A stretch of 64,000 bases of DNA from Pseudonocardia sp. C8. GTDB taxonomy: Bacteria; Actinomycetota; Actinomycetes; Mycobacteriales; Pseudonocardiaceae. The position numbers and the translations under genes were made by a program. The notes beneath the pieces were generated by a model. That model was not told where the DNA came from and did no database searches. It saw nothing but the letters and a program-made list of their open reading frames with translations. The stretch lies in contig NZ_JACMTR010000002.1 in NCBI RefSeq assembly GCF_014267175.1, positions 5,295,501-5,359,500 of the forward strand, written 5' to 3'. Position 1 is the first letter of the stretch. Each line of letters starts with the position of its first letter. Of this stretch, positions 1 to 64,000 are shown piece by piece.

Positions 1-216
1 GCGATGGGCCTGCGTGGACGCCCGGTGGAGGGCCCGCACTCGAAGGCCGACATCGTCGCCGGGGTGCGCGAGCACGTCTGGCCGCTGTTCGCGGCCGGCA
101 CGGTCCGCCCGGTCGTCTTCGAGCGGTACTCGATGGCCGACGCCGCCGACGCGCACCGGCGGCTCGCCGACGGCGGCGTCGTCGGCAAGCTGCTCCTGCT
201 GAACCCGGACGCCTGA
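1..216 (+). CDS. Zinc-type alcohol dehydrogenase / quinone oxidoreductase, C-terminal fragment
   Basis: Only the last 71 codons are in the window; the reading frame is open to the left edge. The visible end (REHVWPLFAAGTVRPV, then an AADAHRRL segment and VGKLLLL) is the usual C-terminus of the medium-chain dehydrogenase/reductase branch that includes NAD(P)H:quinone oxidoreductases of the PIG3/QOR type. In those proteins this segment closes the catalytic domain after the Rossmann fold. Cofactor and substrate cannot be judged from this fragment. It ends 43 nt before bpa and appears unrelated to the cell-wall genes. Confidence 0.75.
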   Translation, partial: AMGLRGRPVEGPHSKADIVAGVREHVWPLFAAGTVRPVVFERYSMADAADAHRRLADGGVVGKLLLLNPDA

Positions 217-259
217 TCCTCCCTGCGGCCCCGGCCACGACCACGTCAGAATGGCGGCC

Positions 260-808
260 ATGAGCGACGAGCAGGGGACCCCGGACGAGCGGGTCATGGT
301 GGTCGGCGCCGACGGCCGCCCGGTCGGCATGGCCAAGGTTCCGTCCTCCGACGAGGAGGCCGAGCAGCAGGGCCCGGCGGCGATGGTCGAGCAGCCGGCC
401 AAGGTCATGCGGATCGGCACGATGATCAAGCAACTGCTCGAGGAGGTGAAGGCGGCCCCGCTGGACGAGGCGTCCCGCGAGCGGCTCAAGGAGATCCACG
501 AGAACTCCGTGAAGGAGCTCGAGGAGGGTCTCGCACCCGAGCTGCGTGAGGAGCTTCACCGGCTCAGCCTGCCGTTCACCGCCGATGCGACGCCGTCGGA
601 GGCCGAGCTGCGGATCGCGCAGGCCCAGCTCGTGGGCTGGCTGGAGGGGCTGTTCCACGGCATCCAGACGGCCCTGTTCGCCCAGCAGATGGCCGCACGG
701 GCGCAGCTGGAGCAGATGCGACGGGGGCTGCCGCCGGGCACGGGCGCCGCCGGTGAGCACGGCGGGATCCCGGAGAACCTGGGCCGGGGCACCGGGCAGT
801 ACCTCTGA
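260..808 (+). CDS. bpa: Bacterial proteasome activator Bpa (DUF2587 family)
   Basis: An acidic, helical protein of 182 aa, close to the 174 aa I recall for M. tuberculosis Bpa (Rv3780). The central part (KVMRIGTMIKQLLEEV onward) and the Gly-rich tail ending GQYL match the family. The C-terminal GQYL is the motif by which Bpa docks into the pockets of the 20S proteasome alpha ring, opening the gate for ATP-independent degradation. The start at 260 is preferred over the in-frame ATG at 251 because MSDEQ looks like a natural N-terminus. The gene sits beside the galactan exporter, as in mycobacteria. Confidence 0.93.
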   Translation: MSDEQGTPDERVMVVGADGRPVGMAKVPSSDEEAEQQGPAAMVEQPAKVMRIGTMIKQLLEEVKAAPLDEASRERLKEIHENSVKELEEGLAPELREELHRLSLPFTADATPSEAELRIAQAQLVGWLEGLFHGIQTALFAQQMAARAQLEQMRRGLPPGTGAAGEHGGIPENLGRGTGQYL

Positions 809-881
809 GACGCCTGCGACCTGCGGTTTCCGCGCGACCCGGCGGGGCCCTCCCCTGCCCGGTCGCGCGGAACCGTCTGAG

Positions 882-887
882 TACCCT
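882..887 (+). promoter_or_regulatory. Candidate -10 hexamer of wzm
   Basis: TACCCT ends 6 nt before the GTG start of wzm. That places transcription initiation at or next to the start codon, so the mRNA would be leaderless. No convincing -35 box is visible. Confidence 0.5.
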
Positions 888-893
888 CGTCGG

Positions 894-1763
894 GTGGCCG
901 TGACCGTGACCGACAACGAGCCGGGCGACGTCGTCGACCCGTCCGAGGTGTCGAGCCCGCGCAGCTGGCGCCGGGCGTTCGCGGATCTCGCCGCCGGCTG
1001 GCGCCAGCGGCCGCTCTGGGGCTACCTGGGCTGGCAGGACATCAAGCAGCGCTACCGCCGTTCGGTGCTCGGGCCGCTGTGGATCTCGATCAGCATGGGC
1101 GTGATCGCGCTCGGGCTCGGGATCCTGTACTCGGCGCTGTTCGCCATCCCGCTCGCGACGTTCCTGCCGCACGTCGCCGTCGGCCTGCTGATCTGGAACT
1201 TCGTCTCCGGCTGCATCCTCGAGGGCAGCGAGGTCTTCATCTCGAACGAAGGCCTGATCAAGTTCCTGCCCGCGCCGCTCAGCCTGCACATCTACCGTCT
1301 CGTGTGGCGGCAGACGCTGTTCTTCCTGCACAACCTGGTCGTCTGGGTCGTGCTGATGGTCGTCTTCCCGCATCCGCTGGGCTTCTCGACCCTGCTGGCG
1401 ATCCCGGCGCTGGGGCTGCTCGCGGTCAACGGGGCCTGGGTGGCGATCCTGTCCGGGATCCTCGCGACCCGGTTCCGGGACATCCCGCCGATCATCGCGA
1501 GCATCACCCAGCTCGTGTTCTACCTGACCCCGATCGTCTGGTCGGTGGACATCCTGGAGGGCAACGAGGCCGCCAAGGAGCGCGCCGGCCTGGTCGAGTT
1601 CAACCCGGTCTTCCACTTCGTCGAGATCGTCCGCCAGCCGCTGCTGGGCCAGGAGATCGTCGGCCGGTACTGGCTGGTCACCGGCATCATCACGGTCGTC
1701 GGCTGGGCGGCAGCGCTCGTCTGCCTGCGCAACTACCGTTCCCGCGTCGCGTACTGGGTGTGA
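894..1763 (+). CDS. wzm: Galactan ABC exporter, permease subunit (Wzm/RfbD)
   Basis: A 289-aa ABC-2-type permease. A charged cytoplasmic N-terminus (about residues 1-55, including WQDIKQRYRRSVLGPLW, typical of polysaccharide exporters) is followed by six hydrophobic segments. The family moves lipid-linked polysaccharide across the membrane together with Wzt. In M. tuberculosis the Rv3783/Rv3781 pair exports the galactan of arabinogalactan, and its gene order with glfT1 and bpa resembles this one. The GTG at 894 is chosen because a -10-like hexamer lies 6 nt upstream and no better start exists. The stop codon overlaps the wzt start. Confidence 0.92.
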   Translation: MAVTVTDNEPGDVVDPSEVSSPRSWRRAFADLAAGWRQRPLWGYLGWQDIKQRYRRSVLGPLWISISMGVIALGLGILYSALFAIPLATFLPHVAVGLLIWNFVSGCILEGSEVFISNEGLIKFLPAPLSLHIYRLVWRQTLFFLHNLVVWVVLMVVFPHPLGFSTLLAIPALGLLAVNGAWVAILSGILATRFRDIPPIIASITQLVFYLTPIVWSVDILEGNEAAKERAGLVEFNPVFHFVEIVRQPLLGQEIVGRYWLVTGIITVVGWAAALVCLRNYRSRVAYWV

Positions 1764-2533
1764 GCTCCGTGTCCGAACCCCGCATCCGGATCGACCGCGC
1801 CGCCGTCGACTTCCCGATCTTCGACGCGAAGACCCGGTCACTGAAGAAGGCCGTGCTCGGCAGGGCAGGCGGACGCATCGGCACCGAGGCCAAGGTGCCG
1901 ATCATCGAGGCGCTCCGGGACATCACGATCAAGCTCGACCGGGGTGCCCGGGTCGCGCTGGTCGGGCACAACGGTGCGGGCAAGTCCACGCTGCTACGCC
2001 TGATGGCCGGCATCTACGAGCCCACCCGGGGCCGGTCCGCGGTGCACGGGAAGGTCGCGCCGATCTTCGACCTGGCCGTCGGGATGGACCCGGAGATCTC
2101 CGGGTACGAGAACATCATCATCCGCGGGCTCTTCCTGGGTATGACCAAGAAGCAGATGGAGGCCCGGATCGACGACATCGCCGAGTTCACCGAGCTCGGC
2201 GACTACCTCGAGATGCCGCTGCGGGCGTACTCGACGGGTATGCGGGTGCGGCTGGCGCTCGGCGTCGTCACCTCGATCGACCCGGAGATCCTGCTGCTCG
2301 ACGAGGGTATCGGCGCCGTCGACGCCGAGTTCCTCGCCAAGGCGCGCGGCCGGCTGCACGAGCTGGTCGAACGGTCCGGGATCCTGGTCTTCGCCTCGCA
2401 CTCCGACGAGTTCCTCGCCGATCTCTGCGACACCGCGCTGTGGATGGAGCACGGGATGATCAAGGAGTACGGCCCGCTGCGGGACGTCCTCGACCACTAC
2501 AAGGGCCGGACGCCGTACGAGGGCACCGCGTGA
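1760..2533 (+). CDS. wzt: Galactan ABC exporter, ATP-binding subunit (Wzt/RfbE)
   Basis: A 257-aa ABC ATPase with Walker A GHNGAGKST near residues 68-76, a YSTGMRVRLALG signature near 157 and Walker B ILLLDEGIGAVD near 177. The divergent signature (STGM rather than LSGGQ) is typical of polysaccharide-exporting Wzt proteins. There is no extra C-terminal carbohydrate-binding domain, so export probably does not depend on recognising a chain cap. The GTG at 1760 overlaps the wzm stop by 4 nt (GTGA), which indicates translational coupling; a GTG at 1769 is possible. The stop overlaps the glfT1 start in the same way. Confidence 0.93.
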   Translation: MSSVSEPRIRIDRAAVDFPIFDAKTRSLKKAVLGRAGGRIGTEAKVPIIEALRDITIKLDRGARVALVGHNGAGKSTLLRLMAGIYEPTRGRSAVHGKVAPIFDLAVGMDPEISGYENIIIRGLFLGMTKKQMEARIDDIAEFTELGDYLEMPLRAYSTGMRVRLALGVVTSIDPEILLLDEGIGAVDAEFLAKARGRLHELVERSGILVFASHSDEFLADLCDTALWMEHGMIKEYGPLRDVLDHYKGRTPYEGTA

Positions 2534-3447
2534 CCGCTCCGCTGCCGCCCGGCTCGGTCGTCGGCGTCATCGTCACCCGGCACCGCGCCGACCTGCTGGT
2601 CGACTCGCTGGCGGCGATGGCGAAGCAGACCCACCCGATCGCACACCTGATCGTCGTCGACAACGGGCCGGACCGCCCGGCCCGCGAGGCCGTCGAGGCG
2701 TGCCCGCTGCCCACGACCTGGCTGCCGTCGTGGACCAACCTCGGCGGCGCCGGCGGGTTCGCGCTCGGCATGCTGCACGCGCTCGCCCTCGGCGCGGAGT
2801 GGATCTTCCTGGCGGACGACGACGGCCACGCCGCCGACGAGTCCACCCTCGCGACCCTGCTCGACCTCGCCACCCGGCGCGGGCTGGCCGCCGTGTCCCC
2901 GGTGGTCGCCGACAAGGCCGACCCGGACCGGCTCGCGTTCCCGCTGCGGCGCGGGCTGACCTGGCACCGCACGCGCTCGGCGCTCCTCGCCGGCGACGGT
3001 GACCCGGAACTCCTGCCGGGCATCGCCTCGTTCTTCAACGGCGCGCTGTTCCGTGCCTCGACGCTCGAGGTCATCGGCGTGCCGGACCTGCGGCTGTTCG
3101 TCCGGGGCGACGAGGTGGAGATGCACCGCCGGATGGTGCGCTCCGGGCTGCCGTTCGGGACGGCGCTGCACGCGGCGTACCTGCACCCGTACGGGTCGGA
3201 CGAGTTCAAGCCGATGCTCGGCGGGCGGCTGCACGCGCAGGACCCGGGCGACGCCGTCAAGCGCTACTACACCTACCGCAACCGGGGCTACCTGATGGCC
3301 CAGCCCGGGATGCGGAAGATCGGGCTGCTGGAGCTGCCGAGGTTCGCCTGGTACTTCCTGGTCACCAAACGCGACCCCCGCGGCTTCCGGGACTGGCTCC
3401 GCCTCCTGAACCAGGGCCGCGCGGAGCGCTTCCACCGCGCCCCCTGA
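2530..3447 (+). CDS. glfT1: Galactofuranosyltransferase GlfT1 (GT2 family)
   Basis: A 305-aa GT-A fold glycosyltransferase. Visible motifs are VVDNG and a NLGGAGGF nucleotide-binding segment shared with GlfT2, the metal-binding triad in IFLADDDG (about residues 94-97), and FVRGDEVEMHRR, which probably contains the catalytic base. GlfT1 adds the first two galactofuranose residues to the decaprenyl-PP-GlcNAc-rhamnose primer, starting the galactan that Wzm/Wzt exports. The GTG start overlaps the wzt stop by 4 nt, so the three genes form one operon. An inverted repeat begins 14 nt after the stop codon. Confidence 0.92.
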   Translation: MTAPLPPGSVVGVIVTRHRADLLVDSLAAMAKQTHPIAHLIVVDNGPDRPAREAVEACPLPTTWLPSWTNLGGAGGFALGMLHALALGAEWIFLADDDGHAADESTLATLLDLATRRGLAAVSPVVADKADPDRLAFPLRRGLTWHRTRSALLAGDGDPELLPGIASFFNGALFRASTLEVIGVPDLRLFVRGDEVEMHRRMVRSGLPFGTALHAAYLHPYGSDEFKPMLGGRLHAQDPGDAVKRYYTYRNRGYLMAQPGMRKIGLLELPRFAWYFLVTKRDPRGFRDWLRLLNQGRAERFHRAP

Positions 3448-3461
3448 CCCGGCCCCGGACT

Positions 3462-3527
3462 GCTGCATCCCGTGTCGGCGTGCCGCACCTTCCCGGGAGG
3501 GTGCGGCACGCCGACACGGGGTGCAGC
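3462..3527. repeat. 28-bp inverted repeat, left copy of a related pair
   Basis: The arms 3462-3489 and 3500-3527 match at 27 of 28 positions around a 10-nt loop. The core is CGGCGTGCCGCACC. It lies 14 nt after the glfT1 stop and could act as a factor-independent terminator without a U-tract. A relative with the same core lies at 4573-4636, on the other side of the next gene. Confidence 0.85.
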
Positions 3528-3612
3528 GCGAACTGTCCACAAGTGCGCCGAGTTGTCCACAGGGACGAGATCTACCGGTGCAGGTGCGGGTTTCCGGTGG
3601 AGTGTGGTCGGT

Positions 3613-4563
3613 GTGGACCTCGACTCGATTCCTCCCGGCTCCGACGAGCTGTTCCGGCGCACGGCGCTGAAGGACGCCGGGTTCAGCGACGCCGAGATCG
3701 ACCAGATGCGCCGCAGCGGCCTGCTCGTCGCGGTCCGGCGCGGCGTCTACCGCCGTGCCGACGCCGCGGAGCTCGCGTCCACCGACGCCCACGTGCTGCG
3801 GTGTCGTGCCGTGATCCCGTCCCTCTCCCCGGACGCCGTGTTCCGCCACGTCACTGCCGCGATCTTGCTCGGCCTGCCCCTCTGGCTGGTGCCGCTCGAC
3901 CGGCTCCACGTGATCCGCGACCGTCCGGGAGGCGGCCGGCTCCGTCCCGGGCTGCACGTCCACACCGCCCCTCTTCCCGACGACGACGTCGTGCAGCTCG
4001 ATGGGATCCGGCTGACCTCCGCGGCCCGGACCGTCGCCGATCTCGCCCGGACCCTGCCCACGGAGCAGGCCTTGATCGCAGCGGACGGGGCGTTGCACCG
4101 GGCGGTGAAGGCGCGCCGCGCGAACCGCCACGATCCGGGCGCGACGACGAAGGACGAGGCGACCGCCGTGCTCGCGCGGTTCGCCGGTCGCCGTGGGAGC
4201 GCGGCGGCCGGGCGGCTGGTCGCCTCCGCGGATCCGCTGTGCGAAAGCCCGGGCGAGACCCGGAGCCGCTATCGCATGCACCTGGCCGGCCTGCCGCCCC
4301 CGGTCACCCAGTGGATCGTCCCCGGGACGGGCCACCGGACCGACTTCGCCTGGCCCGAGCTCGGGGTCGTGGGCGAGTTCGACGGCCGGATCAAGTACAC
4401 CCGTGGCCTGCTCCGACCGGGCGAGACGCTGGAAGAGGTCGTCTGGCGGGAGAAGCGCCGGGAGGACGAGATCCGGGACACCGGCCGGACGGTCGTCCGG
4501 TGGGTCTGGAGCGAGATCGGTGAGGCGATGATCGCGCGGCTGCGCCCCCGGCTCGTCGGCTGA
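3613..4563 (+). CDS. AbiEi-antitoxin-like / DUF559 nuclease-fold protein
   Basis: A 316-aa protein in two parts. The N-terminal part (about residues 1-65: AGFSDAEIDQMRRSG, then VRRGVYRR) resembles the winged-helix domain of AbiEi-type antitoxins. The C-terminal part (about 205-310) has CESPGETRSR, a TDFAWPELGVVGEFDG segment and a late basic stretch. This fits the PD-(D/E)XK-like fold of DUF559/Vsr-type endonucleases: a Glu, then Asp, then E-x-D-G-x-x-K. Such two-part proteins are common orphans in actinobacteria; their role is unproven. The GTG at 3613 is preferred because a GGTGGA sequence is well spaced before it; a GTG at 3604 is too close. No AbiEii toxin partner is adjacent. Confidence 0.7.
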   Translation: MDLDSIPPGSDELFRRTALKDAGFSDAEIDQMRRSGLLVAVRRGVYRRADAAELASTDAHVLRCRAVIPSLSPDAVFRHVTAAILLGLPLWLVPLDRLHVIRDRPGGGRLRPGLHVHTAPLPDDDVVQLDGIRLTSAARTVADLARTLPTEQALIAADGALHRAVKARRANRHDPGATTKDEATAVLARFAGRRGSAAAGRLVASADPLCESPGETRSRYRMHLAGLPPPVTQWIVPGTGHRTDFAWPELGVVGEFDGRIKYTRGLLRPGETLEEVVWREKRREDEIRDTGRTVVRWVWSEIGEAMIARLRPRLVG

Positions 4564-4572
4564 CCACACCCG

Positions 4573-4636
4573 CCGCACCCCGTCTCGGCGTGTCGCACCC
4601 TCCTGGTGGGGTGCGGCACGCCGAGAAGGGGTGCGG
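4573..4636. repeat. 28-bp inverted repeat, right copy of a related pair
   Basis: The arms 4573-4600 and 4609-4636 match at 26 of 28 positions around an 8-nt loop, with the same GGCGTG(C/T)CGCACC core as the copy at 3462-3527. A further GTGCGGCACGCCG copy follows at 4631-4643. It lies between the 3' ends of converging genes and may terminate transcription from both sides. Confidence 0.85.
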
Positions 4637-4666
4637 CACGCCGGAGAGGCGGCGCGAAGAGGGCGG

Positions 4667-5119
4667 TCAGGCCTTGAAGACGACCGTGCGGAGCATCACG
4701 AAGTTGATCGCGGTGGCGGTGCCCTGGGCGACCAGCCAGGCCAGCGACTCGGCGTGCGGGAGCGTCTCCGGCAGCAGGCTCAGGACCAGGGAGTTCACAC
4801 CGACGTTCACCGCGAACGTCGTCGCGTAGAGCGCCACGAACCCGGCGAAGCGGCCCTTGCCTCCCGTGCCGGCCGAGTCGAAGGTGAACCGCTTGTTGAG
4901 CAGGTACGCCGTCGTCGTGCCGAGGATGAAGCTGATCCCCTTCGACACCGGGACCCACAGGCCGAGGTTCAGCAGCAGGTGGTAGAAGCCGAAGTCGACG
5001 ACGGCGGCCAGCGCGCCGATGACGACGAAGCTGCCGAGCTGACGGACGAGACCGTTGCGCGGCGCGGCGGCACCGTCGGGAGCCGGGCTCTCGGCCCGCG
5101 GGGGCTCGGTGGCGGTCAC
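4667..5119 (-). CDS. GtrA-family membrane protein (Rv3789-like)
   Basis: A small protein of 150 aa with a polar N-terminus and four hydrophobic segments (about residues 30-50, 58-80, 97-118, 126-146). GGKGRFAGFVALY and a C-terminal ATAINFVMLRTVVF are typical of GtrA proteins. GtrA-family proteins are linked to polyprenyl-phosphate-sugar flipping. Mycobacterial Rv3789, next to dprE1, was proposed as a decaprenyl-phospho-arabinose flippase or as an AftA recruiter. Here dprE1 is 7 kb away, beyond a transporter operon. The GTG start has TACCCT 6 nt upstream. Confidence 0.85.
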   Translation of the reverse strand: MTATEPPRAESPAPDGAAAPRNGLVRQLGSFVVIGALAAVVDFGFYHLLLNLGLWVPVSKGISFILGTTTAYLLNKRFTFDSAGTGGKGRFAGFVALYATTFAVNVGVNSLVLSLLPETLPHAESLAWLVAQGTATAINFVMLRTVVFKA

Positions 5120-5125
5120 ACGTCG

Positions 5126-5131
5126 AGGGTA
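5126..5131 (-). promoter_or_regulatory. Candidate -10 hexamer of the gtrA-like gene
   Basis: On the minus strand TACCCT ends 6 nt before the GTG at 5119, so the transcript would be leaderless. Confidence 0.5.
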
Positions 5132-5200
5132 ACGGCGCGCCACGCGGCGCCCGACCCGGGCCCGCCGCAAGCCCGACCGCGATGCCCGGATTCGGAACTG

Positions 5201-5229
5201 TTGACCCCGTTCGTGTACCTCGACAGGAT
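5201..5229 (+). promoter_or_regulatory. Candidate housekeeping promoter of the ABC importer operon
   Basis: TTGACC (5201-5206) and CAGGAT (5224-5229) are separated by exactly 17 nt, the best sigma-70-like promoter in the window. Transcription from about 5236 would give a 60-nt leader with an AGGAG ribosome-binding site before the ATG at 5297. Confidence 0.55.
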
Positions 5230-5296
5230 CAGGGCCCTCCGACACCCAGCTGTAGCACGTCGGTCCCACCACATCGTTCGACGAGGAGCGATCCCG

Positions 5297-6508
5297 ATGG
5301 CGGAGTACACCCTGTCCCGGCGCGCACTGCTCATGCTTCTCGGCGCGGGTGCCGCCGCGCCCGCACTCGCGGCCTGCGGCAGCAGCGTCGGCGGCGGGTC
5401 CGGCTCCGGCGGCGAGGCGGGCGGGCCGGTCAAGGTCGGCCTGGTGATCCCGCAATCCGGGGTGTACGCCCCGCTCGGCACGGACATGCAGCGCGGCTGG
5501 GACCTCTGGCTCCAGCAGCACGGCAACCGGCTCGGCGGCCGGGAGGTCACCACCGTCGTCGCCGACGAGGGCGAGACCCCGCAGACCGGTGTCCCGGCGG
5601 TGCAGCGGGTGCTGCAGTCCGACCAGGTCGACATCGTGGTCGGGATCGTGAGCTCCGCGGTCGCGCTCGGGGCCGCGCCGCTGGTGAGCGAGGCCCGGAA
5701 GATCCTCGTCGTGGCGAACGCCGGCGCCGCCGACATCACCGGGAAGGCCCGCACGCCGTACGTCTGGCGGACCTCGTTCCAGAACGCCCAGGTCGCCGCC
5801 GCGGCCGGGCCCCACCTCGCGCAGCAGAACATCCGCGGCGGCGTGTTCCTCATCGCCCCCGACTACGCGGCGGGAACCGAGGTGCGGGCCGCCTTCAAGA
5901 AGGCCTACGAGGCCGCGGGCGGCCGGATCGCCGGTGAGGCCGCGCCGCCGTTCGGCACCACCCAGGACTACCAGCCGTTCCTCGCCCAGATCCGGCAGTC
6001 CGGGGCGGGCGCGGTGTTCTGCTTCTTCGCCGGCGCCGAGGCCGTGCGCTTCGTCAAGCAGTACGCCCAGTTCGGCCTCAAGAACTCCGTCCCGCTCTAC
6101 GGATCGGGTTTCCTCACCGAGGGCGGCGTGCTGGACGCCCAGGGCGAGGCGGCGATCGGCGTCCGCACCTCGCTGTTCTACACCGACCGGCTCGACAACC
6201 CGGCCAACCGCGCGTTCGTCGACGCCTACCGCGGCGCGCACAACGCCGCCCCCACCTGCTACTCGGTGTCCACCTTCGACGCCGCCGCCGTGCTGGACCG
6301 GGCGCTGCGTTCGGCCCCCGCGCTGGACGGCGATGCGGTGAGCGCCGCGCTCGGCGGCATCGGGACGATCGAGGACAGCCCGCGCGGCCCGTGGACGTTC
6401 GACGGGCAGAACCCGCGGCAGATGATGTACCTGCGCACGGTCGAGGGCACCCCGGGCCGGCTCAGCAACGTCGTGACCGCCGAGCTGGGCGAGACGACGC
6501 AGGTATGA
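5297..6508 (+). CDS. Substrate-binding lipoprotein of a branched-chain-amino-acid-type ABC importer
   Basis: A 403-aa periplasmic-binding-fold protein (LivJ/LivK type). The N-terminus carries SRRALLMLLG followed by a lipobox with Cys27 (LAAC), so it may be a Tat-exported lipoprotein. After a Gly/Ser-rich linker comes VKVGLVIPQSGVYAPLG, the classic opening of this family. Relatives bind branched-chain or aromatic amino acids, urea or short amides; the ligand cannot be read from the sequence. The ATG at 5297 follows an AGGAG site, and the stop overlaps the permease start, beginning a five-gene operon. Confidence 0.9.
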   Translation: MAEYTLSRRALLMLLGAGAAAPALAACGSSVGGGSGSGGEAGGPVKVGLVIPQSGVYAPLGTDMQRGWDLWLQQHGNRLGGREVTTVVADEGETPQTGVPAVQRVLQSDQVDIVVGIVSSAVALGAAPLVSEARKILVVANAGAADITGKARTPYVWRTSFQNAQVAAAAGPHLAQQNIRGGVFLIAPDYAAGTEVRAAFKKAYEAAGGRIAGEAAPPFGTTQDYQPFLAQIRQSGAGAVFCFFAGAEAVRFVKQYAQFGLKNSVPLYGSGFLTEGGVLDAQGEAAIGVRTSLFYTDRLDNPANRAFVDAYRGAHNAAPTCYSVSTFDAAAVLDRALRSAPALDGDAVSAALGGIGTIEDSPRGPWTFDGQNPRQMMYLRTVEGTPGRLSNVVTAELGETTQV

Positions 6509-7395
6509 CCGGGTGGATCGCGGCGAACCTGCTCAGCGTCCTGAACGGCCTGGCGATCGGCGCGCTGCTGTTCGTGCTGGCGGTCGGCCTGTCGCTGGTG
6601 TTCGGGATGATGGACGTGCTCAACCTCGCCCACGGCGCGCTGTTCCTCGCCGGTGCCTACCTCGCCGCCGCGCTCGCCGGTGGCGGCGCGTCGTGGGGGG
6701 CGTTCCTCGGCGCGCTGGGCCTCGCCGCGGTGCTCGGCCTGCTGGCCGGCGGCGCACTATCGGCCATGACCGAGCCCCTGCGCCGCCGGTCGCACCTGGA
6801 CCAGGCCCTGCTCACCCTCGGCATCGCGTTGATCGTCGCGGAGCTGCTGCAGATCGCGTTCGGCGACGACCCCCTCGCCGTGCCCGCCCCGCCCGGGCTC
6901 GACGGTTCGGTGTCGCTGCTCGGGGCCGCCTATCCGGTCTACCGGCTCGTGCTGATCGGCGTCGGCGCGGTGCTGGCGGTCGCCGTCCACGTACTCGTCG
7001 AGCGGACCACGGTGGGGGCGCTGATCCGGGCCACGGTCGCCGACCGGGAGATGGTCGCGGCCCTCGGGGTCGACAACCGCCGGGTGAAGATCGCCGTGTT
7101 CGCGGCGGGCTCGCTGCTGGCGACGGTCGCGGGGGTGCTCGGCGGCCCGGTCTACGGGGCCAGCGTCGGGCTGGACTCGACCGTGCTGATCCTCGCGCTC
7201 GTCGTCGTGGTCATCGGCGGGCTCGGGTCGGTGCGCGGGGCGCTGGTCGGCGCCCTCGTCATCGGGCAGATCGAGACGCTCGGCCGGGCGCTGCTGCCCG
7301 ACCTGGCGTCCTTCGTGCTGTTCGGCACGCTCGCGCTGGTGCTGGTGCTGCGCCCGCAGGGGCTGTTCGGCAGCCGGGCGGGGGCCGCCGCATGA
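6505..7395 (+). CDS. livH: ABC importer permease, LivH type
   Basis: A 296-aa membrane protein with about eight hydrophobic segments. FGMMDVLNLAHGALFLAGAY near residues 31-50 is the LivH hallmark (G-x-x-N-x-A-H-G). The cytoplasmic EAA-like loop is in the region ending ALGVDNRRVKIAVFAAGS. With LivM it forms the channel for the solute delivered by the upstream lipoprotein. The ATG overlaps the upstream stop by 4 nt (ATGA), and its own stop overlaps livM in the same way. Confidence 0.92.
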   Translation: MTGWIAANLLSVLNGLAIGALLFVLAVGLSLVFGMMDVLNLAHGALFLAGAYLAAALAGGGASWGAFLGALGLAAVLGLLAGGALSAMTEPLRRRSHLDQALLTLGIALIVAELLQIAFGDDPLAVPAPPGLDGSVSLLGAAYPVYRLVLIGVGAVLAVAVHVLVERTTVGALIRATVADREMVAALGVDNRRVKIAVFAAGSLLATVAGVLGGPVYGASVGLDSTVLILALVVVVIGGLGSVRGALVGALVIGQIETLGRALLPDLASFVLFGTLALVLVLRPQGLFGSRAGAAA

Positions 7396-8414
7396 GCGAG
7401 GCGTCACCGCGGACCGAGCTGCCGGGCGGTGCCCCGGACGGCGTGCCGGCCGGTTCCGGGCCGCCGCGCGCACCGCGGCGGTTCGTCGCCGTGCCGGTGG
7501 TCGCCGTCGTCGTCGTGCTGGCTGCGGTGCCGCTGTTCCTCGCCCCGTTCGCCACGACCACGCTGACCCGGCTGCTGGTGTTCGGCCTGCTGGCCGTCAG
7601 CCTGGACCTGCTGGTCGGGGTGACGGGCCTACCGTCGCTCGGGCACGCCGCCTACTTCGGGGCCGGCGCCTACGCCGCGGGCTGGGTGTCGATCCACGTC
7701 ACGGCCGCGATCCCGGTGCCGCTCCTGGTCGGGGCGGCCGTCGGCGGGCTGACCGCCGCGGCGACCGGCTGGGTCGCGGTGCGCTCGTCCGGCGTGTACT
7801 TCCTGATGCTGACGCTGGCGATCGGGGAGGTGCTGGCCCAGGTCGCGCACAGCTGGGACGGCGTGACCGGCGGCGCCAACGGCCTGGCCGGGATCCCGGC
7901 CGCGCGGCTCGGCGCCGAACCGCTGGTCAACGCGGGACTGCTGTACTGGTACGTGCTGGCCGTCGGGCTGCTCGCGTTCGCGGCCGTGTGGCTGCTGGCG
8001 CGGTCGCCGTTCGGTGCGGCGCTGCGCGGGATCCGGGACAACGAGCCGCGCATGCGCGCCATCGGCTACCCCACCACGCTCTACAAGTACGGCGCGTTCG
8101 TCGCCGCCGGCACGGTCGCCGGCGCGGCCGGGTCGCTGCTCGCCGCCCAGCAGCGCCTGGTGACCCCGGCCGACCTCGGGTTCACCACGGCCGCGATCGT
8201 GCTGCTCGCCGTGGTGATCGGCGGGGTGGGGTCGCTGTGGGGCCCGGTCGTCGGCGCCGCGATCGTCGTGCTCGTCCGGGACGCGCTCGGGCCCGGCCTC
8301 GGCGGGCACGGGGAGCTGGTGCTCGGGATCGTGTTCGTGCTCGTGGTGTACCTGCTCCCCCGTGGCGCGGCCGGGCTGGCCACGCTGCACCCGTGGCGGA
8401 GGGGTCGCTCGTGA
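7392..8414 (+). CDS. livM: ABC importer permease, LivM type
   Basis: A 340-aa membrane protein with a Pro/Gly-rich cytoplasmic N-terminus of about 33 residues, then nine to ten hydrophobic segments. GLPSLGHAAYFGAGAYAAGW and the loop ALRGIRDNEPRMRAIGYP are the LivM signature segments, the latter the coupling helix contacting the ATPases. It pairs with LivH. The ATG overlaps the livH stop (ATGA) and the stop overlaps livG (GTGA), so translation is probably coupled along the operon. Confidence 0.92.
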   Translation: MSEASPRTELPGGAPDGVPAGSGPPRAPRRFVAVPVVAVVVVLAAVPLFLAPFATTTLTRLLVFGLLAVSLDLLVGVTGLPSLGHAAYFGAGAYAAGWVSIHVTAAIPVPLLVGAAVGGLTAAATGWVAVRSSGVYFLMLTLAIGEVLAQVAHSWDGVTGGANGLAGIPAARLGAEPLVNAGLLYWYVLAVGLLAFAAVWLLARSPFGAALRGIRDNEPRMRAIGYPTTLYKYGAFVAAGTVAGAAGSLLAAQQRLVTPADLGFTTAAIVLLAVVIGGVGSLWGPVVGAAIVVLVRDALGPGLGGHGELVLGIVFVLVVYLLPRGAAGLATLHPWRRGRS

Positions 8415-9181
8415 GCGCGCTGGCCTGCCACGGTCTGAGCCGGTCGTTCGGCGCGCTGCGCGCCGTCGACGACGTCGACCTGACCGTCGAGCCCGGCGCC
8501 CGGCACGCCCTCATCGGCCCGAACGGTGCCGGCAAGTCCACCCTGTTCCGGCTGCTCACCGGCCGGATGCGGCCCGACGCCGGCACGGTCCACCTCGGCG
8601 AGCAGGACGTCACCGGGCTCTCCGAGGTGCGCCGCAACCGGCTCGGCATGAGCCAGACACTGCAGCACGCGAGCCTGTTCGCCTCGCTCACCGCGGCCGA
8701 GACCGTCGCGCTCGCCGTGCGCCGGCACGGAACCACCGGTGGCGGGGCCCGGATCGTGCCCTGGCCGCGCCGGCAGCCCGAGGTCGACGCCCGTGCCGGC
8801 GAGCTGCTCGACCGGGTCGGGCTCGCCGACCGGGGCCGGCAGCCGGTCCCCGCACTCGCCCACGGCGAGCGCAAGCAGCTCGAGGTGGCGCTCGCGCTGG
8901 CCTGCTCCCCGACCGTCCTGCTGCTCGACGAGCCGGCGGCCGGGATGTCCCCCGCCGAGAGCGCCCGGCTGCTCGCGCTGCTCGCCGACCTGCCGGGCGA
9001 GGTGACGGTGCTGTTCGTCGAGCACGACCTGGACCTGGTCTTCGACCTGGCCGACCGGGTCACCGTGCTGCACCTCGGCCGCGTGCTGCTGACCGGCACG
9101 CCCGACGAGGTCCGGGCCAGCGACGCCGTCCGCGAGGCCTACCTGGGCACCGGCCGCCGCGAGGAGCTGTTCACCGGATGA
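8411..9181 (+). CDS. livG: ABC importer ATPase, LivG type
   Basis: A 256-aa ABC ATPase with Walker A GPNGAGKST near residues 37-45, Walker B VLLLDEPAAGMSP near 170 and an H-loop in VEHDLDLVF. The signature reads LAHGERKQLE where LivG proteins usually have LSHGE, a small departure from the family. LivG and LivF form a heterodimer that powers LivHM. The GTG at 8411 overlaps the livM stop; VSALACHGLSRSFG is the expected N-terminus. Confidence 0.91.
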   Translation: MSALACHGLSRSFGALRAVDDVDLTVEPGARHALIGPNGAGKSTLFRLLTGRMRPDAGTVHLGEQDVTGLSEVRRNRLGMSQTLQHASLFASLTAAETVALAVRRHGTTGGGARIVPWPRRQPEVDARAGELLDRVGLADRGRQPVPALAHGERKQLEVALALACSPTVLLLDEPAAGMSPAESARLLALLADLPGEVTVLFVEHDLDLVFDLADRVTVLHLGRVLLTGTPDEVRASDAVREAYLGTGRREELFTG

Positions 9182-9879
9182 CCGCCGTCGACGTGCAGGC
9201 CCTGACCGCGGGCTACGACCGCAGCACCGTCCTCGACGGTGTCGACCTGTCGATCTCCACCGGCGGTGCGCTCGGCGTGCTCGGGCGCAACGGCGTCGGC
9301 AAGTCGACGCTGGTCATGACGCTGATGGGCCTGGTCACGCCCACGTCGGGCCGGGTGCTGCTCGACGACCGCGACGTCACCGGGCTGCGGCCGGACCTGA
9401 TCGCCCGCGCGGGCGTGGGGCTCGTCCCGCAGGGTCGGCGGATCTGGGCACCGCTGACCGTCGCCGAGACCCTCGCGCTCGCCACCCGCGGCCACGGTCG
9501 GCGCTGGACCGTCGACGCCGTCCTCGACCTCCTCCCCCGGCTCCGCGAGCGCCGGGGGCAGCCCGCCGGGCAGCTCTCCGGCGGGGAGCAGCAGATGCTG
9601 GCGATCGCGCGGGCGCTGCTCACCGACCCGGCCGTGCTGCTGCTCGACGAGCCGTCGGAGGGTCTCGCACCGGCGATCGTCGACCAGATCGCGGCGCTGC
9701 TGCAGACGTTGCGCGGCGAGGGCGTGACGCTGCTGCTCGTCGAGCAGGACCTGCACCTCGCGTTCGCCGTGTGCGACGAGATCGCGGTGATGGCGAAGGG
9801 CCGGATCGTCCACCGGTGCACCACACCGGAGTTCCGGGCCGACCGGGCGACCGCGCACCGGCTGCTCGGGGTGGCCTGA
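9178..9879 (+). CDS. livF: ABC importer ATPase, LivF type
   Basis: A 233-aa ABC ATPase with Walker A GRNGVGKST near residues 36-44, signature LSGGEQQML near 134, Walker B VLLLDEPSEGLAP near 155 and H-loop VEQDLHLAF. The VPQGRRIWAPLTVAE segment after the Q-loop is typical of LivF. It is the last gene of the importer operon. The ATG overlaps the livG stop by 4 nt. Its own TGA is continuous with the first unit of a tandem repeat (9878-9982). Confidence 0.92.
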   Translation: MTAVDVQALTAGYDRSTVLDGVDLSISTGGALGVLGRNGVGKSTLVMTLMGLVTPTSGRVLLDDRDVTGLRPDLIARAGVGLVPQGRRIWAPLTVAETLALATRGHGRRWTVDAVLDLLPRLRERRGQPAGQLSGGEQQMLAIARALLTDPAVLLLDEPSEGLAPAIVDQIAALLQTLRGEGVTLLLVEQDLHLAFAVCDEIAVMAKGRIVHRCTTPEFRADRATAHRLLGVA

Positions 9880-9982
9880 GGCCCGGCGGTCGAGGGCCGA
9901 AGCAGCAGCACCGAGGCCCGGCGGTCGAGAGCCGAAGCAGCGGCACCGAGGCCCGGCGGTCGAGGGCCGAAGCAGCGGCACC
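9878..9982 (+). repeat. Three tandem 35-bp repeats after livF
   Basis: The units 9878-9912, 9913-9947 and 9948-9982 are nearly identical, each starting GAGGCCCGGCGGTCGAGGGC and continuing CGAAGCAGCGGCACC. The last two bases of the livF stop codon are the first two bases of unit 1. Two inverted copies with the same 35-bp spacing lie at 15385-15446. The units contain short GGCCC/GGGCC dyads and may form hairpins in RNA. Confidence 0.92.
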
Positions 9983-9991
9983 GACTCCAGG

Positions 9992-10594
9992 TCAGAAGTT
10001 CCGGCCCGCGAACGTGTAGCGGGTCCGGACCGTCACCGACCCGGCCGAGGTCCGGCCGTAGACCCGGAAGTGCGGGCGGCCGTGCACCGACCGCGACGGC
10101 ACCTTCGACCGGATCGAGCCGTAGCTGGAGACCAGCCCGTCGACGTCGGCGGTGGCGTTCTCCGGGACGAGCAGCCGGGCCGACCCCGCACCGAGCTCCA
10201 GCTCGACCTCGACGACGGGCATCGGCAGCTCGGCGTCGCAGAAGTCGAGCAGCACCGGCCCGATCGAGCACTGCACCCGCAGCCGCGGCGGCACGCTCCA
10301 GTTCCCCCGCCGCCGGATCCCGCCGACCCCGCCGCGCAGCACGGTCGGCGGCCCGACCGGGGTGGCGAGCACGTCGGCGCTGAGGTTCAGCGGGTCACCC
10401 GGCAGGTCGGACAGCACCGGCACCAGGTCGGAGCCGAACCGGGCCGCGTAGACGGTGGTCAGCCGCTCCTGGAGCTCCTCGACGGAGATCCGGCCCTCGG
10501 CCATCGCCCGGTGGAGCCGTTCGGCGACACGCTCGCGGTCGGCGTCGGAGATCCTGATCTCGCGACGCTCGCCGGGAAGCCGCGGGCTGGTCAC
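9992..10594 (-). CDS. DUF1707 (SHOCT-like) protein with a C-terminal beta-rich domain
   Basis: A soluble 200-aa protein. Residues about 14-65 (RISDADRERVAERLHRAM, then EGRISVEELQERL) form a DUF1707 domain, a short helical module common at the N-terminus of actinobacterial envelope-stress proteins. The rest (about 95-200) is rich in alternating hydrophobic residues and resembles the LiaF/YvqF-type C-terminal domain (PVVEVELELGAGSARLLVP). No membrane segment is visible. Its function is unknown. The GTG start has TACCCT 7 nt upstream. It reads away from dprE1, directly downstream of the GT-C gene. Confidence 0.75.
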   Translation of the reverse strand: MTSPRLPGERREIRISDADRERVAERLHRAMAEGRISVEELQERLTTVYAARFGSDLVPVLSDLPGDPLNLSADVLATPVGPPTVLRGGVGGIRRRGNWSVPPRLRVQCSIGPVLLDFCDAELPMPVVEVELELGAGSARLLVPENATADVDGLVSSYGSIRSKVPSRSVHGRPHFRVYGRTSAGSVTVRTRYTFAGRNF

Positions 10595-10601
10595 GTACTC
10601 C

Positions 10602-10607
10602 AGGGTA
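10602..10607 (-). promoter_or_regulatory. Candidate -10 hexamer of the DUF1707 gene
   Basis: On the minus strand TACCCT lies 7 nt before the GTG at 10594, implying a leaderless transcript. It sits between this gene and the GT-C stop at 10624, so the DUF1707 gene may have its own promoter. Confidence 0.45.
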
Positions 10608-10623
10608 GTCAACGCGGACCGGC

Positions 10624-12441
10624 TCAGCCGACGGGAGCGGAGGCGGGCAGCCGGAACAGCCACACCCCGCCGTCGAACCGGCCCGGGTCGCCGGTCACCC
10701 GCCGGGTCCAGTCGAGGACGCGGGCGTCGTCGCCGCCCTCGACGTCCCGGCCGGGCACCAGCACGACGGCGGTGATCCCGAGGTCGCGCAGCTCCCGGGA
10801 CGCCCGCGCGGCGTAGTCGTCGCCGGGTTCGTTCTTGCCGTCGGCGACCCACCGGGCGCCGACCTGGTACAGGTTCCAGCGGGACTGGATCACCAGGTCG
10901 TCGTCCGGGTCGGAGGCGATGAAGTAGCCGCCGCGGATCCGGAACGCCGGCCCGGACGCGGCCTGCCAGCGCAGGCCCTGCGCGCCGTCGTTCCAGGTGG
11001 CGGTGACCCGCGGGTAGATCTCGACGACGTCGGCCGGCCCGAGCGCGCCGCGGGAGTCGGTGAAGAACGGCGGGACGGGCGCAGGCCGCACCTCCTGCGC
11101 GTCCGCGGGAAGCCAGCTGACCAGCGCGAACCCGGTCAGCGCGAGCGCAGCGACGGCGGTCGTCGGCGGCGTGAGCGGCATCCGGTCGATCCACATCGCG
11201 ACGACAGCGGCCACGCACAGCGCGGTGACCACCTGGATCCGCACCGGCTCGATGTCCGACAGCAGCGGAACCTGCGCGACCCCCAGCCACGGCAGCGGGA
11301 CACCGGTCTGCTGGCCGAACAGCACCACGCCGGTGCCCAGCGACGCCACCCAGGACAGCGCACCGACCACGGCCACGACCCGCAGTGCCGTCGACCGGAC
11401 CACCACGACCGCGACGACCACCAGCGCCAGCATCGCGATCCCCACGTAACCGCCCTGCTCGCCGATGTGGCCGGCGAGGCCGTCCGCGGTGTCGTCGGGG
11501 GTGAACCGGACCGCCGTCATCCGGGTCGGGACCAGCAGGTTCGCGAGGTCGGCACCGGTGGCGTGCACGTTGCGGATCGCCGACCGCGGCCGGTCCGGCC
11601 CGGCCAGGACGAGGTAGAGCGGGTAGGCGCCGAGCACGACGAACACGCCGACGCAGCCGGCACCGGCACGGAGCAGCCCGGGCAGGTGCGCCCGGACCCG
11701 CCCGGGGAACCGCACCGCCAGCGCGACCGCCCCCACCACGAGGAAGATCACGCCGACGGCGAGGGTCTGGCTGTAGAGGACGAGCTGGCCGAGCAGGGCG
11801 AGCCCGGTCAGGCCACCGAGGCGCCACGGCCGTTCGAGGGGCCCGCGCCCGAACAGGTGGTGGGCCAGCAGCAGGAGCAGCGGCGGCAGCACCGACCAGG
11901 TGAGGTTGAGGTGCCCGGCGACCGCGTGCGCGAGGTGGAACGGGGAGAACGCGTAGAGCCCGCCGGCGATGCCGCGGGCGATCCGGCCGCGGGTGGTCGC
12001 GCCCACGTACGGGCGCAGCGCCACGGCCAGCAGCAGCCCGGACACGACCGGGCCGAGGACCACGGCGGCGTTGTACGCGGCCACCGGCCCGGCCGTCACG
12101 GTGACCGGGGCGAACGCGGCGGCGAGCAGCGGCACCGCGGTGTTCCACAGCACGTTCAGCCCGTGCGGCCAGTGCATCCAGTCGGTGAGCAGCGGGTTCT
12201 CGCCGTGCGCCACGGCGAACGGGAACCAGTTCAGCCACCAGGCGAACATGTCGGCGTCGGCGGTGACGTGCCCGATCAGCAGGCCGCCGGGGTCAGCGAG
12301 GACCCGCCGGTGCAGCCACAGCGAGACGAGCAGGTAGCCGAGGCCGAGCAGCCCGTACCGGCCGGCGGTGCGGGCCCGCGACCGGGGCCGCACCGCCGGG
12401 ACGCGGGCGTGCCGGGGCCCGGACCGGGTTGCTTCCAGCAT
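10624..12441 (-). CDS. Polytopic GT-C-type membrane protein, putative glycosyltransferase
   Basis: A 605-aa protein with about eleven hydrophobic segments and a C-terminal extracytoplasmic part (from about residue 440). After the first membrane segment comes TADADMFAWWLNWFPFAV, an acidic pair in the position where GT-C enzymes carry their catalytic Asp-x-Asp. The layout suggests a polyprenyl-phosphate-sugar-dependent transferase. It does not match AftA, AftB or Emb in the parts I recognise. The ATG at 12441 is chosen; an earlier in-frame start lies inside the 12456-12495 palindrome and would add a low-complexity leader. It is divergent from dprE1. Confidence 0.7.
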   Translation of the reverse strand: MLEATRSGPRHARVPAVRPRSRARTAGRYGLLGLGYLLVSLWLHRRVLADPGGLLIGHVTADADMFAWWLNWFPFAVAHGENPLLTDWMHWPHGLNVLWNTAVPLLAAAFAPVTVTAGPVAAYNAAVVLGPVVSGLLLAVALRPYVGATTRGRIARGIAGGLYAFSPFHLAHAVAGHLNLTWSVLPPLLLLLAHHLFGRGPLERPWRLGGLTGLALLGQLVLYSQTLAVGVIFLVVGAVALAVRFPGRVRAHLPGLLRAGAGCVGVFVVLGAYPLYLVLAGPDRPRSAIRNVHATGADLANLLVPTRMTAVRFTPDDTADGLAGHIGEQGGYVGIAMLALVVVAVVVVRSTALRVVAVVGALSWVASLGTGVVLFGQQTGVPLPWLGVAQVPLLSDIEPVRIQVVTALCVAAVVAMWIDRMPLTPPTTAVAALALTGFALVSWLPADAQEVRPAPVPPFFTDSRGALGPADVVEIYPRVTATWNDGAQGLRWQAASGPAFRIRGGYFIASDPDDDLVIQSRWNLYQVGARWVADGKNEPGDDYAARASRELRDLGITAVVLVPGRDVEGGDDARVLDWTRRVTGDPGRFDGGVWLFRLPASAPVG

Positions 12442-12455
12442 GGCCCTCCGGGCTC

Positions 12456-12495
12456 GTGAGTGGTTATCGCGGTCCCGGCCACGGTATCCACTCAC
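12456..12495. repeat. 40-bp palindromic element (GTGAGTGG family), divergent copy
   Basis: The left half GTGAGTGGTTATCGCGGTCC is mirrored imperfectly by the right half, ending CCACTCAC. The left half plus its GGCTC flank (25 nt) is identical to the copy at 43156-43195. It lies between the divergent starts of the GT-C gene and dprE1, about 20 nt from the dprE1 start, so it cannot be a simple 3'-end terminator here. Confidence 0.88.
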
Positions 12496-12502
12496 GGGGC
12501 GC

Positions 12503-12508
12503 TAGCCT
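12503..12508 (+). promoter_or_regulatory. Candidate -10 hexamer of dprE1
   Basis: TAGCCT ends 8 nt before the dprE1 ATG, predicting a leaderless or nearly leaderless mRNA. The palindrome 12456-12495 covers the -35 region. Confidence 0.5.
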
Positions 12509-12516
12509 CTCCCCCG

Positions 12517-13923
12517 ATGACGGACACGACCGTTCCCACCAGCATCCGGACCGACGCCCCGGAGCGCCGGACCGCGTCCCTGCACGGCTGGGGACGGACC
12601 GCGCCCACCATCGCGCAGCTCGTCACGCCGCGGGACGCCGAGGACGTCGCGGCGGCGGTCCGCACCGCCGGCGAGCGTGGGATCATCGCCCGCGGCCTCG
12701 GCCGGTCCTACGGCGATCCGGCGCAGAACGCGGGCGGTGTCGTCCTGGACATGCCGGGCCTGAACCGGATCCACGCGATCGACCCGGACACCGGTGTCGC
12801 CGACGTGGACGCCGGGGTCAGCCTGGACCAGCTCATGCGGGCCGCGCTGCCGCACGGCCTGTGGGTCCCCGTGCTGCCCGGCACCCGCCAGGTGACGATC
12901 GGCGGTGCGATCGGCGCCGACGTCCACGGCAAGAACCACCACACCAAGGGCAGCTTCGGCAACCACGTCGAGTGGCTGCAGCTGGTGACCGGCGACGGTT
13001 CGGTCAAGGAGCTGACCCCGACGGGCCCGGACGCGGCCCTGTTCTGGGCCACCGTCGGTGGCATGGGGCTGACCGGTGTGATCGTCCGGGCGAGGGTGCG
13101 GCTGCACCGCACCGAGTCGGCGTACTTCGTCGTCGACACCGACCGGACCGACGACCTCGACGGCCTGCTGGAGCTGCTCACCGACGGCTCCGACGACACC
13201 TACGGCTACTCCGCCGCCTGGTTCGACACCACGACCACCGGCGCGAAGCTGGGCCGCTCGGTGCTCACCCGGGGATCGCTCGCGACCGTCGACCAGCTCC
13301 CCGAGAAGCTGCGGTCGGACCCGCTGAAGTTCGACGCCCCGCAGCTGCTGACCTTCCCGGACGTCTTCCCGAACGGGCTGGCCAACAAGCTGTCGCTGAC
13401 CGCGTTCAGCGAGCTGTGGTTCCGCAAGGCCCCGAAGCGCCAGCGGGGCTCGGTGCAGAACATCACCGCCTTCTACCAGGTGCTCGACGTGTTCGGGGAC
13501 TGGAACCGGGTCTACGGGTCGAAGGGCTTCCTGCAGTACCAGTTCGTCGTCCCGATGGGCGAGGAGGTGGCGCTGCGCCGGATCGTGGAGCGGATCGCGC
13601 ACTCGCCGCACAAGTCCGGGCTGAACGTGTTCAAGCGATTCGGTGCCGGCAACCAGGCGCCGCTGTCGTTCCCCACCGAGGGCTGGACGATCACCGTCGA
13701 CTTCCCGATCGCGAACGGCCTGTCCCGGTTCTGCACCGAGCTGGACGAGCTGGTGCTCGCCGCCGGCGGGCGGCTGTACCTGGCCAAGGAGTCGCGGACC
13801 TCGCCGGAGGCGTTCGCCGCCGGCTACCCGCGGTTCGACGAGTGGAAGGCGATCCGCGACGCCGCCGACCCGGCCGGGGTCTTCGCCTCCGACATGTCCC
13901 GCCGCCTCAAGCTGACCCTCTGA
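12517..13923 (+). CDS. dprE1: Decaprenylphosphoryl-beta-D-ribose 2'-oxidase DprE1
   Basis: A 468-aa FAD enzyme: an N-terminal FAD-binding domain ([16 protein letters not shown], then [16 protein letters not shown]), a substrate domain, and a C-terminus with [13 protein letters not shown] and [14 protein letters not shown]. It oxidises decaprenyl-phospho-ribose to the 2'-keto form, which DprE2 reduces, giving decaprenyl-phospho-arabinose, the donor for all AG arabinosyltransferases. Length and motifs agree with M. tuberculosis DprE1. The residue matching the benzothiazinone-reactive Cys387 is Thr393 (GWTITVDFP). The active-site Lys in AKESR is kept. It is cotranscribed with dprE2, 16 nt downstream. 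Confidence 0.96.
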
Positions 13924-13939
13924 GTCCGGAGCTCCCCTG

Positions 13940-14695
13940 ATGATCGACGCCGTAGGCAACCCGCAGAGCATCCTGCTGCTGGGCGGTACCTCCGAGATCG
14001 GCCTGGCCACCGTCCGCGCGTTCGCCGCGGACCGCCCGCTGCGCGTGGTGCTGGCCGCCCGCCCCGGGCCGCGCCTGGACGCCGCCCGTACCGAGCTCGA
14101 AGGGCTCGGCTGCGGGGTGGAGACGATCGAGTTCGACGCCGCCAAGATCGACACCCACGCCGAGGTCGTGAAGAAGGCCTTCGCCGGCGGGGACATCGAC
14201 GTCGCCGTCGTCGCGTTCGGCCTGCTCGGCGACAACGAGCGCGGCTGGACCGACGTCGACCACGCCGTCGAGCTGGCCCAGGTCAACTACACCGCGACCG
14301 TCTCGACCGGGGTCACGCTGGCCGAGCGGTTCCGCGAGCAGGGGCACGGCTCGATCGTCGCCATCTCCTCGGTCGCCGGGGAGCGGGCCCGCCGCTCCAA
14401 CTTCGTCTACGGCTCCACGAAGGCCGGGATGGACGCGTTCTACACCGGGCTGACCGAGGCGCTGCGCGAGTACGGCGTCGCCGTCACGATCGTCCGGCCC
14501 GGGTTCGTGCACTCGAAGATGACCGAGGGCCTGGACCCGGCGCCGCTGGCGACGACACCGCAGGCGGTCGCGGACGTGATCGTCGACGCCGTCCGCAACC
14601 GCAAGGAGCTCGTCTGGGCGCCGGCGCCGATGCGGTTCGTGATGAGCGCGCTGCGGCACGTGCCGCGTCCGATCTTCCGGAGGCTGCCGATCTAG
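13940..14695 (+). CDS. dprE2: Decaprenylphosphoryl-2-keto-ribose reductase DprE2
   Basis: A 251-aa short-chain dehydrogenase/reductase with nucleotide-binding LLLGGTSEIG near residues 13-22, catalytic Ser in VAISSVAGERARRSNF and YGSTKAG as the Tyr-x-x-x-Lys pair. It reduces the DprE1 product with NAD(P)H to decaprenyl-phospho-arabinose. It has the usual length and gene order. The 3' end nearly meets that of the convergent nitroreductase gene (4 nt between stops). Confidence 0.95.
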   Translation: MIDAVGNPQSILLLGGTSEIGLATVRAFAADRPLRVVLAARPGPRLDAARTELEGLGCGVETIEFDAAKIDTHAEVVKKAFAGGDIDVAVVAFGLLGDNERGWTDVDHAVELAQVNYTATVSTGVTLAERFREQGHGSIVAISSVAGERARRSNFVYGSTKAGMDAFYTGLTEALREYGVAVTIVRPGFVHSKMTEGLDPAPLATTPQAVADVIVDAVRNRKELVWAPAPMRFVMSALRHVPRPIFRRLPI

Positions 14696-14699
14696 TGCC

Positions 14700-15350
14700 T
14701 CACCAGCCGTCGACGTGCAGGACGTCGTCGAGCGGCTGGCGCTTCGCGGGCTTGAAGGTGTCCCCGGTGTAGTAGGCGACGGGCAGCAGGACGCCCTGCC
14801 GGACGTCGTCGGGGACGCCCAGAAGCTCCGAGATCTCCTTCTCGTACTTCAGGTGCAGCGTGGTCCACGCGCTGCCCAGCCCGCGGGCGCGCAGGGCCAG
14901 CTGCAGGCTCCACGCGGCCGGCAGCAGCGACCCCCACAGGCCGGCCTGGTTGCTCGCCGGCAGCTCGGCCGCGGCCTTCAGCGCGCCGATGACCAGCACC
15001 GGGACCTCGCCCATCCGGTCCGCGAGGTACTGGGCGCTGTCCGCGACCCGGTTCTGGGTGGCGTCGCGGTCGGCATCGCCCCACGAGCGGTTCGCCGGGT
15101 ACGCCGACGAGTTCCGGTACGCGGTGAACGACTCGCGGTAGTACTCGCCGATCGCCTTCCGCTTGTCCGCGTCGGTGATCACCAGCCAGTGCCAGCCCTG
15201 CTGGTTGGAGCCGCTCGGTGCCTGCAGCGCGACGTCGAGGCTCTCCCGGATCACGTCCAGCGGGACGTCGCGGGTGAGGTCGAGGCGCTTGCGCACGGAC
15301 CGGGTGGTGGTCAGCAGCTCGTCGGGGCCGAGGGGAAGCACGTCCGTCAT
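14700..15350 (-). CDS. Nitroreductase-family flavoprotein
   Basis: A 216-aa FMN-type nitroreductase-fold protein with N-terminal TTTRSVRKRLDL (flavin-phosphate-binding Arg residues), APSGSNQQGWHW, a central AWSLQLALRARGLGSAW and a late LLPVAYYTG. Many actinobacterial members are NAD(P)H-dependent reductases of nitro or enone compounds; the physiological substrate is unknown. It converges with dprE2. A CAGGAT hexamer lies 6 nt before the ATG, suggesting its own leaderless promoter. Confidence 0.85.
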   Translation of the reverse strand: MTDVLPLGPDELLTTTRSVRKRLDLTRDVPLDVIRESLDVALQAPSGSNQQGWHWLVITDADKRKAIGEYYRESFTAYRNSSAYPANRSWGDADRDATQNRVADSAQYLADRMGEVPVLVIGALKAAAELPASNQAGLWGSLLPAAWSLQLALRARGLGSAWTTLHLKYEKEISELLGVPDDVRQGVLLPVAYYTGDTFKPAKRQPLDDVLHVDGW

Positions 15351-15356
15351 ACCCGC

Positions 15357-15362
15357 ATCCTG
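15357..15362 (-). promoter_or_regulatory. Candidate -10 hexamer of the nitroreductase gene
   Basis: On the minus strand CAGGAT lies 6 nt before the ATG at 15350. It matches only the central A and final T of TANNNT, so it is weaker than the others. Confidence 0.35.
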
Positions 15363-15384
15363 CCTCGCCGGACCCCAGGGCTGG

Positions 15385-15446
15385 TGCTTCGGCCCTCGAA
15401 CGGCGGGCCTCAGTGCCCATGCTTCGGCCCTCGACCGCCGGGCCTC
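15385..15446 (-). repeat. Two inverted copies of the 35-bp repeat at a methyltransferase 3' end
   Basis: The copies 15385-15411 and 15420-15446 are reverse complements of the 9878-9982 unit and keep its 35-bp spacing. The unit next to the gene supplies its stop: on the minus strand the TGA at 15447-15445 runs directly into GGCCCGGCGGTCGAGGGCC. The other unit carries two mismatches. Confidence 0.88.
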
Positions 15447-16113
15447 AGGCCGGCTTGCGGACCACCAGCACGGCGCGTTCTCCGGCGCCGACCTCCAGCG
15501 TCAACCAGCCCGACGACCGCTGGGTCCGTGCCGGGGCCGTCCGCGGGTCGAGCAGGGCGGGGACACCGCCGTAGGGGCCGCGGGTGAGCCCGTCGGACCC
15601 TTCGCGGACGACCTCGAACCCGGCCGCGACCAGGATCTCCCGGATCCGCACGTGCCCCCGCGGGACGCGCGGCGGGACCCACCGGGCCCCGGTGAGCTCG
15701 CGGCCGCGGCCCTCGGCGTCGGCGGCGACGACGAGCGCGTGACCGCCGGGCTCGAGCGCCCGGAACCAGCCGCCGGGACCGGTGTCCCCGCCCAGTGCCG
15801 CGTCGGGCAGCCGGTCCAGCACCTCGATCGCGGTGATCGCCGCGACGGGACCCGGGAGCTCGTCGACCCGGGTGTGCACCGGGCAGCCGGGGGCGCCGGC
15901 CCGGATCGCGGCGGCCTCCTCGTCGGACGCCGCGAGTCCGGCTGCCGGGCCGAGCCGGGCGAGCCCGGCCAGCAGCCCGCCGCCCACGCCCGCGACGTCC
16001 AGGTACGGGCCACGGCCCAGGTACTGGCGGACCAGGCGCAGGTACCACTGGCGGGCCGCCCGGTCCGGCGGTGCGGTGCCCGGCAGGTCGGGCGGCGGGG
16101 TCGTCGGAATCAT
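15445..16113 (-). CDS. SAM-dependent methyltransferase-like protein
   Basis: A 222-aa class I methyltransferase-like protein. The probable SAM loop is YLDVAGVGGGLLAGL near residues 36-50; the family normally has LDxGCGxG, so the Cys-Gly is altered to Ala-Gly. A later AIEVLDRLPD matches the acidic/Leu motif before the catalytic region. C-terminal WLTLEVGAGERAVLVVRKP resembles small-molecule or sugar methyltransferases near glycan genes. The ATG at 16113 is chosen; an in-frame ATG at 16146 would add 11 residues. The stop TGA belongs to the adjacent repeat element. Confidence 0.65.
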   Translation of the reverse strand: MIPTTPPPDLPGTAPPDRAARQWYLRLVRQYLGRGPYLDVAGVGGGLLAGLARLGPAAGLAASDEEAAAIRAGAPGCPVHTRVDELPGPVAAITAIEVLDRLPDAALGGDTGPGGWFRALEPGGHALVVAADAEGRGRELTGARWVPPRVPRGHVRIREILVAAGFEVVREGSDGLTRGPYGGVPALLDPRTAPARTQRSSGWLTLEVGAGERAVLVVRKPA

Positions 16114-16244
16114 CGGTCCATGGGGGTCGGCGACGCGGGGTGCCATTCTGACCCGCCGCGTCGAGGGCCCGGCGCCGTACCCCGGCGAGCTCGTCCGGTG
16201 CGGCGCGTCCGGGCGGGGCGCACGGCAGGGGATGCACACTGCGG

Positions 16245-16307
16245 TGATCGACCGTTGTGGAGCGCGGCGTTCGTGAGGCGAGCGCCACACTCCCCAACGG
16301 TCGATCA
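16245..16307. repeat. Imperfect 29-bp inverted repeat
   Basis: The arms 16245-16273 and 16279-16307 match at 25 of 29 positions around a 5-nt loop. It lies in the 265-bp gap after the acyltransferase gene and before the methyltransferase gene, both on the minus strand. It may end the acyltransferase transcript. There is no U-tract. Confidence 0.8.
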
Positions 16308-16378
16308 TGGCGGGTTCCGCCGCACGCCGGTGGCGACGACGGCCGTCACGCGGGGCGGCGGGACGGACGAAGCCGGGG

Positions 16379-18400
16379 TCAGGCCCCGTGCGCCGGACGC
16401 TTCCGGCGACGCCGCCCCGCCACACCCGACGCCGCGACGATCGGTGTCGCGGCGCTGGCGTGCGCGTCGCGGTGCCGGCCACCACGACCGCAGTTCTCGA
16501 CACCGCTGCGGGTCCCGGGAAGCGCGGACGCGGAGCGGATCGCACGCGGGGCCGGCACGACGTGGCCGGCGCCGTCGGCGACCGGGCGCACCGCGTTCCG
16601 GAGCGCGTGCAGCCGCTCGGCCCGCTCCGCGTCGGCGACGGCCAGGTCACGCCTCCGGGCAACGGCGGCGAGGTCGGTGGCCACCCCGCTGCCCGGCGCC
16701 CGGGTACCGGCGGAGCGGGCCGCCGCGAACCGGTCCCCGGGCCCGGACGCGGCCGGGGCCACCGCCGGCTCCTCCCGGCGCCGCGGATCCCGGATCGGCA
16801 CGGCCGGCGCGGGGACGACGACGGGCTCGTCCGGCGCCGGTTCGGACGCCGGCGTCGTCGGCTCCGGCTCGGCCACGGGCGCCGTGGGCTGCGGCTCGGC
16901 CACGGGCGCCGTGGGCTGCGGCCCGGTCCCCGGCCCGCTCGACCGCTGTCCGGCCGCCGTCGCCGGACCGGTGCCGGACGACGCGAACGATGCACCCGAC
17001 GTCGCCCGTGCGAACGACCCGGCCGGCGCGAACGACGCGGCCGGTGCGAACGACGGCGAGGACGGGGACGACGTGACGGACCCGATCCTCGGCAGCACCG
17101 CCGTCACCGGGTCGCACCGCGCGTCGTCGGTGGCGACCGGCGCGCTGTCCACAGACCTGTCCACAGCCGTGCGCACCGCGGCGCCTGCGACCGGCCGCGC
17201 CCGCATCCACCGCCGGGCCGGGCACTCGACCAGCGCGTACAGCAGGTGCGCCGCCGGCAGCGTCCCCGCGAGAACGGCCAGCGCGATCAGGTGCCCGGTC
17301 ACGCCCCCGTCCGGGACGAGCCCCCGATCCCCCAGGAACCAGAGGATCTCGAACATCGGGATGTGCACGAGGTAGAGCGCGTACGAGATCCGCCCGCCGT
17401 GCACGACGGCGGCGCGGGTGAGCAGGTGGTGCACCGGCCCCCGGTCGGCGAGCGCCAGCGCGCCGACCAGCACCGGGAACAGCAGCACGGCCGCAGCGGC
17501 GCCGTACCCGGAACCGGGGACCAGCAGGACCGGGATCGCGACGGCGGTGAACGTGGCCGTCCACGACGCCGCCGCGGCGACCGGCCGGCCCGCGACCCGC
17601 GGTTCGGCAGCCCGCGTGGCGGGCACCCAGCCGGCCGTGCCGCGCAGCCGCCGTACGGCCAGCATCGCCAGCACCCCCGCGGAGAACCCGCCGAGGATCC
17701 GCACCAGCCAGCTGTACGGGTAGTACGGCGACCCGACGACCACGAACGCCGCCGCCACCGGGGCCACGCACAGCAGCGACCCGGCCGCCAGGGCCGCGAA
17801 CGGCAGGTTCCGCAGCCGGTGGAAGGCCACGGCGAGCAGGGGGAAGAGCAGGTACGCCAGCCACTCCGCGCTGATCGACCAGGTCGGGCCGACCCAGGAC
17901 GCGCCGTCCAGGTACGGCTCGTCCCACATGTGGACCAGGAGAAGCTGCTGCAGCCACGTGCCGGCGTCCAGCGACGGCTGCACCGCCTGGTAGGCGATCC
18001 GGCCGTCCGGGCCGAGCACGGCGCGCGCCACCAACCACACCCCGAAGAGGTGGAGCACGACCGCGTAGGCGGGCCACATCCGCGCCGCGCGCGCCCACAG
18101 GAACCGGCCCGAGTCGCGCACCCGCAGCCGCGGGCCGAGCCGGTCCAGGTGGGTCCAGGCGATCACGAACCCGCTCAGCACGAAGAACAGGTCCACGCCG
18201 AGTGCACCCTGAGTGATCAGCGGGCCGAGCCGGTCGGCCACCTCGGCGACCCCGGGCAGGGCGGTGAAGTGGAAGTGGAACACCACCACCCACACCGCGG
18301 CGACGATCCGCAGTCCGGTGAGCGCCCGCACCTCACCGGCGGCGGACGGGGCCCGGACGGTGGGATCGGCCGCGGGACGCGTAGGGGCGCTGATGCTCAC
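16379..18400 (-). CDS. Acyltransferase-3 (OafA/YrhL-type) membrane protein with a long disordered tail
   Basis: A 673-aa protein. Residues about 24-395 form an acyltransferase-3 domain with ten or so hydrophobic segments: EVRALTGLRIVAAVWVVVFH (conserved Arg and His), LGVDLFFVLSGFVIAW, and a late SYALYLVHIPMFEIL. Family members O-acylate cell-surface glycans or lipids. After CPARRWMRARP comes about 275 residues rich in Ala, Pro and Ser, with a nine-residue repeat (PQPTAPVAE) and a basic end (RRRRKRP). The tail has high third-position GC, as expected for real coding sequence. The acceptor may be an AG or surface-glycan sugar; this is inferred from context only. Confidence 0.85.
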   Translation of the reverse strand: MSISAPTRPAADPTVRAPSAAGEVRALTGLRIVAAVWVVVFHFHFTALPGVAEVADRLGPLITQGALGVDLFFVLSGFVIAWTHLDRLGPRLRVRDSGRFLWARAARMWPAYAVVLHLFGVWLVARAVLGPDGRIAYQAVQPSLDAGTWLQQLLLVHMWDEPYLDGASWVGPTWSISAEWLAYLLFPLLAVAFHRLRNLPFAALAAGSLLCVAPVAAAFVVVGSPYYPYSWLVRILGGFSAGVLAMLAVRRLRGTAGWVPATRAAEPRVAGRPVAAAASWTATFTAVAIPVLLVPGSGYGAAAAVLLFPVLVGALALADRGPVHHLLTRAAVVHGGRISYALYLVHIPMFEILWFLGDRGLVPDGGVTGHLIALAVLAGTLPAAHLLYALVECPARRWMRARPVAGAAVRTAVDRSVDSAPVATDDARCDPVTAVLPRIGSVTSSPSSPSFAPAASFAPAGSFARATSGASFASSGTGPATAAGQRSSGPGTGPQPTAPVAEPQPTAPVAEPEPTTPASEPAPDEPVVVPAPAVPIRDPRRREEPAVAPAASGPGDRFAAARSAGTRAPGSGVATDLAAVARRRDLAVADAERAERLHALRNAVRPVADGAGHVVPAPRAIRSASALPGTRSGVENCGRGGRHRDAHASAATPIVAASGVAGRRRRKRPAHGA

Positions 18401-18578
18401 GACGGCCCCAACGAGAGCCGATCACCACCGTCACCGGTGACACCTGAAGAGGGCCCGAATGTCGCATCCCGTGACACAGGGTGACGACCGGCCCCCGCGG
18501 CCGGACTTGAGATCCCGACGGGGCGAACCGCGTCCCGCCCGATCACGGGGGCGTCACAGATGATCTTCGGTACCCGTC

Positions 18579-18584
18579 TAGCCT
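18579..18584 (+). promoter_or_regulatory. Candidate -10 hexamer of the emb gene
   Basis: TAGCCT ends 7 nt before the GTG at 18592, the same arrangement as at dprE1, suggesting a leaderless mRNA. Confidence 0.5.
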
Positions 18585-18591
18585 CGGCAGG

Positions 18592-21500
18592 GTGCTGACC
18601 GCCGACACGGAGCCCGACCATCGGGCCGGGACCCGGTCCGGCGACCGCGGTTCCCGCCCTGCCGACCGCCTGCTGGCCGCGGGGCTCGGTCTGGTCTCCG
18701 CGTTGCTGGCGCTGGCGATCCCGTTCCTCCCGGTCGTGCAGAACACCGCGACCGTGACCTGGCCGAACGCGGAGACCGGGACGTCCCCGGTCAACGCGCC
18801 GCTCGTGGCGTACCGCCCGGAGTCCTTCTCGGCGACGATCTCCTGCGACGCCGTCCGCAGCCTCGACGCCCGCACCCCCGGCACGGCCACGGTGCTGTCC
18901 ACGACACCGGACGCGGCACCGACCGGTGACGAGGTCGGGATGCGCCTGACCGTCACCGACGGCACGCTGGCCCTCGACGACCGCGGCCTGCGCGTCGCCA
19001 CGACCGCGCTCCCGCCGCCGGGGGCACCGTGCACGTTCGGCTTCGAGTCGGACAGCGGATCGACGACGTCCACGCTGGCCGGCGAGACCGTCCACGAGAC
19101 CACCCGCGACGACCGGCCGCAGGTCGCGGGCATCTACTCCGATCTCGACGCCGGCCTCGACCCGATGGGCGGGACCACCGTCCGGTTCGACACCGACAAC
19201 CGCTACGACGGTGATGCGTCCGCGCTGAAGGTGGTCGCCGGCACGGTCGCGGTGCTCGCGCTGCTGGGGTCGCTGTTCTTCCTGCGCCGGATCGACGACC
19301 TCGACGCCCGCCGGGTCGTCCACGGGCGACGGCTGGCGGTCGGGCTGCGCGGCCGGGACACCGCACGCGACGCCGTCGTCGTCGCCGTCCTGGTCGTGTG
19401 GGCGCTCATCGGCTCGATGACCCCCGACGACGGCTACATCCTCGACATCTCGCGCGGCAACGACTCGAGCGGCTACATCGGCAACTACCACCGCTGGTTC
19501 GGCGTGCCCGAGGCACCGTTCGGCTGGTTCTACCAGCTGTACTCGCTGTGGAGCGGGATCTCGGACGCCGTGCTGTGGCTGCGGGTCCCGGCCCTGGTGA
19601 TGGGCATCGTCTCCTGGTTCCTGATCAGCCGGGCGCTGCTGCCGCGGCTGGGCACCCGGGTCCGGCGCAGCCGGTCCGCGGGCTGGGCGGCTGCCGGGGT
19701 GTTCCTGTGCTTCTGGCTGCCGTTCAACAACGGGCTGCGCCCGGAGACGGTCGTGATGATCGCCGCGCTGGTGTCGTTCGTGATGCTGGAGCGGGCACTC
19801 GCCACCCGACGGCTGCTGCCGGTCGCGGGCGCGCTGGTGGCCGGGGCGTTCGCCGTCGCCGCGACGCCGACCGGCCTCATCGCCCTCGCCCCGTTCCTCG
19901 CGGCCGCGCGGCCACTGCTGACCCTGCTGACCGAGCGGATCCGCCGTTCCGGTCCGCTGACGACCCTCGCCCCGCTGGCGGCCGCCGGCCTGATCGTGCT
20001 CACCGCCGTGTTCGGCGACCAGACCTGGGCGACGATCGCCGAGGCGACCCGGGTCCGGACGGCCATCGGGCCGAGCCTGTCCTGGTACGAGGAACTCTCC
20101 CGCTACGAGCTGCTGTTCAGCGAGACCCGGGACGGGTCGGTGCAGCGCCGCTTCCCGGTGCTGCTGCTGTGGCTGTGCACGGCCGTGTCGACGGTCGTGC
20201 TGCTGCGCCGGGGCCGCATCCCGGGTGCGGCGCTGGGCTTCTCCCGCCGGCTGCTCGCCAGCACGGCGGTGTCGTTCGCGGTCCTCGCGCTCACCCCGAC
20301 GAAGTGGACCCACCACTTCGGGGCGTTCGCAGCGCTCGGGGCCGGCGTCGCGGCGCTGGCCGCGCTGGCCACCAGCACGGGGGTGCTCCGGTCGCGGCGC
20401 AACCAGGCGGTGTTCCTCGCCGCCGTGCTCGCCGTGACGGGTCTGGCGTTCACCGGCCCGAACACCTGGTGGTACGTCTCCGACTGGGGCGTGCCCTGGT
20501 TCGACAAGCCGGTCTCGGTCAGCGGCATCCGGGCGACCTCGCTGCTGCTGGCGGCCGCGTTCGTCTCGCTGATCGTCGCGGCGGTCGAGCACCTGCGGTC
20601 GAAGTCGGGTGTGCCGCGACCGGTCCGCCAGACCGTCGGCCGGCGGCGGGGCCGGATCGGCCAGGCCCAGGCCGTCCGGCTGGGGTCGGCCCCGCTCGCG
20701 GTGATCTGCGCCTGCATGGTGCTGTTCCAGGTCGCGTCGCTCGCCAAGGGCATGGAGAAGCAGGCGGGCTCGTACTCGCTCGGCGCGGACGTCCTGACCG
20801 ACCCCACCGGCTCCGAGTGCGGCCTGGCCGGGCGGATCCTGGTGGAGACCGACCCCGCGGCGAACGTGCTGCCGCCCGCGCCGCGCACCGGTGGTGCCGG
20901 CGCGGAGCCGCCGGTCGCCGAGGGCTTCGTCCCCGACGGCCTGCCGCCGTCCGGACCGGGGTCGTTGCGGGACACCGGCGGTGACGGTGCCCGGCGGGCC
21001 GGGATCACCGGGACCGGCCCCCTCGGCGGGCCGGTCGTCGGCAGCTGGTCGTCGGACCCGAACACCGTCGGCGACTACCGGTCCGGCTGGTACGCGCTCC
21101 CCGACGCCGCCCGGGACGGCGCCGCACCGCTGGTGCTCGGGATCGCCGGCATCGTCGGCGGCGGGAACTCGCTGACCCTGGAGTTCGCCCGCGACGGGCA
21201 GGTCGTCGACTCGGTCGAGCCGTCCGGCAGCGCCGGAACGGTGACGACGACCTCCGACCACGCCGGCGGCGCCGCGGGTGGCATGGGCTGGCGGGACGTG
21301 CGCCTGCACCTCGCCGGGCGGGAGGCCGCGAACGCCGACTCGGTCCGCGTCGTCGTCTCCGACCGCGGGCTCGGGCCCAACTCGTGGATCGCCGTGGCGC
21401 AGCCGCGGGTCCCGCAGCTCACCGCGCTGACCGAGGTCGTGGCGGGACGCCCCGGTTACCTGGACTGGGCGACGTCGTTCGTGCACCCGTGCCTGAGGCG

Positions 21501-21825
21501 GTTCGACGTGCACCGCGGCATCGCCGAGGTCCCGGCGTTCCGGATGCTTGCCGACATCCAGCAGCGGACGGTCGCCGACGAGTGGGGCCGCGCGTCCAAC
21601 GGCGGCCCGCAGGGGTGGCTCACCCAGGTCGGCGCCCAGCGCTACGTGCCGACCTACCTGCCGGGCGCGTGGGACTTCGACTGGGGCCAGATCCGGCTGA
21701 TCGACCCCTACGAGCCGCGGGCGGTGCCGGCCCCGGTCGAGCACGGGGAACGCACGATGTGGGGCTGGCAGCAGGTCGGTGAGGCGGGCAGCCCGCCCCC
21801 GAACCCGGCGCCGCTGCCGGGCTGA
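18592..21825 (+). CDS. emb: Emb-family arabinosyltransferase (EmbB-like)
   Basis: A 1077-aa GT-C arabinosyltransferase. A first membrane segment (about residues 28-48) is followed by an extracytoplasmic domain, then a multi-helix region with the catalytic DDGYIL motif at about 279-284, FWLPFNNGLRPE, SVSFAVLALTPTKWTHHFG and a WWYVSDWGVPW loop. The C-terminal third is the soluble carbohydrate-binding domain. These match M. tuberculosis EmbB/EmbA closely. It adds arabinofuranose from decaprenyl-phospho-arabinose to AG. The residue matching EmbB Met306 is Ile286. The GTG start has TAGCCT 7 nt upstream. A glfT2 paralogue follows 44 nt downstream. Confidence 0.93.
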   Translation: MLTADTEPDHRAGTRSGDRGSRPADRLLAAGLGLVSALLALAIPFLPVVQNTATVTWPNAETGTSPVNAPLVAYRPESFSATISCDAVRSLDARTPGTATVLSTTPDAAPTGDEVGMRLTVTDGTLALDDRGLRVATTALPPPGAPCTFGFESDSGSTTSTLAGETVHETTRDDRPQVAGIYSDLDAGLDPMGGTTVRFDTDNRYDGDASALKVVAGTVAVLALLGSLFFLRRIDDLDARRVVHGRRLAVGLRGRDTARDAVVVAVLVVWALIGSMTPDDGYILDISRGNDSSGYIGNYHRWFGVPEAPFGWFYQLYSLWSGISDAVLWLRVPALVMGIVSWFLISRALLPRLGTRVRRSRSAGWAAAGVFLCFWLPFNNGLRPETVVMIAALVSFVMLERALATRRLLPVAGALVAGAFAVAATPTGLIALAPFLAAARPLLTLLTERIRRSGPLTTLAPLAAAGLIVLTAVFGDQTWATIAEATRVRTAIGPSLSWYEELSRYELLFSETRDGSVQRRFPVLLLWLCTAVSTVVLLRRGRIPGAALGFSRRLLASTAVSFAVLALTPTKWTHHFGAFAALGAGVAALAALATSTGVLRSRRNQAVFLAAVLAVTGLAFTGPNTWWYVSDWGVPWFDKPVSVSGIRATSLLLAAAFVSLIVAAVEHLRSKSGVPRPVRQTVGRRRGRIGQAQAVRLGSAPLAVICACMVLFQVASLAKGMEKQAGSYSLGADVLTDPTGSECGLAGRILVETDPAANVLPPAPRTGGAGAEPPVAEGFVPDGLPPSGPGSLRDTGGDGARRAGITGTGPLGGPVVGSWSSDPNTVGDYRSGWYALPDAARDGAAPLVLGIAGIVGGGNSLTLEFARDGQVVDSVEPSGSAGTVTTTSDHAGGAAGGMGWRDVRLHLAGREAANADSVRVVVSDRGLGPNSWIAVAQPRVPQLTALTEVVAGRPGYLDWATSFVHPCLRRFDVHRGIAEVPAFRMLADIQQRTVADEWGRASNGGPQGWLTQVGAQRYVPTYLPGAWDFDWGQIRLIDPYEPRAVPAPVEHGERTMWGWQQVGEAGSPPPNPAPLPG

Positions 21826-21869
21826 CAGACTCAGCCGAGCCCGAACCGACCGAGAGGCGACTGCGAGAC

Positions 21870-23768
21870 ATGCTGGACACCGCCGGTACGACCCGCGACG
21901 GCGCCCCCGCACCCGCCGCACCGTGGGCCGGTGACGCACGGCCCGGCCGGCTGGTGGTCCAGCGTGGACCGTTCACCGGGCCGAGCGCGCTGGTGCCGGA
22001 GGACCTCTACGCGGAGGTCCTGCGCGGGGCTGCCCGCCGCGAGCGTGGCCGCATCGAGCTGGCTCCGGCCTCCCTGGTCACGACGAACACGTACTGGGGG
22101 CGGCTGCACGCCACGTACTGGCAGCGCTGGACCGCGGTCGACGAGGTGCGCGTGTCCCTGCGCGCGAGCGGGCGCGGCCGGATCTGGCTGATGGCGTCGG
22201 ACACCAACAAGGTGGCCCGCGCGGTCGCGGTGTCCGATGTCGACGGGGACACCGCCGTGGAGCTCACCGGGCGGATCGACCGGTTCGTCGACGGCGGCGG
22301 GCTCTGGCTGGAGCTGGGCACGGACACCGGGTCCATGACGGTGTCCGATGTGGAGTGGTCGGTCCGGGCTGCCGGTCCGGCCCGGCCCACGACGGTCACC
22401 ATCTGCACGCACAACCGGGTCGAGGACTGCCTGAACACGCTGCAGTCCCTGGTGGACGACACCGAGGCCCGTGCCCGGGTCGCGCTGGTCCGGGTGGTCG
22501 ACCAGGGTAGTGACCCGCTGGAGTCCCGGGACCGGTTCGCGGCGATCGCGGACGCGTTCGGCACGCAGCTCGTCTACCAGCGCCAGCCGAACCTGGGCGG
22601 CGCCGGCGGGTTCACCCGCGGCCTCTACGAGGCCACCGCCGGGGACCCGGCCGACGACCACGACGTCCTCCTCATGGACGACGACGTGCTGCTCGACCCG
22701 GAGATCGTCGTGCGCCTGACCGGGTTCGCCGCGTGCACGGCGACGCCCACCATCGTCGGCGGGCAGATGCTCAACCTGCTGCACCCCGGCCACGTGCACA
22801 TCACCGCCGAGTACGCCGAGCCGGAGCGGCTCCGGGTCGGCCGGCCGGTGCCGGGCGCACTCGAGGAGGGCTTCCTGCTCGGCCGCGACGACCGGGACCT
22901 GCCGACCGTGCAGGACCGGCGGGTCGACACCGAGTACAACGGCTGGTGGTCCTGCCTGATCCCGGCGCCGATCGTGCGCGCGATCGGCTACCCGCTGCCG
23001 CTGTTCTTCCAGTGGGACGACGTGGAGTACGGCTACCGCGCCCGCGAGCACGGCTACCCCACGGTCTCCCTGCCCGGCGCCGGCGTGTGGCACGCCGACT
23101 TCGGGTGGAAGGACTGGGACGAGTGGCACCGTTACTTCAACCAGCGCAACGGCCTGATCACCGCGGCGCTGCGCACCGGGTTCGACCGGCGCACGGTCAC
23201 CACCACGATCGTCGAGCTGCTGGCCCAGTACCTGGTCGCGATGCAGTACGGCCTGGCCGCGACCCTGCTGACCGCGGTCGAGGACTTCCTGGAGGGCCCG
23301 TCGGTCCTCGACGACGGCTCGGCGGCCGCCGCCGCCCGGATCCGCCGGATCCGGGCCGCGTACCCCGAGACGGCGGCCGTGCCGATCTCCGGTGCCGCCC
23401 TGGACCCGCGCGAGTCCGTGGTGCACCTGGCCGGGCCGAAGCCGAGCAAGATGGTCCGGACGTGGCTGAAGCGGGCGGTCCTGCAGGCGTCCGGCCGGCT
23501 GCCGTTCCGGTCCGGGATGGTGCCCGCCGGCGAGGCGCACTGGTGGCACGTGGCGCTGTTCGAGCGGGCGGTCGTGACCGACATGGCCGAGACCGGCGTC
23601 CGGGTCCGGACCCGGGACCGGGAGCATCTGCGCGCGCTCGCCACCCGCGGTGTGCGGACCGTGCGCAGGCTCTACACCGAGGGCCCCGCCGCGGCCCGGA
23701 CCTGGAAGGCGGCCGAGCCCCGGCTGACCGCCCGGGAGACGTGGACCCGGCTCTACTCCACCCCCTGA
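21870..23768 (+). CDS. GlfT2-like galactofuranosyltransferase paralogue
   Basis: A 632-aa protein with the full GlfT2 architecture: an N-terminal beta-rich domain (about 1-170), a GT-A domain with QPNLGGAGGFTRG, metal-binding Asp270-Asp272 in LLMDDDVLL, WWSCLIPAP, catalytic Trp382-Asp383-Asp384 in WDDVEYGYRA, and His408 in VWHADFGW, then a helical C-terminal domain. All catalytic residues I can recognise are kept, so it should be active. The second copy (27730-29739) looks closer to mycobacterial GlfT2. This copy may build a different galactofuranan or lengthen one. It follows emb; its stop directly abuts that of the convergent next gene. Confidence 0.85.
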   Translation: MLDTAGTTRDGAPAPAAPWAGDARPGRLVVQRGPFTGPSALVPEDLYAEVLRGAARRERGRIELAPASLVTTNTYWGRLHATYWQRWTAVDEVRVSLRASGRGRIWLMASDTNKVARAVAVSDVDGDTAVELTGRIDRFVDGGGLWLELGTDTGSMTVSDVEWSVRAAGPARPTTVTICTHNRVEDCLNTLQSLVDDTEARARVALVRVVDQGSDPLESRDRFAAIADAFGTQLVYQRQPNLGGAGGFTRGLYEATAGDPADDHDVLLMDDDVLLDPEIVVRLTGFAACTATPTIVGGQMLNLLHPGHVHITAEYAEPERLRVGRPVPGALEEGFLLGRDDRDLPTVQDRRVDTEYNGWWSCLIPAPIVRAIGYPLPLFFQWDDVEYGYRAREHGYPTVSLPGAGVWHADFGWKDWDEWHRYFNQRNGLITAALRTGFDRRTVTTTIVELLAQYLVAMQYGLAATLLTAVEDFLEGPSVLDDGSAAAAARIRRIRAAYPETAAVPISGAALDPRESVVHLAGPKPSKMVRTWLKRAVLQASGRLPFRSGMVPAGEAHWWHVALFERAVVTDMAETGVRVRTRDREHLRALATRGVRTVRRLYTEGPAAARTWKAAEPRLTARETWTRLYSTP

Positions 23769-24464
23769 TCACCGACCGGGGAGCGACCGGGTAGCTCGCG
23801 TCCGCTCCGGTCCCGGTGCTCGTCCCGGATCGCCGGACCGCCGCGCCCGGACCCCGATCAGGACGGCCGGCAGCACGGCCACCGCGGCCACCGGCATCGG
23901 CGCGCCGAGCACGAACCCGACCGCGAGATCGACGACGACGGCCGCGCACGCCGCCGCGAACATCCACCGCGGCCCGGTTCCCGGCTTCGGGCGGCCGGGC
24001 GTCCACGGCGTCCGGCCCCACGGCTTCGCGATCGACACCCAGGCCTGGAACGCGATCGCCGACACCATCAGCAGGGTCGTGGTGAGCAGCGCGGCCGGCG
24101 GGGCGGACGCCGGGGCGACCCGTGCGCCGTCGAGCATCCCGGACAGCACGAAGATCCCCAGGTACAGCTGGACCAGGGTGATCCCGAACTTCACCGTCAC
24201 CCACCAGTGGTGGAACAAGCCGTACGGCGTCGCGGCGGCGAGCACGATCCCGGTCAGCGCCGATCCGGTGGCGAGCGGGGCGAGCAGCACGGCGTCGAGG
24301 TGGTGCGCGGCGAGCACCGCGGAGGCGCGGGCGGCCGGGTCGGCGGCGGCCAGTGCGAGCAGGACGGCCAGCGACGCGGCGAGCGCCATCCAGCCCACCG
24401 AGGTGAGCACGTGCAGCCAGACGGTGAGCCGGCGCCAGGTCCGGGTCGAGGGCAGCGAGAGCAT
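23769..24464 (-). CDS. Small integral membrane protein, DUF2269-like
   Basis: A 231-aa protein with six hydrophobic segments and a basic C-terminal tail. WLHVLTSVGWMALAASL and the His pair in PYGLFHHWWVTVKFGITLVQ resemble DUF2269-type and related heme-like membrane proteins; no function is established. The ATG at 24464 is chosen; an upstream in-frame GTG 18 nt earlier is possible. Its stop codon is adjacent to that of the glfT2 paralogue, with no bases between. Confidence 0.6.
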   Translation of the reverse strand: MLSLPSTRTWRRLTVWLHVLTSVGWMALAASLAVLLALAAADPAARASAVLAAHHLDAVLLAPLATGSALTGIVLAAATPYGLFHHWWVTVKFGITLVQLYLGIFVLSGMLDGARVAPASAPPAALLTTTLLMVSAIAFQAWVSIAKPWGRTPWTPGRPKPGTGPRWMFAAACAAVVVDLAVGFVLGAPMPVAAVAVLPAVLIGVRARRSGDPGRAPGPERTRATRSLPGR

Positions 24465-24644
24465 GGGTCCAGCCCACCGGACGCGGGGCCCGGCGCCCTC
24501 GGTGACGGCCCCGGGGTCACCCGGGGGACGGTGTCGTCGTTCCGGCGTACCGGCAGCCCGTGGAACCGGTCCCGGTTCGCCGCACGGCGAGCCGCCCGGG
24601 GCGACCCGCGCGCCCGCCGGTGTTCGGTGCTCCGCCCCGGGCCG

Positions 24645-24712
24645 CCCCGCCGACATGCAGCTGAGCGCGAATTGTCGATCTTCTCGGAACCGAGAGCTGC
24701 ATCTCGGCGGGG
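24645..24712. repeat. 18-bp inverted repeat with a 32-nt loop
   Basis: The arms 24645-24662 and 24695-24712 match at 17 of 18 positions (CCCCGCCGACATGCAGCT type). The 290-bp gap 24465-24754 lies between the emb-like stop and the start of the membrane protein gene. The repeat begins 33 nt after the emb-like stop (minus strand) and is a likely 3'-end hairpin. I see nothing else in the gap. Confidence 0.75.
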
Positions 24713-24754
24713 GCCGGGGGTGCGCACCCCGGCCGCCCGCGCGGGACGTGCCGC

Positions 24755-27733
24755 TCAGCCCAGGAAGTCCCGCCCGGTGTACGCCTTGTTCGCCAGGCTC
24801 GGCTTCCCCTGCCAGCCCCACCGTCGCTCGGTGCCGACCTCGAGGTGGTAGCGGCCGGGCGGGTGGTCGTACTCGACCCGCTCGACGTGCCCCCAGCCGT
24901 CCATGGCCCGCCCGGGCGGCGGTTCCAGGCGCGACGGCAGCTCGTCGAACGTGGCGGTCCGCTCGATCCCGGCGAGCGTCCCGCCGTTGGCGAAGAAGAA
25001 CGCGTTGTCCTCGGTGGCGCCCTCCATCCCGTCGCCGGCGCGGAGCCGCCACCGCGGGGCCTCCGCGATGCCGTGCCGCACGACGATCTGGTCCTCGCAC
25101 GGCCACAGCAGCGCCGAGGCCTGGTCGGCGTACACCGGGTCCCCGCGCACGACCTCGGACGCCGGGCGTTCCCGGGCGGGCACCGGCGCGCCCGCCGCCA
25201 GCCAGCTGTCGGGCCCGTCGAGCGTGTCCTCGACGACCAGCCGGACCTGGGTGACGGGCAGCCCCGCCGCCGCGAGGCCGGCCTGCAGGTCGGTCCACTC
25301 GGCGGTCTTCTCACCGGGCAGCTCCAGGGGGATCCGGGCGGTCGCGGCCGGCTCACCCGGCGGTCCGGTCCCGGCCTCGACGGTGACGGACTGCCCGGAC
25401 CGCAGGTCACCGGTGGCGGGCACGAGCACGCTCGGCGTCCCCGCCGGCACGGGGGCCCAGCCGGTGGTGAGCGTGCCGGTGCCGGCGTCGTCGGTGTGCC
25501 ACACCGGGCCGGGCAGCGCGGGCCGGTCCCGCGGCGGCCCCTCCCGCATGACGCCCGTGAGCCGCGACGGACCGGACGCGAGCGGCCCGCCGTCCGGCAC
25601 CTGGACGACGACGGCGTCGGCGAGCCCGCACGGCTTCCCGGTGAGTGCGGCCAGGTTCATCGAGGCCACCGACGGGCCGGGGGCCTGCTGCACCGGCGCG
25701 AGCACGAACACGAGCAGCATCAGCGCGACACCACCGGCTGCGGCCGTGCGCAGCACCGCACCGTCCGGGCCGGGGCCGGACGGCCGGCCCGCACGTCGCC
25801 GCCGGTGCGCCCACCACAGCGCGGCGACCGCGACCAGCAGCCACAGCAGCGGGCTGCGCAGGTACAGCGGGCCGAGGTGCGGGGCGAGGACCTGCTGGTG
25901 GACGGGTGCGTCGACGACCGAGTGGTTGCCGAACGGCTGGCCCCAGTCCCCGTACGGGCGCCACAGGTTGGGGCCCGCGTAGATCACCGCGGCGACGACG
26001 CCGAGCACCGCCGTGCCGACGGCGACCAGCCGGGCCGGTGCGCGGCGCGGCAGCGGCCCGCGGGCCAGTGCGATCCCGAGCAGCAGGGTGGCCGGGGCGG
26101 CGACGGCCCCGAAGTGGTTGACCCACTTGGTGGGGCTGAGCGCCAGCGCGACCAGCGCGAACGCGGTCACGGTGAGCGCGAACCCGTGGGCCCGCCCGAG
26201 CGGACCACCGGTGCCGCGCCGGGTCGCGAGCCGCGCCGCGCCGAGCGCGAGGACGGCGACGGTCAGCAGGACCGGCAGCCGCCGCCCCCACACGCCCTGC
26301 TCGTCGGGCAGCAGCAGGTTGGCGTAGTGGACGAGCTCGGAGTACCAGGCGTACTGGAAGTAGTACCAGCGGTGCACGGCGACGGACTGGCGCACGTCGG
26401 CGAGGGTCTGGTCGGCCAGCCCCAGCGGGACGACGACGCTCGCCGCGGCGAGCGCGACCGCCGCCGTCGCGAGCCGGGCCGGCCACCGCGAGTGCACGAG
26501 GTGCCACCACACCAGCGGCGACGCCAGCAGCAGTGGGGCGGCCGCGGTGAGCGCGGCCGGCGCGGTCGTCACCCCGAGCACGGCCACCGCCGTCGCCGGG
26601 GCCAGCAGCCCGACCGCTCCGGTGCGCAGCGCGACCGCGACCAGGGCGAGGACGCCGGCGGCGGCGAGCGTCCCGGCGGGCTCGGGGCGCAGCGAGATCC
26701 CGTACGGCAGGAACCACGCGAGGTGGGCGACGGCGAGCGCGGCGACCACCCCGGGCCGGGCACCGACCCGGCCGGCCAGCGCGACCAGCGCCAGCCGGAG
26801 CAGCACCCACGTCCCCAGGCCGAGCACGACCGGTACCACCCGCATCGGGAGCAGCCCCCAGCCGGCGACGCCACCCCAGAACTGCAGCAGGTACTGGCTG
26901 GACGCGAACGGCGCCTCGGTGACGTTGAACTGGTAGATCGCGTTGCCGATCGTCCCGGTCTCCGCGCCCTGGCGGGCCATCAGCGCGTACCACGAGTCGT
27001 CGATGTTGACCGGCCCGAGCACGGCCCAGGCGAGCGTCACGACGAGCACGACGGCGTCGGCGATCCCCGGCCGCGGCCGCACGGCGAGTGCGCGGCGGGT
27101 GCCGGTCCAGGTCCGGACGGCGACCGCGAGCGTCGCCGCCAGCGCGACCAGGTGCGCGACCAGCAGCGCGACCTTCAGCGGGGTCGGCGACGACTCGTAG
27201 CGGGCGTCGGTGTGCAGCTGCACCCCGAGCCCCTCGGACGCCGGCCCGGTGACCGCGGTGGACAGCTGCGCGACCTGCGGCGGGGCGAGGTCGGGGCGCT
27301 CGGCGAGGGTGGCACCGTCACGGGTCACGACGGTGCCGTCGGCGCCCGCCGTGACCCGGTAGACGCAGCTCCCGCCGACCGGTCCGGTGTGCAGCACCTC
27401 CGGTCCGGAGCGGATCGTCAGGGTCCCGCCGGAGACCGTCGCGGACAGCCCGGGAGCGGTGGCCGGGTCGTCGGCCGCGGCCGGCATCGTCCGCAGCACG
27501 TCGCCGTCGCCGACGGCGGCGGCCGCGGCGCACGGCACCGAGGCGGTGAACTCCAGCGGCCGGTACGGCGACAGCGGCAGCACCGTCGGCTCCGGTGCCG
27601 CACCCGGCCGCGGCCAGGTGACCACCGGGTCGTCGGCGTCGACCGGTGCCAGCGCCGCGGCCAGGCCGAGCAGGCAGGTCAGGCCGCCGAGCAGCAGCAG
27701 GAGCCACCCCCGGCGAGCGGGGGCGGTGCTCAC
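24755..27733 (-). CDS. Emb-family arabinosyltransferase, divergent second copy
   Basis: A 992-aa Emb-type GT-C protein. It has an N-terminal membrane segment, an extracytoplasmic domain beginning VTWPRPG, then VNIDDSWYALMAR as the catalytic Asp-Asp motif near residues 243-250, SLRPEPAGTLAA, ALSPTKWVNHFGA and a C-terminal soluble domain ending WGWQGKPSLANKAYTG. It is clearly related to the upstream emb but differs strongly, and keeps Met at the EmbB Met306 position. It could play an EmbA- or EmbC-like role or serve another arabinan. The GTG start overlaps the glfT2 stop by 4 nt. Confidence 0.88.
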   Translation of the reverse strand: MSTAPARRGWLLLLLGGLTCLLGLAAALAPVDADDPVVTWPRPGAAPEPTVLPLSPYRPLEFTASVPCAAAAAVGDGDVLRTMPAAADDPATAPGLSATVSGGTLTIRSGPEVLHTGPVGGSCVYRVTAGADGTVVTRDGATLAERPDLAPPQVAQLSTAVTGPASEGLGVQLHTDARYESSPTPLKVALLVAHLVALAATLAVAVRTWTGTRRALAVRPRPGIADAVVLVVTLAWAVLGPVNIDDSWYALMARQGAETGTIGNAIYQFNVTEAPFASSQYLLQFWGGVAGWGLLPMRVVPVVLGLGTWVLLRLALVALAGRVGARPGVVAALAVAHLAWFLPYGISLRPEPAGTLAAAGVLALVAVALRTGAVGLLAPATAVAVLGVTTAPAALTAAAPLLLASPLVWWHLVHSRWPARLATAAVALAAASVVVPLGLADQTLADVRQSVAVHRWYYFQYAWYSELVHYANLLLPDEQGVWGRRLPVLLTVAVLALGAARLATRRGTGGPLGRAHGFALTVTAFALVALALSPTKWVNHFGAVAAPATLLLGIALARGPLPRRAPARLVAVGTAVLGVVAAVIYAGPNLWRPYGDWGQPFGNHSVVDAPVHQQVLAPHLGPLYLRSPLLWLLVAVAALWWAHRRRRAGRPSGPGPDGAVLRTAAAGGVALMLLVFVLAPVQQAPGPSVASMNLAALTGKPCGLADAVVVQVPDGGPLASGPSRLTGVMREGPPRDRPALPGPVWHTDDAGTGTLTTGWAPVPAGTPSVLVPATGDLRSGQSVTVEAGTGPPGEPAATARIPLELPGEKTAEWTDLQAGLAAAGLPVTQVRLVVEDTLDGPDSWLAAGAPVPARERPASEVVRGDPVYADQASALLWPCEDQIVVRHGIAEAPRWRLRAGDGMEGATEDNAFFFANGGTLAGIERTATFDELPSRLEPPPGRAMDGWGHVERVEYDHPPGRYHLEVGTERRWGWQGKPSLANKAYTGRDFLG

Positions 27734-29739
27734 TCGAAGATCTGCTTCCAACCGTCCTTGCCGGTCAGCGTCGGCTTCGCCGCCCGGTAGCGTCCACGCA
27801 GGACCTCCCAGTCCGCGGCGACCGCACGGTGCAGCCGGAGCGACTCGCGGATCATCTCCGTGAACATCCGCGGGTCACGGCGCCGGAACGTGACGCCACG
27901 GCCGTCCGGGGTGGACACCGTCGCGGAGTCCAGTCCGGCGAGGACGAACCACTGGGCGTTGGCCCACGGGACGTTGCGCTGCGGCCGTTCCCGCAGCTCC
28001 GGGTCGGGGGTACGCAGGTTCCGCAGCACGCCGCGGGCCAGGCCGAGGGCGACCTTCGCCTTCCCGACCGGGGGCTCCGGGAACAGCTGGGATCCCAGCG
28101 CGTCCAGGTCGGACAGCGGGACCTGGGTCTTGGAGTCCAGCGGGCGGCCGTCGTCGTACCGGCTGCGGAGCTCGCGGATCTCGTCGAGCACCACCGGCAG
28201 CTTCGGGAACAGCGCCTCCGGGCCGGCGAGGAAGTCGGTGAACGCCTTCAGCTGCAGCGCGACGGCCGAGTACTCCATGAGCATCAGGTGCCGCAGCGTG
28301 CGCTTGAACGTCTCCTTCAGCATCGCCTTCGGGTCGTCGGGTCCGTGCAGGGCGGCGGCGACGAGCCGGTTGCGGTAGTGGAAGTAGGCCTGCCAGTCCG
28401 ACGAGTCGTCCTTCTCGATGAACGACATGTGCCAGATCGCGATGCCCGGGACGGTCGCGGTGCGGTAGCCGGCGGCGCGGGCGCGCAGGCCGTACTCGGC
28501 GTCGTCCCACTTGATGAACAGCGGCAGCGGAAGCCCGAGGTCCTCGGCGACCCGCCGCGGGATCAGGCACATCCACCAGGCGTTGTAGTCGACGTCGACC
28601 CGGCGGTGCAGCCACGGGGTCTGCCGGAGCGTGCGCTCGGCGAGGTCGTGGTGCGCCTCGGTGCGCGGTGCGGGCCGCCACAGGAACTGGTTGCGGTCGA
28701 CGACCTCGCCCATCGTGGACAGCTGCGAGCGGGCCTGCAGCGACAGCATCTGGCCGCCGACCAGCATGGGCTCGCGGGCGAACCGGGAGAACGCGATGGC
28801 GCGGAGCATCGAGTCGGGCTCGAGCAGGATGTCGTCGTCCATGTAGAGGATCTGCTCGCAGTCGATGCCCCCGGCGTGCGGGCCGGTGCCGTGCAGGACC
28901 TCGTACATGATCCGGGCGTAGCCGCCGGAGCCACCGAGGTTGGGCTGGTCGACGATCCGCAGCCGGTCACCGAGTGCGGCGGCGACCTGCTCGTAGCCGG
29001 CCTCGTCGCGGACCTTCCGGGTGCCCTGGTCGGGCAGGATGATCGCGGTGACGGCGTCGAGGACCTGCGGGTCGGAGGCGAGCGCGGTCAGGGTGGCGAC
29101 GCAGTCGGCGGGCCGGTTGAAGGTCGGCATCCCGACGACGACGGCGGCCCGGCCGGGTGCGTCGTGCGGCGCGTGCCAGCCGCCGCTGTGCAGCGTCAGG
29201 TCCCCGTCGTCGGTGGACAGGTCGAACCAGTACCAGCCGCCGTCCTCGAACGGGCGCAGGTCCAGCTCCGTCGTCAGCCGGCGGCGCCCCTCCACGACCT
29301 CGCCGGCGACGAAGATCTGCGAGCCGTCGGCCTTGGTGCGGTAGACGTCGACCCGGCCCGAGCCCTCCAGGTCGAGCCGCAGCTCGATGCTCGACAGGGT
29401 CGACCAGGCCCGCCAGTAGCCGGCCGCGAAGGCGTTGAAGTAGGCGCCGAACGAGACCTCGGTGGCCGGCGGGACGGTCGCGCTGGTCCGGTCGGTCACC
29501 CGGGTCCGGCGGCCGCCGGCCGTCGACACGGTCAGCGACAGCGAGCGGTCCCGCTGGCCGGTCGTCGGTTCGACCGGGGTGAGGACGGTGCCCGGGCGCT
29601 CGTCGAGGTAGAGCGCACGCACCGCCAACGGGTCCGCGGGGCGGGGCAGGATGACCCGCTGCAGCAGCGTCTCGCCGGTGGTCGGGGACTGCTCGATGTC
29701 GGGCACCTGGCCTCGCTGGTCCGTGGGGACGGTGGTCAT
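27730..29739 (-). CDS. glfT2: Polymerising galactofuranosyltransferase GlfT2
   Basis: A 669-aa protein (mycobacterial GlfT2 is about 637 aa) with an N-terminal beta-sandwich, QPNLGGSGGYAR, metal-binding Asp301-303 in LYMDDDILL, WWMCLIPRR, Trp411-Asp-Asp in KWDDAEYGLRA, His437 in IWHMSF, and a helical C-terminus. GlfT2 extends the galactan by alternating beta-1,5 and beta-1,6 galactofuranose additions from UDP-Galf. It lies downstream of glf and is translationally coupled to the second emb, so precursor synthesis, galactan growth and arabinosylation are encoded together. Confidence 0.95.
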   Translation of the reverse strand: MTTVPTDQRGQVPDIEQSPTTGETLLQRVILPRPADPLAVRALYLDERPGTVLTPVEPTTGQRDRSLSLTVSTAGGRRTRVTDRTSATVPPATEVSFGAYFNAFAAGYWRAWSTLSSIELRLDLEGSGRVDVYRTKADGSQIFVAGEVVEGRRRLTTELDLRPFEDGGWYWFDLSTDDGDLTLHSGGWHAPHDAPGRAAVVVGMPTFNRPADCVATLTALASDPQVLDAVTAIILPDQGTRKVRDEAGYEQVAAALGDRLRIVDQPNLGGSGGYARIMYEVLHGTGPHAGGIDCEQILYMDDDILLEPDSMLRAIAFSRFAREPMLVGGQMLSLQARSQLSTMGEVVDRNQFLWRPAPRTEAHHDLAERTLRQTPWLHRRVDVDYNAWWMCLIPRRVAEDLGLPLPLFIKWDDAEYGLRARAAGYRTATVPGIAIWHMSFIEKDDSSDWQAYFHYRNRLVAAALHGPDDPKAMLKETFKRTLRHLMLMEYSAVALQLKAFTDFLAGPEALFPKLPVVLDEIRELRSRYDDGRPLDSKTQVPLSDLDALGSQLFPEPPVGKAKVALGLARGVLRNLRTPDPELRERPQRNVPWANAQWFVLAGLDSATVSTPDGRGVTFRRRDPRMFTEMIRESLRLHRAVAADWEVLRGRYRAAKPTLTGKDGWKQIFE

Positions 29740-30031
29740 CGCAGGATCGGCCTCGGGGGTCGGCGGGTCGCGGTCGTGTCCCGCGCCGTGGACGGCGGCG
29801 TCGCCGGTCCGCCCGGGCCCGGGAGGAGTCCGGACGAGAGTAACCGCGCGTCACACCCCGGCCGGGAGGCGGGCGGGCGCGCCGCGCAACCGGGGTGGTA
29901 CGTCCGGTTCGGCGTGCCGGACCGGACGGCGTGACCAGCACCGGGCAGCGCCCGCGGGCCGCCGGGCGCACCGGGAGTTCCTGGACGCGATGCGGAGCCG
30001 GGATGGTCGATGAGGCCCGGCTCGCCCGATG
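29740..30031 (-). promoter_or_regulatory. Gap between glf and glfT2 with a candidate promoter
   Basis: This 292-bp stretch has no credible gene. On the minus strand TACTCT (29842-29837) could be a -10 box giving a leader of about 90 nt for glfT2. No -35 box or terminator hairpin is clear, so glfT2 may also be read through from glf. Confidence 0.3.
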
Positions 30032-33501
<3,470 letters not shown>

Positions 33502-33640
33502 TCCGTACGGTGGGTACACGTCCGGCGACGGAGCTCGCACACCGGTAAGGTCCGCCCCGGTCTCCGCCGTGTCGTGCCCGGCCGGCGGTGCGGTGAACGG
33601 GACCGGGCGGCGGTCGCCGGGAGAGGAGCTGGGACCCGCG

Positions 33641-35839
33641 ATGGCCGCCCCCACCTGGCTGTCCGCGCTGCCCGTCGCGGCCGTGGCCGTGTTCTGGGTC
33701 CTCGGGCCCGGCCTGCTCGCGACCCGCGCGGCCGGTCTCCGCGGCGTCACCGCCTGGGCGCTCGCCCCCCTAGTCTCCGTCTCGACGATCTCGGTGTCGG
33801 CCGTGCTCGGCACGGCACTCGGCATCCCGTGGGGGCCGTGGGTCCCGGCGGTCGCGGTCCTGCTGCTGGCCGTGGCCACGCTCGTCTTCCGGGGTTTCGT
33901 CGCCCGCAGGCCCGCCGGCAGCGCGCTGCACCGGGGCTGGCGGACGGCACTGGCGACCTGGGAGCCGGGCCGCCGGCTGCGGGCCTTCGTCGTCCGGCTG
34001 CGCACGCCCAGCGGGATGTTCGCGAAGGGCCCCGACCCGCTCACGACGGCGCTGCCGCAGCAGCTGGGGCGGCCCACCGACCGGTCCGGTGTGGACGGTG
34101 ACCGGGCCGGCCGCGCCGCCGCGCTCGGGACGCTGGTGGCCGCCGTGCTGGCCTGGGTCACCGTCGTGCTCGGCTTCGGTCCGGCGGACGCGCTGTCGTC
34201 CACGTTCGACGCCGTCTTCCACTACAACGCCGTCGCCCACGTGCTGCACGCGCAGGACGGCTCGTCGCTGACGCTCGGTGTGCTCACCAACCCGACGTCG
34301 GAGACCGCGCTGTACCCGGCCGCGTGGCACGACCTCGTCTCGCTGGTCGCGATGCTGTCCGGGGCCGGGGTGCCGGTGGCGACGAACGTGACGGCGTGGG
34401 CGGTCGCCGCGCTGGTCTTCCCGCTGTCGGCGCTGGCGCTGACCCGGCAGGCGCTGGGGCCGTCACCCGGTGCCGCGTTCGCCGCACCCGTCCTGGCGAC
34501 CGGGTTCAGCGCCTTCCCGTGGGCGCTGATGTCGTTCGGTGTGCTGTGGCCGAACCTGCTCGGCGTCGCGCTGCTGCCGGCCTGCCTGGCCGCACTGCTG
34601 GCGGCCGTGCGGGGAGCCGACCGCGGCGTCCTCGGGCCGGGCGGCGCGCTCGTCCTGCTGGCCCTCACGGTGCCCGCGCTGGGGCTCGCGCACCCGAACG
34701 CGGTGTTCAGCCTGGCCGTCCTCGGGCTGTTCCCGGTGCTGTGGGGGATCGCCCGGCTGGCCCGCGCCCGCTGGGGGACCCGGCTGCTGTGGCAGCCGGT
34801 GCTGGCGGCCGCCGTGCTGGCCGCGCTGGTGTGGACGCTGCTGTGGTTCATGACCGCCTCCCCGCTGACCGATGGGGTCCGCAGCTTCGACTGGAAGGCG
34901 TTCGTCGACACCCCGGGCGCGGTGGCCGACGTGGTGTGGAGTGCGACGAACCGCCGCCCGTACCTGATCGTGCTGTCGGTGCTGGTCGTCGTGGGCGCGG
35001 TCGCCGCCCTGCGCCGGGCCGCGACGTCCTGGCTGGTCCCCGCCCACCTGCTGTCCGGGGCGCTGTACGTGCTCGCCGCGTCCAGCGAGAGCGAGCTCAG
35101 CGCCGCCCTCACCGGAGCCTGGTACAACGACTCCTACCGGCTGGCCGCGATGCTCCCGGTGACCGGTGTGCCGCTGGCGGTGCTCGGCCTGCTGACCGTG
35201 GCCGGTGCCGTGCGGGTCCTCCTGGTCCGCCGGGTCCCGGCCGTCGCGGCGCGGCTGCAACGCGACGACGGCCCCACGGTCGCCCTCGCCGGGGTCGCCG
35301 CGCTCGTCGTCGCCGTGACCGGCGGGCTGCACGTCGTGACGCACTCCTCGGTGCTCGCCGGGACCTACCGGCACCCGTCCGACCAGCTCCTCGACCCGGG
35401 CCAGCGCGAGTTCCTGGTCCAGGCAGGCGAGATCGTGCCGCCGGGTGAGGTCGTGGCCGCCGACCCGTACACCGGCAACGCCCTGCTCTACCCGCTGACC
35501 GGCACGGAGGTGCTGTTCCCGCACATGACCGGGAACTGGACGCCGGACCAGCGGCTCGTCGCGACCCGGATGCGGGACGCCGGGACCGACCCCGCGGTGT
35601 GCGCGGCCGCGGAGGCGACCCGGGTCCGCTGGGTGATCAGCGGGCCGATCACCTTCTGGCCGTGGCACGGCGGTGCCCGCTGGTACCCGGGCCTGCACGA
35701 CATCGCCCCGGTCCCCGGCTTCGAGCTGGCCGCCTCCGGTGGTGGCCAGGAGCTGTGGCGGCTCACGGCGTGCGACCCGGAGCCACCGGCCCGCCCCGGC
35801 ACGCAGGCCATGCCGCCCGTCCCCGGACCACCGCGCTGA
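33641..35839 (+). CDS. DUF6541-like polytopic membrane protein, second of a tandem pair
   Basis: A 732-aa paralogue of the preceding protein. Segments align in order: LLATRAAGLRGVTAWALAPL, DALSSTFDAVFHYNAVAHVL, LYPAAWHDLVSLV, FGVLWPNLLGVALLPA, LGLAHPNAVFS, WYNDSYRLAAM and TEVLFPHMTGNWTPDQ. An extra loop of about 75 residues after the fourth helix, containing PSGMFAKGPDPL, is absent from the first copy. The ATG at 33641 follows a strong GAGAGGAG site; a TAAGGT hexamer at 33546 may be its own -10. Function is unknown, but position and topology point to lipid-linked sugar transfer. Confidence 0.72.
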   Translation: MAAPTWLSALPVAAVAVFWVLGPGLLATRAAGLRGVTAWALAPLVSVSTISVSAVLGTALGIPWGPWVPAVAVLLLAVATLVFRGFVARRPAGSALHRGWRTALATWEPGRRLRAFVVRLRTPSGMFAKGPDPLTTALPQQLGRPTDRSGVDGDRAGRAAALGTLVAAVLAWVTVVLGFGPADALSSTFDAVFHYNAVAHVLHAQDGSSLTLGVLTNPTSETALYPAAWHDLVSLVAMLSGAGVPVATNVTAWAVAALVFPLSALALTRQALGPSPGAAFAAPVLATGFSAFPWALMSFGVLWPNLLGVALLPACLAALLAAVRGADRGVLGPGGALVLLALTVPALGLAHPNAVFSLAVLGLFPVLWGIARLARARWGTRLLWQPVLAAAVLAALVWTLLWFMTASPLTDGVRSFDWKAFVDTPGAVADVVWSATNRRPYLIVLSVLVVVGAVAALRRAATSWLVPAHLLSGALYVLAASSESELSAALTGAWYNDSYRLAAMLPVTGVPLAVLGLLTVAGAVRVLLVRRVPAVAARLQRDDGPTVALAGVAALVVAVTGGLHVVTHSSVLAGTYRHPSDQLLDPGQREFLVQAGEIVPPGEVVAADPYTGNALLYPLTGTEVLFPHMTGNWTPDQRLVATRMRDAGTDPAVCAAAEATRVRWVISGPITFWPWHGGARWYPGLHDIAPVPGFELAASGGGQELWRLTACDPEPPARPGTQAMPPVPGPPR

Positions 35840-35888
35840 CTCTCGTACGGTGAAACCTCCCGACCGCCCGAACGGAGACCTCCCCGAC

Positions 35889-36668
35889 GTGGACCCGAAC
35901 GAGCACACCGCCCTGCCCGAGTACGAGCGCTCGCTGCGGATGGTGGAGCGCAGGCGGCTCGCGACCGGGTTCGCGAAGCAGATCGCGCTCACCACCGCCC
36001 CGTTCCTGGACCGCCCGTTCGCCGACTGCCGGGTGGCCGACCTCGGCTGCGGCTACGGCTACACGGCGCTCGAGCTGGCCGGCATGTGCCGCGAGGTCGT
36101 CGGCATCGAGCCGAACGCGGCGCTCGCCGCCGAGGCGACCCGGCTGGCGGAGGAGGGTGGCGCGGACAACTTCACGTTCCGGGTGCAGGGCATCGGCGAG
36201 TTCGGGCACGGACCGGACTCCGGCGCGTTCGACGTCGCGGTGCTCGACAACGTCCTCGAGCACCTCGACGACCAGCCCGACGCGCTGGAGCGGATCTCGT
36301 CGTGCCTGCGCCCGGGCGGGGTCGCCTACATCCTGGTGCCGAACCGCTGGTGGCCGATCGAGGCGCACTACTCGCTGCCGTTCCTGGCGTGGCTGCCGCT
36401 ACCGCTGGCGAACCGCTACCTGCGGCTGTCCGGGCGCGGGCAGGACTACACCGACGCCAGCTACGCCCCCGGCTACCTGCGGATGCGGAAGCTGCTGGCG
36501 CAGCGGCCCGAGCTGGACGCCCGGTTCACCGTCCCCGGCGACGTCAGCCTCGCCGAGGGTGGCGGGTCGAGGCTCTACGCGGCCGGGGTCGCCGCGCTGC
36601 GCCGCTTCCCGCTGCTGTGGGCGATCTCGAAGGCGTTCCTGGTCGTCGCGGTGAAGAAGCCGGCCTGA
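35889..36668 (+). CDS. Class I SAM-dependent methyltransferase
   Basis: A 259-aa methyltransferase with VADLGCGYGYTALELAG (SAM loop, about residues 43-59), VVGIEPNAALAAEA as the ribose-binding acidic motif, FDVAVLDNVLEHLDD and LRPGGVAYILVPN. The C-terminal region (WWPIEAHYSLPFLAWLPLP) resembles enzymes acting on lipid or glycan substrates at the membrane. The GTG at 35889 follows a GGAGA site; a TACGGT hexamer lies further upstream. It sits between the DUF6541-like pair and aftA, so AG or its lipid carrier is a plausible substrate. That is inference. Confidence 0.82.
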   Translation: MDPNEHTALPEYERSLRMVERRRLATGFAKQIALTTAPFLDRPFADCRVADLGCGYGYTALELAGMCREVVGIEPNAALAAEATRLAEEGGADNFTFRVQGIGEFGHGPDSGAFDVAVLDNVLEHLDDQPDALERISSCLRPGGVAYILVPNRWWPIEAHYSLPFLAWLPLPLANRYLRLSGRGQDYTDASYAPGYLRMRKLLAQRPELDARFTVPGDVSLAEGGGSRLYAAGVAALRRFPLLWAISKAFLVVAVKKPA

Positions 36669-36724
36669 CGATCGTGCCGGGCGAGCAGCGGATCGGGTGG
36701 GGGCCGGGCCGGCGCCTCGCCGCA

Positions 36725-38542
36725 ATGGCCGACCTGACCCTCGGCCCGGTGGTCGCCGTCGCGGTGGCGGTGCTCGCCACCGTGCTGGCCGAGCGGCTCC
36801 CGATCCCGGCCGGGTCGAACGTCGGCCTGGCGCTCACCGCGTCCGGCGGGGCGCTGGTCGCCGCCGTGCTGGCGGCCGCGGCGTGGACCGGCCGGCCGTG
36901 GGCCGCCGCCCCGCTGACCTGGGCCGGGCTGGCCGCGGTCCCGGCGCTGCCGCTGTCGCTGTTCCTCGCCAACACCCCGCACTACCTGTTCGGCGTCTCG
37001 GGTGACCAGCAGTTCCGGGTGCAGTTCCTGACCCGGTTCGCCGACTCGGCGCGGCTCGCCGACTTCGCCTACGCCGACCTGCCGCCGTACTACCCGGCGG
37101 CCTGGTTCTGGGTCGGTGGCCGCGCGGCCGCCCTGCTCGGGGTGGACGCGTGGGCGTTCCACAAGGTCTTCTCGATCGCGACGCTCTCGGTGACGGCGGT
37201 GCTCGCCTACGCGCTCTGGGCACTGGTCACGACGCGTCGCCGGGCGCTGGCCGCCGCGGTGGCGACCACGCTCGCCGGGCTGGCGACGCTGGCGGCGTAC
37301 ACGCCGTACTCCTGGCTGACCGGGGCGCTGGTGCCGCCGCTGGCGGTGCTGGGGCTGCGGCTCGTCGGCCGGGGCGGTCCGTGGGCGCGCACCGCGCTGC
37401 TGGTCGGCCTCGTGCTGGGCCTGGCCGCGATCACCCACACCCAGATCCTGATGTTCGCCGGCCTCGTCCTGACCCTGCTGGCGGCCGGGGAGCTGCTCAC
37501 CGGCCGCGCCCGGCCGGTGCCGCTGCTCGCGACGATCGGCGTCGTGGTGGCGGTGGCGCTGCCGCTCGCCCTGGTGCACTGGCTGCCGTACCTGCTCGCC
37601 GCAGCCGGCGCGCCGTCGTACGGCGCGGGCCAGCATTTCCTCGCCGAGTCGGGGTCCCGCTGGCCGCTGCCGATGCTGGAACCGACCGCGCTCGGCGGGC
37701 TGTGCCTGGCCGGGACGGTCTGGATCGTGGCCCGGTTCGGCCGCTCGGCGGTGGCCCGCGCGCTCGGCGTGACCGCGGCCTGCGGCTACGCCTGGTACCT
37801 GCTGTCGACCCTGGCCCTCGCGGCCGGGACGACGTTGCTGGCCTTCCGGATCGAGCCGATCCTCACCGCGGCGCTCGCCTGCGGTGCGGTGGGCGCGGCG
37901 GCCGAGCTGCTGGCACTCGCCCGGGCGCGGGGGATCGCGCGGCCGGCCGCGGCCGTCGCAGGCGTGATCGCCGCGGCCGCCGTCCTCGCCCAGGTCCAGA
38001 CCGTCCCGGAGACCTACGCGTGGGCCAGCACCGCGCAGGACCACCGGCCCGACGGGACGAAGCCCGACGGCTCCGGCGACCCGGCCGACGCGAACGCGTG
38101 GCTCGGCGAGCTCCGCGCCACGATCGACGGGCTCACCGGCCGCCCACCGCGGGAGGTCGTCGTCGCGAGCGCGAACCCCACGCTGCTCAGCTACACGCCG
38201 TACTTCGCGTTCCAGGCCTCGTCCGTGCAGTACGCGAACCCGCTCGGCAACTACCCGGCCCGCACCGAGCAGCTCCGCCGGTGGTCGGTGGCCGCCGGGC
38301 CGGCCGAGCTGCTCGGCGCGCTGGACGGCGGCCCGGTGCGGCCCCCGTCGGTGTTCGTGTTCGAGCGGGCCCCGGACGGCGCCCTGCAGCTCCCGACGTC
38401 CGAGGACCGGTTCCCCGACCCGCGGTCGGGTGCGCCGCCGGCGCGGTTCGCACCGCAGCTGTTCGACGATCCGGCGTGGCAACGGCGGGACGTGGGCCCG
38501 TACGCGGTGCTGGTGCGGGCCGGTGTCCCGCCGGTGCCGTGA
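36725..38542 (+). CDS. aftA: Galactan arabinofuranosyltransferase AftA
   Basis: A 605-aa GT-C protein (M. tuberculosis AftA is about 643 aa). The segment YLFGVSGDQQFRVQFLTRFA, then LPPYYPAAWFWVGGRAAALLG, closely matches AftA. So do GQHFLAESG with the following FPML-like PLPMLE, GTTLLAFRIEPIL, and the end LFDDPAWQRRDVGPYAVLVR. AftA places the first arabinofuranose on galactan, priming arabinan synthesis by Emb. The start is uncertain: ATG 36725 is chosen, but a GTG at 36674, 6 nt after the methyltransferase stop, is in frame. It converges on the VOC gene. Confidence 0.92.
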   Translation: MADLTLGPVVAVAVAVLATVLAERLPIPAGSNVGLALTASGGALVAAVLAAAAWTGRPWAAAPLTWAGLAAVPALPLSLFLANTPHYLFGVSGDQQFRVQFLTRFADSARLADFAYADLPPYYPAAWFWVGGRAAALLGVDAWAFHKVFSIATLSVTAVLAYALWALVTTRRRALAAAVATTLAGLATLAAYTPYSWLTGALVPPLAVLGLRLVGRGGPWARTALLVGLVLGLAAITHTQILMFAGLVLTLLAAGELLTGRARPVPLLATIGVVVAVALPLALVHWLPYLLAAAGAPSYGAGQHFLAESGSRWPLPMLEPTALGGLCLAGTVWIVARFGRSAVARALGVTAACGYAWYLLSTLALAAGTTLLAFRIEPILTAALACGAVGAAAELLALARARGIARPAAAVAGVIAAAAVLAQVQTVPETYAWASTAQDHRPDGTKPDGSGDPADANAWLGELRATIDGLTGRPPREVVVASANPTLLSYTPYFAFQASSVQYANPLGNYPARTEQLRRWSVAAGPAELLGALDGGPVRPPSVFVFERAPDGALQLPTSEDRFPDPRSGAPPARFAPQLFDDPAWQRRDVGPYAVLVRAGVPPVP

Positions 38543-38551
38543 CCGGGCGCC

Positions 38552-38950
38552 TCAGACCTGCACGACGGTGACGACGTTGCCGTCCGGGTCGCGGAGCATG
38601 AACAGCTTCGGCGCGCCGGGGGTGTCGTCGGCCGGCAGCGGCTCCATGTCGATGCCGCCGATGGCGGACAGCCGGGCGTGCTCTGCGGCCAGGTCGAGGG
38701 TCTCGACGCCGATCGCGCTGCCGCCGGGCTCGTCGAACATGGGCGGGTTCAGCGCGAGCCGCGCGGTCGAGCCGGGCGGTGCGACCTCGAGCCAGCGGTG
38801 CTCGCCGTTCTCCCCGAACCGGGAGTCGCTGCGTACCTCGAAGCCGAGCGTGCGCGTGTAGAACTCCAGCGCCGCGTCCTGGTCGGCGACGGTGAACATG
38901 ACGACCCCGATGTTGTTGACGGTGGTCGGGGCCTGCGTCTCAGTGCTCAT
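38552..38950 (-). CDS. VOC-family (glyoxalase/bleomycin-resistance fold) protein
   Basis: A 132-aa single VOC domain: IGVVMFTVADQDAALEFYTR, then LGFEVRSDSRFGENGEHRW and a final LRDPDGNVVTVVQV. Members are usually metal-dependent enzymes or binding proteins; the substrate is unknown. It ends 9 nt from the convergent aftA stop and seems unrelated to cell-wall synthesis. Confidence 0.88.
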   Translation of the reverse strand: MSTETQAPTTVNNIGVVMFTVADQDAALEFYTRTLGFEVRSDSRFGENGEHRWLEVAPPGSTARLALNPPMFDEPGGSAIGVETLDLAAEHARLSAIGGIDMEPLPADDTPGAPKLFMLRDPDGNVVTVVQV

Positions 38951-39047
38951 ACCGGGTACGACCGCGGTGGCGGGCGGAAGTCATCGGTGCATGTGACGTG
39001 TTTCCGCGGACGCCCCGCCACGACGCTCCGGGCGCAAGACTGCACGC

Positions 39048-40613
39048 ATGCTCCGCGCAGCTCGCCTCCGCATCGAGCGCGACGGCGATGCGACATCCTC
39101 CGCCGGACGGTCCCGCCCCGCCCTGCTGGCCGCTGCGCTGCTCGTCCTGGCCGTAGGGCTCTGGTCGTGCTGGTCGGTGACGGTCGACGACGCGTACATC
39201 ACTTACCGCTACAGCGAGAACCTCGCGCGCGGATTCGGGCCGACGTGGAACCCGGGTGCGGACCCGGTCGAGGGGTACACGAACTTCCTCTGGATGCTCT
39301 GGCACGTGCCCTGGGTGTGGGCCGGGGCCCCGCTTCCGGTGGTGTCGAAGGTGACCGCTGCGCTGTGTGCGAGCGCGATCGTCTGGATTCTCGTCACCGA
39401 GCCGGGAACGCGGTCCGGCGCGGTCACCGCCACCGGGGCATTCGTCGTCTTCCTGCCCACCTGGGTGCACATCGACGGCGGGCTCGAAACGGCGCCGTTC
39501 GCGCTCGTGGTGCTGCGGTCGGTCGTCGTCGTCGCTCGGGTCCTCCGTGATCGCTGTGCGGTCGTCCGGCCCTGGGAACTGCCCGCGCTGCTCCTCGTGG
39601 CGGGGATGCTGCGCCCCGACGGGATCCTGGCGGTCGGGCCGCCGCTGGTGGTGTGGGCGGTCCTCCGGCGCCGCGACCGCCGGACGTGGCTGTGGCTCGC
39701 CGCCGCAGCTGCCGCCGGCGGGCTCTATCTCGGGTGGCGATGGGCCTACTTCGGGTACCCGCTGCCGAACACCTTCTACGTCAAGGTCGGTGTCGAGGCG
39801 GCAACCGATCTCCGCTGGATCAGCACCACGGTGGCGCTCCTGCTGCCGCTGCTGCTGCTCGCCACCGCCGGTCTGGCGCGGCGGACGACGGCGCCTCGCG
39901 CCGCGCTCATCGTCGCGACCGGCGTCGCCCTGTACGCGATCCCGGCGCTGACTGCTCCGGCGATGGACTACCTGTCCCGGTTCGCCTGGCACGGGCTGCC
40001 CCTTCTGTGCCTGGGAGCCGCGTGGACCCTGGACGTGCTGGACCGGCGACTGCTGGCCGCGGGTACCGGCGTCGTCGTCGTGGGCTGGACGAGCGTCGCC
40101 GGGTTCCTCCAGCCGGACGGGCCGACGATGGTGAACTACGGCGACGACCTGCGCCGGGCACATGTCGCGATCGGACTCGCACTGGCCGACACCGGCCTCC
40201 CCACGGACCGGCGCACGGTCGCCGTCACCGACGCGGGCGCGATCCCCTACTTCTCGGGCTGGACGACGACCGACTACATCGGGCTCAACGACGAGCGGAT
40301 CGCCCACGGAGCGAGCCCGACCGACGTGCTGCTCGCCGACGACCCCACCGTCCTGGTCGTCACCAGCGCGTCACCCGAGCCGCCGCCCGCGTCCTGGCGG
40401 ACCGACCTGCCGCGGGTGCGTGGCGACCGGGAGCTGGTGGGCGTGGCGCAGATGCGGCCCGCGTACTTCCAGCTCGTGTTCGCGAAGCCGGACGTCGCCG
40501 GTGAGGTACGGGCGGCGCTGGACCGGCGGCTGGCCGAGGGGCGCGAGGTCAGCGACGCGCGGCTCGACCAGGGGTACTCGCGGTGGCTGGAGCGGTTGCT
40601 CGGCCGAGGGTGA
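39048..40613 (+). CDS. GT-C membrane glycosyltransferase with a DDAYI motif
   Basis: A 521-aa protein with about ten hydrophobic segments. Right after the first helix comes VTVDDAYITYRYSENLARG, then DPVEGYTNFLWML. This is the hallmark of GT-C enzymes using polyprenyl-phosphate sugars (Asp-Asp in the first outer loop). AftB has a comparable DDG...NTST layout, but the resemblance is not close enough for me to name this AftB. A soluble C-terminal part (from about 375) contains AIPYFSGWTTTDYIGLND. It is likely to act on AG or a related lipid-linked glycan. An AAGACT hexamer lies 6 nt before the ATG. Confidence 0.75.
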   Translation: MLRAARLRIERDGDATSSAGRSRPALLAAALLVLAVGLWSCWSVTVDDAYITYRYSENLARGFGPTWNPGADPVEGYTNFLWMLWHVPWVWAGAPLPVVSKVTAALCASAIVWILVTEPGTRSGAVTATGAFVVFLPTWVHIDGGLETAPFALVVLRSVVVVARVLRDRCAVVRPWELPALLLVAGMLRPDGILAVGPPLVVWAVLRRRDRRTWLWLAAAAAAGGLYLGWRWAYFGYPLPNTFYVKVGVEAATDLRWISTTVALLLPLLLLATAGLARRTTAPRAALIVATGVALYAIPALTAPAMDYLSRFAWHGLPLLCLGAAWTLDVLDRRLLAAGTGVVVVGWTSVAGFLQPDGPTMVNYGDDLRRAHVAIGLALADTGLPTDRRTVAVTDAGAIPYFSGWTTTDYIGLNDERIAHGASPTDVLLADDPTVLVVTSASPEPPPASWRTDLPRVRGDRELVGVAQMRPAYFQLVFAKPDVAGEVRAALDRRLAEGREVSDARLDQGYSRWLERLLGRG

Positions 40614-40618
40614 CCAGC

Positions 40619-41051
40619 GGGCGGATCGGCTCACCTCCCGACCCCGGCAGGCACGATTCCGCCCCGGACCGGGCGAGCTCGTGCAGATCGACTCACGGCT
40701 CGGCGGCGAGGTGCACGATTCCGCCCCACGGAGGACGGTCGCGCGCAGATCACCACGCACCGCGGCATCGAGAAGCGCGTTCGCGCCCCCTGCGGCGCCA
40801 CGACGTGCAGATCGACACGCACCGCGGACGTCAGGTGCACGCTTCCGCCCCACACGGGGCGACTCCGTACTGATCGACGCGGAGCGCGCTGTCGAGGCGC
40901 GCGATCTCGTCCCGCCGAGGGCGGCACCGCGCTGATCGACCCGCGGGCCGCGGCGCACAGCGGGAGACATCGGCATGTCGAGGCGCGCGATCTCGCCCGG
41001 TTCCGGGCACCGTCGTGCCGATCGACCGGTGGTGCGACGCAGGCCGAGGGG
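40619..41051 (+). repeat. Degenerate 62-bp tandem repeat array
   Basis: GATC anchor points occur at 40624, 40686, 40748, 40810, 40872 and 40934, exactly 62 bp apart, then at 41020 (86 bp, a 24-bp insertion in unit 5). Each unit opens GATCGAC, carries a middle block like GGTGCACGATTCCGCCCC and ends near CGACTCCGTGCA. Units have diverged, with no identical copies. Since 62 is not a multiple of 3 and units share no frame, they do not encode a repeat protein. It fills the whole 438-bp space between the 3' ends of two convergent genes. A second array of the family is at 63902-64000. Confidence 0.88.
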
Positions 41052-41939
41052 TCAGCGGGTGAGCAGGTGCGTCCCGAGGGCACGCAGGGCGGCGCCGTCG
41101 CGGCGGGCCAGCGCCCCCGGCAGCTGGACGGCCGCGTTCAGCCGGGACGAGACGTGCCGGCGGGCCGCCCGGGCGGCCCGGTGCCAGCCATGCGCGTCCA
41201 TCCGGGCCGCCTCGGCGGCGAAGTACCGGCGTTCCTCGGCGAACCGGTTCCCGGCGGCCGCGCCCGAGCCGGAGTCGCTGGACCGGTGCCGCCGGTAGCG
41301 GAAGCAGACGTGGTCGTCGACGACCATCGTCCCGCCGTCCGCGATCACCGCGACCGGCAGCGCCAGGTCGAAGACGTCCGCCGACGCGGGCAGCTCCTTG
41401 AGCGCCGCCGTCCGCCAGCACAGCGACGGGTTGTACAACCAGTTCCCGCGCAGCAGGCTCACGACGAGGTCCTCGCCACCGACCTCCCGCGGGCCGGCGC
41501 CCTTCGGGGCGAGCATCGCCTTCACCCGGTCGGCGAGCGGGCGGACCGGCTCGTCGTGCTCGTCCATGACGGACACCCCGGGCTGGACGACGGCCGCGCC
41601 CGGCCACCGGTCGTGCAGCGCGAGGACCGTGGCGAGGTAGTCGGGGAGCATGAGGTCGTCGGCGCCCATCATCACGAAGTACGGCAGCTCGACCTGCTCG
41701 ATGCAGTACCGGTTGTTGGGCTGCGCGCCGAGGCGCTGCCGGTTGCGGCGGTAGCGGATGCGGTCGTCGCCGAGCCCTGCGAACCAGGGCTCGATCGAGT
41801 CGTCGGGGTAGCCGTCGTCGACGACGGTCAGCCGCCAGTCGGCACGCTCCTGCCGCTGGACGCTGCGCACCGCCCGGCGCAGCAGCTCCGGGTCACCGTA
41901 GAACGGGAGCATCACGTCGACGACCGGCGCAGCAACCAC
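41052..41939 (-). CDS. GT2-family glycosyltransferase
   Basis: A 295-aa GT-A enzyme. DVMLPFYGDPELLRRAVRSV opens the nucleotide-binding fold, WRLTVVDDGYPDDS gives the first Asp motif, and FVMMGADDLMLPDYL the metal-binding ADD. The tail has several basic helices. It resembles rhamnosyl/galactosyl-type GT2 enzymes of surface-polysaccharide loci. The donor sugar is unknown. The GTG start has TACGGT 7 nt upstream, and the gene is divergent from the next one. Confidence 0.82.
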   Translation of the reverse strand: MVAAPVVDVMLPFYGDPELLRRAVRSVQRQERADWRLTVVDDGYPDDSIEPWFAGLGDDRIRYRRNRQRLGAQPNNRYCIEQVELPYFVMMGADDLMLPDYLATVLALHDRWPGAAVVQPGVSVMDEHDEPVRPLADRVKAMLAPKGAGPREVGGEDLVVSLLRGNWLYNPSLCWRTAALKELPASADVFDLALPVAVIADGGTMVVDDHVCFRYRRHRSSDSGSGAAAGNRFAEERRYFAAEAARMDAHGWHRAARAARRHVSSRLNAAVQLPGALARRDGAALRALGTHLLTR

Positions 41940-41946
41940 GGACCCG

Positions 41947-41952
41947 ACCGTA
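41947..41952 (-). promoter_or_regulatory. Candidate -10 hexamer of the GT2 gene
   Basis: On the minus strand TACGGT lies 7 nt before the GTG at 41939, another leaderless-type spacing. Confidence 0.4.
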
Positions 41953-42026
41953 GCGACGCACGATCACCGGACCGCCACCGGTGGTCGTCCGGTCGTGCGC
42001 CACGGGCGGCAGGCCCCGGCCCTCGA

Positions 42027-42032
42027 TACGAT
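42027..42032 (+). promoter_or_regulatory. Candidate -10 hexamer upstream of the TTG-start gene
   Basis: TACGAT would give a leader of about 40 nt containing GGAG (42065-42068) placed 8 nt before the TTG start at 42077. Confidence 0.4.
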
Positions 42033-42076
42033 CACCCGGCCTCGCCAGACCACGACGCCAGCCCCGGAGCCCGGCC

Positions 42077-43159
42077 TTGGACATCCAGAACCACTACTAC
42101 GGCCACTCGGCCGTCCTGGCCGCCTACGCGGGACTCCCCCGCCCCCGGCACATCGCGGGCCTGCTCCAGCACGGCTGGACGGCCGTCTCCCCGGTCGCCG
42201 CGCACTTCGCGGACTTCCCGCGGGTCGGCACCGACCCGCGACGGCGACGGCTGCTGGTCTGGTCGCACGGCTGCCGCGGCTGGTCGCCGTCGGGCGAGGA
42301 CCGCGAGACCACCCCGGTCGGCGCCCCGCTGCTCTACCTCGAACGCCTCCTCCGGCAGCACGGCTGGTCCCGGTCGGACCGGCTCGGGCCGGTGTTCATC
42401 CCGTTCCACGGCACCCGGCTGGTGCGGGTCACCGGTGAGCACGCCGACCTCGCCCGCCACGTCGCGAAGGTCGACGGCCCCTCGACGGTGTGCCTGCACC
42501 ACGAGGACATGACGGATCCGGAGATCACGACGGCGTGGGCGGACGCCGGCCACACCCTCGTCACCGCCGGCCGGCGGGACGACCCGCACTTCCTCCTACG
42601 GATCATGCACCTGATCGGGAACGCGAGCCGGGTGTCGTCGAACCGGCTGTCCACCGCGGTGCTGTACGCGGCCGCGATCGGCACCCCCGCGGCCGTCTGG
42701 GGGGATCCGCTCACGTTCGGGAACCAGGGCGCGGACGCGGTGGCGGAGCTGCGCGCGCGGTGGCCGGAGTTCCACACCGACGGGGCGGACGGGGACGGCA
42801 CGGACGGGTCGCGGCCGGAGACCGGTGCCGCCGAGGCCGACGCCGCGGCCACCGCGCTGGCCCGCCGGGAGCTCGGTGCCGACCACCTGCGGGAGCCGGC
42901 CGAGCTGCGCGCGGTCCTCGGCTGGGGCCGCACGCCGAGCATCGGGCCGGCGGTCCAGTACTACGCGGCGTCCCCGCTGGCCAAGGCGGCGATGGTCCTG
43001 GGACTGACCAAGCGGTCCGAGGCCTCCACCCGGGCGATGTCGGCGGGCAGCTCCAACCCCCTGCTGTGGCTGCGCCACCCGCTGGCCGCCCTGCCCCGGC
43101 CGCTGCCCGAGGGCCTCCCCACCCCCGTGTCGACCGAGGAGCCGCTCCGCGGCTCGTGA
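42077..43159 (+). CDS. Unrecognised protein, possible GT-B-type glycosyltransferase
   Basis: A 360-aa soluble protein I cannot name. It begins LDIQNHYYGHSAVLAAYAG. The middle has VFIPFHGTRLVRVTGEHADLA. Later comes VSSNRLSTAVLYAAAIGTPAAVWGD, a Ser-Ser-Asn...Thr-Ala block of the kind that binds the donor nucleotide in many GT-B, sialyl- and Kdo-transferases. Beside pseudaminic acid genes, a nonulosonic-acid transferase is an attractive but untested idea. The TTG at 42077 is preferred because GGAG is well placed; an in-frame ATG at 41981 has no such site. The stop codon lies inside a palindromic element. Confidence 0.6.
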   Translation: MDIQNHYYGHSAVLAAYAGLPRPRHIAGLLQHGWTAVSPVAAHFADFPRVGTDPRRRRLLVWSHGCRGWSPSGEDRETTPVGAPLLYLERLLRQHGWSRSDRLGPVFIPFHGTRLVRVTGEHADLARHVAKVDGPSTVCLHHEDMTDPEITTAWADAGHTLVTAGRRDDPHFLLRIMHLIGNASRVSSNRLSTAVLYAAAIGTPAAVWGDPLTFGNQGADAVAELRARWPEFHTDGADGDGTDGSRPETGAAEADAAATALARRELGADHLREPAELRAVLGWGRTPSIGPAVQYYAASPLAKAAMVLGLTKRSEASTRAMSAGSSNPLLWLRHPLAALPRPLPEGLPTPVSTEEPLRGS

Positions 43160-43195
43160 GTGGTTATCGCGGTCCTGGCCGTGATAACCACTCAC
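43156..43195. repeat. 40-bp palindromic element (GTGAGTGG family), convergent copy
   Basis: GTGAGTGGTTATCGCGG (43156-43172) pairs with the inverted arm 43179-43195, with one mismatch. Both convergent genes end inside it: TGA at 43157-43159 on the plus strand and TGA at 43194-43192 on the minus strand are symmetrical positions of the two arms. Its left half plus flanking GGCTC is identical to the copy at 12456-12495. Confidence 0.9.
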
Positions 43196-44604
43196 GGGCG
43201 CAGGATGCGCCGGACCAGCCACACGAGGGCCACGCCGAGCGCCGCCGCGAGCCCGAACCGGACCGACAGCCACAGGGCGCCCTCGGCCGGGAGCAGCACT
43301 CCCGCCCCGCAGGCGACGAGCCCGGCGGTGAGCGGCCCGATCAGGACGGGCTCGCGCCAGCGCGTCGGCGACACCCGGCGGCGCAGCAGCGACGTCCCGA
43401 CCGCGAGCGCCAGGTAGATCAGCGGGAACCCGACGGCGACCGCGGTCAGCGAGCCGGTTCCGGCCAGCAGCACGGCCGCGACCAGGCCGACCAGCAGGCT
43501 GAGCGGGCTCGCGAACGCCAGCCCGCCGCTGCGCCCGGACGCGAACACCAGGTGCACGTTCGCGAGGTAGGCGACGCTGATCACCGCACCGATCGCCGTC
43601 ACGGCCGACACCGGCACCAGCTCGGCCGGCTCGAACCGGGCCGGGGCGAGGACCCACAGCAGGAACGGCGCGAGCAGCGCGACCCCGCCGGACAGCGCGG
43701 CCGTCACGGCGGCGACGTCCCGGGCGGTCCGTTCGAGGGCGGGCCCCCGGGAGGCCGGGTCGGTCCGGTACACCACCGGCGCCCACGCGTTGTTCAGCGC
43801 GGAGACGATCATCGCCGGCGCCGAGCCGAGGAGCAGCGCGATCTGCATGCGGCCGCCGTCGTCGACGCCGAAGTACCGGGTCACGATGAGCACCAGCGCG
43901 TTCTGCACGAGCAGCAGCGCGACCAGGTGCGGGACGGCCGGGAGCCCGACCTTCAGCGCCGTGCGGAGGTCGCCGCGTTCGGTGCGCGGCCACCCGCCCC
44001 GCAGCGCCAGGGCGATCCCGGCGAGTCCGGCGGCGAGGTAGCCGGCGAGCAGGCCGAGCAGGTAGTCGTCGGCGTCACCGGCCCGCAGCAGCACCAGCAC
44101 CAGCCCGGTCACCGGCCCGCCCAGCGTGGCGACCGCGGACATGACCACGAACGGCACCGGCCGGTCCTGGACGCGCAGGAAGGCCTGCGCGTTCAGCACC
44201 GCGGCGAACCCGGCCGCGGCCAGCGCGGCGAACGCCAGCCCGGCCCGCCAGGACACCGACAGCACCGGTTCGCTCCACAGCGGACCGGCCAGGACCGCGG
44301 CGACGACCAGCACCGCCGACAGCGCGCTGCCCTGCAGCACGAGCGCGCGGGCACCGTCCACGCCGGACCGTTCGAGGATCCCGTGCCGGGTGATCGACGC
44401 CGCCAGCCCGAGCCCGGCGATCATCGCCCCCACCTGGAGGAGGATCAGCCCGACCGCGACGACGCCGTACTCCTCGCGGCCGAGCAGGCGGGTCACGACC
44501 GGGGTGACCGCGGTGTTCGCCAGGATCGGCGCGACGCTGCCGAGGGTGTAGAGCGAGCCGCGGCCCAGGACGTCGCGGCTCGCGTTCCCGGCCACCGTGC
44601 TCAC
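43192..44604 (-). CDS. Wzx-like polysaccharide flippase (MOP superfamily)
   Basis: A 470-aa membrane protein with about fourteen hydrophobic segments. GRGSLYTLGSVAPILANTAVTP near the N-terminus and VTRLLGREEYGVVAVGLIL are typical of Wzx/RfbX flippases. They flip undecaprenyl-PP-linked oligosaccharide repeats for polymerisation outside. The GTG start overlaps the pseC stop by 4 nt, so the flippase is cotranscribed with pseB-pseC. The likely cargo is a nonulosonic-acid-containing glycan. Its stop codon is provided by the palindromic element. Confidence 0.86.
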   Translation of the reverse strand: MSTVAGNASRDVLGRGSLYTLGSVAPILANTAVTPVVTRLLGREEYGVVAVGLILLQVGAMIAGLGLAASITRHGILERSGVDGARALVLQGSALSAVLVVAAVLAGPLWSEPVLSVSWRAGLAFAALAAAGFAAVLNAQAFLRVQDRPVPFVVMSAVATLGGPVTGLVLVLLRAGDADDYLLGLLAGYLAAGLAGIALALRGGWPRTERGDLRTALKVGLPAVPHLVALLLVQNALVLIVTRYFGVDDGGRMQIALLLGSAPAMIVSALNNAWAPVVYRTDPASRGPALERTARDVAAVTAALSGGVALLAPFLLWVLAPARFEPAELVPVSAVTAIGAVISVAYLANVHLVFASGRSGGLAFASPLSLLVGLVAAVLLAGTGSLTAVAVGFPLIYLALAVGTSLLRRRVSPTRWREPVLIGPLTAGLVACGAGVLLPAEGALWLSVRFGLAAALGVALVWLVRRILRP

Positions 44605-45731
44605 ACCGAGTATCCGAAGAACTCCCGCACCAGGCCCGCGACCCGGTCCACGTCGGCGTCGGCCAGGTCCGGGAACAGCGGGAGGGACAGCTGCTGGGCG
44701 TAGTAGGCCTCGGCGTTCGGGCACAGCCCGCGCCGGTAGCCGAGGTCGGCGAACACCGGGTGCCAGTAGGCCGGGATGTAGTTGACCTGCACCCCGATCC
44801 CGCGCTCGCGGAGGAACTCGAACAGCGCCCGGCGACGGCCGTCGAGCACCCGCAGCGGGTACAGGTGCCAGGCCGGGTCGGCGCCCTCGCGGGTCACCGG
44901 CGTGCGGACCTCGGCGACGTCGGCGAGCGCGGCGTCGTAGCGGGCGTGGATCTCGCGGCGGCGCGCGGTGAAGGCGCCGAGCCGGGCCAGCTGGGACGAT
45001 CCGAGCGCGGCCAGCAGGTCGGGCAGCCGGTAGTTCAGCCCGAACGCGTGCACCTCCTGGTGCCACGGGCCCTCGTCGGGGAACCGCTGGGCGTCCCGGT
45101 CGCGGACCAGGCCGTGGTTGCGGAACGACCGGGCCCCCGCGGCCAGCTCGGGGCGCGGCGAGACGACCGCGCCGCCCTCGGCCGTGGTCAGGTTCTTCGT
45201 GGGGAAGAAGCTCAATGTCGTCAGATCGGCGAGATCACCGACCGGGCGGCCGTGCCAGGTCCCGCCGACCGAGTGGGCGGCGTCCTCGAGCAGCAGCGCA
45301 CCCGCCTCGTGCGCGATCCCCCGCAGCACTCCCGCGTCGATCGGGTGCCCCGCGTAGTCCACACCCGACACCACCGTGGTGTGCGGGGTGACGGCGGCCT
45401 TCGCGGCGTCCGGGTCGATGTTGCCGGTGTCCTCGCAGACGTCCGCGAAGACGACGTTCGCGCCGAGCAGCGCGGCCGTGCTCGCGGTCGCGACGAAGGT
45501 CAGCGGTGCGACGACGACGTCCTGCCCCTGCCCGACGCCGGCCGCCGCGTAGGCGACGTGCAGCGCCGCCGTCCCGCTCGTGACGGCGACCGCGGGATGG
45601 CCGCAGACGGCCGCGAGATCGTCCTCGAACCGGGTGACCGCCGGCCCGGTGGTGAGCCAGTCCGTGCCGAGGACCGCGGTGACCGCCTCGACGTCGGCCG
45701 CGGAGATCGACTGCCGTCCGTAGGGGAGCAC
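44601..45731 (-). CDS. pseC: UDP-4-amino sugar aminotransferase PseC
   Basis: A 376-aa DegT/DnrJ/EryC1/StrS-family PLP enzyme with LTTGPAVTRFEDDLA, VAVTSGTAALHVAYAA, LLEDAAHSVGG and the PLP-lysine motif SFFPTKNLTTAEGG. C-terminal VNYIPAYWHPVFADLGY is typical of PseC. PseC converts the PseB product to UDP-4-amino-4,6-dideoxy-N-acetyl-altrosamine, step two of pseudaminic acid synthesis. The GTG start shares one base with the pseB stop (TAGTG), so the genes are coupled. Confidence 0.9.
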   Translation of the reverse strand: MLPYGRQSISAADVEAVTAVLGTDWLTTGPAVTRFEDDLAAVCGHPAVAVTSGTAALHVAYAAAGVGQGQDVVVAPLTFVATASTAALLGANVVFADVCEDTGNIDPDAAKAAVTPHTTVVSGVDYAGHPIDAGVLRGIAHEAGALLLEDAAHSVGGTWHGRPVGDLADLTTLSFFPTKNLTTAEGGAVVSPRPELAAGARSFRNHGLVRDRDAQRFPDEGPWHQEVHAFGLNYRLPDLLAALGSSQLARLGAFTARRREIHARYDAALADVAEVRTPVTREGADPAWHLYPLRVLDGRRRALFEFLRERGIGVQVNYIPAYWHPVFADLGYRRGLCPNAEAYYAQQLSLPLFPDLADADVDRVAGLVREFFGYSV

Positions 45732-46711
45732 TAGTCGAGCGCCTCGACCATCTCGCGCAGCTGCTCCGGGGACAGCCACAGGTCGTTGGTGTCCGACCGG
45801 TACGCCTGCCCGTCCGGCACCGGCTCCCCGCCCGGCGAGGTGTAGCCCCAGCCGGCGATGTAGGGCTCGACGACGTAGCGGTCGGCCAGCCTGCGGGTCC
45901 GCCGCGAGTCGTCCGCGGCGATCATCTCCTCGTGGAGCTTCTCCCCCGGCCGGATGCCGATCTCGTGGGTCGCGCAGCCCGGCGCGATTGCCTCGGCCAG
46001 GTCGGTCATCCGCATCGACGGGATCCGCGGGACGTACAGCTCGCCGCCCTGCATCTGGTCGAAGGAGTCGATCACGAACTGGACGGCCTGCGGGAGCGTG
46101 ATCCAGAACCGGGTCATCCGCTTGTCGGTGATCGGCAGCGAGGCGCCGTCGGCAGCCAGCTTCTTGAACAGCGGCACCACCGAGCCGCGGCTGCCGAGCA
46201 CGTTGCCGTACCGGACCACGGCGAAGCGGGTCTCGTAGGCGGCCGCGTAGTGGTTCGCGGACACGAACAGCCGGTCGGCGCACAGCTTGGTGGCGCCGTA
46301 GAGGTTGATCGGCGACGACGCCTTGTCCGTGGACAGCGCGACGACCTTCTTCACGCCCGAGTCGATCGCGGCCTCGACGACGTTCTGCGAACCCTCCACG
46401 TTGGTCCGGATGAACTCGAACGGGTTGTACTCGGCGGTGTCGACCTGCTTCAGCGCGGCGGCGTGCACGACGTAGTCGACGCCGTGCATGGCCCGCCGCA
46501 GCCGGGCCTGGTCGCGGACGTCGCCGAGGAACCAGCGCAGCCGCGGGTCGTCGCCGAACATCGCGCGGCACTCGTACTGCTTCAGCTCGTCACGGGACAG
46601 GATCACCAGCCGGCGCGGGTCGTACCGGTCCAGCAGTGCGCGTACGAAGGCCTTGCCGAAGGACCCCGTCCCGCCCGTGACCAGGACCGACGAGCCCTCG
46701 AGTACCGACAT
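45731..46711 (-). CDS. pseB: UDP-GlcNAc 4,6-dehydratase (inverting) PseB
   Basis: A 326-aa extended SDR enzyme with VLVTGGTGSFGKAFV (NAD loop), HAAALKQVDTAEYNP, ALSTDKASSPINLYGATK carrying the Asp-Lys and Tyr-x-x-x-Lys catalytic residues, VRYGNVLGSRGSVVP and IGIRPGEKLHEEM. These are diagnostic of the inverting PseB branch rather than RmlB-like dehydratases. It performs the first step of pseudaminic acid synthesis. The ATG at 46711 is chosen because GGAGG lies 4 nt before it; a GTG at 46714 is too close. Confidence 0.92.
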   Translation of the reverse strand: MSVLEGSSVLVTGGTGSFGKAFVRALLDRYDPRRLVILSRDELKQYECRAMFGDDPRLRWFLGDVRDQARLRRAMHGVDYVVHAAALKQVDTAEYNPFEFIRTNVEGSQNVVEAAIDSGVKKVVALSTDKASSPINLYGATKLCADRLFVSANHYAAAYETRFAVVRYGNVLGSRGSVVPLFKKLAADGASLPITDKRMTRFWITLPQAVQFVIDSFDQMQGGELYVPRIPSMRMTDLAEAIAPGCATHEIGIRPGEKLHEEMIAADDSRRTRRLADRYVVEPYIAGWGYTSPGGEPVPDGQAYRSDTNDLWLSPEQLREMVEALD

Positions 46712-46782
46712 CACGCCTCCATATCAGCGACTGTTCCCCGCCCGGCATGATGGCACGCAGCCAACCGGACGAAAGGAACCAG

Positions 46783-47508
46783 GTGCTCGTCAACGCGGTG
46801 GTCCAGGCCCGGACGGGGTCGACCCGGCTGCCCGGGAAGGTGCTGCGTGAGCTGGGCGGGCGTCCGGTGCTGGACCGGGTCGTCCACGCCGCCCTGGCGG
46901 CGCCGGGGATCGACGAGGTGCTGGTCGCGACGTCGACGGCGGCCGGGGACGACGCCGTCGCCGAACGGGCCACCCGGCTGGGTGTGCCCGTCGTGCGCGG
47001 ATCCTCCGACGACGTGCTGGCCCGCTTCGTGCAGGCCGTCGACGCGCACCCGTGCGACGCCGTGGTGCGCCTCACCGCCGACTGCCCGCTGCTCGATCCC
47101 GCCCTGGTCGGCCTGGTCGCCGGCACCTGGCGGACCGCGCCCGGGCACGACTACGTGGCGACCACCCTGGTGCGGACGCTGCCCCGCGGCCTCGACGTCG
47201 AGCTGGCCCGCACCGACGCGCTGCGGACCCTCGCCGCGACCGCCACCGGGTACGACCGGGTGCACGTGACCTCCGGGCTCTACGGCGACCCGGAACGGTT
47301 CCGCTGCCTGGGCCTGGTCGTCGCCCCGGCCGCGGACGACCTGCGGGTCACCCTGGACACGGCGGACGACCTGCACGCCCTGGAGGGCCTCGTCGACGCG
47401 CTCGGCGACCGCACCGACTGGCGCTCGGTCGTGTCGGTGCTGCGGGCCCGGCCGGATCTCGTCGCGCGGAACGCCCACGTCCGGCAGAAGACGCTCGCGG
47501 AGGGCTGA
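46783..47508 (+). CDS. pseF: Pseudaminic acid cytidylyltransferase PseF / SpsF-like
   Basis: A 241-aa nucleotidyltransferase with VNAVVQARTGSTRLPGKVL at the N-terminus, VVRLTADCPLLDP with metal-binding Asp residues, and DYVATTLVRTLPRGLDVE. This is the SpsF/CMP-NeuA-like fold. In a pse locus it should activate pseudaminic acid as CMP-Pse. The GTG at 46783 is chosen because AAAGGA is 5 nt before it and VNAVVQAR is the expected N-terminus; an ATG at 46747 would add 12 non-homologous residues. It is divergent from pseB and followed after 4 nt by pseGH. Confidence 0.86.
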   Translation: MLVNAVVQARTGSTRLPGKVLRELGGRPVLDRVVHAALAAPGIDEVLVATSTAAGDDAVAERATRLGVPVVRGSSDDVLARFVQAVDAHPCDAVVRLTADCPLLDPALVGLVAGTWRTAPGHDYVATTLVRTLPRGLDVELARTDALRTLAATATGYDRVHVTSGLYGDPERFRCLGLVVAPAADDLRVTLDTADDLHALEGLVDALGDRTDWRSVVSVLRARPDLVARNAHVRQKTLAEG

Positions 47509-47512
47509 GCGG

Positions 47513-49174
47513 GTGCGGTTGCTGCTGCGTTGCGACGCCGGCCCGTCGACCGGGGTCGGGCACGCCGTGCGGTGCGCCGCCGTCGCGGAGGCGGCGGCGT
47601 CGTCCGGGCACGAGGTGTTCTGGTCGGGGCGACTGGACGGGCTCGGCTGGCTGTGGGCGGGCCTCCACGACGGCGGGCCCCCGCCCGGCACGGTGCTCCC
47701 CCCGGCCGACACCGCGGAGGACCTGGCCGCACTGGCACGGGCGCACGCCGCCGACGCCGTGCACGTCGACCACTACCTGCTCGGCGCCGACCTGCGGGAC
47801 GCGGTGAACCGGGCCGGGGCCGTGCTGTCCACGGTGGAGGACTTCGCCACCGGGCGGCGGCCCGGTGACGTGGTCGTCGACCCGAACCTGGGCGCGGACA
47901 CCCGGCCCCGTCCGGACGACGGGTCGCCGGTCCTGCTCCGGGGCCCCGGCTACGCGCCCCTGCGGACGGCGGTCCGGCGCGCCCGCCAGGTGCGCGCGCT
48001 CCGGGACGCCGGCGGTTCGCGTGCGCCGCTCCCGACCGGCTCGCCCGGCGGGATCGGCACGGCGGGTGCGACCGGCGTACCCGTCGAGACAGGTGGGGCC
48101 GGCGGGATCGGCGCGCCCGGGACCGGGGGGGCCGGCGAACCCGGCACACCCGGCGATACCGGTGGGGCCGGCGCGGCAGGGCCGCGGGTCCTCGTCGTCA
48201 TGGGCGGCACCGACGCGGCCGGGCTGCTCCCCCGGGTCGTCGCTGCGCTCGCCGGGGCGGGCGCACCGGCCGACGTCGAGGTCGTCGTCCCGGAGGGCCG
48301 GGCGGTGGACCTGCCCACCGGCGGCCCGGCCCGGTTCCGGGCGATCCCCCCGGTGCCCGACCTGCCGGCCGCGATGGCGGAGACGGACCTGGTGGTCAGC
48401 GCGGCCGGCACGACGGTGTGGGAGCTGTGCTGCGTCGGCGTCCCGATGGCGCTGGTTCAGGCCGCGGACAACCAGGCCGACGGCTACCGCGCGGTCGTCG
48501 CCGCGGGCGCCGCGGCCGGGTTGGGTGGCGCCGGCGACCTCGCCGATCCGGGGCCCGCTGCCGCGGTGCTGCACACGCTGCTCACGGTCCCCGCTCACCG
48601 GGCCGGCCTCGCGGCCCGCGCCCGCGGCGTCGTGGACGGCGAGGGCGCCCGTCGCATCGTCGACGCGATCGCGGTCGCGGCCGGCGGCAGCGGCGAGCAT
48701 CCGCTCCCGGGGAGCGCCCTGCACGCCCGCCCGGCCACGCTCGACGACGCCGAGCTGCTGCTCGCCTGGCGCAACGACCCGGAGACCCGCCGCTGGTCCC
48801 GCAGCACCGCCGGGATCGACCTCGACACCCACCGCCACTGGCTCGCCCGCTCCCTCGAGCGGGACGACCGCCTGCTCCTGGTCGTCTCGGACGCCTGCGG
48901 CCCGGTCGGCACGGTCCGCTGGGACCGCACGGAACCGGGCTGGGAGGTCTCGATCACCGTCGCGCCGGAGCGGCGCGGCTCCGGCCTCGCAGCGCCGCTG
49001 CTGCGGGCCGGCGAGCAGGCGCTGCGGGCCGTCACCGGCCGCGGGACCCCGGTGACCGCCGTCGTGCACACCGGCAACGCGGCGTCGGCCCGCCTGTTCA
49101 CCCGCGCCGGCTACACCGACGACGGCACCGGCCCCGACGCCGACGGCTTCCGCACCCTCCACCGCACCCTCTGA
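47513..49174 (+). CDS. pseG: PseG-PseH fusion: UDP-sugar hydrolase plus N-acetyltransferase
   Basis: A 553-aa two-enzyme protein. Residues about 1-395 are PseG (UDP-2,4-diacetamido sugar hydrolase, GT-B fold): LLLRCDAGPSTGVGHAVRC, LSTVEDFATG, VLVVMGGTD, and LVVSAAGTTVWELCCVGVP. Residues about 402-553 are a GNAT domain like PseH (RPATLDDAELLLAWRNDPET, SITVAPERRGSGLAAPLLRAG). The fusion joins the steps after PseC: N-acetylation, then UDP removal. Between the two PseG lobes (about 163-223) is a Gly-rich, collagen-like insert (GGAGGIGAPGTGGAGEPGTP). A hairpin 49215-49274 follows. Confidence 0.87.
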   Translation: MRLLLRCDAGPSTGVGHAVRCAAVAEAAASSGHEVFWSGRLDGLGWLWAGLHDGGPPPGTVLPPADTAEDLAALARAHAADAVHVDHYLLGADLRDAVNRAGAVLSTVEDFATGRRPGDVVVDPNLGADTRPRPDDGSPVLLRGPGYAPLRTAVRRARQVRALRDAGGSRAPLPTGSPGGIGTAGATGVPVETGGAGGIGAPGTGGAGEPGTPGDTGGAGAAGPRVLVVMGGTDAAGLLPRVVAALAGAGAPADVEVVVPEGRAVDLPTGGPARFRAIPPVPDLPAAMAETDLVVSAAGTTVWELCCVGVPMALVQAADNQADGYRAVVAAGAAAGLGGAGDLADPGPAAAVLHTLLTVPAHRAGLAARARGVVDGEGARRIVDAIAVAAGGSGEHPLPGSALHARPATLDDAELLLAWRNDPETRRWSRSTAGIDLDTHRHWLARSLERDDRLLLVVSDACGPVGTVRWDRTEPGWEVSITVAPERRGSGLAAPLLRAGEQALRAVTGRGTPVTAVVHTGNAASARLFTRAGYTDDGTGPDADGFRTLHRTL

Positions 49175-49214
49175 CCCCGCCGCCCACCACGCCCGCCGCC
49201 CGTGCCTCCCTGAA

Positions 49215-49274
49215 CGCTCACGGAACCCGGAACTGCTCACGCGATCGGGCGAGCGGCTCCCGGATCCGTGAGCG
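49215..49274. terminator. Inverted repeat after pseGH, possible terminator
   Basis: The arms 49215-49230 and 49259-49274 match at 14 of 16 positions (CGCTCACGGA type), enclosing 28 nt that contain a smaller GCTC/GAGC dyad. It lies 40 nt after the pseGH stop and 100 nt before bioY. There is no U-tract. Confidence 0.55.
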
Positions 49275-49337
49275 AGGCCGGTACCGCTCCGGCAGGGGCT
49301 CGAGCGGGGCGGGTACGAGTGATGCCGTGCGCATCCG

Positions 49338-49349
49338 GTGTCCCGACAC
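49338..49349 (+). promoter_or_regulatory. Dyad upstream of bioY, possible operator
   Basis: GTGTCCCGACAC has 5-bp arms (GTGTC/GACAC). It overlaps the -35 region of the candidate bioY promoter, where a repressor could act. No known biotin repressor site is recognised. Confidence 0.3.
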
Positions 49350-49361
49350 GCGGGGGTGACC

Positions 49362-49367
49362 TAGTCT
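49362..49367 (+). promoter_or_regulatory. Candidate -10 hexamer of the bioY operon
   Basis: TAGTCT ends 6 nt before the GTG start of bioY, predicting a leaderless operon mRNA. Confidence 0.48.
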
Positions 49368-49373
49368 TCGCGC

Positions 49374-49955
49374 GTGTCCGGATCCCGCTCCGCGCTGCCC
49401 GCCGCCGCACTGGCGCGGGTCGTCGTGTTCGCCGCGTTCATCGCCGTGCTCGGCCTGTTCCCCGGTATCGGTGGTGTCGCCGGCGTCCCGATCGTGGTGC
49501 AGAACATCGGGCCCCTCCTGGCCGGCGCGATCCTCGGCTGGAAGCTCGGCACCGCGTCGGTGGGCCTGTTCCTCGTACTCACGGCGATCGGCCTGCCCCT
49601 GCTGTCCGGCGGACGCGGCGGCCTGGCGCCGTTCGTCGGGCCGAGTGCCGGGTTCGTGCTGGGCTGGCTGCTGTCCGCGCTGGTCACCGGGCTGATCGTG
49701 CAGCACGTCCGCTCCCGGGGGCTGCCGGTGCTGCTGCTCGCCTGCCTGGCCGGGCTGCTCGCCGACTACCTGATCGGCATCCCGGTGATCGGCCTGTTCG
49801 TCGGCGACCTCGGGGCGGGACTGCTGCAGTCGCTGGTGTTCGTCCCCGGTGACCTGATCAAGGTCGTACTGGCCGCGGTGATCGCCGGACTGGTGCACCG
49901 GGCGCTGCCCGACCTGCTGCCCCCACCGGCGTCGGCCGAGTTCCGGGTCCGGTGA
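49374..49955 (+). CDS. bioY: Biotin transporter substrate-binding subunit BioY
   Basis: A 193-aa membrane protein with six hydrophobic segments. FPGIGGVAGVPIVVQNIGPLLAGAILG near residues 22-48 and GRGGLAPFVGPSAGFVLGWLL near 82-102 match the BioY S-component of ECF importers. BioY binds biotin in the membrane and partners with EcfA and EcfT. Here they are encoded three genes later in the same operon. The GTG start follows TAGTCT by 6 nt; the stop overlaps the ligase start (GTGA). Confidence 0.93.
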   Translation: MSGSRSALPAAALARVVVFAAFIAVLGLFPGIGGVAGVPIVVQNIGPLLAGAILGWKLGTASVGLFLVLTAIGLPLLSGGRGGLAPFVGPSAGFVLGWLLSALVTGLIVQHVRSRGLPVLLLACLAGLLADYLIGIPVIGLFVGDLGAGLLQSLVFVPGDLIKVVLAAVIAGLVHRALPDLLPPPASAEFRVR

Positions 49956-51469
49956 CGGCGGGTCGGTCCCGGACCGCGCCGCGGGCCCGGCCGCGGCGAG
50001 GGGTTGCAGCACCCTCCGGGCCCGACGCTCCGGCCGCGCCCGACCGGGCGTCCGAGGCCGGTGGTCCGGCGCCGATCGTCCCCGCGGAACGGCTGCCCCG
50101 GGCACTGGCCGACGCGGTCGCCGGCGCGGGCACCCACCTGCGCCGGCTCGGGGTCCGGGACGGCGACCGGGTCGTGCTGGACGCGGTGCCCCGGTCCCGC
50201 TGGGACGTGCTGCCGTACCTGCTCGCCGCCGACCGGATCGGCGCCGCATCCCTGGTCGCGGACCCCGGCTGGTCGGGGCGCGAGCGGGCGGCGGTCCTCG
50301 CGGACGTCGCTGCCGACGTGGTCGTGCCGGTCGACGGGATCGACGTCCCGGAACCGAGCGGGACGGGCACCGGGCCGGCGGCCGCACCCGCACGCACCGC
50401 CGTCGCCGCAGCGGGCCGAGTACCCGGCCCGTTCCTGTTCCCGACGACCTCCGGCAGCACCGGCACCCCGACCGTCCTCGCCCGCACCCGCCGGTCCTGG
50501 CAGCTAGGGTTCGACGCGCTCGGCGCGCTGCCCGGCCCGGTCCTCGTGCCGGGCCCGCCGTCGTCGACGCTGTACCTGTTCGGTGCCCTGCACGCGCTGC
50601 ACCACGGGATCGGCCTCCTCACCCGCGGCCGGTTCCAGCCCGCCGACGCGCGCACGGCCGGCACCGTCCACCTCGTCCCGGCCCAGCTGTCCGCGCTGCT
50701 CGACGAGCACGAGCGCCGGCCGGGTCCCGCGCCCGCGGTGATCGTCTGCGGCGGCGCGCACGTCGCGCCGTCGGTCCGGGAACGCTGTACCCGGTTGCTC
50801 CCGGACACCACGCTGGTCGAGTACTACGGCTCGGCCGAGCACTCGCTGATCGCGACCCGGTACGACGGCGGCCCGCTCCGCCCGGTCGACGGCGTGCGGC
50901 TGGAGCTGCGCGACGGCGTGCTGTGGGTGGACACCCCGCAAGCCGTGCTCGGGCGGCTGCGGGCCGGCGTCCTGGAACCGGCGGGGCCCGGGGCGACGAC
51001 CGTCGGCGACCGGGCCGAGCTCGGCGCCGACGGGGCGCTGACCGTGCTCGGACGGGCCTCGGCGACGATCTCCTCCGGCGGTGCGCTGGTCGGCGCCGAG
51101 GAGGTGGAGCAGGTGCTGCGCACGGTCCCCGGCGTGGCCGACGTCGTCGTGGCCGGGACCCCGCACCCCTCACTGGGGATGCTGGTCACCGCGGTCGTCG
51201 AGCCGGCCCCCGGTGCCACGGTCACCCGGCACGCCCTGCGCGCCGCCGCCCGGGACGCGCTGTCCCCGGCGAAGCGGCCGCGGCGCTGGCTGGTCACCGC
51301 CGCGTTGCCCCGGCTCGGCTCCGGAAAGCCGGCCCGCGCGGCCGTCGACGCCGGGCTGCGGGACGGCGGCCTCGACGCGGTCCCGTTCGACGCCCCGGGC
51401 TCCGGCGCGCGGCGCGGGACGGGTGCCGCTCCACCGGACGCGCAGACCAGCGGACGGAGCCACCGGTGA
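49952..51469 (+). CDS. AMP-forming acyl-CoA ligase-like protein
   Basis: A 505-aa ANL-superfamily protein. FPTTSGSTGTPTVLAR is the P-loop (its usual Lys is Thr), VEYYGSAEHSLIA the Tyr-Gly...Glu motif, VGDRAEL the Gly-Asp motif, and GSGKPARAA the C-terminal catalytic Lys. In the hinge GRASATISSGG the conserved Asp of the usual GRxxD is replaced by Ala. The N-terminal 40 residues are low-complexity. It should activate a carboxylic acid, possibly pimelate or another biotin-related acid given BioY; the substrate is inferred only. It overlaps bioY and the thiolase by 4 nt each. Confidence 0.8.
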   Translation: MTAGRSRTAPRARPRRGVAAPSGPDAPAAPDRASEAGGPAPIVPAERLPRALADAVAGAGTHLRRLGVRDGDRVVLDAVPRSRWDVLPYLLAADRIGAASLVADPGWSGRERAAVLADVAADVVVPVDGIDVPEPSGTGTGPAAAPARTAVAAAGRVPGPFLFPTTSGSTGTPTVLARTRRSWQLGFDALGALPGPVLVPGPPSSTLYLFGALHALHHGIGLLTRGRFQPADARTAGTVHLVPAQLSALLDEHERRPGPAPAVIVCGGAHVAPSVRERCTRLLPDTTLVEYYGSAEHSLIATRYDGGPLRPVDGVRLELRDGVLWVDTPQAVLGRLRAGVLEPAGPGATTVGDRAELGADGALTVLGRASATISSGGALVGAEEVEQVLRTVPGVADVVVAGTPHPSLGMLVTAVVEPAPGATVTRHALRAAARDALSPAKRPRRWLVTAALPRLGSGKPARAAVDAGLRDGGLDAVPFDAPGSGARRGTGAAPPDAQTSGRSHR

Positions 51470-52569
51470 TCCCCGACGACACCCCGGTCGTGGTCGCCGC
51501 GTACCGCACCCCGATCGGCACCGCGGGCGGGTCGCTGCGCGAGCACACCGTCGACGCCCTCGCCGCCCCGGTGCTCGCCGCCCTTGCGAAGGAGGCCGAC
51601 ACCCGGATCGACGACGTGCTGCTCGGCAACGTGTTCGGCCCCGGCGGCAATCCCGCCCGGGTCGCCGCGCTGGCGGCGGGGCTCGGCGACACCGTCCCGG
51701 GGATGACCCTGGACCGGCAGTGCGCGAGCGGGCTCGCCGCGATCGTCGCCGCGGCCACCGCGATCCGGGCCGGCGACGGGGCCGCGTACCTGGCCGGTGG
51801 CGTCGAGTCGCCGTCCACCGCCCCGGCCCGGACCCGGCCGGACGGGACCACCTACACCCGCGCGCCGTTCGCCCCGGCCGGGCACCCGGACCCGGACATG
51901 GGACCCGCCGCCGACGCCGTCGCCGCCCGGTCCGGGATCACCCGGGAACGGCAGGACGCGTTCGCCGCCCGCAGCCACGCCCGCGCCGTCGCCGCCCAGC
52001 TCGCCGGCCGGTTCGCCGGCGAGATCGTCCCGGTCGGGACCGCCGACGGCGACGAGCGCCCCCGCGACCGGTTCACCCCGGAGCGGCTGGCCCGGTTCCG
52101 GCCGGCGTTCACCCCGGACGGCACCCACACCGCCGCGAACTCGTGCGGGGTGAACGACGGCGCCGCCGCCGTCCTGCTGGTGTCCGAAGCCCGGCGCCGC
52201 GCGCTCGGCGTCCCCGGGCTCGCGCTGGAGGCCGCCGCGACCCGCGGTTGCGCGCCGGAGTGGCTCGGGCTCGGCGCCGTCCCCGCGATCTGCGCGCTGC
52301 CCGGGGACCCGCCGGACGCGGTCGAGTTCACCGAGGCCTTCGCGGGCCAGGTCCTGGCCTGCCTGGACGCGACCGGCGTCGACGAGCACGCCGTCAGCCC
52401 GGACGGCGGCGCGATCGCCCTCGGCCACCCGTGGGGCGCGTCCGGCGCGGTCCTGGTCGTCCGGCTGTTCCACCGGCTCGTCGTGCAGGGGCACGGGACG
52501 ACCGGGCTGGCCGCGCTCTCCTCGGGCGGCGGGCTGGGCGTCGCCACCCGGTGGAGGGTCGTCCGATGA
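51466..52569 (+). CDS. Thiolase-like protein lacking the second catalytic Cys
   Basis: A 367-aa thiolase-fold protein (typical acetyl-CoA acetyltransferases are about 390). Nucleophile Cys86 in LDRQCASGLAA and His321 in GGAIALGHPWGASGA are present. The last motif, normally C-x-G-G-G, reads LSSGGGLG with Ser352 where the acid/base Cys belongs, and the usual NEAF is TEAF. Acyl transfer to Cys86 is still possible, but normal thiolysis or Claisen condensation may be impaired or altered. The GTG overlaps the ligase stop and its stop overlaps ecfA. Confidence 0.82.
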   Translation: MIPDDTPVVVAAYRTPIGTAGGSLREHTVDALAAPVLAALAKEADTRIDDVLLGNVFGPGGNPARVAALAAGLGDTVPGMTLDRQCASGLAAIVAAATAIRAGDGAAYLAGGVESPSTAPARTRPDGTTYTRAPFAPAGHPDPDMGPAADAVAARSGITRERQDAFAARSHARAVAAQLAGRFAGEIVPVGTADGDERPRDRFTPERLARFRPAFTPDGTHTAANSCGVNDGAAAVLLVSEARRRALGVPGLALEAAATRGCAPEWLGLGAVPAICALPGDPPDAVEFTEAFAGQVLACLDATGVDEHAVSPDGGAIALGHPWGASGAVLVVRLFHRLVVQGHGTTGLAALSSGGGLGVATRWRVVR

Positions 52570-53243
52570 TCGAGTTCGCCGGGGTCGGGCACCGCTACGG
52601 CGAGCGGGTGGTCCTCGACGGCATCGACCTCACGCTGCCCGAGCGCCGGGTCGCGCTGATCGGCGCCAACGGTTCCGGCAAGTCCACCCTGGCCCGGACG
52701 GTGAACGGCCTGGTCACCCCCACCGCGGGCACCGTCCGGGTGGACGGCCGCGACCCGGCCCGGCACGGGGCGGCGGTCCGGCGCCGGGTCGGCTTCGTGT
52801 TCACCGACCCCGACTCGCAGATCGTGATGCCGACCGCGGGCGAGGACGTCGCGTTCTCGCTGCGCCGGACCGTCCGGGACAAGCGAGAGCGCGCCCGGCT
52901 CGCGGCCGAGGCCCTCGCCGGGTTCGGGCTCGGCGACCACGTCGAGCACCCCGCCCACCAGCTCTCCGGCGGGCAGAAGCAGTTGCTCGCGCTGTGCGCG
53001 GTGCTGGTGCTCGACCCGGACGTCCTCGTCTGCGACGAGCCCACCACCCTGCTCGACCTGCGCAACAAGCAGGCGTTCGCCGAGCGCCTGGCCGGGCTGC
53101 GCCAGCAGGTCCTGCTCGCCACGCACGACCTGGACCTGCTCGAGGGCTTCGACCGGGTCGTCGTCCTGGACGGCGGGCGCGTCGTCGCCGACGACGAGCC
53201 GGAGCCGGCCGTCACCTACTACCGGAAGCTCTGCGCACAGTGA
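52566..53243 (+). CDS. bioM: ECF importer ATPase (EcfA/BioM)
   Basis: A 225-aa ABC ATPase with Walker A GANGSGKST near residues 33-41, Q-loop in FTDPDSQIVMPT (the extended DPDxQ form typical of ECF ATPases), signature LSGGQKQLL near 132, Walker B VLVCDEPTTLLD near 150 and H-loop ATHDLDLLEG. It powers biotin uptake with BioY and EcfT. The ATG overlaps the thiolase stop (ATGA). A single ATPase is encoded, so it probably works as a homodimer, as in BioMNY. Confidence 0.9.
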   Translation: MIEFAGVGHRYGERVVLDGIDLTLPERRVALIGANGSGKSTLARTVNGLVTPTAGTVRVDGRDPARHGAAVRRRVGFVFTDPDSQIVMPTAGEDVAFSLRRTVRDKRERARLAAEALAGFGLGDHVEHPAHQLSGGQKQLLALCAVLVLDPDVLVCDEPTTLLDLRNKQAFAERLAGLRQQVLLATHDLDLLEGFDRVVVLDGGRVVADDEPEPAVTYYRKLCAQ

Positions 53244-53869
53244 CGCTCCTCGGCCTGCACGAGCCCGGGACGAGCCCGCTGCACCGGCTGCCGGCCGGGC
53301 CGTCGCTGCTGGTCGTGCTCGCGTTCGTGACCGGCACCGTGCTCACCGCCGACCCGCGCGTGCTCGGGGCGGCGTGCGGGCTGGTCGCGCTCGGCTACCT
53401 CGTCGCCCGGATCCCGTGGCGGCGGGTCCGGCCGCTGCTGCGCACGCTGGCGGTGCTGCTGGTGCTGATCGGTGCCGTGCAGTGGTGGTTGCTCGGCCCG
53501 GAGCGGGCGCTCGTGATCGCGCTGCGGCTGGTCGCCGCGATCGCCGCGGCCTCCCTGTTCACCCTGACGACCCGGGTGGACGACCTGGTCAGCGCCGTGC
53601 AGCGGGGCCTCGGCCCGCTCCGGCGGTTCGGCGTCGACCCGGAACGGGCCGGACTTCTCGTCGGGCTGACGATCCAGTCGGTGGGGACCCTGGCGGCCAT
53701 CGCCGGCCAGGTCCGCGCCGCCGCGCGGGCCCGCGGGGCCGGCGGCTCGGTCACCGCGTTCGCGGTCCCCTTCATGATCCGCACGCTGCGGCACGCCGAG
53801 TCGCTGGGCGAGGCACTGGCCGCCCGCGGCTGGGGGGACGACGACGAGCCCGGCCGGCGTGCCCGCTGA
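53240..53869 (+). CDS. bioN: ECF importer transmembrane subunit (EcfT/BioN)
   Basis: A 209-aa protein with five to six hydrophobic segments. The two short Ala-Arg-Gly motifs that couple EcfT to the ATPases are present: RAAARARGAG near residues 165-174 and ALAARGWGD near 193-201. It is the scaffold of the biotin-type ECF importer. The GTG start overlaps the ecfA stop by 4 nt, and it closes the five-gene operon. It converges with the GT-C gene 90 bp further on. Confidence 0.88.
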   Translation: MTLLGLHEPGTSPLHRLPAGPSLLVVLAFVTGTVLTADPRVLGAACGLVALGYLVARIPWRRVRPLLRTLAVLLVLIGAVQWWLLGPERALVIALRLVAAIAAASLFTLTTRVDDLVSAVQRGLGPLRRFGVDPERAGLLVGLTIQSVGTLAAIAGQVRAAARARGAGGSVTAFAVPFMIRTLRHAESLGEALAARGWGDDDEPGRRAR

Positions 53870-53959
53870 CCGTGCCTCGCAGGCTTGGGCCGGAACAGGT
53901 CCGGCCGGGCGCGGACGGCTCGGCCGGGACTTCGTGATCGACACTGGTCGGTGATCCGG

Positions 53960-55405
53960 TCAGCGGGCGGGGCTCACGGTCACGACACGGACCTTCCGCG
54001 TGAACAGCGACGTCCACTCCCCGCCGGGCGTCCCGGGCGGGGCCAGCCGGGTGTCGATCCGCAGGTCCAGCGGCACGGCCTGCGGGCGGGTGAAGCGGGC
54101 GTAGTTCGCCTCCAGCAACGCCCTGGTCACCGGGCCCGCGGTCGCGAGCCGCTCCTCCAGCAGCGGCGTGAACCGCCCCCGGTCCGCGAACTGGTCGACG
54201 ACCCGGCACTCGCAGAACCAGGCGAGCGTGCCGATCTCCCCCGGCGACAGGACGGTCGCCCCGGCCGGGAGCCGCGCGGCCAGCGCCGCGTACTGCGCGG
54301 GCGTGGCCCAGTTGAACGAGATCGGCGCGAACTCCCCGCGGGGCAGGCCGTCGTTGATCCCGGTCCAGGCGGTGCCGAGCAGGTACGCAGCGGCGAGCGT
54401 GCCCGCCGTGACGCCGGCGGGACCGCGCCGCGCGACACACCGGGCGACCGCGGTCGCGCCGAGCAGGCCCAGGCCGCACAGCCAGAACGTGCTGTGCCAG
54501 AAGAACGGGCCCGGGTGCAGGAGCGACATCGTCACGTAGTGCACGACGGCCGCACCCGCCCACACCCACGCCAGCCGCTCGCGCCACCACCACGCCCACG
54601 CGACCAGGCCGGCCGCGGCAGGCACCACGGACAGCGCGACCGGGCCCGGGAGGATCGACCAGTAGTGCGGGACGCTGTTCCAGAACGAGGTGCCGCCCCA
54701 CGACTCCGGCCCCTTGATGACCACGGTGTCCGGGACCGCCGAGCCCAGCCACCACCAGGACACGGCGAACCACGGAACCGTCACCGTGAGCGCGGCCCCC
54801 GCCGCACGCCACCGCCCCGCACGCAGGGCAGCGACGACGACCAGCGCGGACGGCCCCAGGTCGGGCCGGGTCAGCACGAGGAGCCCCGCGATCAGGCCGG
54901 CCGCGGTGGGGCGCCCGGTCACGACCGCCCACCCGGCACCGACCAGCAGGGTCAGCGCGAGCTGGCTCTCCAGGCCGTACGCCGACATCAGCATCGGGTT
55001 CACCGCGAGCATCGCCAGCGCGAGCAGCGGGAAGGAGTACCTGCCCAGCCGGAAGGCGCGTGCGATGCCGTGCAGCCAGTACCCGGCGAGCGCGAACTGG
55101 GCGGTGGTGGCGACGGCGAGCGCGAGCGGCGCGTCCCGCAGGACCGCGGTCAGCCCGCCGAGCAGCAGCACCGACAGCGGGCTGGTCGCGGTGTTCGACT
55201 GCAGGCCGTCGACCATGCCCCAGTTGCCGTGCAGGCCGAGCTGGCGGGCGTAGTTCAGGACGATGTAGGCGTCGTCCACCGGCACCCGGTGCATGACGAA
55301 CGCGACGCCGGCCCCGAGCACCGCCCCGGTGAGCACGGCGGCCGTGGCCCCGGCCCGCCAGGTGTCAGCCCGCGTGGCGACACCGGGTCGCCGGAGAACC
55401 TCCAT
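53960..55405 (-). CDS. GT-C membrane glycosyltransferase, DDAYI type
   Basis: A 481-aa protein with about ten hydrophobic segments. After the first helix it has HRVPVDDAYIVLNYARQLGL, the Asp-Asp loop of GT-C enzymes, then LQSNTATSPLSVLLLGGL. The NTATS segment recalls the NTST of AftB more than the 39048 protein does. The C-terminal part (from about 370) is soluble. It lies immediately downstream of pseI, 9 nt apart, so it may act on the nonulosonic-acid glycan rather than AG. The start ATG is at 55405. Confidence 0.75.
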   Translation of the reverse strand: MEVLRRPGVATRADTWRAGATAAVLTGAVLGAGVAFVMHRVPVDDAYIVLNYARQLGLHGNWGMVDGLQSNTATSPLSVLLLGGLTAVLRDAPLALAVATTAQFALAGYWLHGIARAFRLGRYSFPLLALAMLAVNPMLMSAYGLESQLALTLLVGAGWAVVTGRPTAAGLIAGLLVLTRPDLGPSALVVVAALRAGRWRAAGAALTVTVPWFAVSWWWLGSAVPDTVVIKGPESWGGTSFWNSVPHYWSILPGPVALSVVPAAAGLVAWAWWWRERLAWVWAGAAVVHYVTMSLLHPGPFFWHSTFWLCGLGLLGATAVARCVARRGPAGVTAGTLAAAYLLGTAWTGINDGLPRGEFAPISFNWATPAQYAALAARLPAGATVLSPGEIGTLAWFCECRVVDQFADRGRFTPLLEERLATAGPVTRALLEANYARFTRPQAVPLDLRIDTRLAPPGTPGGEWTSLFTRKVRVVTVSPAR

Positions 55406-55414
55406 GCCGGCGGA

Positions 55415-56473
55415 TCAGATCAGATCCCAGGTCAGCGGCGTCCCGCGGGGCACGTCGCGGGTGAAGGTCCGCCCGAGCACGGTCCCGATCGTGTCGGTCG
55501 GCAGCCCGCCTGCGGGACGGATGGACCGGACGTTGGCCTCGGTGACCTTCTCCCCGGCGGCGACGTCGGCGACGACGTACAGCGAGCGGCGCAGCGCCAG
55601 CGTGTCCCGCTCGGACTCCCGCGGGCCGAACCGGGCCGGGCCGATCGCGCGCCGGGCCACGTCGGTCTCGGTCACCAGGGAGGCCAGCTCCGCCGGTTCC
55701 AGGGAGAAGTCCGAGTCGACGCCCCCGTCCGCGCGTTGCAGCGTCACGTGCTTCTCGATCGCGACCGCGCCGAGCGCGACCGCCGCGACCGGGACGCCGA
55801 TGCCCGGCGTGTGGTCGGACAGCCCGACCGGGAGCCCGAAGGCCTCGCGCAGGGCCGGGATCGTCTGCAGGTTCGCGTCCACCGGATCGGCCGGGTACGA
55901 CGCCGTGCAGGCCAGCACGACGATCTCGGTCGCCCCGGCCTCGCGGGCGGCCGTCACCGCGGCGTCGATCTCGGCCAGCGTCGCCATGCCGGTCGACATG
56001 ACCAGGGGCTTGCCGGTCGCCGCCATCCGCCGGATCAGCGGCAGGTCGACGAGCTCGGCCGAGGCCACCTTGTACGCCGGGGCGTCCAGCGACTCGAGCA
56101 GGTCGACCGCCGTCGGGTCGAACGGACTGGAGAACGGGACCAGCCCGTGCTCGCGGGCCCGGGCGAACAGCGGTTCGTGCCACTCCCACGGCGTGTGCGC
56201 CTGCTCGTAGAGCTGGTAGAGGTTCCGGCCGCCCCACAGCCCGTGGTCGTCGCGGATCCGGAAGGCCGGGCCGTCGGCGTCGATGGTGATCGTGTCGGCG
56301 CGGTAGGTCTGGAACTTCACCGCCTGCGCCCCGGTGCCGGCGATCGCGTCCACGATCTCCAGTGCCCGCTCCAGGGACCCGTTGTGGTTGCCGGAGACCT
56401 CGGCGATGACGAAGGGCCGCTCGCCGGGGCCCACGCGGTGGCCGCCGATCTCGATCGGGTCCGGGGTGCGCAT
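55415..56473 (-). CDS. pseI: Pseudaminic acid synthase PseI
   Basis: A 352-aa NeuB-family enzyme: an N-terminal TIM barrel (FVIAEVSGNHNGSLERALEI, AVKFQTYRADTITID, KVASAELVDLPLIRRMAATG, VGLSDHTPG) and a C-terminal SAF/antifreeze-like domain (about 290-350). LWGGRNLYQLYEQAHTPWEW is characteristic of PseI/LegI rather than sialic acid synthase. It condenses the PseG product with phosphoenolpyruvate to form pseudaminic acid. It lies about 6 kb from the other pse genes and 15 nt after a putative sugar methyltransferase. Confidence 0.9.
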   Translation of the reverse strand: MRTPDPIEIGGHRVGPGERPFVIAEVSGNHNGSLERALEIVDAIAGTGAQAVKFQTYRADTITIDADGPAFRIRDDHGLWGGRNLYQLYEQAHTPWEWHEPLFARAREHGLVPFSSPFDPTAVDLLESLDAPAYKVASAELVDLPLIRRMAATGKPLVMSTGMATLAEIDAAVTAAREAGATEIVVLACTASYPADPVDANLQTIPALREAFGLPVGLSDHTPGIGVPVAAVALGAVAIEKHVTLQRADGGVDSDFSLEPAELASLVTETDVARRAIGPARFGPRESERDTLALRRSLYVVADVAAGEKVTEANVRSIRPAGGLPTDTIGTVLGRTFTRDVPRGTPLTWDLI

Positions 56474-56488
56474 GACCGGAGAGGCTAG

Positions 56489-57487
56489 TCACCTCCGCGC
56501 CAGCACCATCACCTCGGACACCGTGCCCTCGGAGTCCTGGCCGAACAGCCCGGCGTCGGAGGCGACGAGCTCGAAGCGGTCGAACATCTCCAGGTAGCGA
56601 TGCCGCAGCATCGGCTCCCGCACCCCCGGCTTGCCGGTCGGCGAGTTGCGCAGCAGCAGCCACCGCGCGCCCAGGCAGGTGACCAGGTTCGCGTAGTTCT
56701 CGACGACACCGGGCTCCATCTCCTGGAACGAGATGAAGTTCGCGAACAGGTCCACGGTGCCGGTCAGCTGCGGCAGCTGCCACGAGCACAGCACCGTCGC
56801 CGGGTGCTCGATCCCGTCGATCGCGATCGTCTCCTGCGCGCGGGTCGCCGCGTAGTCGAGCACCCGGTGTTCGCCGAGCACCCGGCGCAGGTAGTAGGTG
56901 GCGACGGCGGCGACCGGCGGGATGTCGACGTCGATGTAGCGCATGCCCTCGTTGCGGCCCAGCAGGATCTCGCCGAGGGTCCCGAACCCGCCGCCGATCT
57001 CGAGGACGGTGGACACGTCCAGGTCCGGCACCGCGCGTTTGAGCAGCACGAGACCGCGCAGGTAGTTGAGCGAGGACCGGCTGAACCGGCGGCCGTCGAA
57101 CACCAGCTGCTCGGCGGGCGCGCCCGCGGTCGACTCCGAGAACCCGTTCAGGAACGGCGGCCGGTCGGCCGGGTCGAGGGCCCGCACGCAGGCGTGGTGC
57201 CCGCGCGCCACCGGGAGCTGGTCGATCCGTTCGCGCAGGAGCGTGCCCGGGCTGCCGGCCAGGCCGAACGCCGCCGACAACGCCGCCGCCGGGCGGGACA
57301 CCGGGGCGTACTGCGGGGCGTAGAAGTAGCGGGCCGACGGGTGCCGCCGGAACTCCGCGAATCCTCGTTCCCGCAGGTCGGCGACCACCTTCTCCAGGCC
57401 GGTCCGCCAGAAGTCGGTCGGCCGGTACCGTTCCGGTGCGTCCTCCAGGTCGGACAGCATCAGTTCGAGCAGCTTCCTCTCGTCCAC
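56489..57487 (-). CDS. Putative sugar O-methyltransferase (NanM-type)
   Basis: A 332-aa methyltransferase. The N-terminus is helical; VLEIGGGFGTLGEILLG near residues 162-178 is the SAM loop, MRYIDVDIPPVAAVATYYL the acidic motif, and the end EMFDRFELVASDAGLFGQD resembles the putative sugar O-methyltransferase family found beside nonulosonic-acid synthases. It would methylate pseudaminic acid or a sugar in the same glycan. The GTG start is at 57487 and pseI follows 15 nt downstream, so they are one operon. Confidence 0.75.
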   Translation of the reverse strand: MDERKLLELMLSDLEDAPERYRPTDFWRTGLEKVVADLRERGFAEFRRHPSARYFYAPQYAPVSRPAAALSAAFGLAGSPGTLLRERIDQLPVARGHHACVRALDPADRPPFLNGFSESTAGAPAEQLVFDGRRFSRSSLNYLRGLVLLKRAVPDLDVSTVLEIGGGFGTLGEILLGRNEGMRYIDVDIPPVAAVATYYLRRVLGEHRVLDYAATRAQETIAIDGIEHPATVLCSWQLPQLTGTVDLFANFISFQEMEPGVVENYANLVTCLGARWLLLRNSPTGKPGVREPMLRHRYLEMFDRFELVASDAGLFGQDSEGTVSEVMVLARR

Positions 57488-57562
57488 CTCGCCGACCGTA
57501 GAAGAACGTCACGTTCGTCCGAATCGCGCCCCTCCGGCCGAGGTGCCGGGCGGGGGAAGCGA

Positions 57563-57568
57563 TAGCCT
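57563..57568 (+). promoter_or_regulatory. Candidate -10 hexamer of the GT2-DUF2304-galE run
   Basis: TAGCCT would start a leader of about 27 nt with AGGGAG before the GTG at 57602. A GAACGTCACGTTC dyad lies further upstream between the divergent genes. Confidence 0.42.
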
Positions 57569-57601
57569 GCATTCGGCGGACGGAACGACGAGGGAGTGGG
57601 T

Positions 57602-58279
57602 GTGGTCGCCGACAGCGGCACCTGGGTGGTGGTCCCCGTGTACAACGAGGACACCGTCATCGCCGACGTCGTCGCCGAGATCCGCACCTGCTTCCCGAAC
57701 GTGGTCTGCGTCGACGACGGCAGCCGCGACGCCTCGGCGGACCGCATCGCCGGGACCCCGGCGCACCTCGTCCGGCACCCGATCAACCTCGGACAGGGCG
57801 CGTCCCTGCAGACCGGGATCGACTACGCGCTGCGGCGCGGCGCCGAGCGGATCGTCACCTTCGACGCCGACGGCCAGCACGACGTCGCCGACGCCGTGCG
57901 GATGGTCGACATCGTCCGCTCGGGCGAGGCGGACGTCGCACTGGGCTCCCGGTTCCTGGCCGCCACCGAGCCGGTCCCGCCGCTGAAGCGACTCGTGCTG
58001 CGCAGCGTCGCGGCGCTGTCGCCGGCGAGCCGGAAGCTGAACCTGACCGATGCGCACAACGGCCTGCGGGTGCTGTCCCGGCCGGTCGTCGAGCAGCTGC
58101 GGATCTCGATGAACGGGATGGCGCACGCGTCGGAGATCGTGGCCGCGCTGGCCAGGTCGTCGTGGCGGATCGTCGAGGTCCCGGTGACGATCCGCTACAC
58201 CGAGTACTCCCGTTCGAAAGGGCAGTCGTTGTTCAACGGGGTGAACATCCTGTTCGATCTGTCGGTGCGGCAGCGATGA
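57602..58279 (+). CDS. GT2-family polyprenyl-phosphate glycosyltransferase
   Basis: A 225-aa GT-A enzyme without clear C-terminal membrane helices. WVVVPVYNEDTVIADVV, VVCVDDGSRDASAD, NLGQGASLQTGIDYA and VTFDADGQHDVADAVRM are the hallmarks of dolichol-phosphate-mannose-synthase-like enzymes, which load a sugar onto polyprenyl phosphate. The GTG at 57602 is chosen for its AGGGAG spacing; GTG 57596 is alternative. It is coupled (ATGA overlap) to a DUF2304 membrane gene, a common partnership in which the small protein may anchor or flip the product. Confidence 0.85.
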   Translation: MVADSGTWVVVPVYNEDTVIADVVAEIRTCFPNVVCVDDGSRDASADRIAGTPAHLVRHPINLGQGASLQTGIDYALRRGAERIVTFDADGQHDVADAVRMVDIVRSGEADVALGSRFLAATEPVPPLKRLVLRSVAALSPASRKLNLTDAHNGLRVLSRPVVEQLRISMNGMAHASEIVAALARSSWRIVEVPVTIRYTEYSRSKGQSLFNGVNILFDLSVRQR

Positions 58280-58731
58280 CCCAGGAGGCGCACACCGTGA
58301 TCCTGCAGATCGTCCTCGTGGCCGCGGCGCTGCTCGCACTCGTCTACTTCGTCCGCAGCGGACAGAGTGTCGGCATCCGGGCCAGCAAGCGACTGGCCTT
58401 CGGCGCGTTCGTCGTGCTCAACATCTACGCCGTCCTGCGGCCCGACGACGTCACGGTGGTCGCCCGCGCGCTGGGCATCGGGCGCGGCACCGACCTGATC
58501 GTCTACCTGCTGGTCGTGGCGTTCGTGTTCGGGATGCTGAACACCTACCTGCGGGACCGGGAGATCAGCCAGCACCTGACGAACCTGGCCCGCCAGATCG
58601 CCGTCCGGGACGCCGAGCTGAGCCGCCGCGAGCAGGAGCTGGCGGAGCGCCTGGACGCCCTCGCCGCGCGCGAGGCGGCGGAGCGGAACGGGCACCGGCG
58701 CGACGCCGACGACACCGTGCACAACCCCTGA
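58276..58731 (+). CDS. DUF2304 membrane protein
   Basis: A 151-aa protein with three hydrophobic segments (about 10-25, 38-55 and 75-95) and a charged helical tail (ARQIAVRDAELSRREQEL) likely to form a coiled coil. DUF2304 proteins are nearly always next to a GT2 polyprenyl-phosphate sugar synthase, as here. The ATG overlaps the GT2 stop. Its role is unproven; membrane anchoring of the GT2 enzyme or sugar-lipid flipping is often suggested. Confidence 0.82.
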   Translation: MTQEAHTVILQIVLVAAALLALVYFVRSGQSVGIRASKRLAFGAFVVLNIYAVLRPDDVTVVARALGIGRGTDLIVYLLVVAFVFGMLNTYLRDREISQHLTNLARQIAVRDAELSRREQELAERLDALAAREAAERNGHRRDADDTVHNP

Positions 58732-58765
58732 CCGGGCACCCACCCGCCCGGCACGGAAGGACCCC

Positions 58766-59713
58766 ATGCGCGCGCTCGTCACCGGCGGTGCCGGTTTCAT
58801 CGGATCCACCCTGGTCGACGCCCTCGTCGCCCGGGGCGACGACGTCCTGGCCGTGGACGACCTGTCCGCCGGGACCCGGGACAACCTGGCCTCCGGCGTC
58901 GAGCTCGCCGTGCTCGACATCCGGGACACCGCCGGGCTGGCCGCGGCCACGGCCGCGTTCCGGCCGGACGCGGTCTACCACCTGGCCGCCCAGATCGACG
59001 TGCGGACCTCGATGGACGACCCGCTGCACGACGCCTCGGTGAACGTCCTCGGGACGCTGTCGGTGCTGCAGGCCGCGCACGCGGCGGGCGCCCGCGCGGT
59101 CGTCGTCTGCTCCACCGGCGGTGCGATCTACGGCGACGGTGCCCCGCTCCCGACGACCGAGGACGAGCCGCCGGAGCCGGAGTCGCCGTACGGGCTGAGC
59201 AAGCTGGCCGCCGAGCGCTACACCCGGTTCTTCGTGCGGGCACACGGCCTGCCGGCGCTGGTGTTGCGGTTCGCGAACGTCTACGGCCCGCGCCAGCACC
59301 CGGCAGGCGGGGCCGGCGTCGTGTCGCTGTTCTGCGACCGGGCCCGCGCCGGCGGGCGTCCGACCGTGTTCGGTGACGGCGAGCAGACCCGGGACTTCCT
59401 CTACGTGGGCGACGTCGCCCGGGCCGCGCTCGCCGCGGCCGACCGGCTCGTGGCCGGGGAGCTGGCCGGGGCGGTGTTCAACGTCGGCACCGGCACCGAG
59501 TCGACGATCACCGAGCTGGCCGGGACGATCGGGGAGGTCGCCGGGCTGGGCGCCGGGGAGTTCGCCCCGGAGTTCGCACCCGCCCGGCCCGGGGAGCTGC
59601 GCCGCAGCTGCCTGGACCCCTCGCGCGGGATCGCCGCGCTCGGTCTCCCGGCCCCGACGCCGTTGCGCGAGGGGCTCGCCGCCACCTGGGCGTGGCACAC
59701 CGCCCGCGGCTGA
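58766..59713 (+). CDS. galE: UDP-glucose 4-epimerase (GalE-type)
   Basis: A 315-aa extended SDR with MRALVTGGAGFIGSTLVD (NAD loop), VYHLAAQIDVRTSM, catalytic Ser in VVVCSTGGAIYGDG, Tyr-x-x-x-Lys in SPYGLSKLAAERY, LRFANVYGPRQ and DGEQTRDFLYVGDVARA. It matches the short actinobacterial GalE group (Rv3634c-like). It interconverts UDP-glucose and UDP-galactose, supplying Glf with substrate. A GGAAGGA site precedes the ATG. It ends 63 nt before a perfect palindrome. Confidence 0.88.
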   Translation: MRALVTGGAGFIGSTLVDALVARGDDVLAVDDLSAGTRDNLASGVELAVLDIRDTAGLAAATAAFRPDAVYHLAAQIDVRTSMDDPLHDASVNVLGTLSVLQAAHAAGARAVVVCSTGGAIYGDGAPLPTTEDEPPEPESPYGLSKLAAERYTRFFVRAHGLPALVLRFANVYGPRQHPAGGAGVVSLFCDRARAGGRPTVFGDGEQTRDFLYVGDVARAALAAADRLVAGELAGAVFNVGTGTESTITELAGTIGEVAGLGAGEFAPEFAPARPGELRRSCLDPSRGIAALGLPAPTPLREGLAATWAWHTARG

Positions 59714-59776
59714 GCTCTCACCCGTCGCACCGGCACCACTCGCCCCGCTGGCCCCATCCGCCCCATCCCCGTGACG

Positions 59777-59825
59777 CACTCATGGCCCTTTGGTCCCGTG
59801 GCACGGGACCAAAGGGCCATGAGTG
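59777..59825. terminator. Perfect 24-bp palindrome between convergent galE and ubiA
   Basis: The arms 59777-59800 and 59802-59825 are exact reverse complements around a single base (CACTCATGGCCCTTTGGTCC, then CGTG). It lies between converging stop codons and is the strongest hairpin in the window. There is no U-tract, so bidirectional termination is possible but not certain. Confidence 0.75.
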
Positions 59826-59871
59826 GAAAAGGGTGGGGGTGTCGCGGATGTCGCAGCCGGCCGCGCCGCGG

Positions 59872-60942
59872 TCAGCTGTAGACGGCGAGGGTCAGCATCG
59901 CGACCCAGGCCACCGCGAGCACCTGCAGCGTCCGGTCGGCCAGCGCGATCTCCTCCGGCTCGCCACCGGTGCCGCGGTCGACGTCCACCGAGTACCGCAG
60001 CACGGCGATCACGAACGGCACGATCGACAGCACCGACCACACGGTGTTGTGGTGGGCCTCGCGGATCTCGAACGCCCACAGCCCGTAGGTCATGATCATG
60101 ACCGTGGCGGACAGCGACCAGATGTAGCGCAGGTACGAGGCCGAGTAGCTCTCGAGCGACTTCCGGATCTTCGCGCCGGTCCGCTCGGCGAGGCGGATCT
60201 CGGCGTACCGCTTGCCGGCCACCATGAACAGCGAGCCGAAGCCGGTGACCAGCAGGAACCACTGCGACAGCGGGATCTCGGTCGCGACACCGCCTGCGAT
60301 GGAGCGCATCAGGAAGCCGGAGGCCACGATGCAGATGTCGAGCACCGGCTGGTGCTTGAGCCACAGGCAGTACGACAGCTGGACCGCCACGTACACGGCG
60401 AGCACCACGATCAGCTGCCAGGTGACCAGGATCGACAGCGCGATCGAGGCGGCGAACAGCACCGCGGCCGCCGCGTAGGCCAGCGGGAGCGGGACCACGC
60501 CGGCCGCGATCGGGCGGCGGCGCTTCGTCGGGTGCGCCCGGTCGGCCTCGACGTCGAGCGCGTCGTTGACCAGGTACACGCCGGACGCGGCCAGCGAGAA
60601 CGCGGCGAACGCGATCAGGCAGTCCAGCAGGACCGGGAGGCCGAACAGCCCGCCGCCGACGAACGGGGCGGCGAACACGAGGACGTTCTTCACCCACTGC
60701 CGCGGGCGCATCGTCTTGAGCAGTCCCCGGGCGACCATCCCGGTGGTCCGCTCGGACGGGTCCAGCGGGATGTGCGGGGCCGGGGTGTCCGGCGACTCGG
60801 CGGCCTCGGCCTGGTGCCCCTCGGGGGCGCCGGCGTCGTCGGGGACGTCCGGCGCGACCGCGGTGCCCGGGTCGGCCACCTCGGCGACCTTCTCGGTGGA
60901 GGACTTCTCCTCGTCGATCTTCGTGGGATCGGTGCTGGTCAT
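59872..60942 (-). CDS. ubiA: Decaprenyl-phosphate phosphoribosyltransferase (UbiA superfamily)
   Basis: A 356-aa protein. A 65-residue acidic N-terminal extension precedes a UbiA prenyltransferase-like core of about nine helices. The catalytic Asp-rich motif VNDALDVEADRAHP lies near residues 125-138, and a second cytoplasmic loop is GKRYAEIRLAERTG. The mycobacterial homologue Rv3806c transfers 5-phosphoribose from PRPP to decaprenyl phosphate, the first committed step to decaprenyl-phospho-arabinose. The PAP2 phosphatase gene lies immediately upstream (4 nt), as in mycobacteria. Confidence 0.93.
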   Translation of the reverse strand: MTSTDPTKIDEEKSSTEKVAEVADPGTAVAPDVPDDAGAPEGHQAEAAESPDTPAPHIPLDPSERTTGMVARGLLKTMRPRQWVKNVLVFAAPFVGGGLFGLPVLLDCLIAFAAFSLAASGVYLVNDALDVEADRAHPTKRRRPIAAGVVPLPLAYAAAAVLFAASIALSILVTWQLIVVLAVYVAVQLSYCLWLKHQPVLDICIVASGFLMRSIAGGVATEIPLSQWFLLVTGFGSLFMVAGKRYAEIRLAERTGAKIRKSLESYSASYLRYIWSLSATVMIMTYGLWAFEIREAHHNTVWSVLSIVPFVIAVLRYSVDVDRGTGGEPEEIALADRTLQVLAVAWVAMLTLAVYS

Positions 60943-60946
60943 GCGC

Positions 60947-61537
60947 TCACCCTCCGGTGGTGGGGTTGCGACGGATCACACGACGGGCGCCGGTGGCGAC
61001 GGCCGCGCCGAGCGCGGTGCCGGTGGCGACGTCGCTCGGGTAGTGGACGCCGAGCACGAGACGGGACAGCGCCATCAGGCCTGCCGTGGCCGTGGCACCT
61101 GCCCGCGCCCGACGGCCGAGCAGGCCGCCGTAGAGCACGGCGGCCGCCGTCGTCGACGTGGCGTGCGAGGACGGGAAGCTGAGCCGGCTCGGGGTGCCGA
61201 CCAGCACCCGGACCGACGGGTGGTCCGGGCGGCGGCGCCGGACGACGCGCTTGACGCCGATCGACGTGCCGTGGGCCAGCGCGACGGCGGCCGCCGACCC
61301 GAGCCACTCGCGTCGCCGCGGGCGGTCCAGGACGGCGCCGGCGATGCCGAGCGCGAGCCAGCCGGCGGCGTGCTCGCCGAACAGCGACATGCCGCGCGCG
61401 ACCCGCAGGACGGGGTCGCCGGCAAGCGTGTCCTGCACGGTCACGAGCACGGCGATCTCGCCGGTCGCCGGGGTGTCGGTCGGGGCGTCGACCTCGGCGG
61501 TCGGTTGCGGACCGGGACGGTCCAGGGTGTCTGCCAC
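60947..61537 (-). CDS. PAP2 phosphatase, likely decaprenyl-phospho-5-phosphoribose phosphatase
   Basis: A 196-aa membrane protein with the three PAP2 motifs: KRVVRRRRPDHP, SFPSSHATST and SRLVLGVHYPSDVATG. The homologue Rv3807c sits next to ubiA and is thought to remove the 5-phosphate from decaprenyl-phospho-phosphoribose, making the DprE1 substrate. The GTG start has GGAGG 10 nt upstream. ubiA follows 4 nt downstream. Confidence 0.9.
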   Translation of the reverse strand: MADTLDRPGPQPTAEVDAPTDTPATGEIAVLVTVQDTLAGDPVLRVARGMSLFGEHAAGWLALGIAGAVLDRPRRREWLGSAAAVALAHGTSIGVKRVVRRRRPDHPSVRVLVGTPSRLSFPSSHATSTTAAAVLYGGLLGRRARAGATATAGLMALSRLVLGVHYPSDVATGTALGAAVATGARRVIRRNPTTGG

Positions 61538-61599
61538 GGGGTGGGGCCCTCCTGGCGTGCCGCTGGCACCCGGCTCGACCCGGGCGATGACAGCCGGTC

Positions 61600-61605
61600 A
61601 TGGTA
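61600..61605 (-). promoter_or_regulatory. Candidate -10 hexamer of the PAP2-ubiA operon
   Basis: On the minus strand TACCAT would give a leader of about 56 nt with GGAGG before the GTG at 61537. The rest of the gap 61538-61766 shows nothing else I can support. Confidence 0.4.
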
Positions 61606-61766
61606 CGCCGGGGCGGGTCCCCGGCCGGGGCCGGGGCACGTCGACACGCCCGGGGCGACGTTCCGGTGAACGTCCGGCGGCCGCCCCGTGGACGCCTCCC
61701 GGCGGCCCGGGATACGCCCGGAACGGGCCGTCCCGAGCGACCGGGTGCGGCGCCGCCGGGCCCCGC

Positions 61767-62588
61767 TCAGAACCAGCGCTCGAGGATCTCCGCGATGCCG
61801 TCGCGGCTGTTCGGCGCGGTCACGACGTCCGCCAGCCCGACGAGGTCCGGGTGCGCGTTGCCCATCGCGACACCGGTGCCGGCCCAGCGCAGCATCTCCC
61901 GGTCGTTGGGCATGTCCCCGAACGCGATCGTCTCGGCCGCCGCGACACCCAGGTGCGCGGCGACCTCGGCCAGCCCGGTCGCCTTGGTGATCCCCGGCGC
62001 GGAGGCCTCCAGCAGGCCCGACGGGTGCGAGAACGTGAGGTCGGCCAGGTCCTCCACCTTCGGTGCGAGCTCGTCGAGCATCTGCTCGCTGGTCAGCTCC
62101 GGGGCGCGGATCAGCAGCTTGGTCACCGGGCGGGCGAAGAGCTCGTCGTGGCTGGCGTCGCCGCCGTCGTGCGCCCCCCAGGCGTGCACGTAGCCGGGTC
62201 CGGTGAGGAACTCGTCGACGGTGCCGGGCGACGCCGCCACCCGCTCGACGCCGATCCCGCAGCCCGGGAACAGCTCCCCGGCGAGCCTCGCCAGGGTCCG
62301 GACGGCTGCCGTGTCGAGGGTGTGCTCGCCGAGCAGGACGCCGTCGGCGGCGTCGTAGAGCACGGCGCCGTTCGCGCACACGCACAGCCGGACCAGGCCC
62401 GGGGGCAGCTTCGCGACCACCGGCGGGATCCACCGGGGTGGACGCCCGGTGACGAGCACGAAACCGGCGCCCGCCTCGACCAGCCGGGCGATGACCGCGG
62501 CGGTGCGCGGGGAGACCTCGTCGCGGTCGTCGAGGAGTGTGCCGTCCACGTCGGTCGCGACCAGCCGGGGTGCGTTCTCGGCGATCAC
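61767..62588 (-). CDS. HAD-superfamily phosphatase, Cof type
   Basis: A 273-aa HAD hydrolase. VATDVDGTLLDDRDEVSP near residues 10-27 has the nucleophile Asp, VLVTGRPPRW motif II, KATGLAEVAAHLGVAAAETIAFGDMPNDREML motifs III/IV, then GVAMGNAHPDL. The middle (about 85-190) is the Cof-type cap. Substrates of this group are sugar phosphates or flavin-like phosphates; unknown here. The GTG start has TAGTCT 7 nt upstream. Confidence 0.86.
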   Translation of the reverse strand: MIAENAPRLVATDVDGTLLDDRDEVSPRTAAVIARLVEAGAGFVLVTGRPPRWIPPVVAKLPPGLVRLCVCANGAVLYDAADGVLLGEHTLDTAAVRTLARLAGELFPGCGIGVERVAASPGTVDEFLTGPGYVHAWGAHDGGDASHDELFARPVTKLLIRAPELTSEQMLDELAPKVEDLADLTFSHPSGLLEASAPGITKATGLAEVAAHLGVAAAETIAFGDMPNDREMLRWAGTGVAMGNAHPDLVGLADVVTAPNSRDGIAEILERWF

Positions 62589-62595
62589 CTCGCCG

Positions 62596-62601
62596 AGACT
62601 A
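62596..62601 (-). promoter_or_regulatory. Candidate -10 hexamer of the HAD gene
   Basis: On the minus strand TAGTCT lies 7 nt before the GTG at 62588; the 54-bp gap holds this and the divergent GT1 promoter. Confidence 0.45.
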
Positions 62602-62630
62602 CGTAACCCACGTCCCGGCGGTGGCGCGGT

Positions 62631-62636
62631 TACGCT
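62631..62636 (+). promoter_or_regulatory. Candidate -10 hexamer of the GT1 gene
   Basis: TACGCT lies 6 nt before the GTG at 62643, predicting a leaderless transcript. Confidence 0.45.
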
Positions 62637-62642
62637 CGTCCG

Positions 62643-63770
62643 GTGCGCGTTCTGGTGGTCGCGGCCCCGCTGCCGGGGCACCTGACGCCGCTCCTGCCGT
62701 TCGCGCACGCGCTCTGGGACTCCGGCCACGAGGTGCTCCTCGCCAGCGGCGGGGACGCGTTCGCGCACGGCGCCGCCGGCCCGGGCGGGCGGGCGCTGCC
62801 GTTCATCGACGTGGCCCGCAACCTGCGGCTCGGCCGGCTCGCCGCCCGCTCGCTGGTCACGCACCCGGTCACGACCCACGCCGAGCTGACCGGGCGCGGC
62901 GGGGACGCCGGGCTCCGGTCGATGTTCGGCCCGGTCAACGAGGAGCTGACCGACGCGCTGATGACCGTGGCCGAGCAGTGGCGGCCCGACGTCGTCCTGC
63001 ACGAGCCGTTCGCGGTCGCGGGGGCGCTGACCGCGGCCCGGCACGACGTGCCCGCCGTGCTGCACGAGAACGGCCTGCTCGACGGGCTCGCCGCGGCCGC
63101 CACGCTGCTGGACTCCCGGCCCCTGCAGCGCGCCCGGGCCCGGTACGCGGTGCGCGGGGTGCCGCCGCCCGCCGTCGTCCTCACGATCGCGCCGGCCAGC
63201 CTCGTCGGGGCGCGCGACGCGCTGGCCGTCCGGCCCGCCCCGGTCACGGTCGGTGGCCCGCTGCCGGGCTGGCTGAAGGTGCCGTCGGTGCGGCCGCGGA
63301 TCCTCGTGCTGCGCGGCGGCGGCCCGGTGCGGGGTGACCTGCAGACCTCCGCGCTGCGCGTCGTGCGGGCCGCGGCCGGGGGCCTCGACTGCGAGCTGGT
63401 CCTGGCACGCCCGCCGGCCCGGCTGGCCCGCCGGCTCGGCTCCGGGGTGCGCTCGGTCGGCCGGGTCGCGCCGGCCGAGCTGCTGCCGGTCTGCGCCGCC
63501 GTGGTGCACGGCGGCAGCTCCGGGCACGTCCTGTCCGCGCTGGCTACCGGGATCCCGCAGCTGGCCCTGCCCGGGCCCGGCGACCGCCGGCACAACGCCC
63601 GGCTCGTCGACGCCCGCGGTGCCGGGATCGGCGGGCCGGTCACCGAGGACGCGCTCCGGCGCCTGGTCCACGACGGCGAGCTCGCCGCCGCCGCCCGGGA
63701 GGTACGCGCGGAGATCGCCGAGATGCCGCCGCCGCAGGCCCGGGTCGACGTGGTCGCGGCCCTGGCGTAG
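62643..63770 (+). CDS. GT1-family (macrolide/UGT-like) glycosyltransferase
   Basis: A 375-aa GT-B protein. VRVLVVAAPLPGHLTPLLPFAHAL is the standard N-terminus, and the C-terminal half has SVGRVAPAELLPVCAAVVHGGSSGHVLSALATGIPQLALP, the UDP/TDP-sugar binding signature (His-Gly-Gly). It is somewhat shorter than typical antibiotic GTs (about 400 aa). It likely glycosylates a small lipid or secondary metabolite; the substrate is unknown. It is divergent from the HAD gene. Confidence 0.83.
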   Translation: MRVLVVAAPLPGHLTPLLPFAHALWDSGHEVLLASGGDAFAHGAAGPGGRALPFIDVARNLRLGRLAARSLVTHPVTTHAELTGRGGDAGLRSMFGPVNEELTDALMTVAEQWRPDVVLHEPFAVAGALTAARHDVPAVLHENGLLDGLAAAATLLDSRPLQRARARYAVRGVPPPAVVLTIAPASLVGARDALAVRPAPVTVGGPLPGWLKVPSVRPRILVLRGGGPVRGDLQTSALRVVRAAAGGLDCELVLARPPARLARRLGSGVRSVGRVAPAELLPVCAAVVHGGSSGHVLSALATGIPQLALPGPGDRRHNARLVDARGAGIGGPVTEDALRRLVHDGELAAAAREVRAEIAEMPPPQARVDVVAALA

Positions 63771-63901
63771 CCGGCGCTCCGGATGCCCGGGGGCGTGCCA
63801 CTCGGGGATCGCAGGCCCTGGTCGTCCCCGACGCCGCGGCCCACGACCTGCTCCTGGCAGCCGGCGGCCCCGCCGTACTCCCTGGGGCATCCCGGCGGTA
63901 C

Positions 63902-64000
63902 CCGGTCGATCAACGCGAATCGGCCGCACCCGGGGCAGAAACGTGCGCACCGCCCACAGGCCAGATGTCGATCAGCACGAACCGGCCACACACGAGGCGA
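63902..64000 (-). repeat. Second 62-bp tandem array, inverted, cut by the window end
   Basis: GATC anchors at 63908 and 63970 are exactly 62 bp apart. Read on the minus strand the unit opens GATCGACA, has CACGTTTCTGCCCC (compare CACGATTCCGCCCC in the 40.6-kb array) and ends near GATTCGCGTT. Thus it is the same family in reverse orientation. The array continues beyond the window. The part from 63771 to 63901 shows nothing I can name. Confidence 0.75.

What the first reader, a model, noticed from the sequence alone, without database searches (positions are those of the whole stretch)
40619..41051. A degenerate 62-bp tandem array fills a convergent intergenic gap
GATC anchors recur at exactly 62-bp steps (40624, 40686, 40748, 40810, 40872, 40934), with one 86-bp unit. 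Each unit keeps GATCGAC at the start and a GTGCACGATTCCGCCCC-like block about 25 nt later, yet no two units are identical. The period is not a multiple of 3, so this is not a protein repeat. The divergence with strict spacing suggests selection on length or on paired sites (for example protein binding or a folded RNA) rather than a young VNTR. The closest analogue I know is the mycobacterial MIRU family, but the sequence is not one I recognise.
Basis: seen in the sequence. Interest (0 to 1): 0.72.

Follow-up and report, generated by a model that had tools for sequence, protein, structure and literature searches.

The report
Phased palindrome arrays between bacterial genes
A Pseudonocardia chromosome carries dozens of intergenic arrays built from one 48-base inverted repeat repeated every 62 bases; related species carry the same element as single copies, so it looks like an actinobacterial counterpart of the E. 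coli REP/BIME repeats.

Summary
The 62-bp array is real: lag-62 identity is 0.547, against 0.308 for matched random sequence. It fills the whole gap between two convergent stop codons (40613/41052). It is one of at least 72 such loci (427 units; 4 loci hold one copy) in this Pseudonocardia genome, none of them inside a called gene. Each unit is a 48-bp inverted repeat plus a 14-bp spacer, so symmetry axes fall every 31 bp (about three helical turns).

In five related species every cluster found is a single copy (41 of 41), a strong hairpin with compensatory changes, most often between convergent genes (22 of 41). P. ammonioxydans also has arrays. Some orthologous loci hold one copy in one species and 5-10 in another. 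The window's own site is empty in three relatives.

Inside arrays the hairpin pairing has decayed (no covariation), but core bases and the 62-bp step remain although spacers are nearly randomised. That favours a row of DNA-protein sites over a folded RNA, a young VNTR or a decayed gene. The best analogue is E. coli REP/BIME-2. No Y1 transposase was found in this genome and there is no GTAG motif, so it is not filed as REP. The protein is unknown; function is inferred.

The parts
40614..41051 (.). convergent intergenic gap, filled by the array
   Evidence: stop codons at 40613 (+) and 41052 (-); in three relatives the orthologous stops lie 0 bp (P. parietis) or 6 bp apart (P. ammonioxydans) or overlap (ICBG1293), from sequence and stop position
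40618..41026 (+). array body: 62-bp units in phase, one 86-bp step before the last
   Evidence: PWM unit starts 40618, 40680, 40742, 40804, 40866, 40952 (converted to 1-based)
40644..40691 (+). 48-bp dyad element 1
   Evidence: 48-bp PWM scan, score 46
40706..40753 (+). 48-bp dyad element 2
   Evidence: 48-bp PWM scan, score 38
40768..40815 (+). 48-bp dyad element 3
   Evidence: 48-bp PWM scan, score 39
40830..40877 (+). 48-bp dyad element 4
   Evidence: 48-bp PWM scan, score 43
40892..40939 (+). 48-bp dyad element 5
   Evidence: 48-bp PWM scan, score 49
40978..41025 (+). 48-bp dyad element 6, after the 86-bp step
   Evidence: 48-bp PWM scan, score 40
39048..40613 (+). left flanking gene, up to 521 aa, membrane-protein-like by eye (start codon uncertain: 39048 or 39177)
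   Evidence: ORF list, codon-model; orthologues in L048, L049, L053
41052..41939 (-). right flanking gene, 295 aa, glycosyltransferase-like by eye (no family search was run on it)
   Evidence: ORF list; 45 related loci, best 91% identity in P. ammonioxydans
63906..64000 (-). start of a second array of the same family, cut by the window edge (9 units in L209)

Best explanation
The array is a row of helically phased DNA sites for a sequence-specific, probably dimeric, DNA-binding protein. It was made by tandem amplification of a 48-bp inverted-repeat element that spreads at the 3' ends of genes, above all between convergent genes. As single copies (ancestral state, inferred) the element is a strong hairpin and probably acts as a two-way 3'-end signal (terminator or RNA end). 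In this genome and in P. ammonioxydans it has been multiplied in steps of 62 bp. The hairpin has then decayed, while the core bases of each half and the 31/62-bp register were kept. The most likely effect is a protein or topoisomerase platform that stops or relieves colliding convergent transcription, in the way E. coli BIME-2 arrays bind gyrase. Shown: anatomy, dispersal, single and array states at orthologous loci, loss of pairing, retention of core and spacing. Inferred: direction of change, protein binding, biological effect.
For: Dispersed family, at least 72 clusters and 427 units in G000; none of 71 G000 clusters overlaps a called gene by more than 10 bp, none of 42 stretches by more than 1 bp. 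Modal step 62 bp in 57 of 58 G000 and 16 of 17 P. ammonioxydans arrays with at least 4 units. Spacer sequence is array-specific (identity 0.57 within, 0.37 between arrays) yet its length is nearly universal. Lag-62 identity at core positions 0.82 against 0.56 elsewhere, without requiring the neighbour to be a scored unit; 29 of 226 unit intervals have a net length change against an estimated 0.72 substitutions per non-core site. No covariation inside units. Five related species: 41 of 41 clusters solitary, hairpin z -5.6 on both strands against about -2 for array units; 44 cells with double changes against 30.3 in shuffles, 0 of 500. Same locus, different copy number: 1/7/1 (L201/L214/L217), 10/1 (L045/L216), 5/1 (L227/L245), 6/2 (L231/L244). 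Convergent gaps: 41 of 71 element-bearing gaps in relatives against 32 of 360 others (odds ratio 14); G000 25 of 71 against 46 of 255 (p 0.003); divergent gaps depleted in both.
Against: No binding protein was identified. Array units keep a weak residual hairpin (z about -2), so a structural role is not excluded. In G000 39 of 71 element-bearing gaps are co-directional and 7 divergent. In relatives 10 of 80 clusters overlap a called ORF by more than 10 bp, six lying wholly inside; these six ORFs hold real domains, four look like over-extended or run-together calls, two (L149, L166) are undecided, so 'intergenic' is not proved for all. Two of the five covariation measures for solitary copies do not clearly exceed shuffles (pairs with a double change 8 against 7.9; pair types 27 against 24.4, 62 of 500). 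Between species spacers (0.58-0.72) are more alike than variable dyad positions (0.46-0.57), and flanks are 0.68-0.86. Core positions come from PWM-chosen units, which inflates their conservation. Orthologues are counted separately. Unit polarity is shared in 337 of 355 (G000) and 88 of 102 (P. ammonioxydans) neighbours but only 2 of 9 in P. parietis. No clear link of polarity to replication. The direction single-to-array rests on parsimony; the tree did not resolve the species.
Confidence: 0.5

Rival explanations
1. Selfish satellite: a non-autonomous palindromic mobile element (REP/MITE-like) whose core is kept because an amplifying or transposing enzyme must recognise it; the host gains nothing.
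For: Limited spread: 8 of 62 Pseudonocardia genomes have hits at E below 1e-8; none of 45 other genera in 249 Pseudonocardiaceae genomes or of 137 other genera in 394 genomes of the class has one at E 1e-6. Occupied site in the window against an empty site in three relatives. Large copy-number differences at one locus.
Against: No Y1 transposase match in G000. No match of one solitary element in 72,556 plasmid records; one exact core pattern absent from viral contigs. Solitary copies are kept at orthologous sites with some compensatory changes, and divergent (promoter) gaps are depleted, which suggests a tolerated or useful place.
Confidence: 0.27
2. Folded-RNA or intrinsic-terminator array: the transcript folds into serial hairpins.
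For: Strong, partly covarying hairpins in solitary copies, several at convergent stop codons.
Against: In arrays pairing is not above neighbouring units or shuffles; whole window array fold z -1.1 / -2.9; no T tract after solitary copies (1.49 T in 12 nt against 1.51 expected, 82 edges).
Confidence: 0.13
3. Neutral tandem repeat that has decayed, with spacing kept only because indels are rare.
For: Within-array spacer identity does not fall with unit distance, as after one burst of amplification.
Against: Position-specific conservation shared across the 40 arrays analysed; few length changes for the substitution load (the usual indel-to-substitution ratio is recalled, not measured here); the same 62-bp step at unrelated loci and in two species.
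Confidence: 0.1

Closest known systems
REP / BIME-2 of E. coli and other gammaproteobacteria
   Same: short palindromes, solitary or in regularly spaced arrays of alternating orientation, mostly extragenic. Passages of PMC2817692 and PMC8266576: BIME-2 strongly binds DNA gyrase, REPs facilitate Rho-dependent termination, E. coli REP stems carry a conserved mismatch. Here too one block of three stem positions is often mismatched.
   Different: no GTAG tetranucleotide (1 of 82 edges), unrelated sequence, nearly fixed 31-bp axis spacing, no Y1 transposase match in this genome; PMC6006769 (passages) reports that Actinobacteridae carry only subclass 1.1 (IS200-type) of the Y1 family
Mycobacterial MIRU minisatellites
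   Same: actinobacterial intergenic tandem repeats (family features recalled)
   Different: here alternating inverted halves, strongly diverged units, 3'-end preference, solitary palindromic relatives
Actinobacterial hairpin terminators without a U tract (recalled)
   Same: many solitary copies are long G+C-rich hairpins close to convergent stop codons
   Different: a shared arm sequence across loci, and arrays in which the pairing is lost

Membership tests
REP (repetitive extragenic palindrome) | 20-50 nt imperfect palindrome | tested here: met
   48-bp dyad
REP (repetitive extragenic palindrome) | extragenic | tested here: met
   G000: 0 of 71 clusters overlap a called gene by more than 10 bp; relatives: 10 of 80 overlap a called ORF, 6 wholly (two of these undecided)
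REP (repetitive extragenic palindrome) | conserved GTAG-type tetranucleotide at the palindrome | tested here: not met
   GTAG at 1 of 82 edges of solitary copies; no such column in A1, A2
REP (repetitive extragenic palindrome) | a cognate Y1 transposase (RAYT/TnpAREP) in the genome | tested here: not met
   PF01797: 0 matches in G000, controls ring in 5 of 14 including E. coli; PF01797 fits TnpAREP only partly (passage); the other species were not searched
BIME | regularly spaced palindromic units in alternating orientation | tested here: met
   inverted halves every 31 bp, units every 62 bp
BIME-2 | binds DNA gyrase | not testable with these tools
   needs cleavage mapping or ChIP
MIRU | direct head-to-tail repeats without internal dyad (recalled) | tested here: not met
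   the unit consensus has two symmetry axes
Structured RNA array | covariation of paired positions | tested here: not met
   arrays; partly met for solitary relatives
CRISPR | near-identical repeats separated by unique spacers | tested here: not met
   the 105 aligned units are all distinct; spacers are more alike within an array than between arrays

The most novel reading that the evidence does not exclude
A two-state regulatory DNA element: one hairpin copy works through folded nucleic acid, and after amplification by a mechanism with a fixed 62-bp (six-turn) step it becomes a protein-coated, helically phased barrier between genes. The same locus would thus switch its mode of action by copy number, in a group reported to lack the REP-type transposases.
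Probability: 0.25. Interest if true: 0.78.

Novelty: new variant of a known kind. Interest (0 to 1): 0.57.

Why it matters
Bacterial satellites are rarely caught in transition. Here orthologous loci show one, a few and many copies of the same element (and, at the window locus, none) in related, partly named species, so spread and amplification of a BIME-like array can be followed. The nearly constant 62-bp step with array-specific spacers makes a clear, cheap prediction (a phased binding protein), and the preference for convergent gaps makes its role in transcription collision testable.

Tried and rejected
Rejected: decayed coding gene (period 62, the other copies in this genome are intergenic repeats; the array was not searched as protein against databases); Rfam family (only a chance mir-595 match, E 0.89); phage or plasmid origin (no matches: one exact pattern in viral contigs, one solitary element against plasmids; the phage record collection was not searched); REP transposase (own genome only); terminus-targeted or replication-oriented placement (clusters spread over the chromosome, no clear strand bias). 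A first covariation count used a structure string shifted by two columns and was redone. The first unit HMM drifted onto both strands because the unit is a palindrome and was replaced by an orientation-fixed PWM. The tree from flanking genes was not usable. On checking I withdrew an earlier idea that the gene overlaps in relatives are merely spurious low-score ORFs: six elements lie inside ORF calls with real Pfam domains. Papers: nine searches; searches returned none, one and five papers, none about such arrays by title and abstract; some searches gave seven, one and 26 papers (REP literature, an M. tuberculosis genotyping paper, general hits; ten of the 26 listed). By these searches I saw no report of this family. 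Papers were seen as search listings with the start of abstracts, and as passages for PMC12306157, PMC2817692, PMC8266576 and PMC6006769.

Full report
WHAT IS THERE. The region 40619-41051 shows lag-62 identity of 0.547 against 0.308 +/- 0.025 (maximum 0.404) in 2000 first-order Markov sequences. GATC anchors stand at the reported places, with a last step of 86 bp. The array fills the whole 438-bp gap between the stop codons of two convergent genes.

A GENOME-WIDE FAMILY. The array sequence finds 107 matches in its own genome, and a sequence-only model of 105 units from 39 loci finds 280. With the loci fetched, the genome has at least 72 clusters with 427 units, 4 of them single; the listing was cut, so this is a minimum. 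The genome is a Pseudonocardia, judged by its neighbours: the nearest relatives of the flanking gene are Pseudonocardia. None of 42 array stretches overlaps a called gene by more than 1 bp, none of 71 clusters by more than 10 bp. Gene calls are my own codon-model calls.

ANATOMY. Oriented consensus: CGTGCTGATCGAC-n13-TCGAGnCGCACGnTccCGCCCc-n4-gGGGCGnnAn. It is one 48-bp inverted repeat plus a 14-bp spacer; two kinds of symmetry axis alternate every 31 bp. One arm carries GATCAGC or GATCTGC, the other mostly a GAG-type block, so arrays have a polarity. Neighbouring units share it in 337 of 355 cases in G000 and 88 of 102 in P. ammonioxydans, as expected of tandem duplication, but only in 2 of 9 in P. 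parietis. Spacing is 62 bp in 179 of 209 intervals and 291 of 355 in the larger set. The modal step is 62 in 57 of 58 G000 arrays and 16 of 17 P. ammonioxydans arrays with at least 4 units.

NOT A FOLDED RNA IN THE ARRAYS. At variable stem positions, partners within a unit pair no better than partners 62 bp away. On 105 units, standard pairs are 73.4% against 74.2% in shuffles, and cells with double changes 73 against 80.6. The mean fold z-score of array units is about -2 on either strand (40 of 399 G000 units and 40 of 103 P. ammonioxydans units sampled), that of the whole window array -1.1 and -2.9.

CONSTRAINT. Within an array spacers are about 0.57 identical, between arrays 0.37; core positions 0.88 for neighbours and 0.84 between arrays. 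In the window array spacers are down to 0.42 but the core is 0.81. Comparing each unit with whatever lies 62 bp further inside the array, scored or not, gives 0.82 for core and 0.56 for other positions (window 0.78 and 0.45), with 29 net length changes in 226 unit intervals. In the four best-covered orthologous array pairs of two species core identity is 0.85-0.92, variable dyad positions 0.46-0.57, spacers 0.58-0.72 and flanks 0.68-0.86; the labels come from the PWM, which favours the core.

RELATIVES. Of 62 Pseudonocardia genomes (own included) all have some hit at E 0.01, but 8 have hits below 1e-8: G000, G041, G050, G056, G026, G037, G002, G052; the best of the rest is 4e-5. Outside the genus no searched genome matched at E 1e-6: 1 of 46 genera in 249 family genomes and 1 of 138 genera in 394 class genomes, the one being its own; strict filters, 21 and 13 candidates scored per genome. 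G050 is P. parietis, G056 Pseudonocardia sp. ICBG1293 and G041 P. ammonioxydans, because their hit places coincide with those of named records. In G002, G026, G037, G052 and G056 the loci listed were fetched, and 41 of 41 clusters scoring at least 30 are solitary. Of these 41, 22 lie in convergent, 11 in co-directional and 2 in divergent gaps and 6 could not be assigned; some overlap the stop codons. Many are found at the same orthologous loci in several species. As a group (39 distinct) they are strong hairpins, z -5.6. On 37 solitary copies (35 of these species, 2 of P. parietis) paired cells are 85.3% against 80.8% in shuffles, cells with double changes 44 against 30.3, covariation score 0.181 against 0.133, each 0 of 500; but pairs with a double change (8 against 7.9) and pair types (27 against 24.4) are not clearly raised. 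Some double changes lie between orthologues, up to 5 kept pairs between L170 and L249. Related rows inflate such counts.

SINGLE VERSUS ARRAY AT ONE LOCUS. L201 (G000) 1, L217 (P. parietis) 1, L214 (P. ammonioxydans) 7; L245 1 and L227 5; L244 2 and L231 6; L216 1 and L045 10; L034 5, L226 5 and L240 2; L152, L169, L174 1 each and L236 2 with a step of 72. At L216 only the right flank adjoins the element as in L045; on the left P. parietis has about 1.2 kb more. The P. parietis copy at L217 aligns with the gene-proximal unit of array L214 and has a partial second half next to it. At the window locus the stops of the two genes are 0 bp apart in P. parietis, 6 bp in P. ammonioxydans and overlap in ICBG1293, so this array is a local gain or was lost elsewhere.

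PLACE. In relatives 41 of 71 element-bearing gaps are convergent against 32 of 360 other gaps of the same loci (odds ratio 14, p 8e-19); in G000 25 of 71 against 46 of 255 (p 0.003); divergent gaps are depleted in both. Seven of the 80 clusters of relatives could not be given a gap, and 10 overlap a called ORF by more than 10 bp: four by 11-44 bp at an edge, six wholly. Of the six, two lie over 100 residues ahead of an ScpB domain (probably an over-long start), two at the junction of two oxidoreductases read as one ORF, and two (L149, L166) inside an ORF with a ferredoxin-like reductase domain, undecided. Orthologues are not independent, so the p-values are too small. The arrays are spread over the chromosome without a clear polarity to replication.

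MECHANISM. Shown: a solitary, hairpin-forming element that favours 3' ends; tandem states of it at the same loci; loss of pairing with retention of core bases and of a 31/62-bp register in arrays. Inferred: a protein reads the halves on double-stranded DNA, and the register keeps the sites on one face of the helix. BIME-2 of E. coli, which binds gyrase (passage of PMC2817692), is the model for how it may work. The element is not filed as a REP: no GTAG motif and no Y1 transposase match in this genome, although PF01797 fits REP transposases only partly (passage of PMC6006769).

LIMITS. No protein, transcript or binding data; direction of change by parsimony; gene calls, PWM thresholds (16-18 per 48-mer, 30 for a cluster) and the choice of up to three units per array are mine.

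Noticed in passing
L182 2975-3764 (G000 C2 about 5487074-5487863): A 12-unit array lies between dnaA and an ORF that looks like dnaN (by eye), the usual oriC place of actinobacteria (recalled), near several DnaA-box-like 9-mers.
   Followed up: partly
window 63906-64000 and beyond (L209): Second array of the same family at the window edge, 9 units in the fetched locus.
   Followed up: yes
L160, L161, L162 (Pseudonocardia sp. ICBG1293): The same solitary element with nearly identical flanks occurs on three contigs, near their ends; an assembly duplication or a real repeat.
   Followed up: no
L175 651-5000 (G037) and L243 615-5210 (P. parietis): One open frame spans two FMN/FAD oxidoreductase copies with the element near their junction: a fused gene with the palindrome in its linker, or two genes read as one.
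   Followed up: partly
window 9878-9984: A 3-copy 35-bp tandem repeat, 95% matches.
   Followed up: no
G000 C1 49142-49465 and C2 1540412-1540735: Two DnaA-family (PF00308) hits with equal scores and equal open-frame length on the small contig C1 and on the chromosome; perhaps a shared mobile element.
   Followed up: no
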